DNA of 48,802 nt. Source: Terriglobales bacterium. Lineage in GTDB: Bacteria > Acidobacteriota > Terriglobia > Terriglobales > Acidobacteriaceae. The number at the start of each line of letters is the position of its first letter. Positions within the stretch are counted from its first letter, which is position 1. The notes under the pieces are model-generated. The model did no database searches and was not told the DNA's origin. It was given only the letters and a program-made list of their open reading frames with translations. Shown here in pieces: positions 1 to 48,802 of the stretch. The stretch is from assembly GCA_035543055.1 (NCBI GenBank), contig DATKKJ010000135.1:1-48802 (forward strand). The letters run 5' to 3'. The position numbers were made by a program, and so were the translations under genes.

Positions 1-1669
1 GGTGGTCGCCGACCACAAAGGTACGGCGGATACCGGGCACGGAAGCAAAACGCTGCTCGATGCGCTGTGGGGCAATGGTCTGGCCGCGGCTGTTCTTGTA
101 GATGTCCTTTACGCGATCGATGATCTCCAGATGGCCCCCGGAGTGCACGGTGAAGACATCTCCGGTAGACAGCCAGTAATCCTGGTTGGCACCGAGGGCA
201 GCCAGCGAGCCAGGGGCAGCATCTTCGTCGAGATAACGAGCCACGTACGGGCCAGCGATCTGGAGCTCATGCTGGGGTGTGAACCGGAGGCGCATGCCCG
301 GTAGTGGCACCCCAACACTACCGTCGACATACTCGCCGGGTGGCGTCATGGTGATCCCGCCGGTGGCTTCCGTCATCCCGAATCCGCTACAGAGGTCCAC
401 CCCGTGCCGCTGAAAAAACCGGAAGACCAGGGGATCCAGGAAGCCAGCGGCCGATACTCCCCAACGCAGGCGATCACCGACGGTTTTGCGAAAGGCGGCG
501 CGTTGCGCAGCAGCCTCGGCCTCAGAATCCATGGCCTCGAGACAGTGCTCACGGATCTGCGCCCAGCGCGCCGGCACGCCGATCAAACCCGTCGGACGCA
601 CCTGTCCCAGTGCTGTGACCAACCTCTCGGCGCTCGGACTGCTGGCGAACACGTACGTGCCCCCCCAGTAGATAGCGCCGAGCATCTCGAAAAAGCGCCC
701 GAAGGTATGGAACAGTGGCAGGTAGCAGAACAACACCTCGTTCCGCCCAACCGACGGCAGCGCGGCCGCCCGCGCGAATCTTTTCGCGACCAGGCTGTAC
801 TGGCTGAACACCACTCCCTTTGGCCGTCCTGTGCTGCCGGAAGTGAACATCACAGTCGCCGGTGCAAACAGATCGCTGGCGCGCGAGGCAAGCCGCGCGA
901 AGATGGCTGTAAGATCGACGCGCGCGGCAGCGTGTCGGAGCGGGGTCACCTCAAGCCCTCGTACGGTGGTGTTCGTGGTCCGATTCCCGGTGCGGAACAC
1001 CTTGAAGTCGCGTCCAAGGATCGCTCGAACTTCGGACAGTCGCGCGAGCCGTTCATCGCTGTCAGTTACAACGATGTCGATAGCGAGCCGCCGAAAGATC
1101 CAGGCGAGCGTCTCAGCGTCGAAATGAACGTCCAGTGGCGATACCAGGATACCGTAGAGCAGACACGCGAGGTCCGTACAAGCGCTGTCAATGCTGTTAT
1201 CGCAGAGGATCGCAACCCGTGGTTCTTTCAGGGTAGATTGGAGAAAGACACCGGCGAGAGTTCGCGTGTACCAGGCTACCTGGGCGTAAGTGGATGCTGG
1301 GTTCGCCTCGCGCGAGTCGTGGAAAAGGACGCGCTCCGGGTGCACCGCAACCCGCTGCTGAAGCATGGTCAGCAGCGAGTATCCGGAATGCTCGATAGCG
1401 CGAAATGCCAGGTCTGCCCAGTGTTCCCGGCTTTGGCGGTCCGCCAAACACTCAAGGAAATCGGGAACGCCGGTCGAGTAAAGCCAGTCGTGCCAGGTTT
1501 TGGGTCCGGTGTCGTCCGGAGCTTCAGGGGCAAGTTGTTGCTCGACGACCGCCAGCAGGTCAAGGGCAGCCGCTCTCGCAGATACACTCCCTGGCTGCTC
1601 GCGGCGCCATGCGGACAGTGCGGTGCCTACATCGGCGAGTGCTGCTTCGGTACCGAACGTTTGTTTCAC
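1..1669 (-). CDS. AMP-forming acyl-CoA synthetase (long-chain fatty acid-CoA ligase-like), 3' end outside window
   Basis: Partial gene; about 556 codons are visible and the C-terminus lies beyond base 1. Reading leftward, the frame carries the P-loop TSGSTGRPKG (coded near 800-850), the YWGGTYVFASSP region, GFGMTEATGG (adenylate-binding motif) and, near the edge, LSTGDVF...IIDRVKDIYKNSRG, the hinge of ANL-superfamily enzymes. Such enzymes activate a carboxylic acid as acyl-AMP and transfer it to CoA. The reading frame opens at a TGA at 1681-1679, and the first usable start is GTG at 1669 (V-K-Q-T-F-G-T-E). It follows the CoA-transferase by 62 bases on the same strand, so the two probably form one acyl-CoA unit. 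The acyl chain length cannot be told; the overall layout is nearer to long-chain ligases than to acetyl-CoA synthetase. Confidence 0.88.
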   Translation of the reverse strand, partial: MKQTFGTEAALADVGTALSAWRREQPGSVSARAAALDLLAVVEQQLAPEAPDDTGPKTWHDWLYSTGVPDFLECLADRQSREHWADLAFRAIEHSGYSLLTMLQQRVAVHPERVLFHDSREANPASTYAQVAWYTRTLAGVFLQSTLKEPRVAILCDNSIDSACTDLACLLYGILVSPLDVHFDAETLAWIFRRLAIDIVVTDSDERLARLSEVRAILGRDFKVFRTGNRTTNTTVRGLEVTPLRHAAARVDLTAIFARLASRASDLFAPATVMFTSGSTGRPKGVVFSQYSLVAKRFARAAALPSVGRNEVLFCYLPLFHTFGRFFEMLGAIYWGGTYVFASSPSAERLVTALGQVRPTGLIGVPARWAQIREHCLEAMDSEAEAAAQRAAFRKTVGDRLRWGVSAAGFLDPLVFRFFQRHGVDLCSGFGMTEATGGITMTPPGEYVDGSVGVPLPGMRLRFTPQHELQIAGPYVARYLDEDAAPGSLAALGANQDYWLSTGDVFTVHSGGHLEIIDRVKDIYKNSRGQTIAPQRIEQRFASVPGIRRTFVVGDH

Positions 1670-1731
1670 GGAACGTTCGCATCAGGATCGGCTGTGCGAG
1701 GCCGCCGTTACCAGGCGAGTCACGCAGCATC

Positions 1732-3273
1732 CTACGGTTCAGTGTCCGGTTTCATCCGGCCACTGCGAAGGTAGCGGTTGTGCCAGCCGAGGCTCTCGGA
1801 CGGTAGGTGTGGCGTGTGTTTGCCGTACGACATGCGCTCGGCGCGCTGGACGTAATCCGATAGCAACGGACGGTAGTCGGGATGGGCGCATTTGTCGATG
1901 ACCAGCTTGGCGCGTTGCCGGGGCGAGAGGCCGCGGAGATCGGCCAGACCCTGCTCGGTCACGACCACGGCGACGTCGTGCTCGGTGTGGTCGACGTGGG
2001 AGACCATCGGCACGATGGTCGAGATCTGTCCGCTCTGCGCCAACGACGGCGCCATGAAGATCGAAAGATAGCCGTTGCGGGCGAAGTCGCCCGAGCCGCC
2101 GATGCCGTTCTGAATGCGCGATCCCATAATGTGCGTGGAATTGATGTTGCCGTAAATATCGGCTTCGATCATCCCGTTCATCGCGATCACTCCGAGTCGG
2201 CGGATGATCTCCGGGTGGTTGGAAATCTCCTGCGTGCGCAGGACGATCTGTTTGCGGAAGCTGGCCATATCACGGTTCACTTCGGCCAGCACCTCGGGGC
2301 TGAGAGAGAACGCGGTTGCGGAAGCGCAGGTCAGCTTGCCGCTGCGCAAGAGTTGGATCATGCCATCCTGGATGACCTCGGTATAGGAAGTCAGGTTTTC
2401 GAACGGCGCCTGCTGTAGCCCGAACAGCACCGCGTTGGCGATGTTGCCTACGCCCGACTGAATGGGCAGCAGCGACGGTGGTATGCGGCCTTTCTGGACT
2501 TCGTGCTCGAGGAACTCCAGGATGTGGCCGGCGATCTGTTGCGATGCCTTGTCGGGCGTCTTGAAGGCGCTATTGCGGTCGGGCGAATTGGTGATGACCA
2601 CGCCAACGATCTTTTCGAGAGGAACCTTGAAATAGGGGATCCCGATGCGCTGGCCAGGGCTGGTAAGCGGGATGGGCTGGCGATTCGGTGGAGGCTGCAG
2701 GCCGTAATAAATGTCGTGCATGCCCTCGAGTTCGGCAGGCTGCCACTCATTGACCTCGACAATGACTTTTTCCGCCTGCTCGATCCAAGTCTTGTTGTTG
2801 CCGACGGATGAGCTCGGGATCAGGCGGCCATCCTCCAGGATGGCAGTGGCCTCGATCAACGCCCAGTCCATCTTGCCGAGAAAGCCGTACTCCACGTACT
2901 GCGCCACGTGGCTGAGGTGGATGTCCATGTAATCCATCTCCCCGGCGTTGATCCGCTTGCGGGTCTCGGGATCCGATTGGTAGGGCAGGCGGAGGTGGAT
3001 GCCGCCTGCCATGGCAAGCGCGCCATCGAGTTCTGGGCCCGTGGATGCTCCGGTAAAAATGTTCACCTGAAACTTATGGCCGCGGAGGTTGGCGTCGGCA
3101 ATGCAGCGCGCCAGCGCTAGAGGTACCGCTTTGGGATACCCCGAGCCGGTGAAGCCGCTCATCCCGATGCTCGTGCCGGACTGGATGAGACCAGCGGCTT
3201 CATCAGCGCTCATGATGCGATGGGAAATGGTGGGATTCAGTACGCGGGAGGAGGTCGCTGGAGCAGTCGCCAT
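1732..3273 (-). CDS. Class I CoA-transferase (acetyl-CoA hydrolase / succinate:acetate CoA-transferase family)
   Basis: 513 aa, full length for the Cat1/AarC-like family, which moves CoA between short-chain acids (typically acetyl-CoA and succinate) through a glutamyl-CoA intermediate. The segment TSYTEVIQDGM carries the expected catalytic glutamate. The glycine-rich stretches GMSGFTGSGYPK (about residues 38-49), QSGVGNIANAV and GIGGSGDFARNG (C-terminal CoA-binding half) match the family. The ATG at 3273 is the first in-frame start that covers the N-terminal domain. The gene is monocistronic or first in a unit with the acyl-CoA ligase. A perfect CRP-type operator lies about 50 bases upstream. 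Succinyl, propionyl or acetyl specificity cannot be told from sequence alone. Confidence 0.92.
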   Translation of the reverse strand: MATAPATSSRVLNPTISHRIMSADEAAGLIQSGTSIGMSGFTGSGYPKAVPLALARCIADANLRGHKFQVNIFTGASTGPELDGALAMAGGIHLRLPYQSDPETRKRINAGEMDYMDIHLSHVAQYVEYGFLGKMDWALIEATAILEDGRLIPSSSVGNNKTWIEQAEKVIVEVNEWQPAELEGMHDIYYGLQPPPNRQPIPLTSPGQRIGIPYFKVPLEKIVGVVITNSPDRNSAFKTPDKASQQIAGHILEFLEHEVQKGRIPPSLLPIQSGVGNIANAVLFGLQQAPFENLTSYTEVIQDGMIQLLRSGKLTCASATAFSLSPEVLAEVNRDMASFRKQIVLRTQEISNHPEIIRRLGVIAMNGMIEADIYGNINSTHIMGSRIQNGIGGSGDFARNGYLSIFMAPSLAQSGQISTIVPMVSHVDHTEHDVAVVVTEQGLADLRGLSPRQRAKLVIDKCAHPDYRPLLSDYVQRAERMSYGKHTPHLPSESLGWHNRYLRSGRMKPDTEP

Positions 3274-3317
3274 GACAAAGCCCTCTACCTATGGTCACAC
3301 TCCGCAGCCAGTCCCGA

Positions 3318-3333
3318 TGTGAGTAGGGTCACA
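3318..3333. promoter_or_regulatory. CRP/FNR-family operator (TGTGA-N6-TCACA)
   Basis: A perfect TGTGA-GTAGGG-TCACA dyad, identical to the CRP consensus half-sites with the canonical 6-base spacer. Its centre is about 52 bases upstream of the CoA-transferase ATG. A further half-site GTCACA lies at 3294-3299. The divergent VWFA gene starts about 195 bases away, so the CoA-transferase is the more likely target. The DNA pattern is seen; binding by a CRP-like regulator is inferred. Confidence 0.55.
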
Positions 3334-3527
3334 TTCCGTTGTGTCCTGGGGAGGCAGATCGCCTCAGCGGCTTCAATCTCTAACGAGATCGGCCGGGGTA
3401 TTCCCAAAATGGGCTGCACCTAAAAAATGGGCAAACTCGGCTCGAATTTTCTTGCCCCGCCGCCCGCCTGATTGTCATCTGAACACAACAGTTTTTGAGG
3501 TCTGCTGAAGCGACATAGGGGGGTGAG

Positions 3528-4592
3528 ATGCCTGGCTACGCGTTGATTCGCGCTATCTTGTGTTGTTTAACGCGGGAGGTCTTCTTACGCCGTATCCCGC
3601 CGCGGTTGAACGTGACGTTGACGCTCAATCTCCTCGGCCTGGTGTGGCTGGTATGCACCCTCCCCGTCTACGCTCAAGACAGCAGCGATGTCCATGTGAG
3701 CCCGAGCGTGCCCGCGAAGAACACTAACCCAGCTCCGGATCCTTCGCTCAATACGCATACTAAGTCATTGCGCCGCGATGTCGAGCTGGTCATGGTGCCG
3801 GTCACGGTCACCGATCCGATGGGACAGTTCGTCCTCGGGCTGGACAAGGAAAATTTTGAAGTCCATGAGGGTAAGCACAAACAGGTGCTGCGCTATTTTT
3901 TTTCCGAGGATGCCCCTGTCTCGGTCGGCATCATTTTCGATATGAGCCGCAGCATGAAAAATAAGTTCGACAAGGCAAAAGAGGCCGTGATCCAGTTCAT
4001 GCAGACGGCCAATCCCGCGGACGAATTCTTCGTGATCGGCTTTTCCGATCGCCCCAAACTTCTCGCCGCCTTCACGAGTTCGGTCGACCAAGTCCAAAAT
4101 CAGCTCGTTTTCACCGCGCCCGGTGGCATGACTTCGCTTCTGGATGCGATTGCCATGGGGATGGACTTCATGAATCATGCTAGCCGCCAACGCAAGGCTC
4201 TGCTCATCATCTCCGATGGTGGCGACAACCACAGCCGCTACACCGAAAGTGAGATCAAATCTGCGGTTGAGGAATCAGACATCCAGCTTTTTGCGATCGG
4301 CATATTCGATGCTGCCCCGCTCACTCCCGAAGAACGCGACGGCCCGGCCTTGCTCAGCGGGCTAACAAACATCACTGGCGGAACCACTTTTTTCCTGAAG
4401 AGTCCGGCGGAACTGCCGGACGTGGCCACCAAGATCAGCAGTCAGCTTCGACAGCAGTATGTTCTCGCCTTCGCTCCTCTTGAAAAGCGCAACGACGGGA
4501 AATGGCATAGGATCAGAGTCAAGCTCACCGCGCCTAGAGGGTTTCCCCCGCTTACCGTCCATGCCAAACAGGGCTACTATGCGCACGAATAG
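3528..4592 (+). CDS. Secreted VWFA-related protein (acidobacterial type)
   Basis: 354 aa. The N-terminus has a basic stretch, then a hydrophobic segment (about residues 27-47) and a likely signal peptidase site after VYA (49). A von Willebrand factor A domain follows from about residue 86: the MIDAS loop DMSRS (138-142, D-x-S-x-S) is intact, followed by GGMTSLLDAI and LIISDGGDNHSR. The start LRRDVELVMVPVTVTDPMGQFVLGLDKENFEV matches the VWFA-related family expanded in Acidobacteriota (established knowledge). Such proteins probably bind divalent metal and act in protein contacts outside the cytoplasm; the partner is unknown. The ATG follows a purine-rich GGGGGGTGAG. An internal start nearer the hydrophobic segment is possible. 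Confidence 0.88.
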   Translation: MPGYALIRAILCCLTREVFLRRIPPRLNVTLTLNLLGLVWLVCTLPVYAQDSSDVHVSPSVPAKNTNPAPDPSLNTHTKSLRRDVELVMVPVTVTDPMGQFVLGLDKENFEVHEGKHKQVLRYFFSEDAPVSVGIIFDMSRSMKNKFDKAKEAVIQFMQTANPADEFFVIGFSDRPKLLAAFTSSVDQVQNQLVFTAPGGMTSLLDAIAMGMDFMNHASRQRKALLIISDGGDNHSRYTESEIKSAVEESDIQLFAIGIFDAAPLTPEERDGPALLSGLTNITGGTTFFLKSPAELPDVATKISSQLRQQYVLAFAPLEKRNDGKWHRIRVKLTAPRGFPPLTVHAKQGYYAHE

Positions 4593-4768
4593 CGCCGCTT
4601 TCCGGTCGTGTGACACCCAGCCCTTGACGGAACTTTTCTGAAATCTGTATCAGCGATTGCTCCCAGGCCGGTAGCGCGAGTAAGGTAACAGTCGATCACC
4701 CTGCACGCCACGGGTTCATTTGGCACGGCCCACCAAGGTAACAAGACTGGCCACATGCCCGACTACGC

Positions 4769-5560
4769 ATGTCTGCACGACTCAGGGAAAAGGTTGCCGT
4801 AATCACCGGCGCTTCGATGGGGATCGGCGAGGCGTTGGCGCGATTGTTCGTCGAGGAAGGTGCGACCGTCGCTCTGGCCTCGCGTGACGAGCCACGCCTG
4901 GAGGCAGCCCGCGCGCGTATCGGCCACGTTGACCGCACCTTGGCGGTGGCCTGCGATGTATGTAACCGCGAAGACATCGAGCGCGTGCTCTCGCTGACGT
5001 TGCGCAATTTCGGTGGCGTCGATATCTGGATCAATAATGCCGGTTGTGGCATGCACGATTCGGTCGAGGCGATGGACCGCGATGCCTGCCGGCGGATGTT
5101 CGAGACCAACTTCTTCGCCGCCATTGACGCCATGCAATTGGCAATTCCGGTCATGAGGCGCCAAGGCGGGGGCACGATCATCAACATTTCCAGTGTCGCG
5201 GGACACATTCCGGTGCCGTTCCAGGGTGCGTACAGCGCGACGAAGTTCGCTCTCAACGCCATCAGCAAAGCGGCGCGGATGGAATTGGTGGGGAGCGGCG
5301 TGCATGTGATGACCGTTTGCCCGGGATACATTGCCACCGATTTCCGCGCCCACCGGATCCTCGGGCGCGACCAGCGTCATTTAGACGATCAGCGCCGCGG
5401 CGCCACGGCCGAATCGGTGGCCACGGACATTCTCGCGGCATACTTGAAGGGCAAACGGGAAATCTACAGCCCCTGGTACTACTGGTTCGCTGCCAAGCTA
5501 TACGGAGTAGCCCCGCAAGTGGTGGAGTGGGCGCTTTCGAGGCGGATCAACAACCCCTAG
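4769..5560 (+). CDS. Short-chain dehydrogenase/reductase (SDR family)
   Basis: 263 aa, typical for a classical SDR. Visible motifs are the Rossmann glycine motif TGASMGIG (about residues 14-21), NNAG (about 91), the catalytic Ser in INISSVAG and YSATK with the catalytic Tyr/Lys. PGYIATDF follows the active site as in NAD(P)-dependent oxidoreductases. The C-terminal tail (SPWYYWFAAKLYGVAPQVVEWALSR) is amphipathic or hydrophobic and may touch the membrane. The substrate cannot be predicted. It stands alone between unrelated genes; the start has no strong Shine-Dalgarno sequence. Confidence 0.9.
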   Translation: MSARLREKVAVITGASMGIGEALARLFVEEGATVALASRDEPRLEAARARIGHVDRTLAVACDVCNREDIERVLSLTLRNFGGVDIWINNAGCGMHDSVEAMDRDACRRMFETNFFAAIDAMQLAIPVMRRQGGGTIINISSVAGHIPVPFQGAYSATKFALNAISKAARMELVGSGVHVMTVCPGYIATDFRAHRILGRDQRHLDDQRRGATAESVATDILAAYLKGKREIYSPWYYWFAAKLYGVAPQVVEWALSRRINNP

Positions 5561-5703
5561 GCGTATGGTCGCACGATGGCGCGGTTCGGGTCGGATGCTC
5601 GTCCCAGTTCGGAACAATGTTTTGGAAAAATCGCATTCTGTTGCGATGAACTGGAATCCCTAAGGTAGTCTCACGCATCTCTACGCTTCTTTAGGGGTGG
5701 GCG

Positions 5704-6207
5704 ATGGGTGCGGACACAAAAGGGCGGATGCTGGGTGTCGTCCTTCTGGGAATCCTTGTCAGTGTTGTCGTAAAGAACACAGCTTCGGGCCTGGTCTATT
5801 CCTACGCGAGCGAGCGCTGGCCTCGCACAACAGCGCAAGTTGTCGATTCAGAGGTGTATCACGACGGCACGGCCGTCCCACCTCGATGGGAGCCTGCGGT
5901 GGTCTACCAGTACAAGGTCAGCGATCAGACCTTCACGTCCGGCAGGGTGCGCTTCCTCATGCCCCCGATCTACCGTCGTGAAGAGGCGACGCACATCGCC
6001 GAATCCTACAAGGTCGGGCGTGTGGTCCGGGTCGCTTACGATCCTGCCGATCCCAGGGAGAGCGTGTTGGAGCCAGGCCCGCCGTCTGGCACACTGAAGG
6101 AAATCTTGATTGTGCTGTTTCTTATTAGCCTAACCGGTTACATTTATTACGAAATCCATCATCCCGAGCGCCGAATCCTGCTACGGACTAAGAGTTCAAG
6201 CCGGTAA
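5704..6207 (+). CDS. DUF3592-type membrane protein
   Basis: 167 aa with two membrane segments (about residues 9-30 and 133-150) flanking a beta-rich extracytoplasmic part. The core W-P-R-T-TAQVVDSEVY...AVVYQYKVSDQTFTSGRV...YKVGRVVRVAYDPADPRESVLEPG follows the pattern of DUF3592 (conserved Y-x-Y, a glycine before the VAYDP motif, and a closing 'svLepG'). The function of the family is unknown. AGGGGTGG upstream is a good ribosome-binding site for the ATG. It stands alone, with 480 bases free of convincing genes downstream. Confidence 0.8.
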   Translation: MGADTKGRMLGVVLLGILVSVVVKNTASGLVYSYASERWPRTTAQVVDSEVYHDGTAVPPRWEPAVVYQYKVSDQTFTSGRVRFLMPPIYRREEATHIAESYKVGRVVRVAYDPADPRESVLEPGPPSGTLKEILIVLFLISLTGYIYYEIHHPERRILLRTKSSSR

Positions 6208-6688
6208 GTGCCGTAGTTTCAATGGCTTTGTAAGGGATGCCCGTTGTCGAATGCCCAAATTAGGATACTGCAGGGGGCACCAGGCCTTCGGGAACTCGCA
6301 GGTGTTCCTACCGCGTCCGATCAAGCGCTCAGGCCCGTTACAGCGCACGGTGATCGCAATCTCTGCCAAAAGTGTCGCAACCTAAAGGGACTTTCGCGGC
6401 CCACGCGCGTCGGTGGGGCTTGGGGCTGTGACTCAAAAACGTCGTTCCTGGGATGCTGGTTGCCTGAAGAGAGCCGAAGGCGATGAGGGTGCAGCTGAGC
6501 TACCTCGCCCCCGCATCACTGGTGATTTAGGTTATCGAAACCATCCGGTTTAATCGCTAACACTGATGCCGGAAGCACAAAGTTGTCCCGTTTTGGCATA
6601 GCCGCCCCGATCTAGGCTGCTGACACGACTTGTCGTCGCTCGAACTGCAGGAACATTGTTAAGATGTTCGCACCGGGTGAGGACGTTG
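6208..6688. other. Intergenic stretch without a convincing gene
   Basis: About 480 bases. A TTG-initiated frame at 6244-6486 would give 80 aa, but the peptide shows no domain, signal or coding character. A GAGG purine run lies a few bases upstream of the ATG at 6689 of the following EEP-family gene. Nothing else is recognised. Confidence 0.5.
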
Positions 6689-7673
6689 ATGCAACTCAGC
6701 AAGTCAGCTATCACGCTCGTCTCGACTTCAACATCAACATCGGACCTGTCTACCAGCAAACGATTTCCGCGGATCGCCCTGCGTTGCGGTGTGCTGCTGC
6801 TGCTACTCACCTTTGCGGCGCAGGCACAGGAGACCGATGGCCTGCAAGAGATCGAGACCGGCAGCTTTACACCTTCCGCTCCTGTCGTCAAACCCTCTGG
6901 TCCCAATACGGGTCGTGGTGTGGAACATCGAGCGTGGGTCACAACTGCAACGTGTAATCGATTTTCTGGTCGAAGCAAAACCTGACTTGGTCCTGCTGCA
7001 GGAAGTGGACCTGAACGCTCGCCGAACCCACCATCTGGATGTTGCCCGCGAGATCGCCGAGAAGCTGCATATGAACTACGTTCTCGGGCGCGCGTTTCAG
7101 GAGCTGACGCAGGGCTCGCGCACATCGCCCGCATACCATGGGCAGACGACACTGTCTCGCTGGCCGCTGCCGAATCCTCGTGTCATACGCTTCCACGAGC
7201 AATCAAAGTTCTGGCGGCCACGTTGGTTTGTTCCGCAGATGGACGCGTTTCAGCGGCGTGCCGGCGGCCGCATGGCTCTCTTCTGCGATGTGAACGTTGC
7301 AGGACAGACGCTTGTCGCATACAACCTCCACCTGGAGAGCCGCGGAAACGATGACTTGCGGCGCTCGCAGCTTATGGAAGTCCTGGACGATAGCCGTAGC
7401 TACGGCTCAGGGGTGCCGCTGGTCGTCGCGGGTGACATGAACTTCGACGTGTCGCAGGGCGATGCACCGGTGCGCATACGCAATGCACGGTTCCGAAACG
7501 CATTTGGAGATGGTGCGCACACGCCGACGGCGCCATCGTCTTTCTTTCATCACGGTCGCCCGATCGACTGGATCCTGATGGGCGGTCCGGCCGCGGGCAG
7601 CGATCCTCGCGTTTACGGGGCCGTCTCGGCGTCTGACAATTTTCCTCTATCGATCAACTTGGCATTCGAGTAG
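6689..7673 (+). pseudogene. Exported endonuclease/exonuclease/phosphatase (EEP) family protein, interrupted by a frameshift
   Basis: The N-terminal part (from ATG 6689) has a long S/T-rich lead and then a signal-like segment RIALRCGVLLLLLTFAAQAQ. The catalytic domain lies in another frame: IRVVVWNIERGS, then LVLLQEVDL (metal-binding Glu), YNLHLESRG, LVVAGDMNFD (catalytic Asp/Asn) and a final PIDWILMGG...SDNFPLSINL (Asp/His end region; the last motif reads SDNFPL rather than the common SDHxP). The two parts join only if one extra base is removed somewhere near 6890-6905; the span is 985 bases, one more than a multiple of three. The family hydrolyses phosphodiesters or phosphomonoesters. Either the gene is broken or the read has a one-base error. 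A shorter GTG-initiated protein starting inside the second frame would lack the signal peptide. Confidence 0.72.
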
Positions 7674-7995
7674 CTGGCGGAGCCTGTCCCGCGAGTAGGC
7701 ATGCTTAATGGTGGCTCTTGCCACGGACGAGTTCGAGGCGAAAAAGCCTTCCTTTGGTCAGGGAGCGGAAGCGCGCAGAGCACTCCGGATTTACACCGCT
7801 GCCGTGAAGGAATGCGCCCTCTCTCATGTCATCACCTCTCTCCCGACTGCCACGATTCTCTCGCCGTTCGTGACGGGCTTGGTCACCGCAACGGCAAGCA
7901 ATGCAGCGTCATCCTCTAAATGGTTTCGGCAGAATGTGCCAATTCGGGGAAGGGCGCGTAGGAGTACCAGGTCTTCGGCGGAATTCGGAACTGCC
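7674..7995. other. Intergenic stretch between convergent genes
   Basis: About 320 bases between the EEP gene and the leftward gene ending at 7996. A rightward open frame (7708-8526) crosses it but encodes a low-quality peptide that is antisense to the gene at 7996-8418. No clear hairpin or other signal was recognised. Confidence 0.4.
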
Positions 7996-8418
7996 TTACC
8001 CTCCGGTGCCGCCCATATCGCCGTCGCCGCCGCCCGGCCCCTGCTCGCATGGCTTCGCTGCGTCCTTCTTCTTGTCCTCTGTGCTCTTCTGTTCATCACC
8101 GGTCTTGGGCGCAGCCTTTTCGCAATCGGGACTCTTTGCCTGATCCTTCTTGTCTTCGCCTTTGGACGAGTCCTTGTCACGGCCGGCGCCGTTGGACTTG
8201 TCCTGTTGCTGATCGGCACTCTTCTCCTGAGTGGCGGCAGAGTTGTCGGCGCGCAGTGCAGACCACTCAGCCTCCGTAAGGGCGAAGACCTTGGCGCTGC
8301 GGGGTTCCGGGGAAGGACTGAAAACGGGAAGTATGCGCCCGACCGCCACCCGCGTCCAACTGAGGGCGAACAGTACCAGGGTAAGAATGCGACTCAGAAA
8401 ACCTTTGACCTTGCGCAT
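7996..8418 (-). CDS. Hypothetical membrane-anchored or exported low-complexity protein
   Basis: 140 aa, unrecognised. The N-terminus MRKVKGFLSRILTLVLFALSW is a classical signal or anchor: basic residues, then about 15 hydrophobic ones. A short ordered patch KVFALTEAEWSALRA follows (about residues 43-57), then a tail rich in Lys, Asp, Glu and Gln (DKSNGAGRDKDSSKGEDKKDQ) and a glycine-rich end. The composition is what an exported disordered linker would show, and is more protein-like than the longer opposite-strand frame. It is divergent from the PP-loop gene (start at 8573). Confidence 0.55.
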   Translation of the reverse strand: MRKVKGFLSRILTLVLFALSWTRVAVGRILPVFSPSPEPRSAKVFALTEAEWSALRADNSAATQEKSADQQQDKSNGAGRDKDSSKGEDKKDQAKSPDCEKAAPKTGDEQKSTEDKKKDAAKPCEQGPGGGDGDMGGTGG

Positions 8419-8559
8419 GTTGGAATACCGCCCGAGAATGCGTTCGAAGCAGGCGCAATCCTCTATTACAAAAAGCTATCACTTCTGCCGCGGGCCCGCT
8501 GTGACGTGGGACGACACTGCACGTGACGCGAGGCACAGTCCGGCGTGCGGACCGAAAGC

Positions 8560-8565
8560 TATAAT
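8560..8565 (+). promoter_or_regulatory. -10 element TATAAT placed for a leaderless start
   Basis: A perfect TATAAT ends 7 bases before the ATG at 8573. With the usual distance from -10 to transcription start, the mRNA would begin at or within a base or two of the ATG. No Shine-Dalgarno sequence and no good -35 are visible. Confidence 0.5.
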
Positions 8566-8572
8566 CCCGCTC

Positions 8573-9514
8573 ATGGGAAGCATGGACAACCTGCAGTACC
8601 GCTGGGATGAGCTTGGCTTCCCTACGCCGGCTTCCCGCTTCACGTTCTCCCACTGCACCCGCGAGCCGCTTTCCTGGACCGAAGAGCTGGAAAAGGCGGC
8701 CATCGACTTGGCAAAGTCGGCGCGCCGACCCATCTGGATCTGCTCCAGCGGCGGCGTCGACAGCGAAACCCTGTGCGAGATCTTTCTTCGCCTCAACCTC
8801 TCGTTCAAGGTACTGACACTCGAATTTGTCGATGGGAAGAACGCCCACGACATCGTCCATGCGAAACAATGGTGCAAGCAACATGGCGTTGCCCAGGAAC
8901 TGTATCCGTTCGATATCTTCGACTTCGTGAAGAACGAGCTCGACCAGTACATCGAGGAGGGATACGTTGCGGGGGAACTTTTCCGCTACCTGATGGTGAA
9001 AGAGGTCGCCGTCGTGGACGAGATGGGCGGCTTCGCAGTGCTGGCCGGTGGTGAGCAGCTCTATCACGTGGACGGCTCCAGGGAAGTCCTCACCGCCGCT
9101 GATCCCTACCTACAAGCGGATATCACCTATACGACACCGCTCGAATGGTGCCGGCGGCACGGCGTTCGGCACGAGCCGTATTTCTACTTCAGCACACCCG
9201 AGATCATGCTGGCCTGGCTGCGCATCCCGCTGGTGGATTTTGTCCTGCACCACCCCGATTACTTCCGCCACCCCACGAACAAGCACGCGTTGAAGAACTC
9301 GGTGATTCGTTACCACTTCCCGCAGCAGCAGTGGCGGAACAAATGCACCGGCTTCGAGCAGGTGCTCAACCTGGATGCCCTGGTGAGAGCAAAGCTGGTC
9401 GAACATTTCGGCGCGCGCGTGCAAAAGTCACGGTTGTACGTCTCAGAGCTTCTTCAGCAGTTGCAGCCAATCGCAGAGCCCGTCCCACGCGCCTTCACAA
9501 ACGCCGCACAGTGA
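8573..9514 (+). CDS. PP-loop ATP pyrophosphatase-like protein of unknown substrate
   Basis: 313 aa from ATG 8573 (8582 is an alternative). The PP-loop SSGGVDS lies at about residues 58-64, in a hydrophobic strand IWICSSGGVDSE, as in N-type ATP pyrophosphatases (asparagine synthetase C-domain, PAPS reductase, QueC, TilS). These adenylate a substrate and release pyrophosphate. Further conserved-looking blocks are VLTLEFVDGKNAHD (second strand), LAGGEQLYHVDG and the C-terminal KNSVIRYHFPQQQWRNKCTGFEQ. No glutaminase domain, zinc finger or RNA-binding domain is seen. Its neighbours do not reveal a pathway. It ends 14 bases from the convergent rhodanese-fold gene. Confidence 0.75.
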   Translation: MGSMDNLQYRWDELGFPTPASRFTFSHCTREPLSWTEELEKAAIDLAKSARRPIWICSSGGVDSETLCEIFLRLNLSFKVLTLEFVDGKNAHDIVHAKQWCKQHGVAQELYPFDIFDFVKNELDQYIEEGYVAGELFRYLMVKEVAVVDEMGGFAVLAGGEQLYHVDGSREVLTAADPYLQADITYTTPLEWCRRHGVRHEPYFYFSTPEIMLAWLRIPLVDFVLHHPDYFRHPTNKHALKNSVIRYHFPQQQWRNKCTGFEQVLNLDALVRAKLVEHFGARVQKSRLYVSELLQQLQPIAEPVPRAFTNAAQ

Positions 9515-9528
9515 TAGCAAAGGCAGAC

Positions 9529-10251
9529 TCATGAGCAGCCGGTGCCGAGCTTCAGCTTCTGCTTCTCCTGCTCCGAGGGAGTTGTCGGCTTCTTCTTGGC
9601 CGGCGGGAGTTCTTTCTTGGTGGCGGGTGTGACTTCTTTCTTGATCGGCGGCGATACGGGGTTGGCAGCCGGCGCCGGCATCCCGGGTGCCCCCGTGGGT
9701 GCGACCGCAGCCGCTTTCCCGGCCATGAAGTACTCCCGCAGCTGGCGCGCCTGCTGATACCCGGAAGAAGAAGGCTTGGCGGAGCGGATGGAGGTCGGGG
9801 TCATGATCTCGTCCCACCAGCCGATGATGCCGTCTTCCAGCGCGTAAGCGCGATATCCCTTCATGGTGAGCAGCAATTGCGTCTTGGCGGCTTCGCCGGC
9901 TCCCAGGCTGTAAACGACGACCTTCTTCTGCCGGTCGAGGCGCTTCAGGTTCTCCGCCTGGAAAAGCGCATTGCGCGGAATGTTGATGGCCGTCGGGATG
10001 TGGTAGTCGTCGAAGTGCCAGGGATCGCGCAGGTCCACCAATTGGTAATCCTGGTGTTTCTCGAGGACCCACTGCGCCAGTTCTCCGGCGGTCACCTGCC
10101 CGGTGTCCTGCGTCATGGTTGCGACCGCGGCCGCGGTCTCCGCCGCCCTTACCGTGCGGCCGATGACCACCGCTGCCACGACTAGTACGGCGACCAGCAC
10201 GATCGTCACCGCGGCAATCCTGTTACCGGTTAACACGACCGAACGCCTCAT
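9529..10251 (-). CDS. Membrane-anchored rhodanese-fold protein lacking the catalytic cysteine
   Basis: 240 aa. An uncleaved N-terminal anchor (about residues 11-31) is followed by a rhodanese domain: QLVDLRDPWHFDDYHIPTAINIP is the conserved CH2A-like region. The active-site loop reads VVVYSLGAGEAAKT, with Ser115 where sulfurtransferases have the persulfide-forming Cys. The C-terminal 60 residues are rich in Pro, Lys, Ala and Thr (cell-envelope linker type) and end in GTGCS. The ATG overlaps the stop of the cytochrome b gene (ATGA), so the two are translationally coupled. It may bind, rather than transfer, a sulfur compound, or act as a structural partner of the reductase complex; this is inference. 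It is the last gene of the operon. Confidence 0.85.
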   Translation of the reverse strand: MRRSVVLTGNRIAAVTIVLVAVLVVAAVVIGRTVRAAETAAAVATMTQDTGQVTAGELAQWVLEKHQDYQLVDLRDPWHFDDYHIPTAINIPRNALFQAENLKRLDRQKKVVVYSLGAGEAAKTQLLLTMKGYRAYALEDGIIGWWDEIMTPTSIRSAKPSSSGYQQARQLREYFMAGKAAAVAPTGAPGMPAPAANPVSPPIKKEVTPATKKELPPAKKKPTTPSEQEKQKLKLGTGCS

Positions 10252-11048
10252 CGCTGTTTCTCCCCTTCTATGTGCGATCCCTGCGAGGCCGGCTTCTCAT
10301 CCGTGCCGGCGGGCAAACCGCGCCAGCGGGACACGTCTCTCCACCACTTGAAATGGTGGCTGTACGCGTACAGCTCGTTCACATTGCCCGTGATCATGGA
10401 GAAGAATGCGGGCTTTTCTTCCGGAAGCACCGCGCCCATGTAGACGTGAATCATCAGCCCGGAAACGACGGCGCCGACGGCCGCGAAGTGGATGGCGGCC
10501 GCCCAGCCGATCAGGGCTGCGTTCCCCAGGTGGAACGTCATGAGCAGCCCGGTGATCATGATGACCGGCACCATCAGGTACACCAACAACGCGAACAGTT
10601 TCTGGCCCGCGTTGTAGATGCCCTGCTGCGGCAACTGTTCTCCGCTCAGCCGGAGGATACCCAAAATGCGGATACGCAGCCATTGCCAGTCGTCGGCGTC
10701 CAGGCTGATCTCGCGGCGCAACACCTCCTTCTGCAGATAGGTGCGGAACCCAAAGGTGCCATAGGCCAGGAACACGACGATCCACGTGATCCCGACCGCA
10801 AGATGGAACTGCAGCATGTTGGCCTTGGAGCCAAAGAAACCCTGGACGATGCGCACGTACCACCACGGCATCACGCGCAAGTCGGAGGTCAGCATCGCCA
10901 GCCCGGTGCCCAGTTCCAGCAGCCACACGAACGCGTTGAACCAGTGGAGCAGCATGATGGCGATGTCGTGCTTCTTGACCTGGCGCTGCGAGAGCGCATC
11001 GGCCTCGGCGGCGCTCAAGGTACGCGGTGCTCGGGCGATCGTTGCCAT
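10248..11048 (-). CDS. FdhI/PhsC-type membrane cytochrome b subunit
   Basis: 266 aa from ATG 11048. Four hydrophobic segments are visible: IAIMLLHWFNAFVWLLELGTG, FHLAVGITWIVVFLAYGTFG, LFALLVYLMVPVIMITGLLM and IHFAAVGAVVSGLMIHVYMG. Histidines inside or at the ends of helices (two near residues 27-35, one in FHLAVG, two in the last helix) fit two b hemes, as in the formate dehydrogenase gamma / thiosulfate reductase PhsC family. This subunit would pass electrons between the quinone pool and the Fe-S subunit. Its start overlaps the stop of the Fe-S gene (TGATG) and its stop overlaps the start of the rhodanese-fold gene (ATGA). Without an NrfD-like eight-helix protein, the complex is closer to PhsABC than to PsrABC. 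Confidence 0.87.
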   Translation of the reverse strand: MATIARAPRTLSAAEADALSQRQVKKHDIAIMLLHWFNAFVWLLELGTGLAMLTSDLRVMPWWYVRIVQGFFGSKANMLQFHLAVGITWIVVFLAYGTFGFRTYLQKEVLRREISLDADDWQWLRIRILGILRLSGEQLPQQGIYNAGQKLFALLVYLMVPVIMITGLLMTFHLGNAALIGWAAAIHFAAVGAVVSGLMIHVYMGAVLPEEKPAFFSMITGNVNELYAYSHHFKWWRDVSRWRGLPAGTDEKPASQGSHIEGEKQR

Positions 11049-11791
11049 CAACTCTTCTCCCCGTGTTTCTCTTCGGGCTCGCCGATCGCGAGCTGGTAGA
11101 AGAATGCGACCGCCTGGCCCAGGAATGTCGCCCCCACCCCGGCGATCACCAGCGGCCGCAGGACGCGCGCCCAAAACTCCCGGGAAGGGACCGGACGCGG
11201 TGGATGGGGCGCGAACGAGGCCAGCACCGGCTCCAGGTCCCGATCCCGGCCGGCGTAGAAGACATTCGGACCGATGGCGACCTCGCGGCTCTCCAACCTC
11301 TTTGCACCTTGCTCGTACACCAGCCGGAAGACGTCGCTGCGGGAATCCTCCAGGTCCCCGAAATACTTGGCGTGGGCGGTGCAAGTGGCGACGCAAGCCG
11401 GTTCCAGCCCGCGCTCCAGGCGGGCGGAGCAGAAATCGCACTTGTCAGCCTGGTTCAGCACAGGGCTGATGTAACGCGCATCGTAGGGGCACGCGTCCAC
11501 GCAGTAGCCGCAGCCGATGCACAACCCTCGGTCGATGTGGACGATGCCGTCCTCCGACTGGCGGGTGGCTCCCGTTGGGCACGCGGCTACGCACCCGGGC
11601 CGGTCGCATTGATTGCACTGCGCAATCCGGAACCCCGAGGAGAGGTTGGGGAACGTGCCCATCACGCCGGTGGGATGGACGCGGGTGCGGGCGAACCCCA
11701 GCGGTACGTCCCACTCCTTATTGCAGGCCGCGGTGCAGGCCTGGCAGCCGACACACTTCGTCAGGTCGATGACCATCGCGTATCGCGCCAT
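11048..11791 (-). CDS. Four-cluster Fe-S electron-transfer subunit (PhsB/PsrB/FdhB type)
   Basis: 247 aa. Sixteen cysteines are arranged in four motifs: 13-16-19-23 (CVGCQACTAAC), 59-62-67-71 (CNQCDRPGCVAACP), 91-94-97-101 (CIGCGYCVDACP) and 118-121-133-137, predicting four [4Fe-4S] clusters. A C-terminal helix (LVIAGVGATFLGQAVAFFYQL) may anchor it to the membrane next to the cytochrome. It lies 4 bases downstream of the molybdoenzyme gene and overlaps the cytochrome b gene by one base. No Tat signal is present, as expected for a subunit carried across with its catalytic partner. Confidence 0.92.
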   Translation of the reverse strand: MARYAMVIDLTKCVGCQACTAACNKEWDVPLGFARTRVHPTGVMGTFPNLSSGFRIAQCNQCDRPGCVAACPTGATRQSEDGIVHIDRGLCIGCGYCVDACPYDARYISPVLNQADKCDFCSARLERGLEPACVATCTAHAKYFGDLEDSRSDVFRLVYEQGAKRLESREVAIGPNVFYAGRDRDLEPVLASFAPHPPRPVPSREFWARVLRPLVIAGVGATFLGQAVAFFYQLAIGEPEEKHGEKS

Positions 11792-11795
11792 CGCC

Positions 11796-14006
11796 CTAGC
11801 CCTCCACCTTCAGGATGCGCACGAAGTTCACCCGCATCCCGGTCGCGCCCATGATCGGGTCCACCTGCACGCGCGTCATGAGGCCGGTGTCGGAAGCGCC
11901 ACGGCGGTAGGCGCGGCGCATGCGCTCGCCTTGCTGGCCGAAGCCGTGCACCATGAATACGCAGTCGCGACGGATGCCCTCCGTGACCCGCAGCGTGATC
12001 GGCAGGCTCTTCACCCCGTCTTGGTTCTCGAGCACGACCCGTTGAGCCTCGCGCAGCCCAAGCGTGCGGGCCGAAGCGGCGTTGATCCAGACCACGTTCT
12101 CCGCTTCGAGCGAGCCTAGAAGCGCGTTGTTCTGAGTGCGGGCGAAGGAGTGTACTGGGGTGCGGCCGTCTAGCAGCCGGAACGTGCCCAACGGCGGATC
12201 GGCGACCGGGATGTAGCGCGGCAATGGATCGAATCCCGCCTGCTTCAGGGTCGTGGAATAGAGTTCGATCTTGCCGCTGGGTGTCGGAAATAGCGGCCCG
12301 TCTTCCGGCAGGCGGTCCTCGATGTACGGGCGGCCTTCGAATGTGACCGCGCCGCGCGCCCGGAGTTGGTTCTCGCTGACGCGCATCGGGGTCATCAGGA
12401 CCTGGAGATGTTGCTCCGGCGTCTTCCAGGGAAAATAGGCTTCCAGGCCGAGGCGCCGCGCCATCTCCCTGACGATCCACCATCCCGGCTTCGACTCATG
12501 CAGAGGCTCGACGACCGGCTGCCGCACCGCGATGAACGGTTTCTTAGCGCTACTGACGATGTGCGGCATGTCGTAGCGCTCCAGGTAGGTAGCTTCCGGG
12601 AGGACGAGGTCGGCGTGATTGACCTGCTCCACCGGCATTACGTCCACGACGGCGAGGAAGTCCAGTTGCTCGATGGCGCGCAGCGTCTTGTGCCGTTCGG
12701 GGATGCTCTCCAGTACATTTTGGCCGTAAACGATCCAAGCCTTGATGGGATACGGCTTCCCCGTGAGCGTGGCCTCGACCAGGCCATTGGTGACACCCTG
12801 GTCCTCGGAAGCGAAAGGGAAGCGAGTGCCGGCGCCGTCGGCCCGGCCCCGCGGCGACTTGGGAAATGGCGGAAGCTCGAACTTTCCGGTCTTCACCGCG
12901 GTCGGGAGAAAGATCCCGCCCTCGCGCCCCCAACTGCCGGTCAGGGCGGTGAGAATGGCCATGGCGCGGGCGCGCTGGGCGTCGTCGCCGTACCAACTCG
13001 TGTGCCGCCCGGGATGAAGCAGGACCGCCGGTTTCGCGTCGGCCATAGCACGCGCCGTTTCCCGGATCTGCTTCGCCGGGAGCTCGGTGATCGATTCCGC
13101 CCACTCCGGCGTGCATCCACCGACGTGAGCCGCCAGTTCAGTGAACCCGGTGGCATGCGCCTGGATGTATGGCTGGTCGTATCCGCCCTCTTGAATGAGC
13201 ACGTTCGTCCACGCCAGCAGCAGCGCGATGTCCGTACCGGGGCGGATGGGAAGCCACCAATCGGCCTTCGCCGCGGCGGTGGAGAAGCGCGGGTCCACCA
13301 CCACCAGCTTCGCTCCGCGGGAGAGCGCCTCGGCGAAGGCAGTGATCTGGGAGGTGAACACATTTTCGCCGAGATGCGATCCAATGAGGATGATGAGCTT
13401 GGCTTCTTCCAGGTCGAGCGGCTCGGGCGAACCAAGATCGCGCCCGAACGTGAGCGCGTAGCCGACGTCGCGCGCGCCGCGGCACTGGGCGAAGGAAGGC
13501 TCCGCCCGGTTGGGAGTGCCGAACGCCTTCATCAGAGTCGCGAAAAACGTGGCCCCAACGCCGTGAGGAAAGAGCGCGACGCTCTCCGGGCCGTACTGCA
13601 CCTTGATGTCGTTCAGACGCCGGGCAAAGACATCCAGCGCCTTGTCCCAGCTTACGCGCTCGAACTTACCTTCGCCGCGCTTGCCCGCCCGCAGCATGGG
13701 GTGCTTCAGCCGGTCAGGATCGTAAAGGAGCTCGGCGCCGGCATTGCCACGTGCGCAGAGGCGTCCGCGGGTGAGGGGATGCTCGGGGTTGCCGGAGATC
13801 CGCACCACCTTGCCATCCGCCACCTCGGCCAGGATCCCACAGCGCCAGAAGCACATCTCGCAATTGGTTGCGATCTGGGTTACGCGCTGCGTACCGCGCC
13901 AGCCTGGTCGCGGTGTTTCGGCCACGGCGGTGCCGACCGCCCCGAGGGCAGCGCCCGCTCCAGCAGTAAGTTTGACGAATTCGCGGCGCGTGACCTTGCC
14001 GGCCAT
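11796..14006 (-). CDS. Tat-exported molybdopterin oxidoreductase, PhsA/PsrA-like (thiosulfate/polysulfide reductase type)
   Basis: 736 aa from ATG 14006; AAAGGA sits 6 bases upstream, while the ATG at 14012 is too close to it. The N-terminus TRREFVKLTAGAGAALGA is a twin-arginine signal. The [4Fe-4S] motif is CEMCFWRC (C-x2-C-x3-C) and a fourth Cys 27 residues later, the spacing of PhsA/PsrA, FdhG and NapA. The segment PSFAQCRGARD supplies a Cys at the usual Mo-ligand position; GRHTSWYGDDAQRARAMAILTALTGSWG and the C-terminal NNALLGSLEAENVVWINAASA (cofactor binding) are typical of the thiosulfate/polysulfide branch. It is followed by matching Fe-S and cytochrome b genes and preceded by a sulfurtransferase, which supports a sulfur substrate. 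The actual substrate and direction are not proven. Confidence 0.88.
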   Translation of the reverse strand: MAGKVTRREFVKLTAGAGAALGAVGTAVAETPRPGWRGTQRVTQIATNCEMCFWRCGILAEVADGKVVRISGNPEHPLTRGRLCARGNAGAELLYDPDRLKHPMLRAGKRGEGKFERVSWDKALDVFARRLNDIKVQYGPESVALFPHGVGATFFATLMKAFGTPNRAEPSFAQCRGARDVGYALTFGRDLGSPEPLDLEEAKLIILIGSHLGENVFTSQITAFAEALSRGAKLVVVDPRFSTAAAKADWWLPIRPGTDIALLLAWTNVLIQEGGYDQPYIQAHATGFTELAAHVGGCTPEWAESITELPAKQIRETARAMADAKPAVLLHPGRHTSWYGDDAQRARAMAILTALTGSWGREGGIFLPTAVKTGKFELPPFPKSPRGRADGAGTRFPFASEDQGVTNGLVEATLTGKPYPIKAWIVYGQNVLESIPERHKTLRAIEQLDFLAVVDVMPVEQVNHADLVLPEATYLERYDMPHIVSSAKKPFIAVRQPVVEPLHESKPGWWIVREMARRLGLEAYFPWKTPEQHLQVLMTPMRVSENQLRARGAVTFEGRPYIEDRLPEDGPLFPTPSGKIELYSTTLKQAGFDPLPRYIPVADPPLGTFRLLDGRTPVHSFARTQNNALLGSLEAENVVWINAASARTLGLREAQRVVLENQDGVKSLPITLRVTEGIRRDCVFMVHGFGQQGERMRRAYRRGASDTGLMTRVQVDPIMGATGMRVNFVRILKVEG

Positions 14007-14074
14007 CGCCATTCCTTTCGCCCCACACGCGCCTGCGGAAAATGCGGGCCCGTGGCCCGGACCCGCGCTCGGTC

Positions 14075-14989
14075 CTAGAGTCCCGATTCCACCGGCGTCG
14101 TACCGGCGTTGCTCCATTCCATGAATGAGCCGTTGTAAAGCTGTGGCTTGAAGCCGGCCAGCTTGAGGGTGAAGTACTCGTGGGTAGCGATGGGGCCGGT
14201 GCGGCAATAGACCACCACCGGATCACCCGGCTTGAGGCCCGCGGCTTCGTACAGCGCGCGGATCTCTTGCAGCGGCTTCAGCGACGGGTTCTCCTTGCTG
14301 ACCACCGTCTGCGTCCAGAACACGTTCTTCGCGCCGGGAATGTGGCCGCCACGCTTGATGCCGCCGCCGGGATTCTTCCCGGAGTATTGGTCGGGCGGGC
14401 GGCCGTCGAGGATGATGATCTTCTTCTCGGCAACAATTTTCTGTATCGCGGCCATGTCCAGCAGCAGTTCCGGATGTTCGGTAACGGTCAGCGTGGCCGG
14501 TTTGACCTGGAGCGCGTCCTTGCTGAGTGGGCGTTTCTCCGCTTTCCACTTTTCCAGCAGGCCATCGAGCACCGCCGCCTTCGAGCCGTGGCCGAGGTAG
14601 TCGAATTCGAAGTAGACCTCGGCCGCCAGCAGCGGAGTGTCGCCGTAGATGATGACGTGCGAGTCGTCGCCTACCCCCAGCTTCTCGAATACCGCCTTCA
14701 GATCAGCGACTGCGGGGACCTGGTTGGGAACCCCGTTGCGGGTGGTTGTGACTTGCGCCCAGTCGACGAAACGGGCGCCGGGTATGTGGCCGGCATCATA
14801 GTTCGCCCGATCGGCGCCCACATGCAGGAGTACAAGGTCGGCATGGCTGAGATGCTCGGAGAGCCAGTCCGTGCTCACGAGCATCTTGTGCATGTCGTGC
14901 GGCGCAGCCTGGCACGGCGCGGCCGCTAACGCAAGGCCCAGCGAGAATACGAGTGCGATAAGGATCGTATGCTTCAAGAAAGCCTCCAT
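14075..14989 (-). CDS. Periplasmic two-domain sulfurtransferase (thiosulfate/3-mercaptopyruvate type, SseA-like)
   Basis: 304 aa with a signal peptide (hydrophobic residues about 8-24, likely cleavage near CQAAP). Two rhodanese domains are seen: an N-terminal inactive one (LVLLHVGADRANYDAGHIPGA) and a C-terminal one with the active-site loop VVVYCRTGPIATHEYF, catalytic Cys262. This class transfers sulfane sulfur from thiosulfate or 3-mercaptopyruvate to an acceptor. The loop CRTGPIA resembles exported SseA-like enzymes. It lies 68 bases upstream of the PhsA-like gene and 20 bases downstream of the chaperone gene, so it is likely co-transcribed and may feed sulfur to, or remove it from, the reductase. 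Confidence 0.9.
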   Translation of the reverse strand: MEAFLKHTILIALVFSLGLALAAAPCQAAPHDMHKMLVSTDWLSEHLSHADLVLLHVGADRANYDAGHIPGARFVDWAQVTTTRNGVPNQVPAVADLKAVFEKLGVGDDSHVIIYGDTPLLAAEVYFEFDYLGHGSKAAVLDGLLEKWKAEKRPLSKDALQVKPATLTVTEHPELLLDMAAIQKIVAEKKIIILDGRPPDQYSGKNPGGGIKRGGHIPGAKNVFWTQTVVSKENPSLKPLQEIRALYEAAGLKPGDPVVVYCRTGPIATHEYFTLKLAGFKPQLYNGSFMEWSNAGTTPVESGL

Positions 14990-15008
14990 TCGGGAGCGCG
15001 GCTACATC

Positions 15009-15665
15009 TCAGCGCGCCGCCTCCGAAAAGCAATGCTTCAAGATGAGAGCGACGGTACGGTAAAAGTTGGTGCGAGCGTGCTCCATCACCCGTTCTCCGA
15101 TGCTTGCTGCGAACGCGCCCAGATGTTCGTCGATCACTTGCGCCTGCAATTCGCGCGCATAGTCCGCCTGCTTGGATTTCCCTTTCTTCGTGCCCTCGAT
15201 CTCCTTGAACACCAAGAACGAGAGGAACTCCAGCTCGACCGCGATGTGATCGGGGGGCAGGCGGAAATCTTCGGTCAGCTTCAGGCCGGCATCGGCGTAT
15301 AAACGCGCAATCTGGAAGGTGGATTCCTGCAGCAGCTTGCCTTCCCGGTACACTGACTCGAAGAGGTAGGCGAGCCGCGGCTTGGACGCAAAGAACATCC
15401 GCGTGTAGTCCCTCTCCATGTCAAGGAGGAGGTCGGCTTTGCCGCCGGGCTGCTTTCCGGCATATTCCTTGTGGCAGGCGGTGATCGTCTTGAGCAGCGA
15501 TGGATGCCCAAGGGCTTCGGCCCACTGCGCCAGCGCATTCAAGAACTCGCCTCCGCGCAGGGCATTCACCAAGTCCTTATCGGGATAGTTGAAGGCCTGG
15601 GCCAACAGCGAGTACAGGCCGGCCTTGGCTTCCAGTTCACTTAGCTCAGTCGCGATCGCTTGCAT
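15009..15665 (-). CDS. TorD/DmsD-family molybdoenzyme chaperone
   Basis: 218 aa, all-helical, the usual length of the family. Conserved blocks are LYSLLAQAFNYPD at the N-terminus, DLLLDMERDYTRMFFA (the Y/F-x-R-x-F region) and PPDHIAVELEFLSFLVFKE, matching the TorD/NarJ-like signature around P-D-H-I. Such proteins bind the Tat signal of a molybdoenzyme and hold it until the cofactor is inserted. With two Tat-dependent molybdoenzymes beside it, it could serve one or both. It is placed between the Fe-S gene and the sulfurtransferase gene in the operon. Confidence 0.88.
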   Translation of the reverse strand: MQAIATELSELEAKAGLYSLLAQAFNYPDKDLVNALRGGEFLNALAQWAEALGHPSLLKTITACHKEYAGKQPGGKADLLLDMERDYTRMFFASKPRLAYLFESVYREGKLLQESTFQIARLYADAGLKLTEDFRLPPDHIAVELEFLSFLVFKEIEGTKKGKSKQADYARELQAQVIDEHLGAFAASIGERVMEHARTNFYRTVALILKHCFSEAAR

Positions 15666-15753
15666 CGTTCACCCTTCCTCTGCGCCTACGAACAGCGGGC
15701 GGGGGATCGGGTCCAGTGGACGGAACGGACCGCCACCGGACCCGTAACGCGGA

Positions 15754-16452
15754 TTACGCGTGCTTTTCCTTGTTCTCGGCCTTTTCCACGGTCGCGCGCC
15801 GTTCGCCGTACTTTCTTAGGCCCATGCAGACGGCCCCGGCGACCAGTGGCAGCGCCGTCATGTCGGTGATCAGTTCCGCCTTGAGCCGTGTCTTGCCGAG
15901 CTTGGGATACCCCAGGACGGCAGGATCTGCCTTGGTGAGGATGATCACGTGGGTGCCACCGTTCTCCTTCAGCCCATAGATCTTCAGCTTCTTGGCGGTG
16001 GCAAGCTCGTTGGCCCGCGCCACCATGGCTTCGTAATCTCCGGACTGAAGAGCGCTCGCGGGGCAGGCGTCCACGCAGGCCGGCTGCTTGCCTTCGCTCA
16101 CGCGATGCGCGCAGAGGTTGCAGGTGGCCACCTTTTTCGTCTCCTCGTCATAGCGGATGGCGTGGAAGGGGCAGGCCTCCTCGACCTCCTTGGCATTGGT
16201 CAGCTTCGCCGGATCCACCAGCACCGCCCCGTAGGACGTCTTGGTGAAAGCCGACGACTTTTGCGCACACTGCGGGTCCTTGCAGTTCATGCACTGCGTG
16301 CGCAGCATCCCCTCATCCTTGATCTGGACCACGTTCCGGAAGATCCCCCGGGCCGCGATTTCCTGATCGCCGAATTCCTGGATGCATCGGTAGGTGCAGG
16401 AATTGCACCCGGTGCAGTGGGTTGTGTCGACTAAGATCGCTTGTTCTTTCAT
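15754..16452 (-). CDS. Fe-S electron-transfer subunit with one cluster lost (three predicted [4Fe-4S])
   Basis: 232 aa, of the FdhB/DmsB/PhsB class. Cysteines: motif I 13-16-19-23; motif II 54-57-62 but no fourth Cys (AQKSS follows); motif III only the last Cys, 94 (EEACPFHAI), with the first three replaced (DPAKLTNAKEV); motif IV 111-114-126-130. In this family motifs II and III share ligands crosswise, so exactly one complete cluster is gone and three remain. The C-terminus has one hydrophobic helix (ALPLVAGAVCMGL), then a charged tail (EKAENKEKHA). It starts 10 bases downstream of the second molybdoenzyme gene and is its likely partner. No separate membrane subunit follows it. Confidence 0.85.
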   Translation of the reverse strand: MKEQAILVDTTHCTGCNSCTYRCIQEFGDQEIAARGIFRNVVQIKDEGMLRTQCMNCKDPQCAQKSSAFTKTSYGAVLVDPAKLTNAKEVEEACPFHAIRYDEETKKVATCNLCAHRVSEGKQPACVDACPASALQSGDYEAMVARANELATAKKLKIYGLKENGGTHVIILTKADPAVLGYPKLGKTRLKAELITDMTALPLVAGAVCMGLRKYGERRATVEKAENKEKHA

Positions 16453-16462
16453 CCCGGCCTCC

Positions 16463-19042
16463 TCACGCCTTCCTGATGCTGACGTACACGTCTTCCACCC
16501 AGCCCATACCCAGAGGATCCTTCTTTTTGCTCATCATCGGATCCTTCTGCGGGATGAGGTCGCCATCGCGGTAGCCGAAATCCTTGGCTACCCGCAGGTT
16601 CTTGGCGCGGTGCCCGATACCGTGGAACGCGAGCATGCAGTCGTCGCGCGTGATGCGTTTGGATAAGTGCACCTTCGCTTTGACCGGCCGCGGCAGTTGC
16701 GTCATGTACTTGGGGTTGCTCTCGACGATGACCTGGTCGCCATCCTTGAGCCCGAGCTTTTTACCAGCCGTTGGGCTGATCCAGACGGTGTCCATGTAAT
16801 TCATAGTCGTGAGGTGCTTCAGGATGGGGTTGTTGATGAAGTTGGGATCGGCGTGCATGTACCAGGGCGCGCGCGTGATCAGGAGCGAGAACTTGTAATT
16901 CTCGTCCGGCTCCTGCCAGCGCGAGTCCCAGGTGGGGAGAGGCGAATGGTCCACCTTCGAGAATTCGTCGATGAATATCCGCACCCGCCCGTTGGGCCGG
17001 CCATACGATTGTTGCCGGATCTGCTTGTAGTTCTCGTACGGCTTGTTGTCGATCCAGAACGCGCCCTTGGCCATGAACTCCTTGCTGTTCTCGGCCGCAC
17101 CGGTCAGCTTCAACGCGGCGTCACCGATACCCATGGGGACCGCTTTCTTGGGATCGCCGCTGCCATCGGTGGTCCAGTACTTCGGTGCCAGTGCCAACCC
17201 GATCTTCTGGGTCACCGTGCCCCAGCCGATCTGGTCGCCCGGCGGCTTCTGCACCGGAGCGCCTCCTACCAGGCAGGCCTGCTTGGGGTAGTAGGTGCGC
17301 ACGTCTAGCTTGCCCTCCTCGAAGTTGTGCGGGGCAGGCAGCACGTAATCGCACCAGTACCCGAGATCGTCCAGGTACAGGTTCCAATCCACCACCATGT
17401 CCTTCTTGGCCAAGCCGGCCTCCAACATCTGCGGCTGGATGGTCGCGAACAGCCCGCGGTGCGGGTTGCCATAGATGACCACCTTCACCGTATTGGTCGT
17501 GTACAGTCCGTAACCGACCATGCCGTAGTGTCCGGGGGCCGAAAAGTCCTTCTGGCGGTAGATGTCGTTGGTGACCGGGAACTCGTGGCGGAAGTCGACC
17601 GACTTGCTGGGCAGTGCCGGATACGGCTCCGCTGGCTTGTAGAGGTCTTCCAGCCACGGCATCTTGACGTCGTGCAGCAGCAGCAGGCCGCCCTCGTGAT
17701 CGATGGCCCCGACCAGGGTGTTGATCACGTTCAGCGAGTGCCGCAGTCGCCAGCTATTAGCGTAGTTGGGGCCGGCAGCATCGCGCTTGTTGGTGGGCAC
17801 CACCGCGTACGGAGCTGCCGCCGCGAAGTCGAGCGCGATCTTGCGGATGGCCGACGCTTTCACGTCCGTGATCGGCGCCGCCCATTCCGGCGTGAACGGC
17901 TTGGTGGTCTCGGCCAGCAGTTGCAGCACCGGCTTGGCTTTGATCTCCTTGCCTGCGACCGTCACCGTGTACGTGCCGCCGTCCAGGGCCGGAGCGTGGC
18001 ACGTGCTCAGCGGCTCCAACTGCTTGTGCTCGGTGCACCAGGCGTAGAAGCCACCGTCATCGGTCTTCAGCGCCTGCCTAGTGTCGAGGTCCACCAGCGC
18101 CGGAGCATCGGAGTACTTGGTCAAGAATTCGGTGTTGTATTTCTTGTTGGAAACGATGGTGTTGATGATGGCCAGCGCCACCGCCAAGTCGGTCCCCGGC
18201 TTGATGGAGTAGTACTGGTCCGCGAAGTTGTCCGAGATCGGTGTCCGGACGGGATTGAACATCACGATCTTGCTGCCGTTCTTCTTGCCCTCGAGCCAGT
18301 GGGGCAGCATGCCCGCCTTGGCTGACTTGGTGAATGAGTCGAAGCCGAACCAGATCTGGTATTTCGCCAGGTCGTAGTCGTAGCCGGGCAGGTGATGCGA
18401 CGGAGTGTAAGTGCTCGAATAAACGTCGTTGGGCGGATTCGTGATGGTCAGGCAGTTGATGTAGTAGTGCGTTCCGAAGCATTCCGTTCGCTGATCGCTG
18501 CGGATCACGCCCATGGATTTGCAGAGCTTGTTGGTGAAGGGATTGCCGGGAGAGGCGATCAGGATCTCTTCCGGCTTGTACTTCCGCATCACGTCGATGA
18601 TCTCGTTGACGGCGTCGGCGGACCTGAGCGTCACCCAGCCTGGGTCCGAATCCGTCCCTTTCCGCGGATTGGTCCGCTTCAGGGCGACCATCAGTCGATC
18701 AGGGTTATAGAGGGAATCGACGAAGCCCATGGCCTTGATGCAGTACTTGCCCTTGGACACGGGGTCTTCTGGCCAGCCTTCGATTGTTATGGCCCGTTCT
18801 AGCCCCGTCTTGGTGTCGGTCCCCACCACGACTTTCACAGCGCAGTTGATCTCGCAGGCGCGGGAACAGACCTGGGGTACCTTCTTGCTGATCTTGAAGG
18901 TGGGTTGCTCCTGCGGGTGCTTCTCAAACTGGCCGACGGCCTCGAGGTTTTGAAAAGGGAAGGCCGCCATGGCAGGCGCGACCCCCGCTATCCCCGCGGC
19001 GCGTATGAAGCCCCTTCGAGATAGCTTGTCAGTTTTTTCCAT
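16463..19042 (-). CDS. Tat-exported molybdopterin oxidoreductase, DmsA-like Fe-S spacing, substrate unknown
   Basis: 859 aa from ATG 19042, with AAGGAG 6-7 bases upstream. The N-terminus LSRRGFIRAAGIAGVAPAMAAF is a Tat signal. The Fe-S motif is CSRACEINC (C-x3-C-x3-C), then a Cys 33 residues on: a DmsA-like first spacing that differs from the second molybdoenzyme of this operon. The Mo-site region reads RTECFGTHYYINCL, with Cys candidates for a Mo ligand. Later blocks GGLLLLHDVKMPWLED and VVIYGNPHRGLFATIQPQM, and the C-terminal TTMNYMDTVWISPTAGKKLGL, fit the cofactor-binding folds. It is paired with a Fe-S protein 10 bases downstream. A dimethyl sulfoxide/tetrathionate/oxyanion-type reductase is possible but not supported further. 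Confidence 0.85.
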   Translation of the reverse strand: MEKTDKLSRRGFIRAAGIAGVAPAMAAFPFQNLEAVGQFEKHPQEQPTFKISKKVPQVCSRACEINCAVKVVVGTDTKTGLERAITIEGWPEDPVSKGKYCIKAMGFVDSLYNPDRLMVALKRTNPRKGTDSDPGWVTLRSADAVNEIIDVMRKYKPEEILIASPGNPFTNKLCKSMGVIRSDQRTECFGTHYYINCLTITNPPNDVYSSTYTPSHHLPGYDYDLAKYQIWFGFDSFTKSAKAGMLPHWLEGKKNGSKIVMFNPVRTPISDNFADQYYSIKPGTDLAVALAIINTIVSNKKYNTEFLTKYSDAPALVDLDTRQALKTDDGGFYAWCTEHKQLEPLSTCHAPALDGGTYTVTVAGKEIKAKPVLQLLAETTKPFTPEWAAPITDVKASAIRKIALDFAAAAPYAVVPTNKRDAAGPNYANSWRLRHSLNVINTLVGAIDHEGGLLLLHDVKMPWLEDLYKPAEPYPALPSKSVDFRHEFPVTNDIYRQKDFSAPGHYGMVGYGLYTTNTVKVVIYGNPHRGLFATIQPQMLEAGLAKKDMVVDWNLYLDDLGYWCDYVLPAPHNFEEGKLDVRTYYPKQACLVGGAPVQKPPGDQIGWGTVTQKIGLALAPKYWTTDGSGDPKKAVPMGIGDAALKLTGAAENSKEFMAKGAFWIDNKPYENYKQIRQQSYGRPNGRVRIFIDEFSKVDHSPLPTWDSRWQEPDENYKFSLLITRAPWYMHADPNFINNPILKHLTTMNYMDTVWISPTAGKKLGLKDGDQVIVESNPKYMTQLPRPVKAKVHLSKRITRDDCMLAFHGIGHRAKNLRVAKDFGYRDGDLIPQKDPMMSKKKDPLGMGWVEDVYVSIRKA

Positions 19043-19116
19043 CTTTGCTCCTTGACCTCGTTGGATTTGGAACCTACTTGAGCCCAGGTTCGCTCGTCGG
19101 TTGATGGTGGTTGCCG

Positions 19117-20127
19117 TTACCCTCCGATAGCTGCCATGGAGAACGGCGCATGCTGGGTCTGTGGAGTGAATAGGTTGTGCCATGCTGGCTTGTGGGTGGC
19201 GATCTGACGCAACGCCCCACGCAGTGCCTCGTCCCCCTGGCGCAGATAAGGCTTCAGATCGACGCCGCCGCGGGCGAACAGGCAGGCTTTCGCCAGGCCC
19301 GAAGCGGTCACACGAAGGCGGTTACAGCAATCACAGAAATGGTTTGAGACGGGGGTAATGATGCCGATCTTTCCAGCGGCCCCCGCGATCCGGAGGTAGC
19401 GCGCCGGGCCATGCGGATCGGCCGAGGTCAGCTCCTCGAGCCGGTACCTCTGTTCCAACTTGCGCAAGATCTCTGCGCCAGAGACCCAAGTGGAATGCCA
19501 GTCCGCTCGTTCCATGGTCGGCATGTACTCAATGAAGCGAACGGTGTAAGCCTGCCGCAGTGTGAGTTCGGCGAAGTCGGAGACTTCGTCCTCGTTGATC
19601 CCCCGCATGACCACGGTGTTGATCTTCACCGGCGGGAAGCCGGCGATTTCAGCGGCGGCAACGCCGTCGAGCACCTCCTGCAGATCTCCCCCGCGGGTGA
19701 TCTGCGCGAAGGTCACGGGGCGGAGAGAATCGAGGCTTACGTTCAGCCGCTCCACGCCCGCTCGGCGCAACTCCTCTGCCATCTGAGCCAGGAGCACGCC
19801 GTTCGTCGTCAGCACAAGCGAACGCATGCCAGGAATTGCGACCAGCCTCTCCAGGAATCCGATCACGCCTCTGCGAACCAGAGGTTCGCCGCCCGTGACC
19901 CGTATCTTGCACAGGCCCAGCGCGACCGCCTGTCGCGCGATGCGCTCCAGCTCTTCGAATCGCAAGATGTCTTCGTGTGGAATCCAGGGGACGCCCTCGG
20001 CGGGCATGCAGTAGCGGCAGCGCAGGTTACAGCGGTCGGTGACGGAGAGCCGGAGGTAGTTGATTAGCCGGCCTTGCAGGTCGGTCAAGCTGCCTGGAGA
20101 CTCGTCACAAGGCGGGAGATCGCTCAT
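19117..20127 (-). CDS. moaA: GTP 3',8-cyclase MoaA (molybdenum cofactor synthesis)
   Basis: 336 aa from ATG 20127 (an ATG at 20157 would add 10 residues). Radical-SAM motif CNLRCRYC (C-x3-C-x2-C) near residue 33, GGEPLVRRGV, and the second [4Fe-4S] motif CDCCNRLRVTASGLAKAC. It ends in the characteristic double glycine (SMAAIGG), which in MoaA is needed for the radical reaction. It catalyses the first step of molybdopterin synthesis from GTP. Lying between the cytochrome and the molybdoenzyme genes, with 75 bases before the next ATG, it is most simply a cofactor-supply gene in the same transcript. No other moa/moe gene is in the window. Confidence 0.95.
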   Translation of the reverse strand: MSDLPPCDESPGSLTDLQGRLINYLRLSVTDRCNLRCRYCMPAEGVPWIPHEDILRFEELERIARQAVALGLCKIRVTGGEPLVRRGVIGFLERLVAIPGMRSLVLTTNGVLLAQMAEELRRAGVERLNVSLDSLRPVTFAQITRGGDLQEVLDGVAAAEIAGFPPVKINTVVMRGINEDEVSDFAELTLRQAYTVRFIEYMPTMERADWHSTWVSGAEILRKLEQRYRLEELTSADPHGPARYLRIAGAAGKIGIITPVSNHFCDCCNRLRVTASGLAKACLFARGGVDLKPYLRQGDEALRGALRQIATHKPAWHNLFTPQTQHAPFSMAAIGG

Positions 20128-20253
20128 GACAACCCAGTCCCAAAAAAGCACTCCCAAAACAGATCAGACTAACCGGGGAACTTTCATGGCGTCTGTGATA
20201 TGGCTCACCCGTTGCTGTGCGTGTCCGAGCGCACTCAGGCGTGTGACGGCAAG

Positions 20254-22263
20254 CTAGCGCGTTACTTCGATCGAGGTCTGCGCCGAGGCCAGGTCGGTTA
20301 CCGGCGGTCGCCGGTGCTTCCCGGAATACACGACGTCCATGAAGAATTGGTTCGCCTTGGCGTAGCGAAAGCGCGCTCTTACCCCCAGCGGCCCACGCAC
20401 CGTTACGGGGACGTGGAAAGCGAAATCGTAGCTAGCCGATTGCTGCGCCAATATGGCCGGACGGAACTTTGGTCCGAGCGGATGCCAGAGGTCAGGCTTC
20501 ATCACCATCTGCCCGGCGCTATTGATGGCCAGCGGCTTGAGGATGTAAGAGCCGGCTTCGATGTGGTTCGCGTCGTCGAGCAAGCCAGAATGGAAGATGG
20601 CGTGGCCGGAGGCATCCCCCACCACAACTTCGATCCACGCGCGCGCGATATTGAGCGGTCCGGTGGGAAAGCCATGCCCGACTTTCCTGTTGGTAAGCCT
20701 GACCTTGAAAGCGAGCTCGCTCGTTGCGCGGCAAGCTTGTGGAGCCTCGATCTGCAACTCGACGATCGGCCCCCGCGGCCACGTGTTGGCGATCTCCGGC
20801 ACCTCCCGCTCGCCTCGCAGCCACTGCTCCACATTGCGGATGTGCGCTCCCGAATCGTGCACCCCGATGGCTGCGGGCATGTACTGATTGCCGGCGGCGA
20901 ATGCATGATTGCGGTGGCGTCGCCCGAGCCGTGTCTTTAGGTCATAGGGGTCCGCCTCATGGACGGCGGTGGTCACAAGGTACATGTGGCACTGCTGGCA
21001 ATATTGCCGCCGCGATGGGTCCGGGTCGGTGTTCCATTTACCGCGCTTCCAGTCGTCGTACTGGGTCTCGACCTGCACCGGGCCCTCACGCTCGTCGAGG
21101 ACGTCAAACTCCTTGTGGCAGGCGGCGCAGGATTCGGGGCGGCGCACGAGTGTCAGGTCATAATCCTGATTGTGCTGGTCGGGATAGGCGCGGAGCAGGA
21201 AATGGTTTACCCAGCGGCCGAAGCCACTGGCGGCGGATTCGTACAGATAGGGCTCCGGCGCACCCAACACGTAGCTGCCGATGCCGCGCTCATCCACCTT
21301 GCGAATGGCGTGGCAGACGACGCAGCTATCGCCCTCCCGGTAGCCGGGCGCGGAGCGGCCTAGTAAGGGGTCCTTGTGGCCGGAGAGCATCGAGACCGGA
21401 TCGTGGCAGGCACCGCACTTTTCCGTTTCGCGGATGCCCTTCACCCCGGTCGTGACGGCCCGGACCTCCTGGAAGAATTCGTCTTCTGCCGACCAGCGAT
21501 GCGCGCTCGACCTCCACTCCTGGTAAATGGCGGCATGACAATCCGAGGTGCCGCAGGAATCGGAATTGGCGAGCACTTCCACCGGAATCGGGCGACCCGT
21601 TTCCGTTTCCACCATGCTGGGCTGAAAATCCGAAGTGCCGATGTGCTGGCCCCAGAACTGTCGGCGTTGCTCACGGGAGAAGTGGGTCGCCAAGAGACCA
21701 CAAAAGGCAAATAGAGCCAGCGTGGGGATTCCGGCCTGAATCCACATCCGCCGCCGCACGAGGACGTAGCTCGGCCGGTCATCTGACGTCGAAGACGGCC
21801 ACAAGTGATAGGCAAGGAACGGCAGCGCCAGAATCCCACTCCAGAGGTGCAGTGAATCCCATACCGAACCGATGAAGCGTCCGAATGCAGCCTGCCAGCC
21901 GACCACCAGTCCTGTCACAACACTGGTAGCAAGCAGCCAGAATCCGATATATGCCGAGATCTTCTTACTTGTGCGGGCCACCTTTCGTGCGCCAAGCCAG
22001 TGGCTCAATTGCCAAAGAGCGAAGATCGGTACGGCAGCCAAGCCTGCGGCGGTGTGGAGCACGATAGCCAACTGGGCAAAGACACTGAACGGGAGTATGG
22101 CTATGGCACAGCCGCTTAGCACGACGCACAACAATCCCCCGCCCGCAACGCCAAACCTAAGAATGCTCTTCTCGGAAAGGAAGGCATGTCGCACGGGTGA
22201 GCTCTCGTAACTGGGCTCGGCCATCGTCTTCTGGTCAGGGACTCCGGACACGTGTAACACCAC
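20254..22263 (-). CDS. Membrane b-type plus pentaheme c-type cytochrome
   Basis: 669 aa if the GTG at 22263 is used; an ATG at 22224 (MAEPSYES) would give 656. The first 200 residues hold five hydrophobic segments with histidines at their ends (His70, His88, His139, His153), as in small di-heme cytochrome b domains. The rest is exported and carries five heme c sites: one unusual C-x4-C-H (Cys237-Cys242-His243) and four C-x2-C-H (CGACH from 283, CVVCH, CAACH, CQQCH). A final beta-rich domain with GHGFPTGPLN follows. The layout fits a quinol-to-periplasm electron conduit for the molybdoenzymes encoded downstream; no published name is recognised. It starts the operon. Confidence 0.85.
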   Translation of the reverse strand: MVLHVSGVPDQKTMAEPSYESSPVRHAFLSEKSILRFGVAGGGLLCVVLSGCAIAILPFSVFAQLAIVLHTAAGLAAVPIFALWQLSHWLGARKVARTSKKISAYIGFWLLATSVVTGLVVGWQAAFGRFIGSVWDSLHLWSGILALPFLAYHLWPSSTSDDRPSYVLVRRRMWIQAGIPTLALFAFCGLLATHFSREQRRQFWGQHIGTSDFQPSMVETETGRPIPVEVLANSDSCGTSDCHAAIYQEWRSSAHRWSAEDEFFQEVRAVTTGVKGIRETEKCGACHDPVSMLSGHKDPLLGRSAPGYREGDSCVVCHAIRKVDERGIGSYVLGAPEPYLYESAASGFGRWVNHFLLRAYPDQHNQDYDLTLVRRPESCAACHKEFDVLDEREGPVQVETQYDDWKRGKWNTDPDPSRRQYCQQCHMYLVTTAVHEADPYDLKTRLGRRHRNHAFAAGNQYMPAAIGVHDSGAHIRNVEQWLRGEREVPEIANTWPRGPIVELQIEAPQACRATSELAFKVRLTNRKVGHGFPTGPLNIARAWIEVVVGDASGHAIFHSGLLDDANHIEAGSYILKPLAINSAGQMVMKPDLWHPLGPKFRPAILAQQSASYDFAFHVPVTVRGPLGVRARFRYAKANQFFMDVVYSGKHRRPPVTDLASAQTSIEVTR

Positions 22264-22305
22264 ACTATCAATACAGTTGAGTCCTCCCGCACGAACAGAG
22301 CGGAT

Positions 22306-22323
22306 GTCACACTTCTATGTGAC
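22306..22323. promoter_or_regulatory. Perfect 6-bp dyad upstream of the respiratory operon
   Basis: GTCACA-CTTCTA-TGTGAC: a perfect inverted repeat with a 6-base spacer, 43 bases upstream of the first possible start (GTG 22263). The half-sites resemble CRP/FNR half-sites but in the opposite arrangement to TGTGA-N6-TCACA. It may be an operator for a regulator of the operon. Pattern seen; role inferred. Confidence 0.4.
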
Positions 22324-22771
22324 CGTTAAACCGGCAAGGACGCAGTTGCTGCTTGCCCGTATTGGCGGCTGAGCCTTGTGGGGCCTGGGCCACAAGAGCG
22401 AGCATGCGGATTCATGCATTTGGGGTTCATAGTGGTAACTCTCCCGGCCAGGCCGGGGCCTAGTTTAGAAGCGCTTTCCCTCATGGAGGACCCACCGCAA
22501 GAAATCCTTCGAGCATGCCGCTCGAATTGTCCGGGGAGATGTCCATTAGGAATTGTAAGGGGGCTTTTGTAGTGCTGGCCGACGACTGTACGAGCGGACG
22601 GCCAAACACCCCAAGGTGTTAGCGCACGCGAAAGGCAGACACGAAGCCGTGACTGTCTATCAGGTATCCACGCCGATCCCACAAGTTCGCGCCTTGAGCC
22701 AAAAGCCGCTTGTTCAAACCCACGAGCCTGTGATCCACACCAATACCGATTCGAGGAGGCCATGACAGGCC
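22324..22771. other. Intergenic stretch without a convincing gene
   Basis: About 450 bases between the start of the cytochrome gene and a small rightward frame. Several open frames cross it (for example a leftward 145-codon one at 22326-22763), but none has domains, signals or coding character. Promoters for the leftward operon and the small gene would lie here. Confidence 0.4.
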
Positions 22772-22954
22772 ATGAAGCTCACCGGCACAGTCCTGAGGTG
22801 TTCGGCTCGCAAAGTCAACTCCAGCAGCAAGGAGACCTACGTCACCAACCTGCTGGTCCTGGACCCGGAGAACAGCTCCGGCACGAACTACGCAGTGGAG
22901 GTGTGGGACGTCAAGCTCCACGAGGTTCGTGACGGCGGCTGGCTGAAGTTCTGA
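22772..22954 (+). CDS. Small hypothetical protein (60 aa)
   Basis: Starts MKLTGTVLRCSARKVNSSSK and contains ETYVTNLLVLDPENSSGTNY, VEVWDVKL and a final WLKF: alternating hydrophobic and charged residues as in a small beta-barrel-like protein. GAGGAGG lies at 22753-22759, 12 bases before this ATG; a second ATG at 22762 in another frame gives a poorer peptide rich in His and Gln. Not recognised; it sits just before tRNA-Ala. Confidence 0.4.
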   Translation: MKLTGTVLRCSARKVNSSSKETYVTNLLVLDPENSSGTNYAVEVWDVKLHEVRDGGWLKF

Positions 22955-23019
22955 GAATTTGGTACGATTTGGTACGGTGTAAGTGAGTAAGCCCTTTCTA
23001 AGTCGTTGAAATCAAACGT

Positions 23020-23095
23020 GGGCCTGTGGCGCAGCTGGGAGCGCGCTTCCATGGCATGGAAGAGGTCGTCGGTTCGATCCCGACCAGGTCCACCA
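23020..23095 (+). tRNA. tRNA-Ala (GGC anticodon)
   Basis: 76 bases fold as a complete cloverleaf: acceptor stem GGGCCTG/CAGGTCC (one G-U pair), D stem GCGC/GCGC, anticodon stem CTTCC/GGAAG with loop ATGGCAT, T stem GTCGG/CCGAC with loop TTCGATC, and an encoded CCA end. The anticodon GGC is at 23053-23055, reading alanine codons GCC/GCU. T-rich sequence follows (TCTCTTTTTTC), suitable for transcription stop. Confidence 0.97.
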
Positions 23096-23117
23096 TCTCT
23101 TTTTTCTGGGCTGACTG

Positions 23118-23624
23118 CTAGGGCTTCTTCTCAGCCTCTTCGACTCTCTTTTGGAACTTCTTCAGCAACTTGATTTCGGGGGCGTTGAGGCCACCCGGCT
23201 CGCTCGCCGTCCACAAGGGGGGCCCTTCCAATCCAGGGCCATGGGCGTCGAACACCGCCAGGCTGTCGGCGGTGGCGGGGAGAGGATTGTTCACGGCTGG
23301 GGGCATCGGTAACCCGCCTCGGTTGCTTCCGAAGCTCACTCCAACTCCGGAGGCTTTGCGCACGACCATGATGAGATCAGCATCCTCGGCTGTATTCGTG
23401 ACCTGATAACGCTTCCAGTGCCGCAGTCCTTCCTGGATCGCGCTTTTGGCACGGTGCAGCTCGAATGGAATCTTCGAAGAGTCCGCCTCCGGTCCCTGCG
23501 GGATGGTCACCAGCACCCGCTTGGCTTTCAGGATCGTGCGGCTCACAGCTCCAGTCTCAATGGTTTGCGCGCAGCAGAATGCTGAAGCCAGGAGGACGGC
23601 AGCGACGCGAGGCCAACTCTTCAT
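23118..23624 (-). CDS. Hypothetical secreted protein
   Basis: 168 aa. The signal peptide (MKSWPRVAAVLLASAFCCAQ) is clear, with cleavage after CCA-Q. The mature part has RVLVTIPQGPEADSSKIPFELHRAKSAIQEGLRHWKRYQVTN, then DADLIMVVRKASG and a loop rich in Gly and Pro (FGSNRGGLPMPPAVNNP). A charged helix closes it (KLLKKFQKRVEEAEKKP). Such small exported proteins of unknown function, with a D-A-D-L-I-hydrophobic strand, are common in Acidobacteriota. A TAGAAT -10-like box lies about 36 bases upstream of the ATG. Confidence 0.75.
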   Translation of the reverse strand: MKSWPRVAAVLLASAFCCAQTIETGAVSRTILKAKRVLVTIPQGPEADSSKIPFELHRAKSAIQEGLRHWKRYQVTNTAEDADLIMVVRKASGVGVSFGSNRGGLPMPPAVNNPLPATADSLAVFDAHGPGLEGPPLWTASEPGGLNAPEIKLLKKFQKRVEEAEKKP

Positions 23625-23669
23625 GTCAACACCCGTCTAACCACGTGGACAGCGCGAATTCTATCCTTT

Positions 23670-23987
23670 TCATCCCGTGACCACCACGGTTATCACATTG
23701 CAATCCTGCCCGGGATTGAAGTCCACAGTCACGGACGTGTTCATGGGGAATTGCGCGGCATGGTCGCCGCAGAAGGCGAACTGGTTGGGGAAGCCGTTGC
23801 TCTGCAAGGTGACAAAGGTGATAAAGCTGCCGTTGTTCGAGACAGATACCTGGACCGAGCTGACCGTGCCGCTCACCGCCTGCATGTTGGACTTGAAACC
23901 GAAGGCGGTGACACCGCCGCAGCCGGTGAGCATGGGCGCCGAAGCGAGGATGAGGGCAAACGTGATCAGGAGCGCAAGGGACCGCAT
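23670..23987 (-). CDS. Small hypothetical lipoprotein
   Basis: 105 aa with a lipoprotein signal: the hydrophobic run ALLITFALILASAPM is followed by the lipobox LTGC (Cys about residue 23) and GG. The mature part is a predicted beta-sandwich-like Ser/Val/Thr-rich sequence (SGTVSSVQVSVSNNGSFITF) with two further cysteines, CGDHAAQF and DCNVITVVV. A good ribosome-binding site, TGGAGG, precedes the ATG. The function is unknown. Confidence 0.72.
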   Translation of the reverse strand: MRSLALLITFALILASAPMLTGCGGVTAFGFKSNMQAVSGTVSSVQVSVSNNGSFITFVTLQSNGFPNQFAFCGDHAAQFPMNTSVTVDFNPGQDCNVITVVVTG

Positions 23988-24023
23988 AGCGCGCCTCCAG
24001 CAAGCACCATTGTATCGCCGCCC

Positions 24024-27000
24024 TTAGCCGCTAGCTGTGATCTGCCGCATGTCGGCCTGGGGTGCGGGCACGCCGTCGCGGTAGGTCACCACGTTCCCCG
24101 AGATTGCCGGCACACGCTCTCCGGGCACCAGAATACCGACCAGATTCAGGGGGTCGGCGGCAGAGACGGTGATGGTCTCGCCGCTGGGCGGCACGGTGCG
24201 CATGTTGCGCACGGAATCGACCGCCAGCGGGAGCGCGAACTGCTCGCCGAGGAAGCCGGAGACGAAGCGTCCGCCACGCACCTCGCCGCGGTCTTCCAGG
24301 CGGCGGAAGCCGATCAGCAGTTCCCGCCACTTGGGGAGCACCGACTCGCGCGCCAGCAAGTCGCGGAAGACCACTCCGTAGCGGCGCAGCAGCATCCAGC
24401 AGGTGGCCTCGACCGCCTTGTTGCGCTCGGCCGCTTCTCCGGCATAGAGCAGTGACCAGCGCCCGGCGGAGTGGCGCGGGCGTGCGGCCCGCTGCGAGCC
24501 CTGCCCGGCGCGGCGCCGGGGATCGATCAGCGAGCGCAGGTTGTCGAAGCCGTCGGCGGTGATCAGCCCGGCCGCGACCAGCTCCCACAACCCGGTCTCG
24601 ATCTCCGCCTTCAGCTTGCCGGTGCCGCGTACGATGTCGGCAAAGAACGAGGCGCCGCGGCCCTTCAGGAAATCGAAGACATCGCGGGCACCCTGGCTCA
24701 GGCCGCGCAGTTCGCTGTCGCCAGTGCGGTGGGGCAGCATCCAGTCCGATTCCTCGCGCACGAAGAAGGTGATGGGGGCGACGCTGGTGGGGATGACGCG
24801 GCGGATGCTCTTGGCCGAGTCTTCCAGGGTCGCCGGATGCGGCGACAGCCGTCCCCAGCCTACCGCGCCCGTGAGACAGAGCTGGTCGAGCGCCGCGGGG
24901 TCGTAGTCGGCGATGCGCCGCGCCAGCACCTGCCGCTCCCAGGCGTTGGCCGGGATCTCGAAGCCCTGCAGCTGGCGCAGGACCTCCAGGGCGCCGCGCT
25001 CGCCCCGGGTCTGCAGTCCGGGGGCGACGTGCTGCCAGCGCAGCAGCCAGCGCATGAACTGCGCCGAGGTCACCGGCTCGATCTGCTTGCGCAACGTGCC
25101 CAGGGTCAGGCGATGGATGCGGGCCAGCAGCCGGCGCTCGCACCACTGCTCTTCCTGATGGTGTGGGACAGCCGCCCCCGGCTGTCCGTGGACGAATTTT
25201 CCCCGCAGGATGGTCCCGGCGGCCTCCATCCGCAGCAGCGCTTTTTCAATCTCCCTGGCATGAAGAGAAAGAATGCTGCCCAGCTCGCTCGCCGAGGTCG
25301 GCCCCAGATGTTGCATCCAGCCGGTGACGGCGGAGAGCAGGGCATCGTCGGCGGACTGGCCGTTGCCGAGCTCAGGGACGGCCTGCGCGAACGACGCATC
25401 CGGATAGATCGCCCGAAAGGCTTTCACCCGCTCCACTGCGACCCAGTAGCGCTGGCCATGCAGACTCGCGAGTGCCGCTCGTCCATCGCGCACCAACAGT
25501 TCGAAATACGGTCTCCACCTCTCCGCCGACCACGTGGCGCGACCGCTCTCGGCCGCGAGGGTATGCTCGAAGATCTCCGGCAACGCGATCATGGTCAGGA
25601 GCGTGTCGTGCAACTCGTCGGCATCGCGGACCTCCGGCCAGGCGTCGGCCTGCACCTCGGCGATGGCCGCCGGCTCCAGGCGCCCGACCTCCTCCAGCAC
25701 CGACTCCGGCAAGGTGCGCCGCATGTTGACGGCGCGCGCGCGGCGTTCTTCGAGCGGGGCATCGTCGAGATAGGCGTAGGGGTTGGCGTTCAGGATCTCG
25801 TGTGAAAAGGCCGAGGGGATGGGCGTGTCCACGGCGACGAACTTGATCGTGCCGTCCTCCAAGCCGCGCAGCACCTGCTTCAGGCCTTCGAGGTCCATGG
25901 CCTCGTGCAGGCAATCCTTCATGACCTCCTGCACCAGCGGGTGGTCGGGGATCTTGATGTCGCCGATGATGTTCTCCTGGCAGGCTGAGACGTCGGGAAA
26001 GACCGAAGCCAGCAGGTCGTCGCCGCGCATGCGCTGGATCTGTGGGGGGACTTTCTTTCCGCCCATGAAGCGCAACAGCGCCAGGGAGCGGTTGGCGTCC
26101 CAGCGCCAGCGGGTCTGAAAGATGGGCGAGCCGGTCAGCACCGCCTGCTCCAGCACCGGCTGCACGGTTTCGGCGTGGAGGAACTGGAACACGTCGGCCA
26201 GCGGGAAGCTGTGCTGCTCGGCCAGCGCGATGTTGAGGCCGTTGTCGGTGGCGGCGGCCTGCAATTCGAAATTGAATGAGCGGCAGAAACGCTTGCGCAG
26301 CGCCAGTCCCCAGGCCTTGTTGATGCGCCCGCCGAAGGGAGCGTGGATGATGAGCTGCATCCCGCCGCCTTCGTCGAAGAAACGTTCGGCGATGACCGTG
26401 TGCTGCGTGGGCACCGCGCCCAATACGGCGCGGCCTTCCACGACGTACTGGACCGCCTGCTCGGCGCCGGCGCCGTCGAGGCCGCATTCCTGCTTCAGCC
26501 AGGCGACGGCGTTCGCCAGCTCGGGAGATTTCTGGTCCACCTGGCCGGGCACAGTCGTGGGCACCAGTTTCGAGATCTGCTCGCGCAGTTCCGCCACCTG
26601 CAGCGACAGCTCCGCGGTGCGCGAGGGCGCCTCGCCGCGCCAGAAGGGGATTCCCGGCGGCGCGCCGTGTGCGTCCTCGACCAGGATCCTTCCCGAGTTG
26701 CCCTCGATACGCCGGATCAGCCACGAGGTGTTGCCCAGCAGGAAGATCTCGCCCTTCATGCTCTCGACGGCGAAATCTTCGTCCACGGTGCCGACCACCG
26801 TGCCTTCCGGCTCGGCGACGATGGTGAACAGCGCGGTCTCGGGGATAGCGCCGCCGTTGAGGATGGCGGTCATGCGGGCGCCGCGGCGTGCGCGCAGCCG
26901 CCCGTTCACTTGGTCGCGATATAGATACGCACCGTAGCGGCCACGCCGCGCCGCCAGTCCTTCGGACAGCATCACCAGCAGCGAGTCGTAGGCCTGGCGC

Positions 27001-28406
27001 GAAAGGTTTCGGTACGGATAGGCCCGGCGCAGCAGGGTATAGAGGTCTTCTTCCCTCCACTCTTCAGCCGCGCAGCAGGCCACGATCTGCTGGGCCAGCA
27101 CGTCCAGCGGCTCCTCGGGGATGATCAGCCGGTCGAGGTCGCCCTGACGGATGGAGCGCACCAGCGCGGCGCATTCGATCAGTTCATCACGGGTAGTGGC
27201 GAAGATGCGGCCTTTGGGAACGGCGCCGCGCATCGGGGCCCCCGGCGCGCCCTGGGGTTGGGCGTGCTGGGGTGAGGGCCAGTGTCCGGCGCGGCCGATG
27301 CGCTGCAAGGTCACGGCGATGGAGCGCGGGGAACTGAGATGCACCACCAGGTCCACGGTGCCCACGTCGATGCCCAGCTCCAGCGAAGCGGTCGCTACCA
27401 GGACCTTGACTTCGCCGTTCTTCAGCCTTTTCTCCGCCGCCAGGCGCAGCTTGCGGGCCAACGAACCGTGGTGGGCCGCGACCGCTTCTTCTCCGAGCCG
27501 TTCGGCGAGGTGGAAGGCGACCCGCTCCGCCAGCCGCCGCGTGTTGACGAAGACCAGGGTGGAGCGATGCTGACGGACCAGCTCGGCGATGCGCTCATAC
27601 ATCTCGTCCCACATCTCGTTGGAGGCGACGGAGCCGAGCTCGGAATCCGGCACCTCGACTGCAAGGTCGAGGTGCCGCTTGTGCCCGATGTTCACCACCG
27701 CCGGCGCGGGACGCCCGGCGCCGGTCAGGAAATGCGCCACCAGCTCGATCGGCTTCTGGGTGGCGGAAAGCCCGATGCGTACCTGGGGCTTGGCCGTGAG
27801 CTGCTGCAGCCGCTCCAGCGAGAGCGAGAGGTGGGCGCCGCGCTTGTCGTCGGCCACGGCATGGATCTCGTCCACAATCACGGTCTCGACATCGCGCAGG
27901 ATGGCGCGGCTCTTCTCCGCCGTCAGCAGGATGTAGAGCGACTCCGGCGTGGTGACCAGGATGTGCGGCGGGCGCTTGAGCATGGCCCGGCGCTCGTGCA
28001 TCAGGGTGTCGCCGGTGCGGACGGCGGTGCGGATCTCGGGCATCAGCAGGCCACGCTCTCCCGCCATTTGCAGGATCTCGCCCAGCGGCACTTCCAGGTT
28101 CTTCTGGATGTCGTTGCCCAGCGCCTTCAGCGGGGAGATGTAGAGCACTTCGGTGCGATCTTCCAGGTGCCCGGCCACGGCCTTGCGCACCAGGCGATCG
28201 ATGCAGATGAGGAAGGCGGAGAGCGTCTTGCCCGAGCCGGTGGGGGCGGAGATCAGGGTGGTGCGGCCAGCCAGGATCTCGGGCCAGCCCTGCTCCTGGG
28301 GTTCGGTGGCGGTTCCGAACCGGCCCTCGAACCACTCGCGGACCAGCGGATGCGCCCAGTCCAGGGCCCTGGACTTGCCTACAATCTCCGATTCCCCCGG
28401 TGTCAT
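24024..28406 (-). CDS. lhr: Lhr-family ATP-dependent helicase (full length)
   Basis: 1460 aa, close to E. coli Lhr (about 1540). The helicase core at the N-terminus has APTGSGKT (Walker A, about residues 53-60), TTPESLYILL, VDEIHAVADDKRGAHL (DEIH box), LSATQKP and QRIGRAGHW (motif VI). Winged-helix and C-terminal Lhr domains follow (for example PFGGRINKAWGLALRKRF and EWCERRLLARIHRL in the tail). Lhr unwinds DNA and RNA:DNA hybrids and takes part in repair. Residues about 1072-1081 (HGQPGAAVPH) are encoded by a palindromic repeat that also occurs in kdsA. TAGAAT ends 6 bases before the ATG, so the transcript may be leaderless. Confidence 0.95.
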   Translation of the reverse strand: MTPGESEIVGKSRALDWAHPLVREWFEGRFGTATEPQEQGWPEILAGRTTLISAPTGSGKTLSAFLICIDRLVRKAVAGHLEDRTEVLYISPLKALGNDIQKNLEVPLGEILQMAGERGLLMPEIRTAVRTGDTLMHERRAMLKRPPHILVTTPESLYILLTAEKSRAILRDVETVIVDEIHAVADDKRGAHLSLSLERLQQLTAKPQVRIGLSATQKPIELVAHFLTGAGRPAPAVVNIGHKRHLDLAVEVPDSELGSVASNEMWDEMYERIAELVRQHRSTLVFVNTRRLAERVAFHLAERLGEEAVAAHHGSLARKLRLAAEKRLKNGEVKVLVATASLELGIDVGTVDLVVHLSSPRSIAVTLQRIGRAGHWPSPQHAQPQGAPGAPMRGAVPKGRIFATTRDELIECAALVRSIRQGDLDRLIIPEEPLDVLAQQIVACCAAEEWREEDLYTLLRRAYPYRNLSRQAYDSLLVMLSEGLAARRGRYGAYLYRDQVNGRLRARRGARMTAILNGGAIPETALFTIVAEPEGTVVGTVDEDFAVESMKGEIFLLGNTSWLIRRIEGNSGRILVEDAHGAPPGIPFWRGEAPSRTAELSLQVAELREQISKLVPTTVPGQVDQKSPELANAVAWLKQECGLDGAGAEQAVQYVVEGRAVLGAVPTQHTVIAERFFDEGGGMQLIIHAPFGGRINKAWGLALRKRFCRSFNFELQAAATDNGLNIALAEQHSFPLADVFQFLHAETVQPVLEQAVLTGSPIFQTRWRWDANRSLALLRFMGGKKVPPQIQRMRGDDLLASVFPDVSACQENIIGDIKIPDHPLVQEVMKDCLHEAMDLEGLKQVLRGLEDGTIKFVAVDTPIPSAFSHEILNANPYAYLDDAPLEERRARAVNMRRTLPESVLEEVGRLEPAAIAEVQADAWPEVRDADELHDTLLTMIALPEIFEHTLAAESGRATWSAERWRPYFELLVRDGRAALASLHGQRYWVAVERVKAFRAIYPDASFAQAVPELGNGQSADDALLSAVTGWMQHLGPTSASELGSILSLHAREIEKALLRMEAAGTILRGKFVHGQPGAAVPHHQEEQWCERRLLARIHRLTLGTLRKQIEPVTSAQFMRWLLRWQHVAPGLQTRGERGALEVLRQLQGFEIPANAWERQVLARRIADYDPAALDQLCLTGAVGWGRLSPHPATLEDSAKSIRRVIPTSVAPITFFVREESDWMLPHRTGDSELRGLSQGARDVFDFLKGRGASFFADIVRGTGKLKAEIETGLWELVAAGLITADGFDNLRSLIDPRRRAGQGSQRAARPRHSAGRWSLLYAGEAAERNKAVEATCWMLLRRYGVVFRDLLARESVLPKWRELLIGFRRLEDRGEVRGGRFVSGFLGEQFALPLAVDSVRNMRTVPPSGETITVSAADPLNLVGILVPGERVPAISGNVVTYRDGVPAPQADMRQITASG
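25161..25188. repeat. 28-bp palindromic element inside lhr
   Basis: Core GGACAGCCG, a 4-base loop CCCC, then CGGCTGTCC (9-bp perfect arms), with GTGTG before and G after. It matches 33373-33400 in kdsA at 27 of 28 positions. Here it lies antisense to the gene and stays in frame, coding HGQPGAAVPH. Confidence 0.8.
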
Positions 28407-28489
28407 CCTTGCATTCTACGGCGGGAGCGGCATTTTCGCAAATTCTTCGCCCCATAGACGGCGTATGCTGGAGTGCGCCGGGAGGCCGC

Positions 28490-28699
28490 ATGTACAGGTA
28501 CGCGCTCGCGGGCGTGGTCCTCGCCGCCTTGGCGACTCTCTTTCTGGCGGGGTTCGTGCTGCGTTGGGTGGGCCAGTTCGGGCCGTACGCCGTCTTTGCC
28601 ACCGCCCTGGGGTTCCGCATCGCCATCCTGGTGCTGGTAGTGTGGCTGGCGCTGTCGCTCCTCTATCGCGGCCCGGGACGCATGTCGTGTCTCCTGTAG
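28490..28699 (+). CDS. Small two-helix membrane protein
   Basis: 69 aa: two hydrophobic helices, ALAGVVLAALATLFLAGFVL and TALGFRIAILVLVVWLALSL, joined by a short loop with Trp, Gly and Pro. GGGAGG lies 4 bases upstream of the ATG at 28490. It is divergent from lhr and 12 bases before the zinc-ribbon gene. The function is unknown; not recognised as a known family. Confidence 0.6.
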   Translation: MYRYALAGVVLAALATLFLAGFVLRWVGQFGPYAVFATALGFRIAILVLVVWLALSLLYRGPGRMSCLL

Positions 28700-28711
28700 A
28701 ATCCTGCCCGG

Positions 28712-29047
28712 ATGGCGCCGACCCTCCAAGACCTGGTCCGATGCCCCAAGTGCGGCGGGGCGGAGATCGTCTACTCCTGCGAGCCCAAGTGCTGCTTCAA
28801 CCACGTCTGCGCCGATTGCCGCAGCACCTTCGAGATCAACACCCACAAGACCGGGGAATTCGATCGAACCTCGCAGCTCCCCTTCGCCGAACCCGGATCG
28901 GGCGACCCCACCACCGGTTGCGCCGCCTGCGAGAGCCTGAACCTGGCGGTATTGCGCAGTGAGGGAGACGAGGTCCTGTTGGTCTGTGGGAAGTGCCGGG
29001 CTGTTCTTAAGCTCGCGATCGAAGAGTTCGTCCCAGGCAGTTTCTGA
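28712..29047 (+). CDS. Zinc-ribbon-like hypothetical protein
   Basis: 111 aa with two likely zinc-binding parts: CPKC (about 11) with CEPKCC and CADC (about 23-36), and CAAC with CGKC in the C-terminal half (GCAACESLNLAVLRS...LLVCGKC). A TAGAAT box ends 9 bases before the ATG, so a leaderless or nearly leaderless message is possible. The function is unknown; by pattern it is probably a metal-binding structural or regulatory protein. Confidence 0.65.
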   Translation: MAPTLQDLVRCPKCGGAEIVYSCEPKCCFNHVCADCRSTFEINTHKTGEFDRTSQLPFAEPGSGDPTTGCAACESLNLAVLRSEGDEVLLVCGKCRAVLKLAIEEFVPGSF

Positions 29048-29100
29048 TCGGCATGTACAATCACGTGTTCCTTAACTGAGTACCGAGTACTGAGTACTTT

Positions 29101-29730
29101 ATGTCCAAGAAGCGCGCCAGGAAGATCAAGCTGTTGCTGCTCGATGTGGACGGGGTCATGACCGACGGCGGTCTCTGGTTCATTCCAGCTCCCGCCGGTG
29201 GCTTGCGCAACACCCGTGCGCAAGCGAAGGCGAAGGCCGATGCCGGTGATTTCGGGATTGCCAGCGACAGTTTCGTCGAGGTCAAAGGATTCCATGCGCA
29301 CGACGGCACGGCGATGTCGCTGGCCCGGCTGGGCGGGCTCAAGGTCGGGCTCATCACCAAGCGCATCTCGGAGACGGTGGCCCTGCGGGCCCGCGACCTG
29401 CGCCTGGATCACGTCTATCAGGGATGCGCCGACAAGGTCGAGGCCTTCCGCGAGGTGCTGGAGCGCGAGCGCCTCCGTCCGGAGCAGGCCTGCTACGTCG
29501 GGGACGACATCATTGACCTGCCGGTGATGCGCAAATGCGGCTTTGCCGTGGCCGTGGCCAATGCCCGCGAAGAGGTGAAGGACGAGTCCCACATGGTCAC
29601 CGACCACGCCGGCGGCGCCGGGGCGGTGCGCGACGCCGTCGAGTACATCCTCCGCGCCCAGGGCAAGTGGGACGAGGTTGTGGCCGCCTATCTTTCGCAG
29701 CGCACCCCCGACAAGAAGGAAAAGGAATAG
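29101..29730 (+). CDS. kdsC: KDO-8-phosphate phosphatase KdsC-like (HAD superfamily)
   Basis: 209 aa. HAD motif I KLLLLDVDGVMTDG (nucleophile Asp and DxD), the conserved block VKGFHAHDGTAMSLARLGGLKVGLITKR (motif II region) and GDDIIDLPVM (motif IV) match KdsC, which dephosphorylates KDO-8-P to KDO for lipopolysaccharide. It is longer than the usual 170-190 aa: an insertion of about 20 residues rich in Ala and Lys after the first motif (PAPAGGLRNTRAQAKAKADAG), and a C-terminal Lys/Glu tail. It shares the neighbourhood with kdsA and kdsD. Confidence 0.9.
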   Translation: MSKKRARKIKLLLLDVDGVMTDGGLWFIPAPAGGLRNTRAQAKAKADAGDFGIASDSFVEVKGFHAHDGTAMSLARLGGLKVGLITKRISETVALRARDLRLDHVYQGCADKVEAFREVLERERLRPEQACYVGDDIIDLPVMRKCGFAVAVANAREEVKDESHMVTDHAGGAGAVRDAVEYILRAQGKWDEVVAAYLSQRTPDKKEKE

Positions 29731-29733
29731 GAC

Positions 29734-29803
29734 GCAGGAGGCAGGAGGCGGGAGGCAGGAGGCAGGAGGCAGGGTTCTGCTTCCTGCCTCCTGCTTCCTG
29801 CCA
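29734..29803. repeat. GCAGGAG tandem/inverted repeat between convergent genes
   Basis: The top strand has several GGCAGGA heptamers in a row (29734-29772), a short spacer, then the reverse complement heptamers CCTGCCTCCTGC (29783-29794) and TTCCTGCC. The arms can fold into a long hairpin. It lies exactly between the stop of kdsC (rightward) and that of the leftward gene ending at 29809, so it may serve as a two-way terminator. Confidence 0.6.
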
Positions 29804-29808
29804 GCTTC

Positions 29809-30786
29809 TTATTGTGGACGGCCCTGGAGAACGGGCGTCTGCGTGGTCCCAGTTTGGTTGTCCTGCGCGGGCGCGGGCTTCCAGGCAGTGGCGTTGGCGG
29901 GCGCCTTCGGGTCCACGCCGAAGTCCCACACGTACAGGTTGATCTCGTTCAGGCTGAGCATTTCCACGATGGCGTACTCGCCGGTGGGGAGCGGAGCAGC
30001 CGGCACGATCTTCATCCATCCGCCGGACATGGCTGTCGCCTCGGCGTCCACAAAGCTCTGCTGCTGCTTGACGCTGCCGGTGATGGCGACCTTCAGATTG
30101 CCGACCACGCGCACGTCCTTCTTGCGTTCCAGGCGCACGATGCGGAAACGCTGGGTCGCTTCCGGAGGGGGCCCGCCGCTGGTGCTTGCGCTGGCTCCCG
30201 GATCGGGCTCCGTGTCCACGTTCACGTAGAGGACGGGGCGGTCTTCGTGGGCCTGCACCCGCGCCCGGTCACCCTTCAGCTCGATGCTCTGCTTGGCCAC
30301 CGAAAACGGGTTGATGGCGGCGCGCAGGATGTTCTTGCCCGTCTGCTTCTTGATCTCGCTGCCGGACTGTACCAGTTCCGCCAGCTGTTTCTGTCCGCCG
30401 AAGTCGTCGAGCAGGAAAACGCCGCCCTGTGAGGGCAGACGCAGGCCGGGCGCCACCGTCGGCGATTTGGCCTCTTCTTCCTTGCGCTCCGCCTCCAGCT
30501 CCTCGGAGATCTCCTTGGTTTCGGAGGAGACGCTCCCCCGCTCTTTCTCCCATCTCTCGGTCGCCGCCCAGTCCACCAGTGAGGCCGGCAACTCTTCCCA
30601 GTCGAAGCGTTCCGCGCTCAGGTAGCGGACGCGGTCTCCTTTGACCTCGTACTTCACCACCGACTGGAAGGTGCCGTCCTTCAAGATGAGGCGCTTGGCG
30701 CCCTCCGCGTGAGCGGGCAGGACGACACATAGCGACATCAAGGTCGCGAAGGCCATGGCAACCGCGACTTGGCGCGCGTGGCGCAT
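29809..30786 (-). CDS. Hypothetical secreted protein
   Basis: 325 aa from ATG 30786, which begins a clean signal peptide (MRHARQVAVAMAFATLMSL, cleavage after AHA-E). The mature start AKRLILKDGTFQSVVKYEVKGDRVRYLSAERFDWEELPASLVDW resembles a short beta-rich domain common in acidobacterial secreted proteins. A charged helix follows (ERWEKERGSVSSETKEISEELEAERKEEE), then a region with GGVFLLDDFGGQKQLAELVQ. The C-terminal third is beta-rich (GNLKVAITGSVKQQ, TGEYAIVEMLSLNEINLYVWDFGVDP). No catalytic motif is recognised. It is divergent from pyrG. Confidence 0.78.
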   Translation of the reverse strand: MRHARQVAVAMAFATLMSLCVVLPAHAEGAKRLILKDGTFQSVVKYEVKGDRVRYLSAERFDWEELPASLVDWAATERWEKERGSVSSETKEISEELEAERKEEEAKSPTVAPGLRLPSQGGVFLLDDFGGQKQLAELVQSGSEIKKQTGKNILRAAINPFSVAKQSIELKGDRARVQAHEDRPVLYVNVDTEPDPGASASTSGGPPPEATQRFRIVRLERKKDVRVVGNLKVAITGSVKQQQSFVDAEATAMSGGWMKIVPAAPLPTGEYAIVEMLSLNEINLYVWDFGVDPKAPANATAWKPAPAQDNQTGTTQTPVLQGRPQ

Positions 30787-30965
30787 ATGGGCAGTATGGT
30801 CTGTTCCGATTAGATGCGGCAAGCCCTTCCTGAGGCAACCTGGAACGGCCCCGGATCCGGGAGTTTCCTGCCGCCGCGTTTTCTGCCATAATTGGTCGTG
30901 CACCCCAGTATCGCCCAGGCGACTTCCAGCCCATGCCTGGGATTCGTAGCCCCACAATCCAATGA

Positions 30966-32660
<1,695 letters not shown>

Positions 32661-32667
32661 AATTCAG

Positions 32668-32734
32668 CCGCAGAGAACGCCGAGATCGCAAAGGTTTTCT
32701 TTCAGGTTCGCTGCGCTCTCCGCGGTCTCTGCGG
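32668..32734. repeat. Imperfect palindrome between pyrG and kdsA
   Basis: Left arm CCGCAGAGAACGCCGAG (32668-32684) and right arm CTCCGCGGTCTCTGCGG (32718-32734), largely complementary with two or three mismatches, separated by about 33 bases. A snap-back element in the pyrG-kdsA gap; it may be a terminator or a dispersed repeat. Confidence 0.5.
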
Positions 32735-32747
32735 TTAAACGCTCTTT

Positions 32748-33626
32748 ATGAAGACCCATATCGACTGGTCCTTCCAACTCGACAAGATCATCATCGGGGG
32801 GCGGGAGCTGTTCCTGATCGCCGGGCCGTGCGTGATCGAAAGCGAGGACCACGCCCTCAAGATGGCCGAGTCGATCGCCGGGGTCTGCAAGGCGCTGCGC
32901 CTGCCCTACATCTTCAAAGCCTCGTACGACAAGGCCAACCGCACCTCCATCAAGAGCTTCCGCGGGCTCGGCCTCAAGGAAGGGCTGCGCATCCTGAAGA
33001 AGGTGCGGCACAGCGTGAATGTCCCGGTGCTCACCGACGTGCACGAGGCGGTGGACGTGCAGCGCGTCGCCGAGGTCGCCGACGTCCTGCAGATCCCCGC
33101 CATGCTCTCGCGGCAGACCGATCTGATCGTGGCCGCGGCGCGCAGCGGGCGGGCGGTGAACATCAAGAAGGGCCAGTTCGTCTCCCCTTGGGACATGCGC
33201 CACGCGGTCGAGAAATGCCGCGCCTCCGACAACGACCAGGTCTTCGTCACCGAGCGCGGCAGCTCGTTCGGCTACAACAACCTGGTGGTGGACATGCGCG
33301 GGCTGGCAATCATGCGTGAGTTCGCGCCCGTGGTCTTCGACGCCACTCACTCGGTGCAATTGCCTTCGGCAAGTGTGGGACAGCCGCCCTCGGCTGTCCG
33401 CGACAACAATGACAGTGGACCGGCCGTTTCCGGCGGCCAGCCGCAATTCATCCCCGTGCTGGCGCGCGCCGCCGTGGCCGCCGGCGTCGACGGCGTCTTC
33501 CTGGAAGTGCACGACGATCCCGCGCAGGCCAAGTCCGACGGCGCCAATGCCCTCGACCTGAAGAAGCTCCGCGGCGTCCTCACCGAGCTGCTCGCCGTGC
33601 ACAAGGCCGTTTCCGCCAGGCAATAA
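32748..33626 (+). CDS. kdsA: KDO-8-phosphate synthase with an in-frame palindrome insertion
   Basis: 292 aa. [47 protein letters not shown] and [11 protein letters not shown]-like blocks identify 3-deoxy-8-phosphooctulonate synthase, which joins arabinose-5-phosphate and phosphoenolpyruvate. After DATHSVQLP the family normally reaches the SGGQ motif within about 8 residues; here about 20 residues intervene ([21 protein letters not shown]), of which VGQPPSAVR is coded by the 28-bp repeat. The site is the flexible L7 loop over the active site in known structures, where added length is tolerable. Frame and downstream residues ([15 protein letters not shown]) are intact, so it is probably functional. 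Confidence 0.95.
33373..33400. repeat. 28-bp palindromic element inside kdsA
   Basis: Core GGACAGCCG, loop CCCT, CGGCTGTCC, with the same flanking bases as the copy in lhr (one mismatch in 28). It is in frame with kdsA and codes VGQPPSAVR. Confidence 0.8.
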
Positions 33627-33643
33627 ATCCCTCCCGGCGCGAT

Positions 33644-34459
33644 ATGATGGCGCGCTTGAGCGCTCCGGGTTCGCAATTCGACTTCCTCTCCTGGCAGAAG
33701 GACGTGTGGGACGCGATGTCGCGGGTCTACGTTCTGGAAGTCGATCCCCGGATGTCGCCGATCGCCGACGGAGTGGTGCGCCGCGCCAAGCCGCGCGCCA
33801 ACATGGACGTCCTCGATCTCGGCTGCGGCACCGGCAGTGTGGCCATCAAGCTGGCGGCGGCAGGAGCCCGCGTGCACGCTATCGACATCAGCGAGCAGAT
33901 GCGGCGCATCGCCTCCACCCGTGCCGCGCGCGCCGGCTTCGATATCCTCGTCGAGGAAGGGCGCGCCGAACACATCCCGGCGCTCGACGGCTCCTTCGAC
34001 ACCGTGGTCGCCAGCCTCAGCCTGATGTTCGTCGCCGACAAGGCCGCGGCCGCCGCTGAGATCGCCCGCGTGCTCAAGTCGGAGGGCCGCTTCGCGGCCT
34101 CGGTCTGGGGCCCGCCTGAGGAATGCGACATCGTGCGCTTCCAGCGCCTGGTGGGCGCCTTCGCCCCCGAGCCTCCGGTCAAAGGCGTGGGTCCCGGTGC
34201 CCTCGCCGATCCCGCCCTCTTCCTCGAACTGCTCTCGCGGAACGGCGTGGCCGCTCGAGTTCAGCAGGAGGTCGTCACCTGGGGACATCCGAACCTGCAG
34301 CACGCCTGGGACACGTTCACCAGCGTGACCGCCCTGCGCATGGCTCCGGAGCAGCAGGATAAGGCGCGCGCCGCCGTCATCCAGCAGATGTGGCCCGACC
34401 CCACCGCCCCCCGCGTCTTCCACAATATGGTGCAGTACATCGTGGGGTTCAAGAGGTGA
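33644..34459 (+). CDS. Class I SAM-dependent methyltransferase
   Basis: 271 aa. The SAM-binding motif I VLDLGCGTGSVAIKLA (about residues 50-65) is followed by VHAIDISEQM (acidic residue at the end of strand 2), VEEGRAEHIPALDGSFDTVVASLSLMFV (motif IV region) and ARVLKSEGRFAASVWG. The general layout is like UbiE/Methyltransferase_11 enzymes acting on small molecules; the substrate is unknown. It lies 17 bases after kdsA and 40 before kdsD and is probably co-transcribed. The first two codons are ATG ATG; a TATGAT box overlaps them, so a start further in (TTG at 33656) is possible. Confidence 0.88.
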   Translation: MMARLSAPGSQFDFLSWQKDVWDAMSRVYVLEVDPRMSPIADGVVRRAKPRANMDVLDLGCGTGSVAIKLAAAGARVHAIDISEQMRRIASTRAARAGFDILVEEGRAEHIPALDGSFDTVVASLSLMFVADKAAAAAEIARVLKSEGRFAASVWGPPEECDIVRFQRLVGAFAPEPPVKGVGPGALADPALFLELLSRNGVAARVQQEVVTWGHPNLQHAWDTFTSVTALRMAPEQQDKARAAVIQQMWPDPTAPRVFHNMVQYIVGFKR

Positions 34460-34499
34460 GCGCACCTTCGCTGGCGGTCTGTTAACATCTTGCGTCCCC

Positions 34500-35489
34500 A
34501 TGAACCGTACCGGTGAGAACGTGGTGCGCATCGAGGCGGAAGCTCTGCGCGAACTGGCCGGCCGCATCGCGGGGCCCATGGCCGGGCCCTTCCAGCGCAC
34601 CGTGGACCTGCTGTTCGGCTGCTCGGGCCGCGTGGTCGTGACCGGCATGGGGAAGAGCGGACTGATCGCTCGCAAGATCGCCGCCACTCTGAGTTCCACC
34701 GGGACGCCGTCGCTCTACCTGCATCCCGCCGAGGCCCTGCACGGCGACCTTGGCATGGTCGTAGCGGGCGACGTGGTGATCGCCCTTTCGGCCAGCGGGG
34801 AGACGGAGGAGATCGTCGCCCTGCTGCCTACGCTCAAGCGCCTGGCCGTGCCCGTGGTCTCGTTCACCGGCGACAGCCTGTACGCGCCGCAATCGCCGCC
34901 CCGCGTTTCTACCCTGGCCCAGGCCGCCGACATCGCCCTCGATTGCTCCATCGCCCAGGAAGCGTGCTCGCTGGGCTTGGCGCCCACCGCCTCGACCACC
35001 ACCATGCTGGCGCTGGGCGATGCGCTGGCGGTCGCGCTGGCAGACCGCCGAGGGTTTCGCGAGGAAGACTTCGCGGAGCTCCATCCCGGCGGAAAGCTGG
35101 GCAAGAAGCTGGCCCGCGTCTCGCAATTGATGCACACCGGGGACGCCATCCCGCGGGTCAGTCCGGCGACGAAGATGACCGATGTCATCTACGAGATGTC
35201 GCGCAAGAAGCTGGGCATCACCACGGTGGCCGAGGGCGAGAAGCTGCTGGGCATCATCAGCGATGGCGACTTGCGCCGTCTGCTGGAACGCCGCGGGAAG
35301 GACGTCCTCGACCTCAGCGCCGGCGAATGCATGACGGCGAACCCCAAGACCATCGCCCCGGATGAATTCGCCACCAAGGCCCTGAATATCATGGAAGAGA
35401 AGAAGATCACCTCCCTGGCCGTGGTGGGGGGCGGACGACTGGTCGGTATCGTCCACCTGCACGACCTGTGGGGGACGGAAATGGTCTGA
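34500..35489 (+). CDS. kdsD: Arabinose-5-phosphate isomerase (KpsF/GutQ family)
   Basis: 329 aa. A SIS domain (VVVTGMGKSGLIARKIAATLSSTGTPSLYLHPAEALHGDLGM) is followed by HPGGKLGKKL and two CBS domains (VSPATKMTDVIYEMSRKKLGITTV and TIAPDEFATKALNIMEEKKITSLAVV). This is the standard KpsF/KdsD layout, converting ribulose-5-phosphate to arabinose-5-phosphate, the substrate of KdsA. With kdsA and kdsC it completes the route to KDO. TAACAT lies 10 bases before the ATG. It is followed by a snap-back repeat. Confidence 0.95.
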   Translation: MNRTGENVVRIEAEALRELAGRIAGPMAGPFQRTVDLLFGCSGRVVVTGMGKSGLIARKIAATLSSTGTPSLYLHPAEALHGDLGMVVAGDVVIALSASGETEEIVALLPTLKRLAVPVVSFTGDSLYAPQSPPRVSTLAQAADIALDCSIAQEACSLGLAPTASTTTMLALGDALAVALADRRGFREEDFAELHPGGKLGKKLARVSQLMHTGDAIPRVSPATKMTDVIYEMSRKKLGITTVAEGEKLLGIISDGDLRRLLERRGKDVLDLSAGECMTANPKTIAPDEFATKALNIMEEKKITSLAVVGGGRLVGIVHLHDLWGTEMV

Positions 35490-35494
35490 TTTGC

Positions 35495-35546
35495 GATTTG
35501 TGATTTGCGATTGCCACAGAGTTAAATGAATCGCAAATCACAAATC
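35495..35546. repeat. Snap-back repeat of the GATTTGTGATTTGCGATT type
   Basis: Perfect 18-bp arms at 35495-35512 and 35529-35546 with a 16-base loop; further partial copies extend on both sides (to about 35488 and 35560). It lies between kdsD and the next small gene. A related element is at 46894-46971. Confidence 0.75.
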
Positions 35547-35562
35547 ACCAATCACAAATCCT

Positions 35563-35772
35563 ATGTATCACTACGACCCCACCACCGCCCTTGATGAGCT
35601 CAAGGAAGAGGCGCAGCTGCCCAACCCGGTGCATGTGCGTGACATGATCCTGCGCAAGCACCCCAGGCCCGACCAGTCGCTGGAGCTGAACCGCAAGTTC
35701 CTCGCCTACCAGAAGGACTTCGCGGAGCTGCAGAAGCTGGCGCGCGACATTCTGGAGCAGCTGGCGCGGTAG
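35563..35772 (+). CDS. Small hypothetical protein (69 aa)
   Basis: The sequence is mostly helical and charged: YHYDPTTALDELKEEAQLPNPVHVRDMI at the start and LELNRKFLAYQKDFAELQKLARDILEQLAR at the end. No cysteines, signal or membrane segment. Coding character is good for its size. It begins right after a snap-back repeat. The function is unknown. Confidence 0.62.
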   Translation: MYHYDPTTALDELKEEAQLPNPVHVRDMILRKHPRPDQSLELNRKFLAYQKDFAELQKLARDILEQLAR

Positions 35773-35810
35773 GGAACGGCGCCTCCGCGCAGCAACGTTC
35801 GCTGCTCACC

Positions 35811-36539
35811 TCACCACTTGGCGCCCGCCGTCTGGCCGCGATGCAGGGCCTCCGCGATCCGGACTGCTGTCTCCAGGACTTCGCGCAATTGATCGGGCGG
35901 CGTCAGGCGCATCCCGCGGTACACCGCCAGCCACCGTCCCGCTCCCTGTACGCATAATCCTGCGTCCTGCGGCAACTGCTCGAACGCGAGCGTCACGTCC
36001 GCGGTGAAGAGGGCACGCACCTCCTCCGGCTTATCGCTGTGCAGAAAGAACCGCCGCGAGAACTCGGGAGCCGCTTCCAGGTCGATGTCGCTGAACCCGA
36101 TTTTTTCCAGGATGTGGAAGAGGAAGTTTTCGGCGCACAGGTAGAAGGGTGGCAAGGGTGTTTCGAACCTGATGGCGACGACGGTGGACTGCGACTGCGA
36201 CTTGCCCTGGCCGGTGGTGCGGTCGGCGATGATGACCTCCCGGCCCTGACGGCTGCCTCGCAGCACGTTCTCGTAGCTCACCCTCGGCGTCGCCATGCCC
36301 AGGGTGAACTGGACCTCCGAGAGCTCTTGCGCGACGGACGGATCCGCCTCCGCACTGAATGCGAAGCCGGACTCCATCGCGAACTGCTCCAGTGCCTCCC
36401 GGCGCTTGCGCCTTGCCCGGGCGACGGACCAGAGGATCAGCGCGAAGACGCAGACGGCCCCGCCGACCACAGCCAGGAGCAAGAGCGGCGGCGGACCGGC
36501 CTGGGTCCTTGAATAGAGCATCCAAGCGGCGAGCAGCAT
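35811..36539 (-). CDS. Hypothetical membrane-anchored protein
   Basis: 242 aa from ATG 36539. It has hydrophobic segments MLLAAWMLY and [22 protein letters not shown], then a basic patch RARRKRREA, so the rest is probably cytoplasmic. The soluble part contains [62 protein letters not shown] and [15 protein letters not shown], like the small 'DUF3137/lipid-binding-like' group seen next to envelope genes, but the family is not certain. A start at 36605 would overlap proS, which is divergent; 36539 is preferred. Confidence 0.68.
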
Positions 36540-36599
36540 GCAGGTGATTATGCCATTGGGTACAATCGAAGATTCCGCTCTCGACGACAAGGAAGCCGA

Positions 36600-38360
36600 A
36601 TGCACTATTGGTCAAAGTTGTTCATCCCCACCCTGCGTGAAGCGCCGGCCGACGCGGAGGTGGCGAGCCATAAATTCCTGCTGCGCGGCGGCTACGTCCG
36701 CCAGCTCGCCGCCGGCATCTACTCCTTCCTCTTTCTTGGGCATCGCGCCGAATTGAAGATCATCGACATCGTCCGCCAGGAGATGGACAAGATCGGCCAG
36801 GAGTTCTACTTGCCCGCCATCCACCCCCGCGAGCTTTGGGAGGCCAGCGGCCGCTGGTCGGTCATGGGCGACAACATGTTCCGCCTCAAAGACCGCAAGG
36901 GCGCGGAGTTCTGCCTGGGCTTCACCGAAGAAGAGGTCATGACCGAGATCGCGCGCAAGGAGCTGCGCAGCTACAAGCAGCTTCCCCAGATCTGGTACCA
37001 GATCCAGGCCAAGTTCCGCGACGAGCCTCGGCCCAAGTCGGGCCTGCTGCGCGTGCGCCAGTTCACCATGAAGGATTCGTACTCCTTCGACCTCGACGCC
37101 GCCGGCCTCGACATCAGCTACCAGAAACATTACGACGCCTACTGCCGCATCTTCGACCGCTGCCGCCTGAATTATGTGGTCGTCGAGGCGCACTCCGGCG
37201 CCATGGGCGGCTCGCAGTCGCATGAGTTCATGGTGTACACCGACGCCGGCGAAGACCTGGTGGTGAGCTGTCCCAAGTGCAAATACGCCGCCAACATCGA
37301 GAAGGCGACCTCGCGCCTGGACGTGATCGAGGACTACGAGGCCGTGGGCGACGGCAAACCCGTGCCTGTCCACACCCCGGGCCTGAAGACCGTGGAGGAA
37401 GTGGCGAATTTCCTCGGGGTCTCCCCCAAGAACAAGATGAAGACCATGGCGCTGATGGCGGTGGATCTGGGCGGCGATCCCAAGGAAGCGCGCAACAGCC
37501 CGGTCATCGCCTTCCTGCGCGGTGACCACCAGCTCAACGAAGCCAAGCTGGTTTCCGCCCTGCCCGGCATGGAGCTCCGCCCCATGCATCCGGAGGAGAT
37601 TCAGGAGATCTTCCGCTCCCCCGCGGGCTTCCTCGGCCCGGTCACCGAGCATGGTTTCGAATTCCGTGGGGTGAAGGCCAAAGTGCTGGTGGACCGCGCC
37701 CTGCTGGGCCGCAAGAACCTGATCAGCGGCGCCAACAAAGAGGACTACCACCTGCGCAACGTCACGCCGGGGCGCGACTTCCACATCGCCGAGGACCAGT
37801 GGGCGGACCTGCGCGCGGTCGAGGCCGGCGAAGGCTGTCCCAACTGCGGCACGCCGCTGGTCGTCGCGAAAGCGGTGGAGATCGGGCACATCTTCAAGCT
37901 GGGATGCAAGTACTCGGAATCCATGGGGGCGCGAGTGCTCGACAAGGAAGGCAAGGAAGTCACCCCCATCATGGGCAGCTACGGTATCGGCATCGAGCGC
38001 ATCCTGACCGCCGCCATCGAGCAGAACCACGACGAGCGCGGCTTCTGGCTGCCGCCCGAGATCGCCCCCTTTCACGTGATCGTGGTGGTCATCAACAGCA
38101 GGGACAAGGCGCAGGCCGAGGCCGCGGAGACGGTCGCCCGCCAACTGGAGCGGGCCGGGCTGGACGTCCTGCTCGACGACCGCGACGAGCGCCCGGGGGT
38201 CAAGTTCAACGACGCCGATCTCATCGGAGTCCCGGCGCGCGTGATCGTCGGCAAGAAGGCCGCGGAGGGCGTTGTAGAGTTGGTTCGGCGCTCGACAGGG
38301 GAGAAACGCGATGCTAACATCAGCGCCATCGCAGGCCAGGTGACGGAGTTCTTGCGGTAA
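36600..38360 (+). CDS. proS: Prolyl-tRNA synthetase
   Basis: 586 aa, bacterial-type with the editing insertion. Visible are class II motif 2 ([21 protein letters not shown]), [15 protein letters not shown], the inserted editing domain ([38 protein letters not shown]) and motif 3 ([27 protein letters not shown]). The C-terminal anticodon-binding domain has [26 protein letters not shown]. It charges tRNA-Pro. AAGGA lies upstream of the ATG, and TACAAT at 36561-36566 is a possible -10. Confidence 0.98.
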
Positions 38361-38408
38361 ACCGGCGGTTTCCGGCCTCGCACAGGCTCTCCGCTGAAGG
38401 ACGCGGCG

Positions 38409-38750
38409 ATGAAGACCATCAAGGCTCTGTTCGGTTTATTCGTGGTGGTGGCGATCGTTTATGTGGGGATCAAGGCGTTGCCCCCTTACTTCGCCAACTA
38501 CCAGTTCGAGGACGTCATCGAGAACGAGACCAAGATGAACTCCTACAACCAGAAGAGCGACCACGAGATCCGCGAAGGCATCCTCAAGAAGGCCCGCGAG
38601 CTGGATATCCCTCTGACCGGCGAGCAGGTCAAGGTGCAACGCATGGGGTCGGAGCTGACCATCTCCGCCGACTACACCGTTCATATCGATATTCCTGTAT
38701 ATCCCTTCGATCTCCATTTCACTCCATCGAGCAAGAACAAACGGATTTGA
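38409..38750 (+). CDS. DUF4845-like membrane protein
   Basis: 113 aa. One N-terminal helix (ALFGLFVVVAIVYVGIKALPPYF) then a periplasmic part NYQFEDVIENETKMNSYNQKSDHEIREGILKKARELDIPLTGEQVKVQRMG and a beta-rich end. The N-terminal helix followed by a short alpha/beta segment is the layout of DUF4845 proteins. The function is unknown. It lies 49 bases downstream of proS. Confidence 0.7.
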   Translation: MKTIKALFGLFVVVAIVYVGIKALPPYFANYQFEDVIENETKMNSYNQKSDHEIREGILKKARELDIPLTGEQVKVQRMGSELTISADYTVHIDIPVYPFDLHFTPSSKNKRI

Positions 38751-38904
38751 CCGGGCAGGCTCTGGCCAGAAAGCGACGAAGCGCAGTTCCGCAAAAACCT
38801 CTAAAATAGGTGTGCCGCTCTGGTAAGGATGGCCGCGGGAAACGGATTTCCGCCTGGCGCCATCTTATGTGAGTAGCGGTCCTGGTGCTCCGCTCCATCC
38901 ATTC

Positions 38905-41487
38905 ATGGCTGTCAAGCTGAAGCTGTCGAAATCCAGGAAAGGCGCCCGCTTGACCCCTGCCGCGGTCCGGCTCATGGTGGCCGCCGTTCTCGTTGTTGCC
39001 ACCCTGGCGCTTGGCGTCTTTGCCTGGTACTACGTGAAATATCAGAAGATCGTGGACCGCCGCATGAGCGGCCGCATCTTCAGCAACGCCGCCAAGATCT
39101 ACGCCGCGCCCAAGGAGATCCGGCTGGGCCAGAGCGTCACCAGCCAGGAGATCGCCGCCCAGCTGGTCCGCGCCGGTTACACCGACAAGGGAGACTCCCG
39201 GATCGGCACCTACCGGATGCTCAGCGGGGGCATCGAGATCACGCCGGGCCCCGAGTCGTATCACAACCGCGAAGGCGCGCTGGTCCGCATCACCAACGGC
39301 AAGGTGGACCGCATCGCCACCCTCGAGGGCAAGACCCAGGACCTCTCTGCCTACGAGCTCGAGCCCCAGTTGGTGACTGCGCTGTTCGAGGGCGAGCAGC
39401 GCTCCAAGCGCCGCCTCATCAGCTACAACGATATCCCCAAGGTGATGGTGGACGCGGTCCTGGCCATCGAGGACCGCCGCTTCTTCCAGCACGGCGGCGT
39501 GAACTATTTCCGCCTGGCGGAAGCCGCGCTCATCGATCTTCGCTCCGGCCGCAAGCAACAGGGCGCTTCCACGCTGACCATGCAGATCGCCCGCGGTTTC
39601 TTCCTCACGCCGCAGAAGACGATCACCCGGAAGCTTTCCGAGATGCTCATCGCCGTGCAACTGGAGCAGCGCTTCAGCAAGCAGCAGATCTTCGAGCTGT
39701 ATGCGAACTCCGTCTACATGGGCCAGCGCGGCTCGTTCACCGTCAGCGGCTTCGGCGAAGCCTCTCAGGCCTACTTCGGCAAGGACATCAAATCCCTCAC
39801 CCTGCCTGAGGCGGCGTTGCTGGCGGGCATGATCCAGCTCCCCAACGCCTACAATCCTTACAAGAACCCGGAGCGCGCCCTCGAGCGCCGCAACCTGGTG
39901 CTCGATTCCATGGTCGAGACCGGGGCCATCCAGCGCAAGGAAGCCGAGCGCGCCAAGGCCACGCCGCTCAAGCTCGCCCCGCCGAACGTGGACGCCACCG
40001 ACGCGCCGTACTTTGTGGACTTGGTCAAGGACACGCTCACCCAGCGCTACAACGAGCGTGACCTGAACGAGAACGCCCTCCGCATCTACAGCACCCTCGA
40101 TCCCGACCTGCAGCGCGCAGCCGCGGAGGCGGTCCAGGCCGGGATGAAGCTGGTGGACGAGCAGGTCACCAAACTGCGCACCAAGAGATTGAAGGTGGGC
40201 GCCGGCAAGGCCGCCAAGACCGAGACCAAGGTCGCTCCCGGCCCCCAGGCCCAAGTAGCGCTGGTGGCCATGGACCCGCACACCGGCGAAATACTGGCCC
40301 TGGTGGGCGGACGCAACTACGGCATGAGCCAGTTGAACCACGCCGTCGCCAAGCGTCCCACCGGTTCCATCTTCAAGCCGTTCGTGTACGCCGCCGCCAT
40401 CAACACCGCGCTGACCAACCCCCAAGCGGCATTCACTCCGGCTTCCATGGTGGACGACTCGCCCACCACCTTCGCGTTTGGCGACCAGATCTACGAGCCG
40501 CGCAATTACAAAGAGGAGTACCACGGCCCGGTGTCCGCCCGTTACGCCCTGGCTCTCTCCCTGAACAACGCCACCGTGAAGGTGGCCGAGCAGGTCGGCT
40601 ACGACAGTGTGGCGGAGCTGGCCAAGGCGGCCGGCATCACCTCGGTGAAGGCCACGCCCGCCATGGCCCTGGGGGCGTACGACGCCAGCCCCCTGGAGAT
40701 GGCTGGCGCCTACACGATTTTTGCCAACGGAGGAACACGAATATCCCCCGTGCTCGTCAAATCCTTGCGGGACTCGCAGGGCAACATGATCGAGGATTTC
40801 AATCCCGAGAAGAAGGACGTGCTCGACCCCCGCGTGGCCGCGGTCATGACCAACATGATGGAAGGGGTCGTCAATTTCGGCACCGCCTTCCCGGTGCGCG
40901 CCCGCGGATTCACCGCTCCCGCAGCGGGCAAGACCGGCACCTCGCATGACGGCTGGTTCGCGGGCTACACCACCAACCTGCTGTGCATCGTCTGGATCGG
41001 CTTCGACGACTACAGTGACCTGCGATTGAGCGGGGCCGTGACCGCCGCCCCCATCTGGGCCGAGTTCATGAAGCGGGCGGTGCAGATGCCGCAGTACCGC
41101 GATGCGCAGGCCTTCCCGCAGCCGCCGGGCGTGGTCGAAGTCACGCTCGATAAGGTAACCAACCGCCTGGCCACCTCCACCTGCCCGGACGACTACACGG
41201 CGGAGTTCATCGCCGGGACCGAACCCCACGACACCTGCGACCAGAGCGATCAGCGCGGGTTCTTCTCCCGCATCTTCGGACTGGGAGCCAAACCCGTGCC
41301 CCCGGTGTCTAATGCTCCACAACCGCCCGGGACCCAGGCGCAACCGCAAGCCCAGTCTGCGCAGCCGCCGCCGGAGAAGAAAAAAGGCTTCTTTGGCAAG
41401 ATCTTCGGCGTCTTTACGGGTGGGGACGACAAGAAAGACAAGAAAGATGAGAATAAGCAGCCGCCGCCCGCTCCGCCCCCGCGCTGA
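38905..41487 (+). CDS. Bifunctional class A penicillin-binding protein (PBP1-type)
   Basis: 860 aa from ATG 38905. A short basic cytoplasmic tail, one membrane helix (VRLMVAAVLVVATLALGVFAW), then the glycosyltransferase-51 domain with EDRRFFQHGGV (catalytic Glu), GASTLTMQIARGFFL and RKLSEMLIAVQLEQRFSKQQIFELYAN. The transpeptidase domain has RPTGSIFKPFVY (SxxK serine), SLNNAT (SxN) and GKTGTSHD (KTG). A C-terminal low-complexity tail (AQPQAQSAQPPPEKKKGFF, then KKDKKDENKQPPP) is disordered. It makes and cross-links peptidoglycan. An upstream in-frame start at 38869 would only add 12 residues before the tail. Confidence 0.95.
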   Translation: MAVKLKLSKSRKGARLTPAAVRLMVAAVLVVATLALGVFAWYYVKYQKIVDRRMSGRIFSNAAKIYAAPKEIRLGQSVTSQEIAAQLVRAGYTDKGDSRIGTYRMLSGGIEITPGPESYHNREGALVRITNGKVDRIATLEGKTQDLSAYELEPQLVTALFEGEQRSKRRLISYNDIPKVMVDAVLAIEDRRFFQHGGVNYFRLAEAALIDLRSGRKQQGASTLTMQIARGFFLTPQKTITRKLSEMLIAVQLEQRFSKQQIFELYANSVYMGQRGSFTVSGFGEASQAYFGKDIKSLTLPEAALLAGMIQLPNAYNPYKNPERALERRNLVLDSMVETGAIQRKEAERAKATPLKLAPPNVDATDAPYFVDLVKDTLTQRYNERDLNENALRIYSTLDPDLQRAAAEAVQAGMKLVDEQVTKLRTKRLKVGAGKAAKTETKVAPGPQAQVALVAMDPHTGEILALVGGRNYGMSQLNHAVAKRPTGSIFKPFVYAAAINTALTNPQAAFTPASMVDDSPTTFAFGDQIYEPRNYKEEYHGPVSARYALALSLNNATVKVAEQVGYDSVAELAKAAGITSVKATPAMALGAYDASPLEMAGAYTIFANGGTRISPVLVKSLRDSQGNMIEDFNPEKKDVLDPRVAAVMTNMMEGVVNFGTAFPVRARGFTAPAAGKTGTSHDGWFAGYTTNLLCIVWIGFDDYSDLRLSGAVTAAPIWAEFMKRAVQMPQYRDAQAFPQPPGVVEVTLDKVTNRLATSTCPDDYTAEFIAGTEPHDTCDQSDQRGFFSRIFGLGAKPVPPVSNAPQPPGTQAQPQAQSAQPPPEKKKGFFGKIFGVFTGGDDKKDKKDENKQPPPAPPPR

Positions 41488-41542
41488 AACGGTTTGTCCG
41501 GAGGGCTGGCCGGGCTTAACAGTAAGCCATCGGAGGTCTTCC

Positions 41543-42352
41543 ATGTGCCGCCTCCTCGCGCTCGCCGTCGGTCTTCTCGGCGCTTCGCTCACCCTCGCCC
41601 AGGCCATGCCTCCGGGGAGCCCGGTTCAACAAGCGCCCGCAGCCCAGCCCGCGCCTCCCGTCCAGCCCCCCGATCCGTCGATGTCCGTCGAGCAATTGGA
41701 AGCTCGCGGCGACGAGCTTCGCGTCCAGCGCTTCTACGGCGACGCCATCGACTACTACCTGGAGGCGTTGACGAAGCGTCCCAAAGAGGCCATGCTGTGG
41801 AACAAGATCGGCTTGGCCGAACTGCGCCTGTCCCGCTACGAGGAGGCGAAGAAGCACTTCGAGAAGGCCGTGAAGATCGACCGCAACTTCCCGGACGCGG
41901 TCGGGAACCTGGGGGCCACCCACTACCTGCTCAAGGAGTACAGCAAGGCCATCAAGCTGTGCCGCAAGGCCATCAAGATGCGCACCGACGTGGCCTCGTT
42001 CCACAACAACCTGGCCAACGCCTACTTCTCGCGCAAGGAGTACGACAACGCGGTGCGGGAGTTCGCGCGCGCTCTCGAACTCGATCCCGAGATCCTGGAG
42101 CGGCGCTCCAGCACCGGCATCCAGGCGCAGGTCATCGGCGCCGAGGACCGCGCCCGCTACGACTACGAGCTGGCCAGGGTCTATGCCCGTGCGGGAAGCC
42201 TGGACCGTGCCCTCCATTACCTGAAGAAGGCGATGGAGGACGGTTATTCCGGCCTGGACTCCGTGTACAAGGAGCAGGAATTCGCGGACCTGCGCAAGGA
42301 CCCGCGCTTCGCCGAGCTGATGAATTCCCGGCCGCAGGCAATCCCGCAGTAG
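41543..42352 (+). CDS. Secreted TPR-repeat protein
   Basis: 269 aa. The signal peptide MCRLLALAVGLLGASLTLAQA is followed by a Pro/Ala linker and four to five tetratricopeptide repeats (for example AMLWNKIGLAELRLSRYEEAKKHFEKA, PDAVGNLGATHYLLKEYSKAIKLCRK and ASFHNNLANAYFSRKEYDNAVREFARALELDP). It probably forms a periplasmic protein-interaction scaffold. CGGAGG lies upstream of the ATG at 41543. It follows the PBP by 55 bases and may be co-transcribed; a link with wall synthesis is inference. Confidence 0.88.
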   Translation: MCRLLALAVGLLGASLTLAQAMPPGSPVQQAPAAQPAPPVQPPDPSMSVEQLEARGDELRVQRFYGDAIDYYLEALTKRPKEAMLWNKIGLAELRLSRYEEAKKHFEKAVKIDRNFPDAVGNLGATHYLLKEYSKAIKLCRKAIKMRTDVASFHNNLANAYFSRKEYDNAVREFARALELDPEILERRSSTGIQAQVIGAEDRARYDYELARVYARAGSLDRALHYLKKAMEDGYSGLDSVYKEQEFADLRKDPRFAELMNSRPQAIPQ

Positions 42353-42516
42353 CGCGCTTGATCTCAGCCAACGGCCTTTCCCAAAATGGAGCCGATTCCG
42401 AGCTCGTTTACTATGAACTAAACACCGCAAACGATTGCAGTTTTTGGGGAAACTGAGGGAACGTCTCCGGCTCCTCCATCCTGCGGAACTTCATTCGTTT
42501 TCAATAGTTTCCACTT

Positions 42517-42531
42517 TGGTATGACAGTTGC
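42517..42531 (+). promoter_or_regulatory. Sigma-54 type promoter (-24/-12)
   Basis: TGG-TATGACAG-TTGC: the GG (42518-42519) and GC (42530-42531) pairs have the exact 10-base spacing of sigma-54 promoters. Transcription would start near 42543, 12 to 30 bases before the start codons of the PEP-CTERM gene. Confidence 0.6.
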
Positions 42532-42572
42532 TCTTCCCCGAGTAAGGTTTTTGTGTGCCATCGGGAGGCTTT

Positions 42573-43343
42573 GTGGGAAAGACGATTCGCAAAGCGGCGC
42601 TGTACGCCGGATTGGTGTTGCTCTGTGGAGCCATCACCTCGGCATACGCTGACACGATTAGCTTCAATTTCAACTCGCTGAGCGCGAGCGCCAACAACAC
42701 CGCGGTGCAGAACTACATGAATGGGCAGCTGCAAGCGGGAGAGCATGTGACGGTCACGGGCGCCAAGGCGGGGCTGAACTATAACGGAGACGGCCACGTG
42801 GTCGGCCCTTGCGACCCGAACGGTTCCCACACCTGCCACTCCACCACCCTGGCTGCTGACGGAGGGGGAAACTTCATCATCAATGCCTCTCCCATCGACA
42901 CCATCACCATGACCTTCACCGGCCTGAACATCACTCACGTGAGCTTTGATCTGGAGATCTTCCCCGACGGCACTTGTCCCAAACAAAGCACCACGTGCGA
43001 TGCCACCAAGGCGAACTGGCCTGACTTCGAGTTCTTTGCCGACAATGCGCTGATCCAGACCTGGCTGGCCGCCAATCCCGGCGACACGGCCCATGGTGGT
43101 TCGGTCTACATCCATTCTCCGAACAGCCATTACAACCATACAGAGTTGGCGCCGCAGCTCCTGGTCTATGACGTCACTTTCGATTTCCCGGATGGGGTCA
43201 CGGAGCTCTCGTTCAAGGATTGGCCAGCCACCGTCGGCATCGATGATCTGGTCATAACCACTCCCGAGCCCTCGGGCCTGATGCTGCTCGGGACGGGCCT
43301 GATCGGGCTTGCCGGCTTGCTCCGCCGCAAGATGATTGGCTAA
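42573..43343 (+). CDS. PEP-CTERM sorting-signal secreted protein
   Basis: 256 aa from GTG 42573, preceded by GGGAGG 4 bases upstream; GTG 42555 would add six residues. The signal peptide ALYAGLVLLCGAITSAYA is followed by a beta-rich mature part. The C-terminus has the PEP-CTERM motif TPEPSGLMLLGTGLIGLAGLLRRK: Pro-Glu-Pro, a hydrophobic helix and basic residues, the target of exosortase (established knowledge). Four cysteines (CDPNGSHTC, CPKQSTTC) may form disulfides. Such proteins are linked to the exopolysaccharide/biofilm matrix. A sigma-54-type promoter lies just upstream; no exosortase is in the window. Confidence 0.9.
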   Translation: MGKTIRKAALYAGLVLLCGAITSAYADTISFNFNSLSASANNTAVQNYMNGQLQAGEHVTVTGAKAGLNYNGDGHVVGPCDPNGSHTCHSTTLAADGGGNFIINASPIDTITMTFTGLNITHVSFDLEIFPDGTCPKQSTTCDATKANWPDFEFFADNALIQTWLAANPGDTAHGGSVYIHSPNSHYNHTELAPQLLVYDVTFDFPDGVTELSFKDWPATVGIDDLVITTPEPSGLMLLGTGLIGLAGLLRRKMIG

Positions 43344-43362
43344 GCGCTTGGTTTGTTCTTCC

Positions 43363-43410
43363 GGGCCGCTCTGCGGAGCGGCCCTTACTTTGGGAGCGTT
43401 CTTGCTCCCA
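43363..43410. terminator. Two adjacent hairpins between convergent genes
   Basis: First hairpin GGGCCGCTC-TGCG-GAGCGGCCC (43363-43384, 9-bp perfect stem) followed by TTACTTT; second hairpin TGGGAGC-GTTCTT-GCTCCCA (43391-43410, 7-bp stem). They lie between the ends of the PEP-CTERM gene and the GGDEF gene and can stop transcription both ways. Confidence 0.7.
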
Positions 43411-43462
43411 CTCGAGGACGGACGCCGCAGAGGGACAGGGCCCAGACTGCCGACAAACGCTG

Positions 43463-44515
43463 TTATTTCACCATTCCCTGTTGTGCGACGGCGATGTTGT
43501 CGCGGGTGGAGTTCTTGACCACGTACATCATCTCGTCGGCCTGACGGATGATCTCGTGGGCGCTCTTGGCGTCGTCGGGGTAGGAGGCCAGGCCGATGCT
43601 GGCGCGGATGCCGAGCGAGAGGCCGTCTTCCTTGAGCATGACCGCGGTGCGGAAGACGTCGAGGATGCGCTTGGCCACCACCAGGGCGGCGTCCTTGCTG
43701 GTCTGGGGCAGGAGGATGACGAACTCGTCGCCGCCGTAGCGGAAGGCGTAATCGATGAGCCGCAGGTGGCTCTTGATGTTGTAGCCGACCTCGGCCAGCA
43801 GCTTGCTCCCCACCAGGTGGCCGTGGGTGTCGTTGACTTGCTTGAAGTGGTCGAGGTCGATGAAGACCACGCTGAACTCGTAGCCGAAGCGAGCGGAGCG
43901 GTACACCTCGGCTTCCAGGGTCTTGTACAGGTGGCGCGCGTTGTACAGGCCGGTGCAGTCGTCGGTGATGGTGAGTTCCTGGATCTTTTCGACGGCGCGC
44001 GCGTTATCGATGGCGATGGCGGCGTAGTCGCAGAGCGCGTGCAGGAAGAACATCTCCTTCTCGACGAAGGTCTCGACCGCGCAGTTGATGAGCTGGATGA
44101 CGCCCAGCACCCGCTGCTTGGACTTGAGCGGCACGCAAATGATGGAGCGGGTCTGCCACTTGGTCATCTCGTCGATGCGCTTGGCGAAACGGGGGTCGGT
44201 ACGGACGTCGGGCACCAGCAGCGACTCGCCGTGCCGCGCCACCCAGCCGGCAATGCCTTCGCCCATCTTTAGGCGGACGGTCTTGAGGGCCTCGGCGGCG
44301 TCGCCCACGGCGATGGCGAAGTAGAGCTCGTCCTTGGCCTCGTCCACCATGAGCAGCGACCAGGTGTCGGGGCGGAAGTATTCCGCCATCTTGTCCATGA
44401 TGGTCTGCAGCACGGAATCCAGGTTGAGCGAGGAGGTCAGGGCCTTGGCAACATCGTGGAAGATGTTGAGCTCCTGGACCTGCTTCTGGCGGTCGGCTGC
44501 GGCGGCCTCAGACAT
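43463..44515 (-). CDS. GAF-domain diguanylate cyclase (GGDEF)
   Basis: 350 aa. The N-terminal GAF domain spans about residues 20-175. The GGDEF domain has GYEFSVVFIDLDHFKQVNDTHGH and an intact GGDEF motif (261-265). RLID at 252-255 is an RxxD product-binding I-site exactly five residues upstream, indicating feedback inhibition by c-di-GMP. It makes cyclic di-GMP from two GTP. No membrane segment is seen. The ligand of the GAF domain is unknown. It is convergent with the PEP-CTERM gene, with which biofilm functions would fit (inference). Confidence 0.93.
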   Translation of the reverse strand: MSEAAAADRQKQVQELNIFHDVAKALTSSLNLDSVLQTIMDKMAEYFRPDTWSLLMVDEAKDELYFAIAVGDAAEALKTVRLKMGEGIAGWVARHGESLLVPDVRTDPRFAKRIDEMTKWQTRSIICVPLKSKQRVLGVIQLINCAVETFVEKEMFFLHALCDYAAIAIDNARAVEKIQELTITDDCTGLYNARHLYKTLEAEVYRSARFGYEFSVVFIDLDHFKQVNDTHGHLVGSKLLAEVGYNIKSHLRLIDYAFRYGGDEFVILLPQTSKDAALVVAKRILDVFRTAVMLKEDGLSLGIRASIGLASYPDDAKSAHEIIRQADEMMYVVKNSTRDNIAVAQQGMVK

Positions 44516-44676
44516 GAGTATGCGAGAACCCTCGATTCGAGGGCCAAGTGCGGCTCATTATATGCGGACTTTTTCTGCCACGCCAAGCACCTTTCACGCT
44601 CGCGAGTAGCTTCAGTAACAACCCTTACATTTCCCCAAAGTCATTGTGGAGAAAGGCCTTTGCCCCCGATTTCCGT

Positions 44677-44705
44677 TTGACACGCTCGGGGTGCAATCCT
44701 ATGAT
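44677..44705 (+). promoter_or_regulatory. Consensus sigma-70 promoter for rodZ
   Basis: TTGACA (44677-44682), a 17-base spacer and TATGAT (44700-44705). Start of transcription is expected near 44712, leaving a 5' leader of about 58 bases before ATG 44770. Confidence 0.75.
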
Positions 44706-44769
44706 GGCCGCAATTCATCAGTAACTCCTCCGTACACCAGCCGCAGGGCCGGGAAAGGTGTGCAGGACC

Positions 44770-45654
44770 ATGGGATCGTTTGGCGAGCGCATGCAGCGTG
44801 AGCGCGAGATGCGCGGCATCACGCTGGAAGAGATTGCCGAATCCACCAAGATCGGCACCCGCTCCCTGCGTGCGCTGGAGGGCGAGGACTTCGATAAGCT
44901 CCCCGGCGGCATCTTCAACAAGGGATTCGTCCGCGCCTACGCCAAGTACCTGGGCATCGACGAAGAGCAGGCGGTCACCGACTTCATGGCCGCCTATGGC
45001 GACCACCAGCAACAGCAGCCGCAGGCGGAGCCGCAAGAGACCAAGCTGCAGGAGGAGGCGCCGCCGCTGTCGCTGAACCTGCTGGCGGTGGGCGGGGCCG
45101 TCGTGGTGCTGGCCCTGTTCCTCGTCATCTGGGGCTTCCATGACCGTCTCTCCGGTGCGGCAAGCCGCCTCTCGCACCGCTTCCGCCGTGCGCCTGCCGT
45201 CCAGGCGCCAAATGCCGTGGCCGCCATCCCGAATCGCGCGATACCTACTCCGCCCGCAGGCGCTCAGACCACGGGCAGTGCAGCGGCGGGGGACAAGGCC
45301 CCGGCAGCTCCGGCTGCTGCGGGCCCTGCAGACCCGTCCTCGGCGAAGGCAGCGAAGCCTGTCGCCCCCGAATCCGCCTTTGCGGCTCCGGAGATGGCGG
45401 CCGCCGGCCGTGAATTCGTGCTCCAGGTGCATGCGCGCCAGGATGCGTGGGTGAAGATCAAGGCCGACGACGAACTGCTGATGGAAGGTGTGCTGAAGGG
45501 CGACAAGACCGTCCACGCCAGGCAGAAAGTCGTGTTCACCACCGGTAACGCGGCCGCCATCGAGCTCTCCTTCAACGGGGAGCCGCAGCCGGCGCTGGGC
45601 GCCGATAACCAGGTGAAGACCGTCGTGTTCACGGCCGACGGACGGGTGCGATAG
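44770..45654 (+). CDS. rodZ: RodZ-like protein (HTH_25 domain, membrane helix, DUF4115)
   Basis: 294 aa. The N-terminal helix-turn-helix domain (FGERMQREREMRGITLEEIAESTKIGTRSLRALEGED; PGGIFNKGFVRAYAKYLGID) is the HTH_25 type of RodZ. One membrane helix follows (LLAVGGAVVVLALFLVIWGF, about 105-125). A Pro/Ala-rich linker (about 145-215) leads to a C-terminal DUF4115-like domain (EFVLQVHARQDAWVKIKADDELLMEGVLKGD...). RodZ links the MreB cytoskeleton to the wall machinery; no mreB is present here. ATG 44770 is preferred to the upstream GTG at 44758. Confidence 0.88.
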   Translation: MGSFGERMQREREMRGITLEEIAESTKIGTRSLRALEGEDFDKLPGGIFNKGFVRAYAKYLGIDEEQAVTDFMAAYGDHQQQQPQAEPQETKLQEEAPPLSLNLLAVGGAVVVLALFLVIWGFHDRLSGAASRLSHRFRRAPAVQAPNAVAAIPNRAIPTPPAGAQTTGSAAAGDKAPAAPAAAGPADPSSAKAAKPVAPESAFAAPEMAAAGREFVLQVHARQDAWVKIKADDELLMEGVLKGDKTVHARQKVVFTTGNAAAIELSFNGEPQPALGADNQVKTVVFTADGRVR

Positions 45655-45663
45655 AGGCTCTCC

Positions 45664-46884
45664 ATGCCACGGATGATCGAGTTGATGCGCCAGTCCGCGG
45701 TGCCGGCCAATGTCATGCGGTCGGCGGCGCGGGGTGCGCTGGCGTTGCCGCCACCGGAGATGATCGAGATCCTGGTCTATCTCACCACCAATCCGGTCTT
45801 CGCCGAGCAGGCCAAGATGACCCTGGCGGGGTGGGACGAGCCGTCCTCGTTGCTGGTGGCCAGCGATCCCGGGACGCCGAACGAAGTGCTGGAGTACATG
45901 GTGCACCCGCAGAACCGGCGTCCGCGGCTGATCCCCGCGCTCTTGGAGAACCCGTCGGTCGAGGAAAGACACCTGCTCGACATGGCGCAGACGGAATCGC
46001 GCGAGCTGGTGGACATGCTGCTGGCCTCGAAGCGAGTGCGCAGATCACCGAACGTGCTGCATGCCCTGGCCACCAATCCCCACCTCAGCCCGGAAGAGTC
46101 GGAAAAGGTGGACCAGGCGCTGCGCGCCCTGGGAGAAGATGCGGCAGGACCGGCGGACGAGCCGGCGGTCCTTCCCGCGGTGATCGAGGCGCTGGACGAG
46201 GAGACCGCGAAGTACCTCGCCGAGCATGCCGCCGAGATCGCGGCTGAGGAAGGAAAGGGCTTCAGCCTGGTCGGAGCCCACGAGGACCATGCGGAGGCGG
46301 CGGCCATCGCGGCCGCCGCCGGCGCGGCGCCGGCAGGCCCCGAAGCTAGCGTCGCTGCCGCGCCCGCCCCAACCGGCGATGCCGCCGCAACTGCGGCCGC
46401 GGTCGCGACCCAGAAGGGCGCTGCCCAGAAACCGCCGGAGGAGCGCGAGCGCATCTCCGTCATCCAGAAGATCGCGCGCCTCACGGTCGGCGAACGCGTG
46501 CAGTTGGCGATGAAGGGCACCAAGGACGAGCGATTCGTGCTCATCCGCGACGGCTCCAAGGTGGTTTCCAGCGCGGTGCTGGAATCGCCCAAGGTGAGCG
46601 ACGCCGAGATCGAGACCTTTGCCGCCATGAAGAACGTGCAGGAGAGCGTGCTGCGCGGCATCACCATGAAGCGCAAGTTCATGAAGAACTACGCCGTCAT
46701 ACGCTGCCTGGTGAACAATCCGCGGCTTCCCCTGGACCTCGGCCTCTCGCTCATGAACCACCTGCTGGTCAACGACCTGAAAGTGCTGTCCATGAACAAG
46801 AACATCTCCGAGACCCTGCGCAAGATGGCGCTGAAGACCTACAAGCAGAAGTCAGCGCCGGCGGGCAGCAAGCAGAGCGGATGA
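45664..46884 (+). CDS. Conserved alpha-helical protein of unknown function
   Basis: 406 aa, starting 9 bases after rodZ and probably co-transcribed. The N-terminal part is a run of helices (LPPPEMIEILVYLTTNPVFAEQA, PNEVLEYMVHPQNRRPRLIPALLENPSVEERHLLDM) resembling HEAT-like repeats with 'NP'/'NPxL' motifs. The middle (about residues 210-260) is Ala/Gly-rich linker. The C-terminal part is again helical (VIQKIARLTVGERVQLAMKGTKDERFVLIRDGSKVVSSAVLESPKVSDAEIETFAAMK, KRKFMKNYAVIRCLVNNPRLPLDL). No enzyme motif is seen. Similar proteins occur in other bacteria beside rodZ-like genes (recalled, not checked). Confidence 0.75.
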   Translation: MPRMIELMRQSAVPANVMRSAARGALALPPPEMIEILVYLTTNPVFAEQAKMTLAGWDEPSSLLVASDPGTPNEVLEYMVHPQNRRPRLIPALLENPSVEERHLLDMAQTESRELVDMLLASKRVRRSPNVLHALATNPHLSPEESEKVDQALRALGEDAAGPADEPAVLPAVIEALDEETAKYLAEHAAEIAAEEGKGFSLVGAHEDHAEAAAIAAAAGAAPAGPEASVAAAPAPTGDAAATAAAVATQKGAAQKPPEERERISVIQKIARLTVGERVQLAMKGTKDERFVLIRDGSKVVSSAVLESPKVSDAEIETFAAMKNVQESVLRGITMKRKFMKNYAVIRCLVNNPRLPLDLGLSLMNHLLVNDLKVLSMNKNISETLRKMALKTYKQKSAPAGSKQSG

Positions 46885-46893
46885 TCTTTCACT

Positions 46894-46971
46894 GGTGATT
46901 TGTGATTGGCGATTTCTGACTGGCGATCGCAGATCGAGTAGGTCTTCGCAAATCACCAATCACAAATCACC
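46894..46971. repeat. Snap-back repeat related to the 35.5 kb element
   Basis: Perfect 16-bp arms GGTGATTTGTGATTGG (46894-46909) and CCAATCACAAATCACC (46956-46971) with additional GATTTG/CAAATC copies between. It lies between the helical protein gene and the CoA-binding protein gene. Confidence 0.7.
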
Positions 46972-46977
46972 AATCGT

Positions 46978-46983
46978 TATAAT
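46978..46983 (+). promoter_or_regulatory. -10 element TATAAT placed for a leaderless start
   Basis: TATAAT ends 7 bases before the GTG at 46991, the same geometry as the promoter at 8560. The transcript would start at or within a base or two of the start codon. No Shine-Dalgarno sequence is visible. Confidence 0.5.
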
Positions 46984-46990
46984 CCCTGCC

Positions 46991-47389
46991 GTGGCCTCCG
47001 ACCCGATTTACGACCTCCTGAAGAAAGCGAAGTCCATCGCCGTGGTCGGGCTTTCCAACAGCCCGCTGCGTCCCAGCCACGGAGTAGCGCTCTACCTGCA
47101 GCAGCATGGATACCGCATCATCCCGGTGAATCCGACCATCGAGTCGGCGCTGGGCGAGAAGTCGTATCCCTCGCTCGACGCGGTGAAGGAGAAGATCGAC
47201 CTGGTGGACATCTTCCGCCGCCCGCAGTTCGTGCCGGAGATCGTGGACCTGGCCATCAAGCTGAGGATCCCGGCGGTCTGGATGCAGGAGGAAGTCGTGA
47301 ATCAACAGGCCTATGACAAGGCGAAGAAGGCGGGCCTGTTCGTGATCATGGACCGTTGCATCCTGAAAGAGCACCGGGCACGCTTCTGA
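46991..47389 (+). CDS. CoA-binding protein (CoA_binding_2 / YccU-like)
   Basis: 132 aa from GTG 46991. A Rossmann-like fold: AKSIAVVGLSNSPLRPSHGVALYLQQHGYRIIPVNP (nucleotide-binding N-terminus), then GEKSYPSLDAVKEKIDLVDIFRRPQFVPEIVDLAIKL and AVWMQEEVVNQQAYDKAKKAGLFVIMDRCILKEH. This matches the small single-domain CoA-binding proteins similar to the N-terminal part of succinyl-CoA synthetase alpha. The role in the cell is unknown. The stop overlaps the next start (TGATG), so the two genes are translationally coupled. Confidence 0.9.
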   Translation: MASDPIYDLLKKAKSIAVVGLSNSPLRPSHGVALYLQQHGYRIIPVNPTIESALGEKSYPSLDAVKEKIDLVDIFRRPQFVPEIVDLAIKLRIPAVWMQEEVVNQQAYDKAKKAGLFVIMDRCILKEHRARF

Positions 47390-47778
47390 TGCTGCGCACC
47401 ATCGCGTACGCGCTCGGCGGTCTCGTCCTGGGCTTCTTTCTCTTCGTCAACCTCGTCAATGCGCCGCGCAGGCGCGAGACCGACCGCACCAACCGGCAGA
47501 ATGCCGAGCGCGTTCTCCCAGCGCTGGAGGCTTATCGCCGTGACCACGGGCGATTTCCTGAGAGCCTCGACGCGCTGCAGCCGGCTTACCTCAAACCAGT
47601 GCCAGCGTGCATCGGTTATCCGGGCGATACCAGCGGCAAGCCTTTCCATTACGAGGTGGCGGAGGACGGCAAGAGCTTCAGCCTCGGTTACCCCAAGGCG
47701 CCTTACGGGATGTTTCCCTCCGACCTGGAAGCCACCTTCGAATCCGGGAGTCGGCAGTGGAAAACGGAAGAGCGCTGA
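47389..47778 (+). CDS. Small membrane-anchored protein, pseudopilin-like C-terminus
   Basis: 129 aa from ATG 47389, overlapping the CoA-binding gene stop by one base. One N-terminal helix (ALGGLVLGFFLFVNLV), then RTNRQNAERVLPALEAYRRDHGRFPESLDALQPAYLKPVPACIGYPGDTSGKPFHYEV, which resembles the layout of type II secretion pseudopilins, but the prepilin peptidase motif and the typical N-terminal helix are not evident. The function is unknown. Confidence 0.72.
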   Translation: MLRTIAYALGGLVLGFFLFVNLVNAPRRRETDRTNRQNAERVLPALEAYRRDHGRFPESLDALQPAYLKPVPACIGYPGDTSGKPFHYEVAEDGKSFSLGYPKAPYGMFPSDLEATFESGSRQWKTEER

Positions 47779-47786
47779 GTTCGTAA

Positions 47787-47801
47787 GACCGGAGCCCGGT
47801 C
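47787..47801. terminator. Hairpin between convergent genes
   Basis: GACCGG-AGC-CCGGTC, a perfect 6-bp stem with a 3-base loop, lying in the 24 bases between the end of the small membrane protein gene and the end of feoB. A likely two-way terminator. Confidence 0.5.
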
Positions 47802-47802
47802 C

Positions 47803-48802
47803 TTAGGCAAGCCACATGGTGACCAGCCGGTTGGCGGCGAACGCCGAGACATAAGCCAGGGAGGTCATGTAGCAGAACTGCAGCGCCGGCCAGCGCCAGG
47901 AGTTAGTCTCGCGCCGTACCACGGCCAGAGTCGAAGTGCATTGCATGGCGAAGGCGAAGAAGACCAGCAGCGCCGCCGCCGCCCCGGGCGTCATCTGGCG
48001 GCGCAAAGCTTCCTGGAAGGTCAGGTTGTGAGCGGCCGGATCGATGCCGTTCAATGCTCCCAGCGTGGAGACGATGACTTCCCGGGCCGCGATCGAGGTG
48101 AGCAGCCCGACGCCGATCTTCCAGTCGAATCCGAGAGGCGCGATGGCCGGCTGGATGGCCTGGCCGGCGCGCGCGATGGCGCTGTCGGCGAGCGCGGGCG
48201 GTTGCCCATTCTTTATCGGCAAGTACGTCAGCACCCAGAGCACGATGGTGACAGCGAGGATGACCGTCCCGGCCCGCACCAGGAATGCCTGTCCGCGCTC
48301 GAACAGACGCAGCCCCAGTCCGCGCGCGGTCGGCCAGCGGTACGCAGGCAGCTCCAGGATGAAGGGGTGTCCTTCGCTGCGCAGGATGGAGGACTTCAGG
48401 ACTCGCGCCGTGCCCATCGCCGCCAGAAAACCCAGGACGTAGAGCGAAAGCAGCGCGGCGGCGCGTGTCCCCAGGAACACTCCGGCAAGGGGGCGCTCCG
48501 GCACGAAGGCGGCGATGATCATGGTGTATACCGGCAGACGCGCCGAGCAGGTCATGAAGGGGGCGATCAGTATGGTGGCAATGCGGTCGCGGCGGTTCTC
48601 GATGGTGCGCGTAGCCATGATGGCGGGCACAGCGCAGGCGTAGGCGGAGAGCAGCGGGATGAAGGCCTTGCCGTTCAGGCCGATGCGGGCCATGGTGCGG
48701 TCGGCGATCACCGCCGCGCGCGCGAGGTAGCCGGAGTCCTCGAGGATTCCGATAACGAGGAAGAGCAGCAGGATCTGCGGAAGAAAAACCAGCACCGAGC
48801 CG
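47803..48802 (-). CDS. feoB: Ferrous iron transport protein B, C-terminal membrane part (5' end outside window)
   Basis: About 333 residues visible; the GTPase domain lies beyond the right edge. The block ILEDSGYLARAAVIADRTMARIGLNGKAFIPLLSAYACAVPAIMATRTIENRRDR is the conserved Gate/core region of FeoB. ILIAPFMTCSARLPVY (Gate motif with Cys), GVGLLTSIAAREVIVSTLGAL and several membrane helices follow. FeoB imports Fe(II). No feoA is seen in the window, which contains only the end of the gene. Confidence 0.95.
   Translation of the reverse strand, partial: GSVLVFLPQILLLFLVIGILEDSGYLARAAVIADRTMARIGLNGKAFIPLLSAYACAVPAIMATRTIENRRDRIATILIAPFMTCSARLPVYTMIIAAFVPERPLAGVFLGTRAAALLSLYVLGFLAAMGTARVLKSSILRSEGHPFILELPAYRWPTARGLGLRLFERGQAFLVRAGTVILAVTIVLWVLTYLPIKNGQPPALADSAIARAGQAIQPAIAPLGFDWKIGVGLLTSIAAREVIVSTLGALNGIDPAAHNLTFQEALRRQMTPGAAAALLVFFAFAMQCTSTLAVVRRETNSWRWPALQFCYMTSLAYVSAFAANRLVTMWLA

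Follow-up and report, generated by a model that had tools for sequence, protein, structure and literature searches.

The closest described systems to the gene cluster considered here are built around molybdoenzymes of the polysulfide and thiosulfate reductase type, PsrABC/PhsABC (Thermus PsrABC, 2vpw, and Salmonella-type PhsABC). In Bacillus selenitireducens, the selenite reductase operon srrABCDEF encodes a Psr-clade reductase with its Fe-S subunit and anchor, a chaperone and two rhodanese-domain proteins (PMC12481199), and a Psr beside a rhodanese is also known from Desulfurivibrio (PMC12142623). In the MOLY cluster (MolyABC), genes for a Tat-exported molybdoenzyme A, an Fe-S protein B and TorD are adjacent and lack a membrane anchor, and such anchorless A-B-TorD trios have been proposed as a marker of S0 disproportionation (PMC12998232). 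A Psr-type operon with rhodaneses is therefore an already described layout, and the second part of the present cluster, a molybdoenzyme-Fe-S-TorD trio, resembles the MOLY cluster.

The window, meaning the whole stretch of 48,802 nucleotides that was analyzed from a Terriglobales bacterium, contains ten co-directed ORFs on the minus strand (9529-22263) that no single standard operon matches. Comparison of gene neighborhoods resolved them into two separable modules that are fused here, MoA-FeS1-TorD (module 1) and rhd1-PsrABC-rhd2 (module 2, with MoB, FeS2 and cytb as its PsrABC part), in the company of moaA and a multiheme cytochrome, MHC. The first-pass annotation had described a leftward ten-gene cluster with two unlike Tat-exported molybdoenzymes, each with its own Fe-S subunit, a PhsABC/PsrABC-like part, moaA and a pentaheme membrane cytochrome, and all of this is borne out: a Tat RR motif is present in each molybdoenzyme (SRRGF, TRREF), the two differ in Fe-S motif spacing, and synteny assigns FeS1 to MoA and FeS2 to MoB. 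With the likeliest starts, the gaps from MHC to rhd2 are 96, 74, 10, 88, 19, 62, and 4 bases (the first being 126 if moaA begins at its ATG), FeS2 and cytb overlap by 1 base and cytb and rhd2 by 4 bases, and terminator-like sites between the ten genes show no excess over chance (9 found, 11.0 expected). In a single genome from a different genus, G121, the whole set of ten is found again in unchanged order, with protein identities of 59-82% and dN/dS values of 0.12-0.25, and the intact order together with these ratios shows that all ten are under purifying selection. From their spacing and kept order, the ten genes are probably transcribed as a single unit.

The cluster, which was present in 2 genomes in two overlapping samples of about 400 genomes, is a discrete island of about 8.55-22.2 kb. 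DNA and protein similarity to G121 spans 8554-22221, with blastn blocks covering 8554-21668 and tblastn extending the border to the MHC N-terminus. This includes a convergent PP-loop gene on the plus strand (8573-9514; Asn_synthase-like, with SGGVDS and a weak match to PF00733), an 80% identical copy of which adjoins the cluster in G121 and which is absent from six other relatives; judged by these neighborhoods, it travels with the cluster. We infer that the island can be transferred between genomes, and a search of a plasmid collection found nothing closely related to MoA or MHC.

MoB (11796-14012) is a Tat-exported molybdoenzyme of the PsrA/PhsA type that matches Thermus PsrA (2vpw) at 736 bits and falls in the known PsrA clade, grouping with the Thermus enzyme (98/94) and joined by E. 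coli PhsA at 88/94. It contains PF00384, PF04879, and PF01568, a C-x2-C-x3-C Fe-S motif and a predicted Mo ligand, C177, that is invariant in 13 relatives. It differs from PhsA in scoring 530.6 bits against the NCBIfam thiosulfate reductase equivalog NF012032, under the curated cut-off of 694. FeS2 (11048-11791), a PsrB/PhsB-type subunit with all 16 cluster cysteines and one C-terminal transmembrane helix, and cytb (10248-11048), a b-type anchor of the cytochrome b561/FdnI/PhsC type (PF01292), are paired with MoB because the three genes occur by themselves in G073 and as rhd1-MoB-FeS2-cytb in G098, where ACR3/SBF- and ArsP-type permease genes precede them. The complex thus shares with PsrABC/PhsABC the clade of its catalytic subunit, the Cys ligand and Tat signal, a four-cluster Fe-S subunit and a membrane anchor, which is a cytochrome b as in PhsC, but it is flanked by two rhodaneses and shares its operon with a second molybdoenzyme module. 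The majority of the MoB relatives read lie alongside NrfD, YeeE/YedE, and rhodanese genes, which points to sulfur. Selenocysteine was considered for MoB relatives with an in-frame TGA, but their reading frames need no such codon to be complete, and the TGA is most likely a terminal stop.

The two rhodaneses are unlike. The exported two-domain rhodanese/MST rhd1 (14075-14989; two PF00581 stretches) has its loop cysteine (CRTGPIA); in G098 (locus L085), too, MoB is preceded by a gene of this kind. The membrane-tethered rhd2 (9529-10251) consists of a rhodanese domain without the loop cysteine (SLGAGEA), a Lys/Pro-rich linker and a conserved C-terminal tail, KLKLGxGCS; C-terminal Cys tails are also found on rhodanese or YedE-rhodanese genes adjoining MoB relatives. 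With these two proteins, every item of the Srr-type part list (Psr-type ABC, chaperone, two rhodanese-domain proteins) is present in the island; the layout, which had appeared unfamiliar at first reading, is partly known in its Psr portion (PMC12481199). The likeness to Srr is one of operon make-up, and the described operon differs in having no second molybdoenzyme, MoaA or multiheme cytochrome, while TorD in the island goes by synteny with MoA and not with MoB.

MoA (16463-19042) was defined by profiles, alignments, a tree and a structure model. PF04879 and PF00384 match above their cut-offs and PF01568 weakly, under its cut-off; the Fe-S motif is C59-x3-C63-x3-C67, and Cys188, which aligns with the Mo ligand of PsrA in both the profile alignment and a 44-row alignment and is invariant in 11 sequences, is the predicted Mo ligand. 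Pairwise alignments had instead suggested Thr201 in its place, a candidate rejected because the profile and 44-row alignments put the invariant C188 there. The spacing is like that of the type II DMSO reductase family (NarG, PcrA, EbdA), with which MoA also shares a homologous insert after residue 310, but MoA has Cys rather than Asp at the aligned ligand position and type II enzymes form a separate 100/100 clade without it. The model built from the 44-row alignment (pLDDT 85, pTM 0.88) places MoA closest among solved folds to ArrA (Z 34.3), followed by PsrA (Z 33.4); fold matches of an earlier, poor model from 11 close sequences (pLDDT 55) were left out. ArrAB is likewise a periplasmic AB heterodimer with a Cys ligand, but MoA is only about 21% identical to ArrA, has another Fe-S spacing and its own partner, and reaches 79 bits against the curated ArrA model, where the cut-off is 1600 (35 against 1750 for TtrA). 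In the tree, MoA belongs to a clade of its own (100/100) whose sister is another anchorless trio (99/98). The family is uncharacterised and forms a tight clade across three lineages, recognizable by C-x3-C-x3-C with a Cys ligand, a TNPPN insert, FeS1 and TorD.

The idea that a second molybdoenzyme sits in this operon as an odd orphan does not hold, since MoA has its own Fe-S subunit, FeS1 (15754-16452; one of two Fer4_11 proteins in the cluster), and its own TorD-like chaperone (15009-15665; PF02613), and this trio also occurs by itself, with no anchor, at 58-70% identity in Deltaproteobacteria and Nitrospirae MAGs. FeS1 and TorD follow MoA there with no PsrABC nearby, which is the basis for pairing FeS1 with MoA. 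These stand-alone trios have the MOLY arrangement, one (L057) having NrfD upstream; the resemblance is one of gene make-up, and the island differs in that PsrABC and a b/c cytochrome accompany its trio, in a genome without dsrA. A further anchorless trio, in the order A-TorD-B (L125/L126), is an equal candidate for the MOLY cluster.

Both island copies of FeS1 retain 12 of 16 cluster cysteines and lack exactly C4 of motif II and C1-C3 of motif III, whereas in nine other members of the trio family either the full 16 are present or a single one is replaced. From what we know of NarH and DmsB, we take the missing four to be the ligands of an FS4-type cluster. FS4 is the cluster that normally faces the membrane anchor, and its loss may mean just weaker electron transfer. 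Beside the trio in two Deltaproteobacterial genomes (L053, L056) lies a 15- or 11-heme cytochrome with b561-type transmembrane helices, one family common to both that is a different protein from MHC with the same design. MHC itself (20254-22263, likely start 22224) has four CxxCH and one Cx4CH c-heme sites and an N-terminal membrane domain whose H56, H74, H125, and H139 (655-residue form) are kept in both copies. The absence of FS4 and the cytochromes at L053 and L056 suggest that MHC, not cytb, probably serves MoA, and the single cytochrome b noted at first for two enzymes, although the only one, would then have MHC beside it as a second membrane link. This partnership rests on co-location, because six of the 11 trio loci have no membrane cytochrome or NrfD nearby, and the cases are the window and G121, counted as one, and the two Deltaproteobacterial genomes. 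The membrane partner of the MoA clade is changeable: no gene nearby, NrfD, or b/multiheme-c cytochromes. The remaining gene, moaA (19117-20157, likely ATG start at 20127), encodes a GTP 3',8-cyclase (TIGR02666, 364 bits, NCBIfam cut-off 284) and is a second copy in the genome, the other being on contig C74.

With moderate confidence, we propose that the island is a transferable respiratory unit whose two periplasmic molybdoenzyme modules are encoded in a common operon and have the quinone pool in common, while their membrane connections are separate. MoB-FeS2-cytb would draw electrons from menaquinol and reduce a sulfane-sulfur compound, most likely polysulfide or thiosulfate, with sulfur ferried to or from the complex by rhd1 and, by way of its C-terminal cysteine, by the tethered rhd2. 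MoA-FeS1, matured by TorD, would be a soluble, anchorless heterodimer whose electrons leave or enter at FS3, since the outermost cluster is gone, and pass to or from the five c-hemes and the b-hemes of MHC, while the extra MoaA would boost molybdenum cofactor supply as both enzymes are made. Of the possible uses, a two-step reduction chain would be the likeliest, in which MoA produces or consumes a related oxyanion or sulfur intermediate that is also handled by MoB. Overall, the island has the appearance of equipment dedicated to the respiration of sulfur (or selenium) compounds in a rare bacterium.

Other readings of the same parts differ mainly in substrate and direction. If MoB were an Srr-type selenite reductase, MoA could reduce a higher oxyanion of selenium (or tellurium or arsenic) and the rhodaneses could bind Se0 or handle Se, for which the srrABCDEF part list (PMC12481199), the ArrA-like fold of MoA and the permease genes in G098 can be cited; as TorD belongs by synteny to MoA and the neighbors of most MoB relatives speak for sulfur, we regard this as possible but unlikely. 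Coupled oxidation and reduction is another reading that we doubt, in which MoA would oxidize a sulfur intermediate, the electrons would reach quinone by way of MHC, and PsrABC would spend them on reducing the same or another intermediate. Two membrane routes in one operon, possibly opposite in direction, and the proposed marker status of anchorless trios (PMC12998232) are consistent with such a disproportionation; against it, the MolyA orthogroup (OG1, Novak et al.) covers far more than the MoA clade, and dsrA was not found in the genome, so that a Dsr-based route is absent.

The bolder version, in which MoA represents an undescribed MopB family of anchorless AB enzymes passing electrons from FS3 directly to multiheme b/c cytochromes, paired with a rhodanese-fed Psr for a disproportionation of sulfur (or selenium) that does not depend on Dsr, or for respiration in two steps, we consider improbable. 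Since the ten genes include a single cytochrome b gene, it could also be that MoA-FeS1 and MoB-FeS2 both dock on cytb as one supercomplex and that MHC is unrelated, the more so as MHC homologs elsewhere (34-38% identity) have no molybdoenzyme genes alongside. Yet MoB-FeS2-cytb is complete by itself in G073, FeS1 lacks the anchor-facing cluster and an island-type cytochrome b was never found at trio loci elsewhere, which makes this very improbable.

An odd ten-gene operon is thus resolved into two modules with their subunits paired, so that each can be tested apart. The analysis defines a tight, uncharacterised molybdoenzyme clade with clear signatures in three lineages, which has an exchangeable membrane partner and, in the island pair, has cleanly lost one Fe-S cluster. 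Sets of A, B and TorD without an anchor rank among the foremost candidate systems for sulfur disproportionation; with such a trio fused to PsrABC, an island of this kind would offer a compact setting in which to find the substrate.

The region 9529-22263 is filled by ten minus-strand genes encoding, from upstream to downstream, a membrane b/c-type cytochrome (MHC), MoaA, a Tat-exported molybdoenzyme (MoA), an Fe-S subunit (FeS1), TorD, a rhodanese (rhd1), a second Tat-exported molybdoenzyme (MoB), its own Fe-S subunit (FeS2), a b-type membrane anchor (cytb) and a second rhodanese (rhd2), each assignment being confirmed by family scans. Intergenic gaps are 4-96 bases, with one junction of 126 if moaA begins at its ATG, while FeS2/cytb and cytb/rhd2 overlap as TGATG and ATGA, and terminator-like sites in the cluster show no excess over chance. 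The same ten genes in identical order are found in a genome of a different genus of the same family (G121, locus L025), with proteins 59-82% identical. The ten close-packed or overlapping leftward genes described in the first-pass annotation are thus borne out by the ORFs, the family scans and this shared order. Since dN/dS between the two copies is 0.12-0.25 across all ten genes, all of them, including the rhodanese that lacks a loop cysteine (rhd2), are under purifying selection. The host genome has a second moaA copy elsewhere and no dsrA.

The window resembles G121 from position 8554 up to the MHC start, and the similarity ends at both borders. The shared island takes in a convergent PP-loop gene (8573-9514, + strand), 80% identical in G121 and not found in six other relatives, including the genus mates of the host (G265) and of G121 (G073). 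Its product has an SGGVDS motif and a weak Asn_synthase match, co-occurs with the island and perhaps has a role in sulfur or nucleotide transfer. Of the 396 genomes in a phylum sample just two carry MoA, and the same two are the carriers in an overlapping family sample of 398 genomes. Nearby tRNA genes differ in side and kind between the window and G121, and so no integration site is claimed.

The island comprises two modules that occur separately in other genomes, by which FeS1 and TorD pair with MoA, and FeS2, cytb and rhd1 with MoB. Among named genome contigs there are three MoA relatives (65-70% identity), two of them in Deltaproteobacteria MAGs and the third in a Nitrospirae MAG. Downstream of each come FeS1 and TorD, and no other gene of the window operon. 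Further MoA members occur in 6/297 and 2/148 genomes of those phyla, and the A-B-TorD order is retained at further loci. In the phylum to which the window belongs, relatives of MoB are frequent (32/199, E<1e-120), with MoB-FeS2-cytb standing alone in G073 and rhd1-MoB-FeS2-cytb in another genome, G098. Directly upstream of the latter (L085:4848-7369) lie genes for two permeases, one of ACR3/SBF type with a fused low-molecular-weight phosphatase domain and the other of ArsP type.

The MoB module is of a known kind. The best solved match of MoB is Thermus PsrA (736 bits), with which it groups in the tree (98/94), and it scores 530.6 bits with the PhsA model, under the cut-off of 694. Its anchor is of the cytochrome b561/FdnI type, like PhsC, while many MoB relatives carry NrfD and a YeeE/YedE gene in its place. 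Accompanied by two rhodaneses and a chaperone, the Psr module is reminiscent of srrABCDEF, the selenite reductase operon of Bacillus selenitireducens (PMC12481199), which has been noted for Acidobacteriota (PMC8528874). In both island copies rhd2 ends in KLKLGxGCS, and the rhodanese or YedE-rhodanese proteins adjoining five MoB (PsrA-like) relatives (ORF ends in L087-L090 and L093) carry tails that end in GC or GGC(S) and are in most cases rich in Lys, namely KKKGGGCSA, KKKAGGCSS, RKGGGC, KKGGGC and KKKLEGC. From these sequences we infer that the tail cysteine could be a mobile persulfide carrier, a subject on which our literature search found no paper. The MoB relative in L092 likewise ends in EEEEGGC.

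MoA, by contrast with the type II enzymes, which form a separate 100/100 clade, has C188 in the ligand column of the alignment, and it shares two type II traits, the C-x3-C-x3-C motif and an insert aligning with PcrA. In the tree (LG+C20, 43 rows) MoA forms a 100/100 clade on a long stem. The family counts eleven proteins, which share 58-82% identity with the window copy, and a single-protein query of the phyla searched found none beyond these at E 1e-60. The sister group (99/98) includes another anchorless trio, ordered A-TorD-B (L125, L126), and the related L008/L026 sets, which neighbor a ten-heme cytochrome and a 658-residue protein, possibly a porin, with no Pfam match. The arrangement at L026:2114-8757, where a molybdoenzyme, an Fe-S subunit and TorD without an anchor adjoin the cytochrome and the possible outer-membrane porin, suggests an extracellular DmsEFAB-like system. 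A MoA structure model from 44 sequences (pLDDT 85, pTM 0.88) is closest in fold to ArrA (Z 34.3, 2.8 Å, 693 residues), then PsrA (Z 33.4). By the 40-50% identity rule of Wells et al. 2023 (PMC10100899), MoA counts as a distinct MopB family; the paper mentions novel Cys-coordinating lineages and, in the part consulted, does not describe the MoA clade. The host also has a type II DMSO-reductase-family enzyme, above the NCBIfam cut-off (TIGR03479), with its Fe-S subunit (L135:6483-10506, contig C48).

In its gene make-up the MoA trio resembles MolyA-MolyB-MolyC, a candidate S0 disproportionation marker present in 90% of the S0 disproportionators studied, whose MolyA orthogroup is described as pan-bacterial and far wider than the MoA clade (PMC12998232). 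Small HTH genes, putatively ModE-like from the look of their sequences, lie near anchorless trios at L052:8292-8657, L055:12201-12554 and L124:674-1117, and one trio locus is flanked by ORFs (L051:3879-4922 and 12517-15433) that, at a guess from their N-termini, are uroporphyrinogen-decarboxylase-like and glycyl-radical-activase-like.

The membrane partner of the island's anchorless trio is probably MHC. In two Deltaproteobacterial genomes the trio is followed by a fused multiheme c/b561-type membrane cytochrome, with 15 hemes at L053:3573-6119 and 11 at L056:13263-15398 (62% identical to each other), with ResB/CcsA-like genes beyond. MHC is likewise a membrane b plus multiheme c protein, with no convincing relation to these two (22% over 212 residues, E 5e-4). 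That two unlike b/c cytochromes adjoin the same trio supports MHC as the likely partner of MoA, despite six trio loci with no such gene nearby; at L057 NrfD takes the place of the b/c cytochrome. In Fe-S proteins of this kind, as established with NarH and DmsB, the fourth cysteine of motif II and the first three of motif III bind FS4, the cluster closest to the membrane heme. Exactly these four of the 16 cluster cysteines are gone from both island FeS1 copies, and one of the four is missing from L059 FeS1, while all 16 are kept in the other eight FeS1 proteins, FeS2, DmsB, PhsB, FdnH and the L125 subunit.

The island is real, conserved and rare, joining a known Psr/Srr-like module to an uncharacterized anchorless molybdoenzyme trio and its probable heme partner. 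What is new here is the combination of modules, together with the new clade to which MoA belongs.
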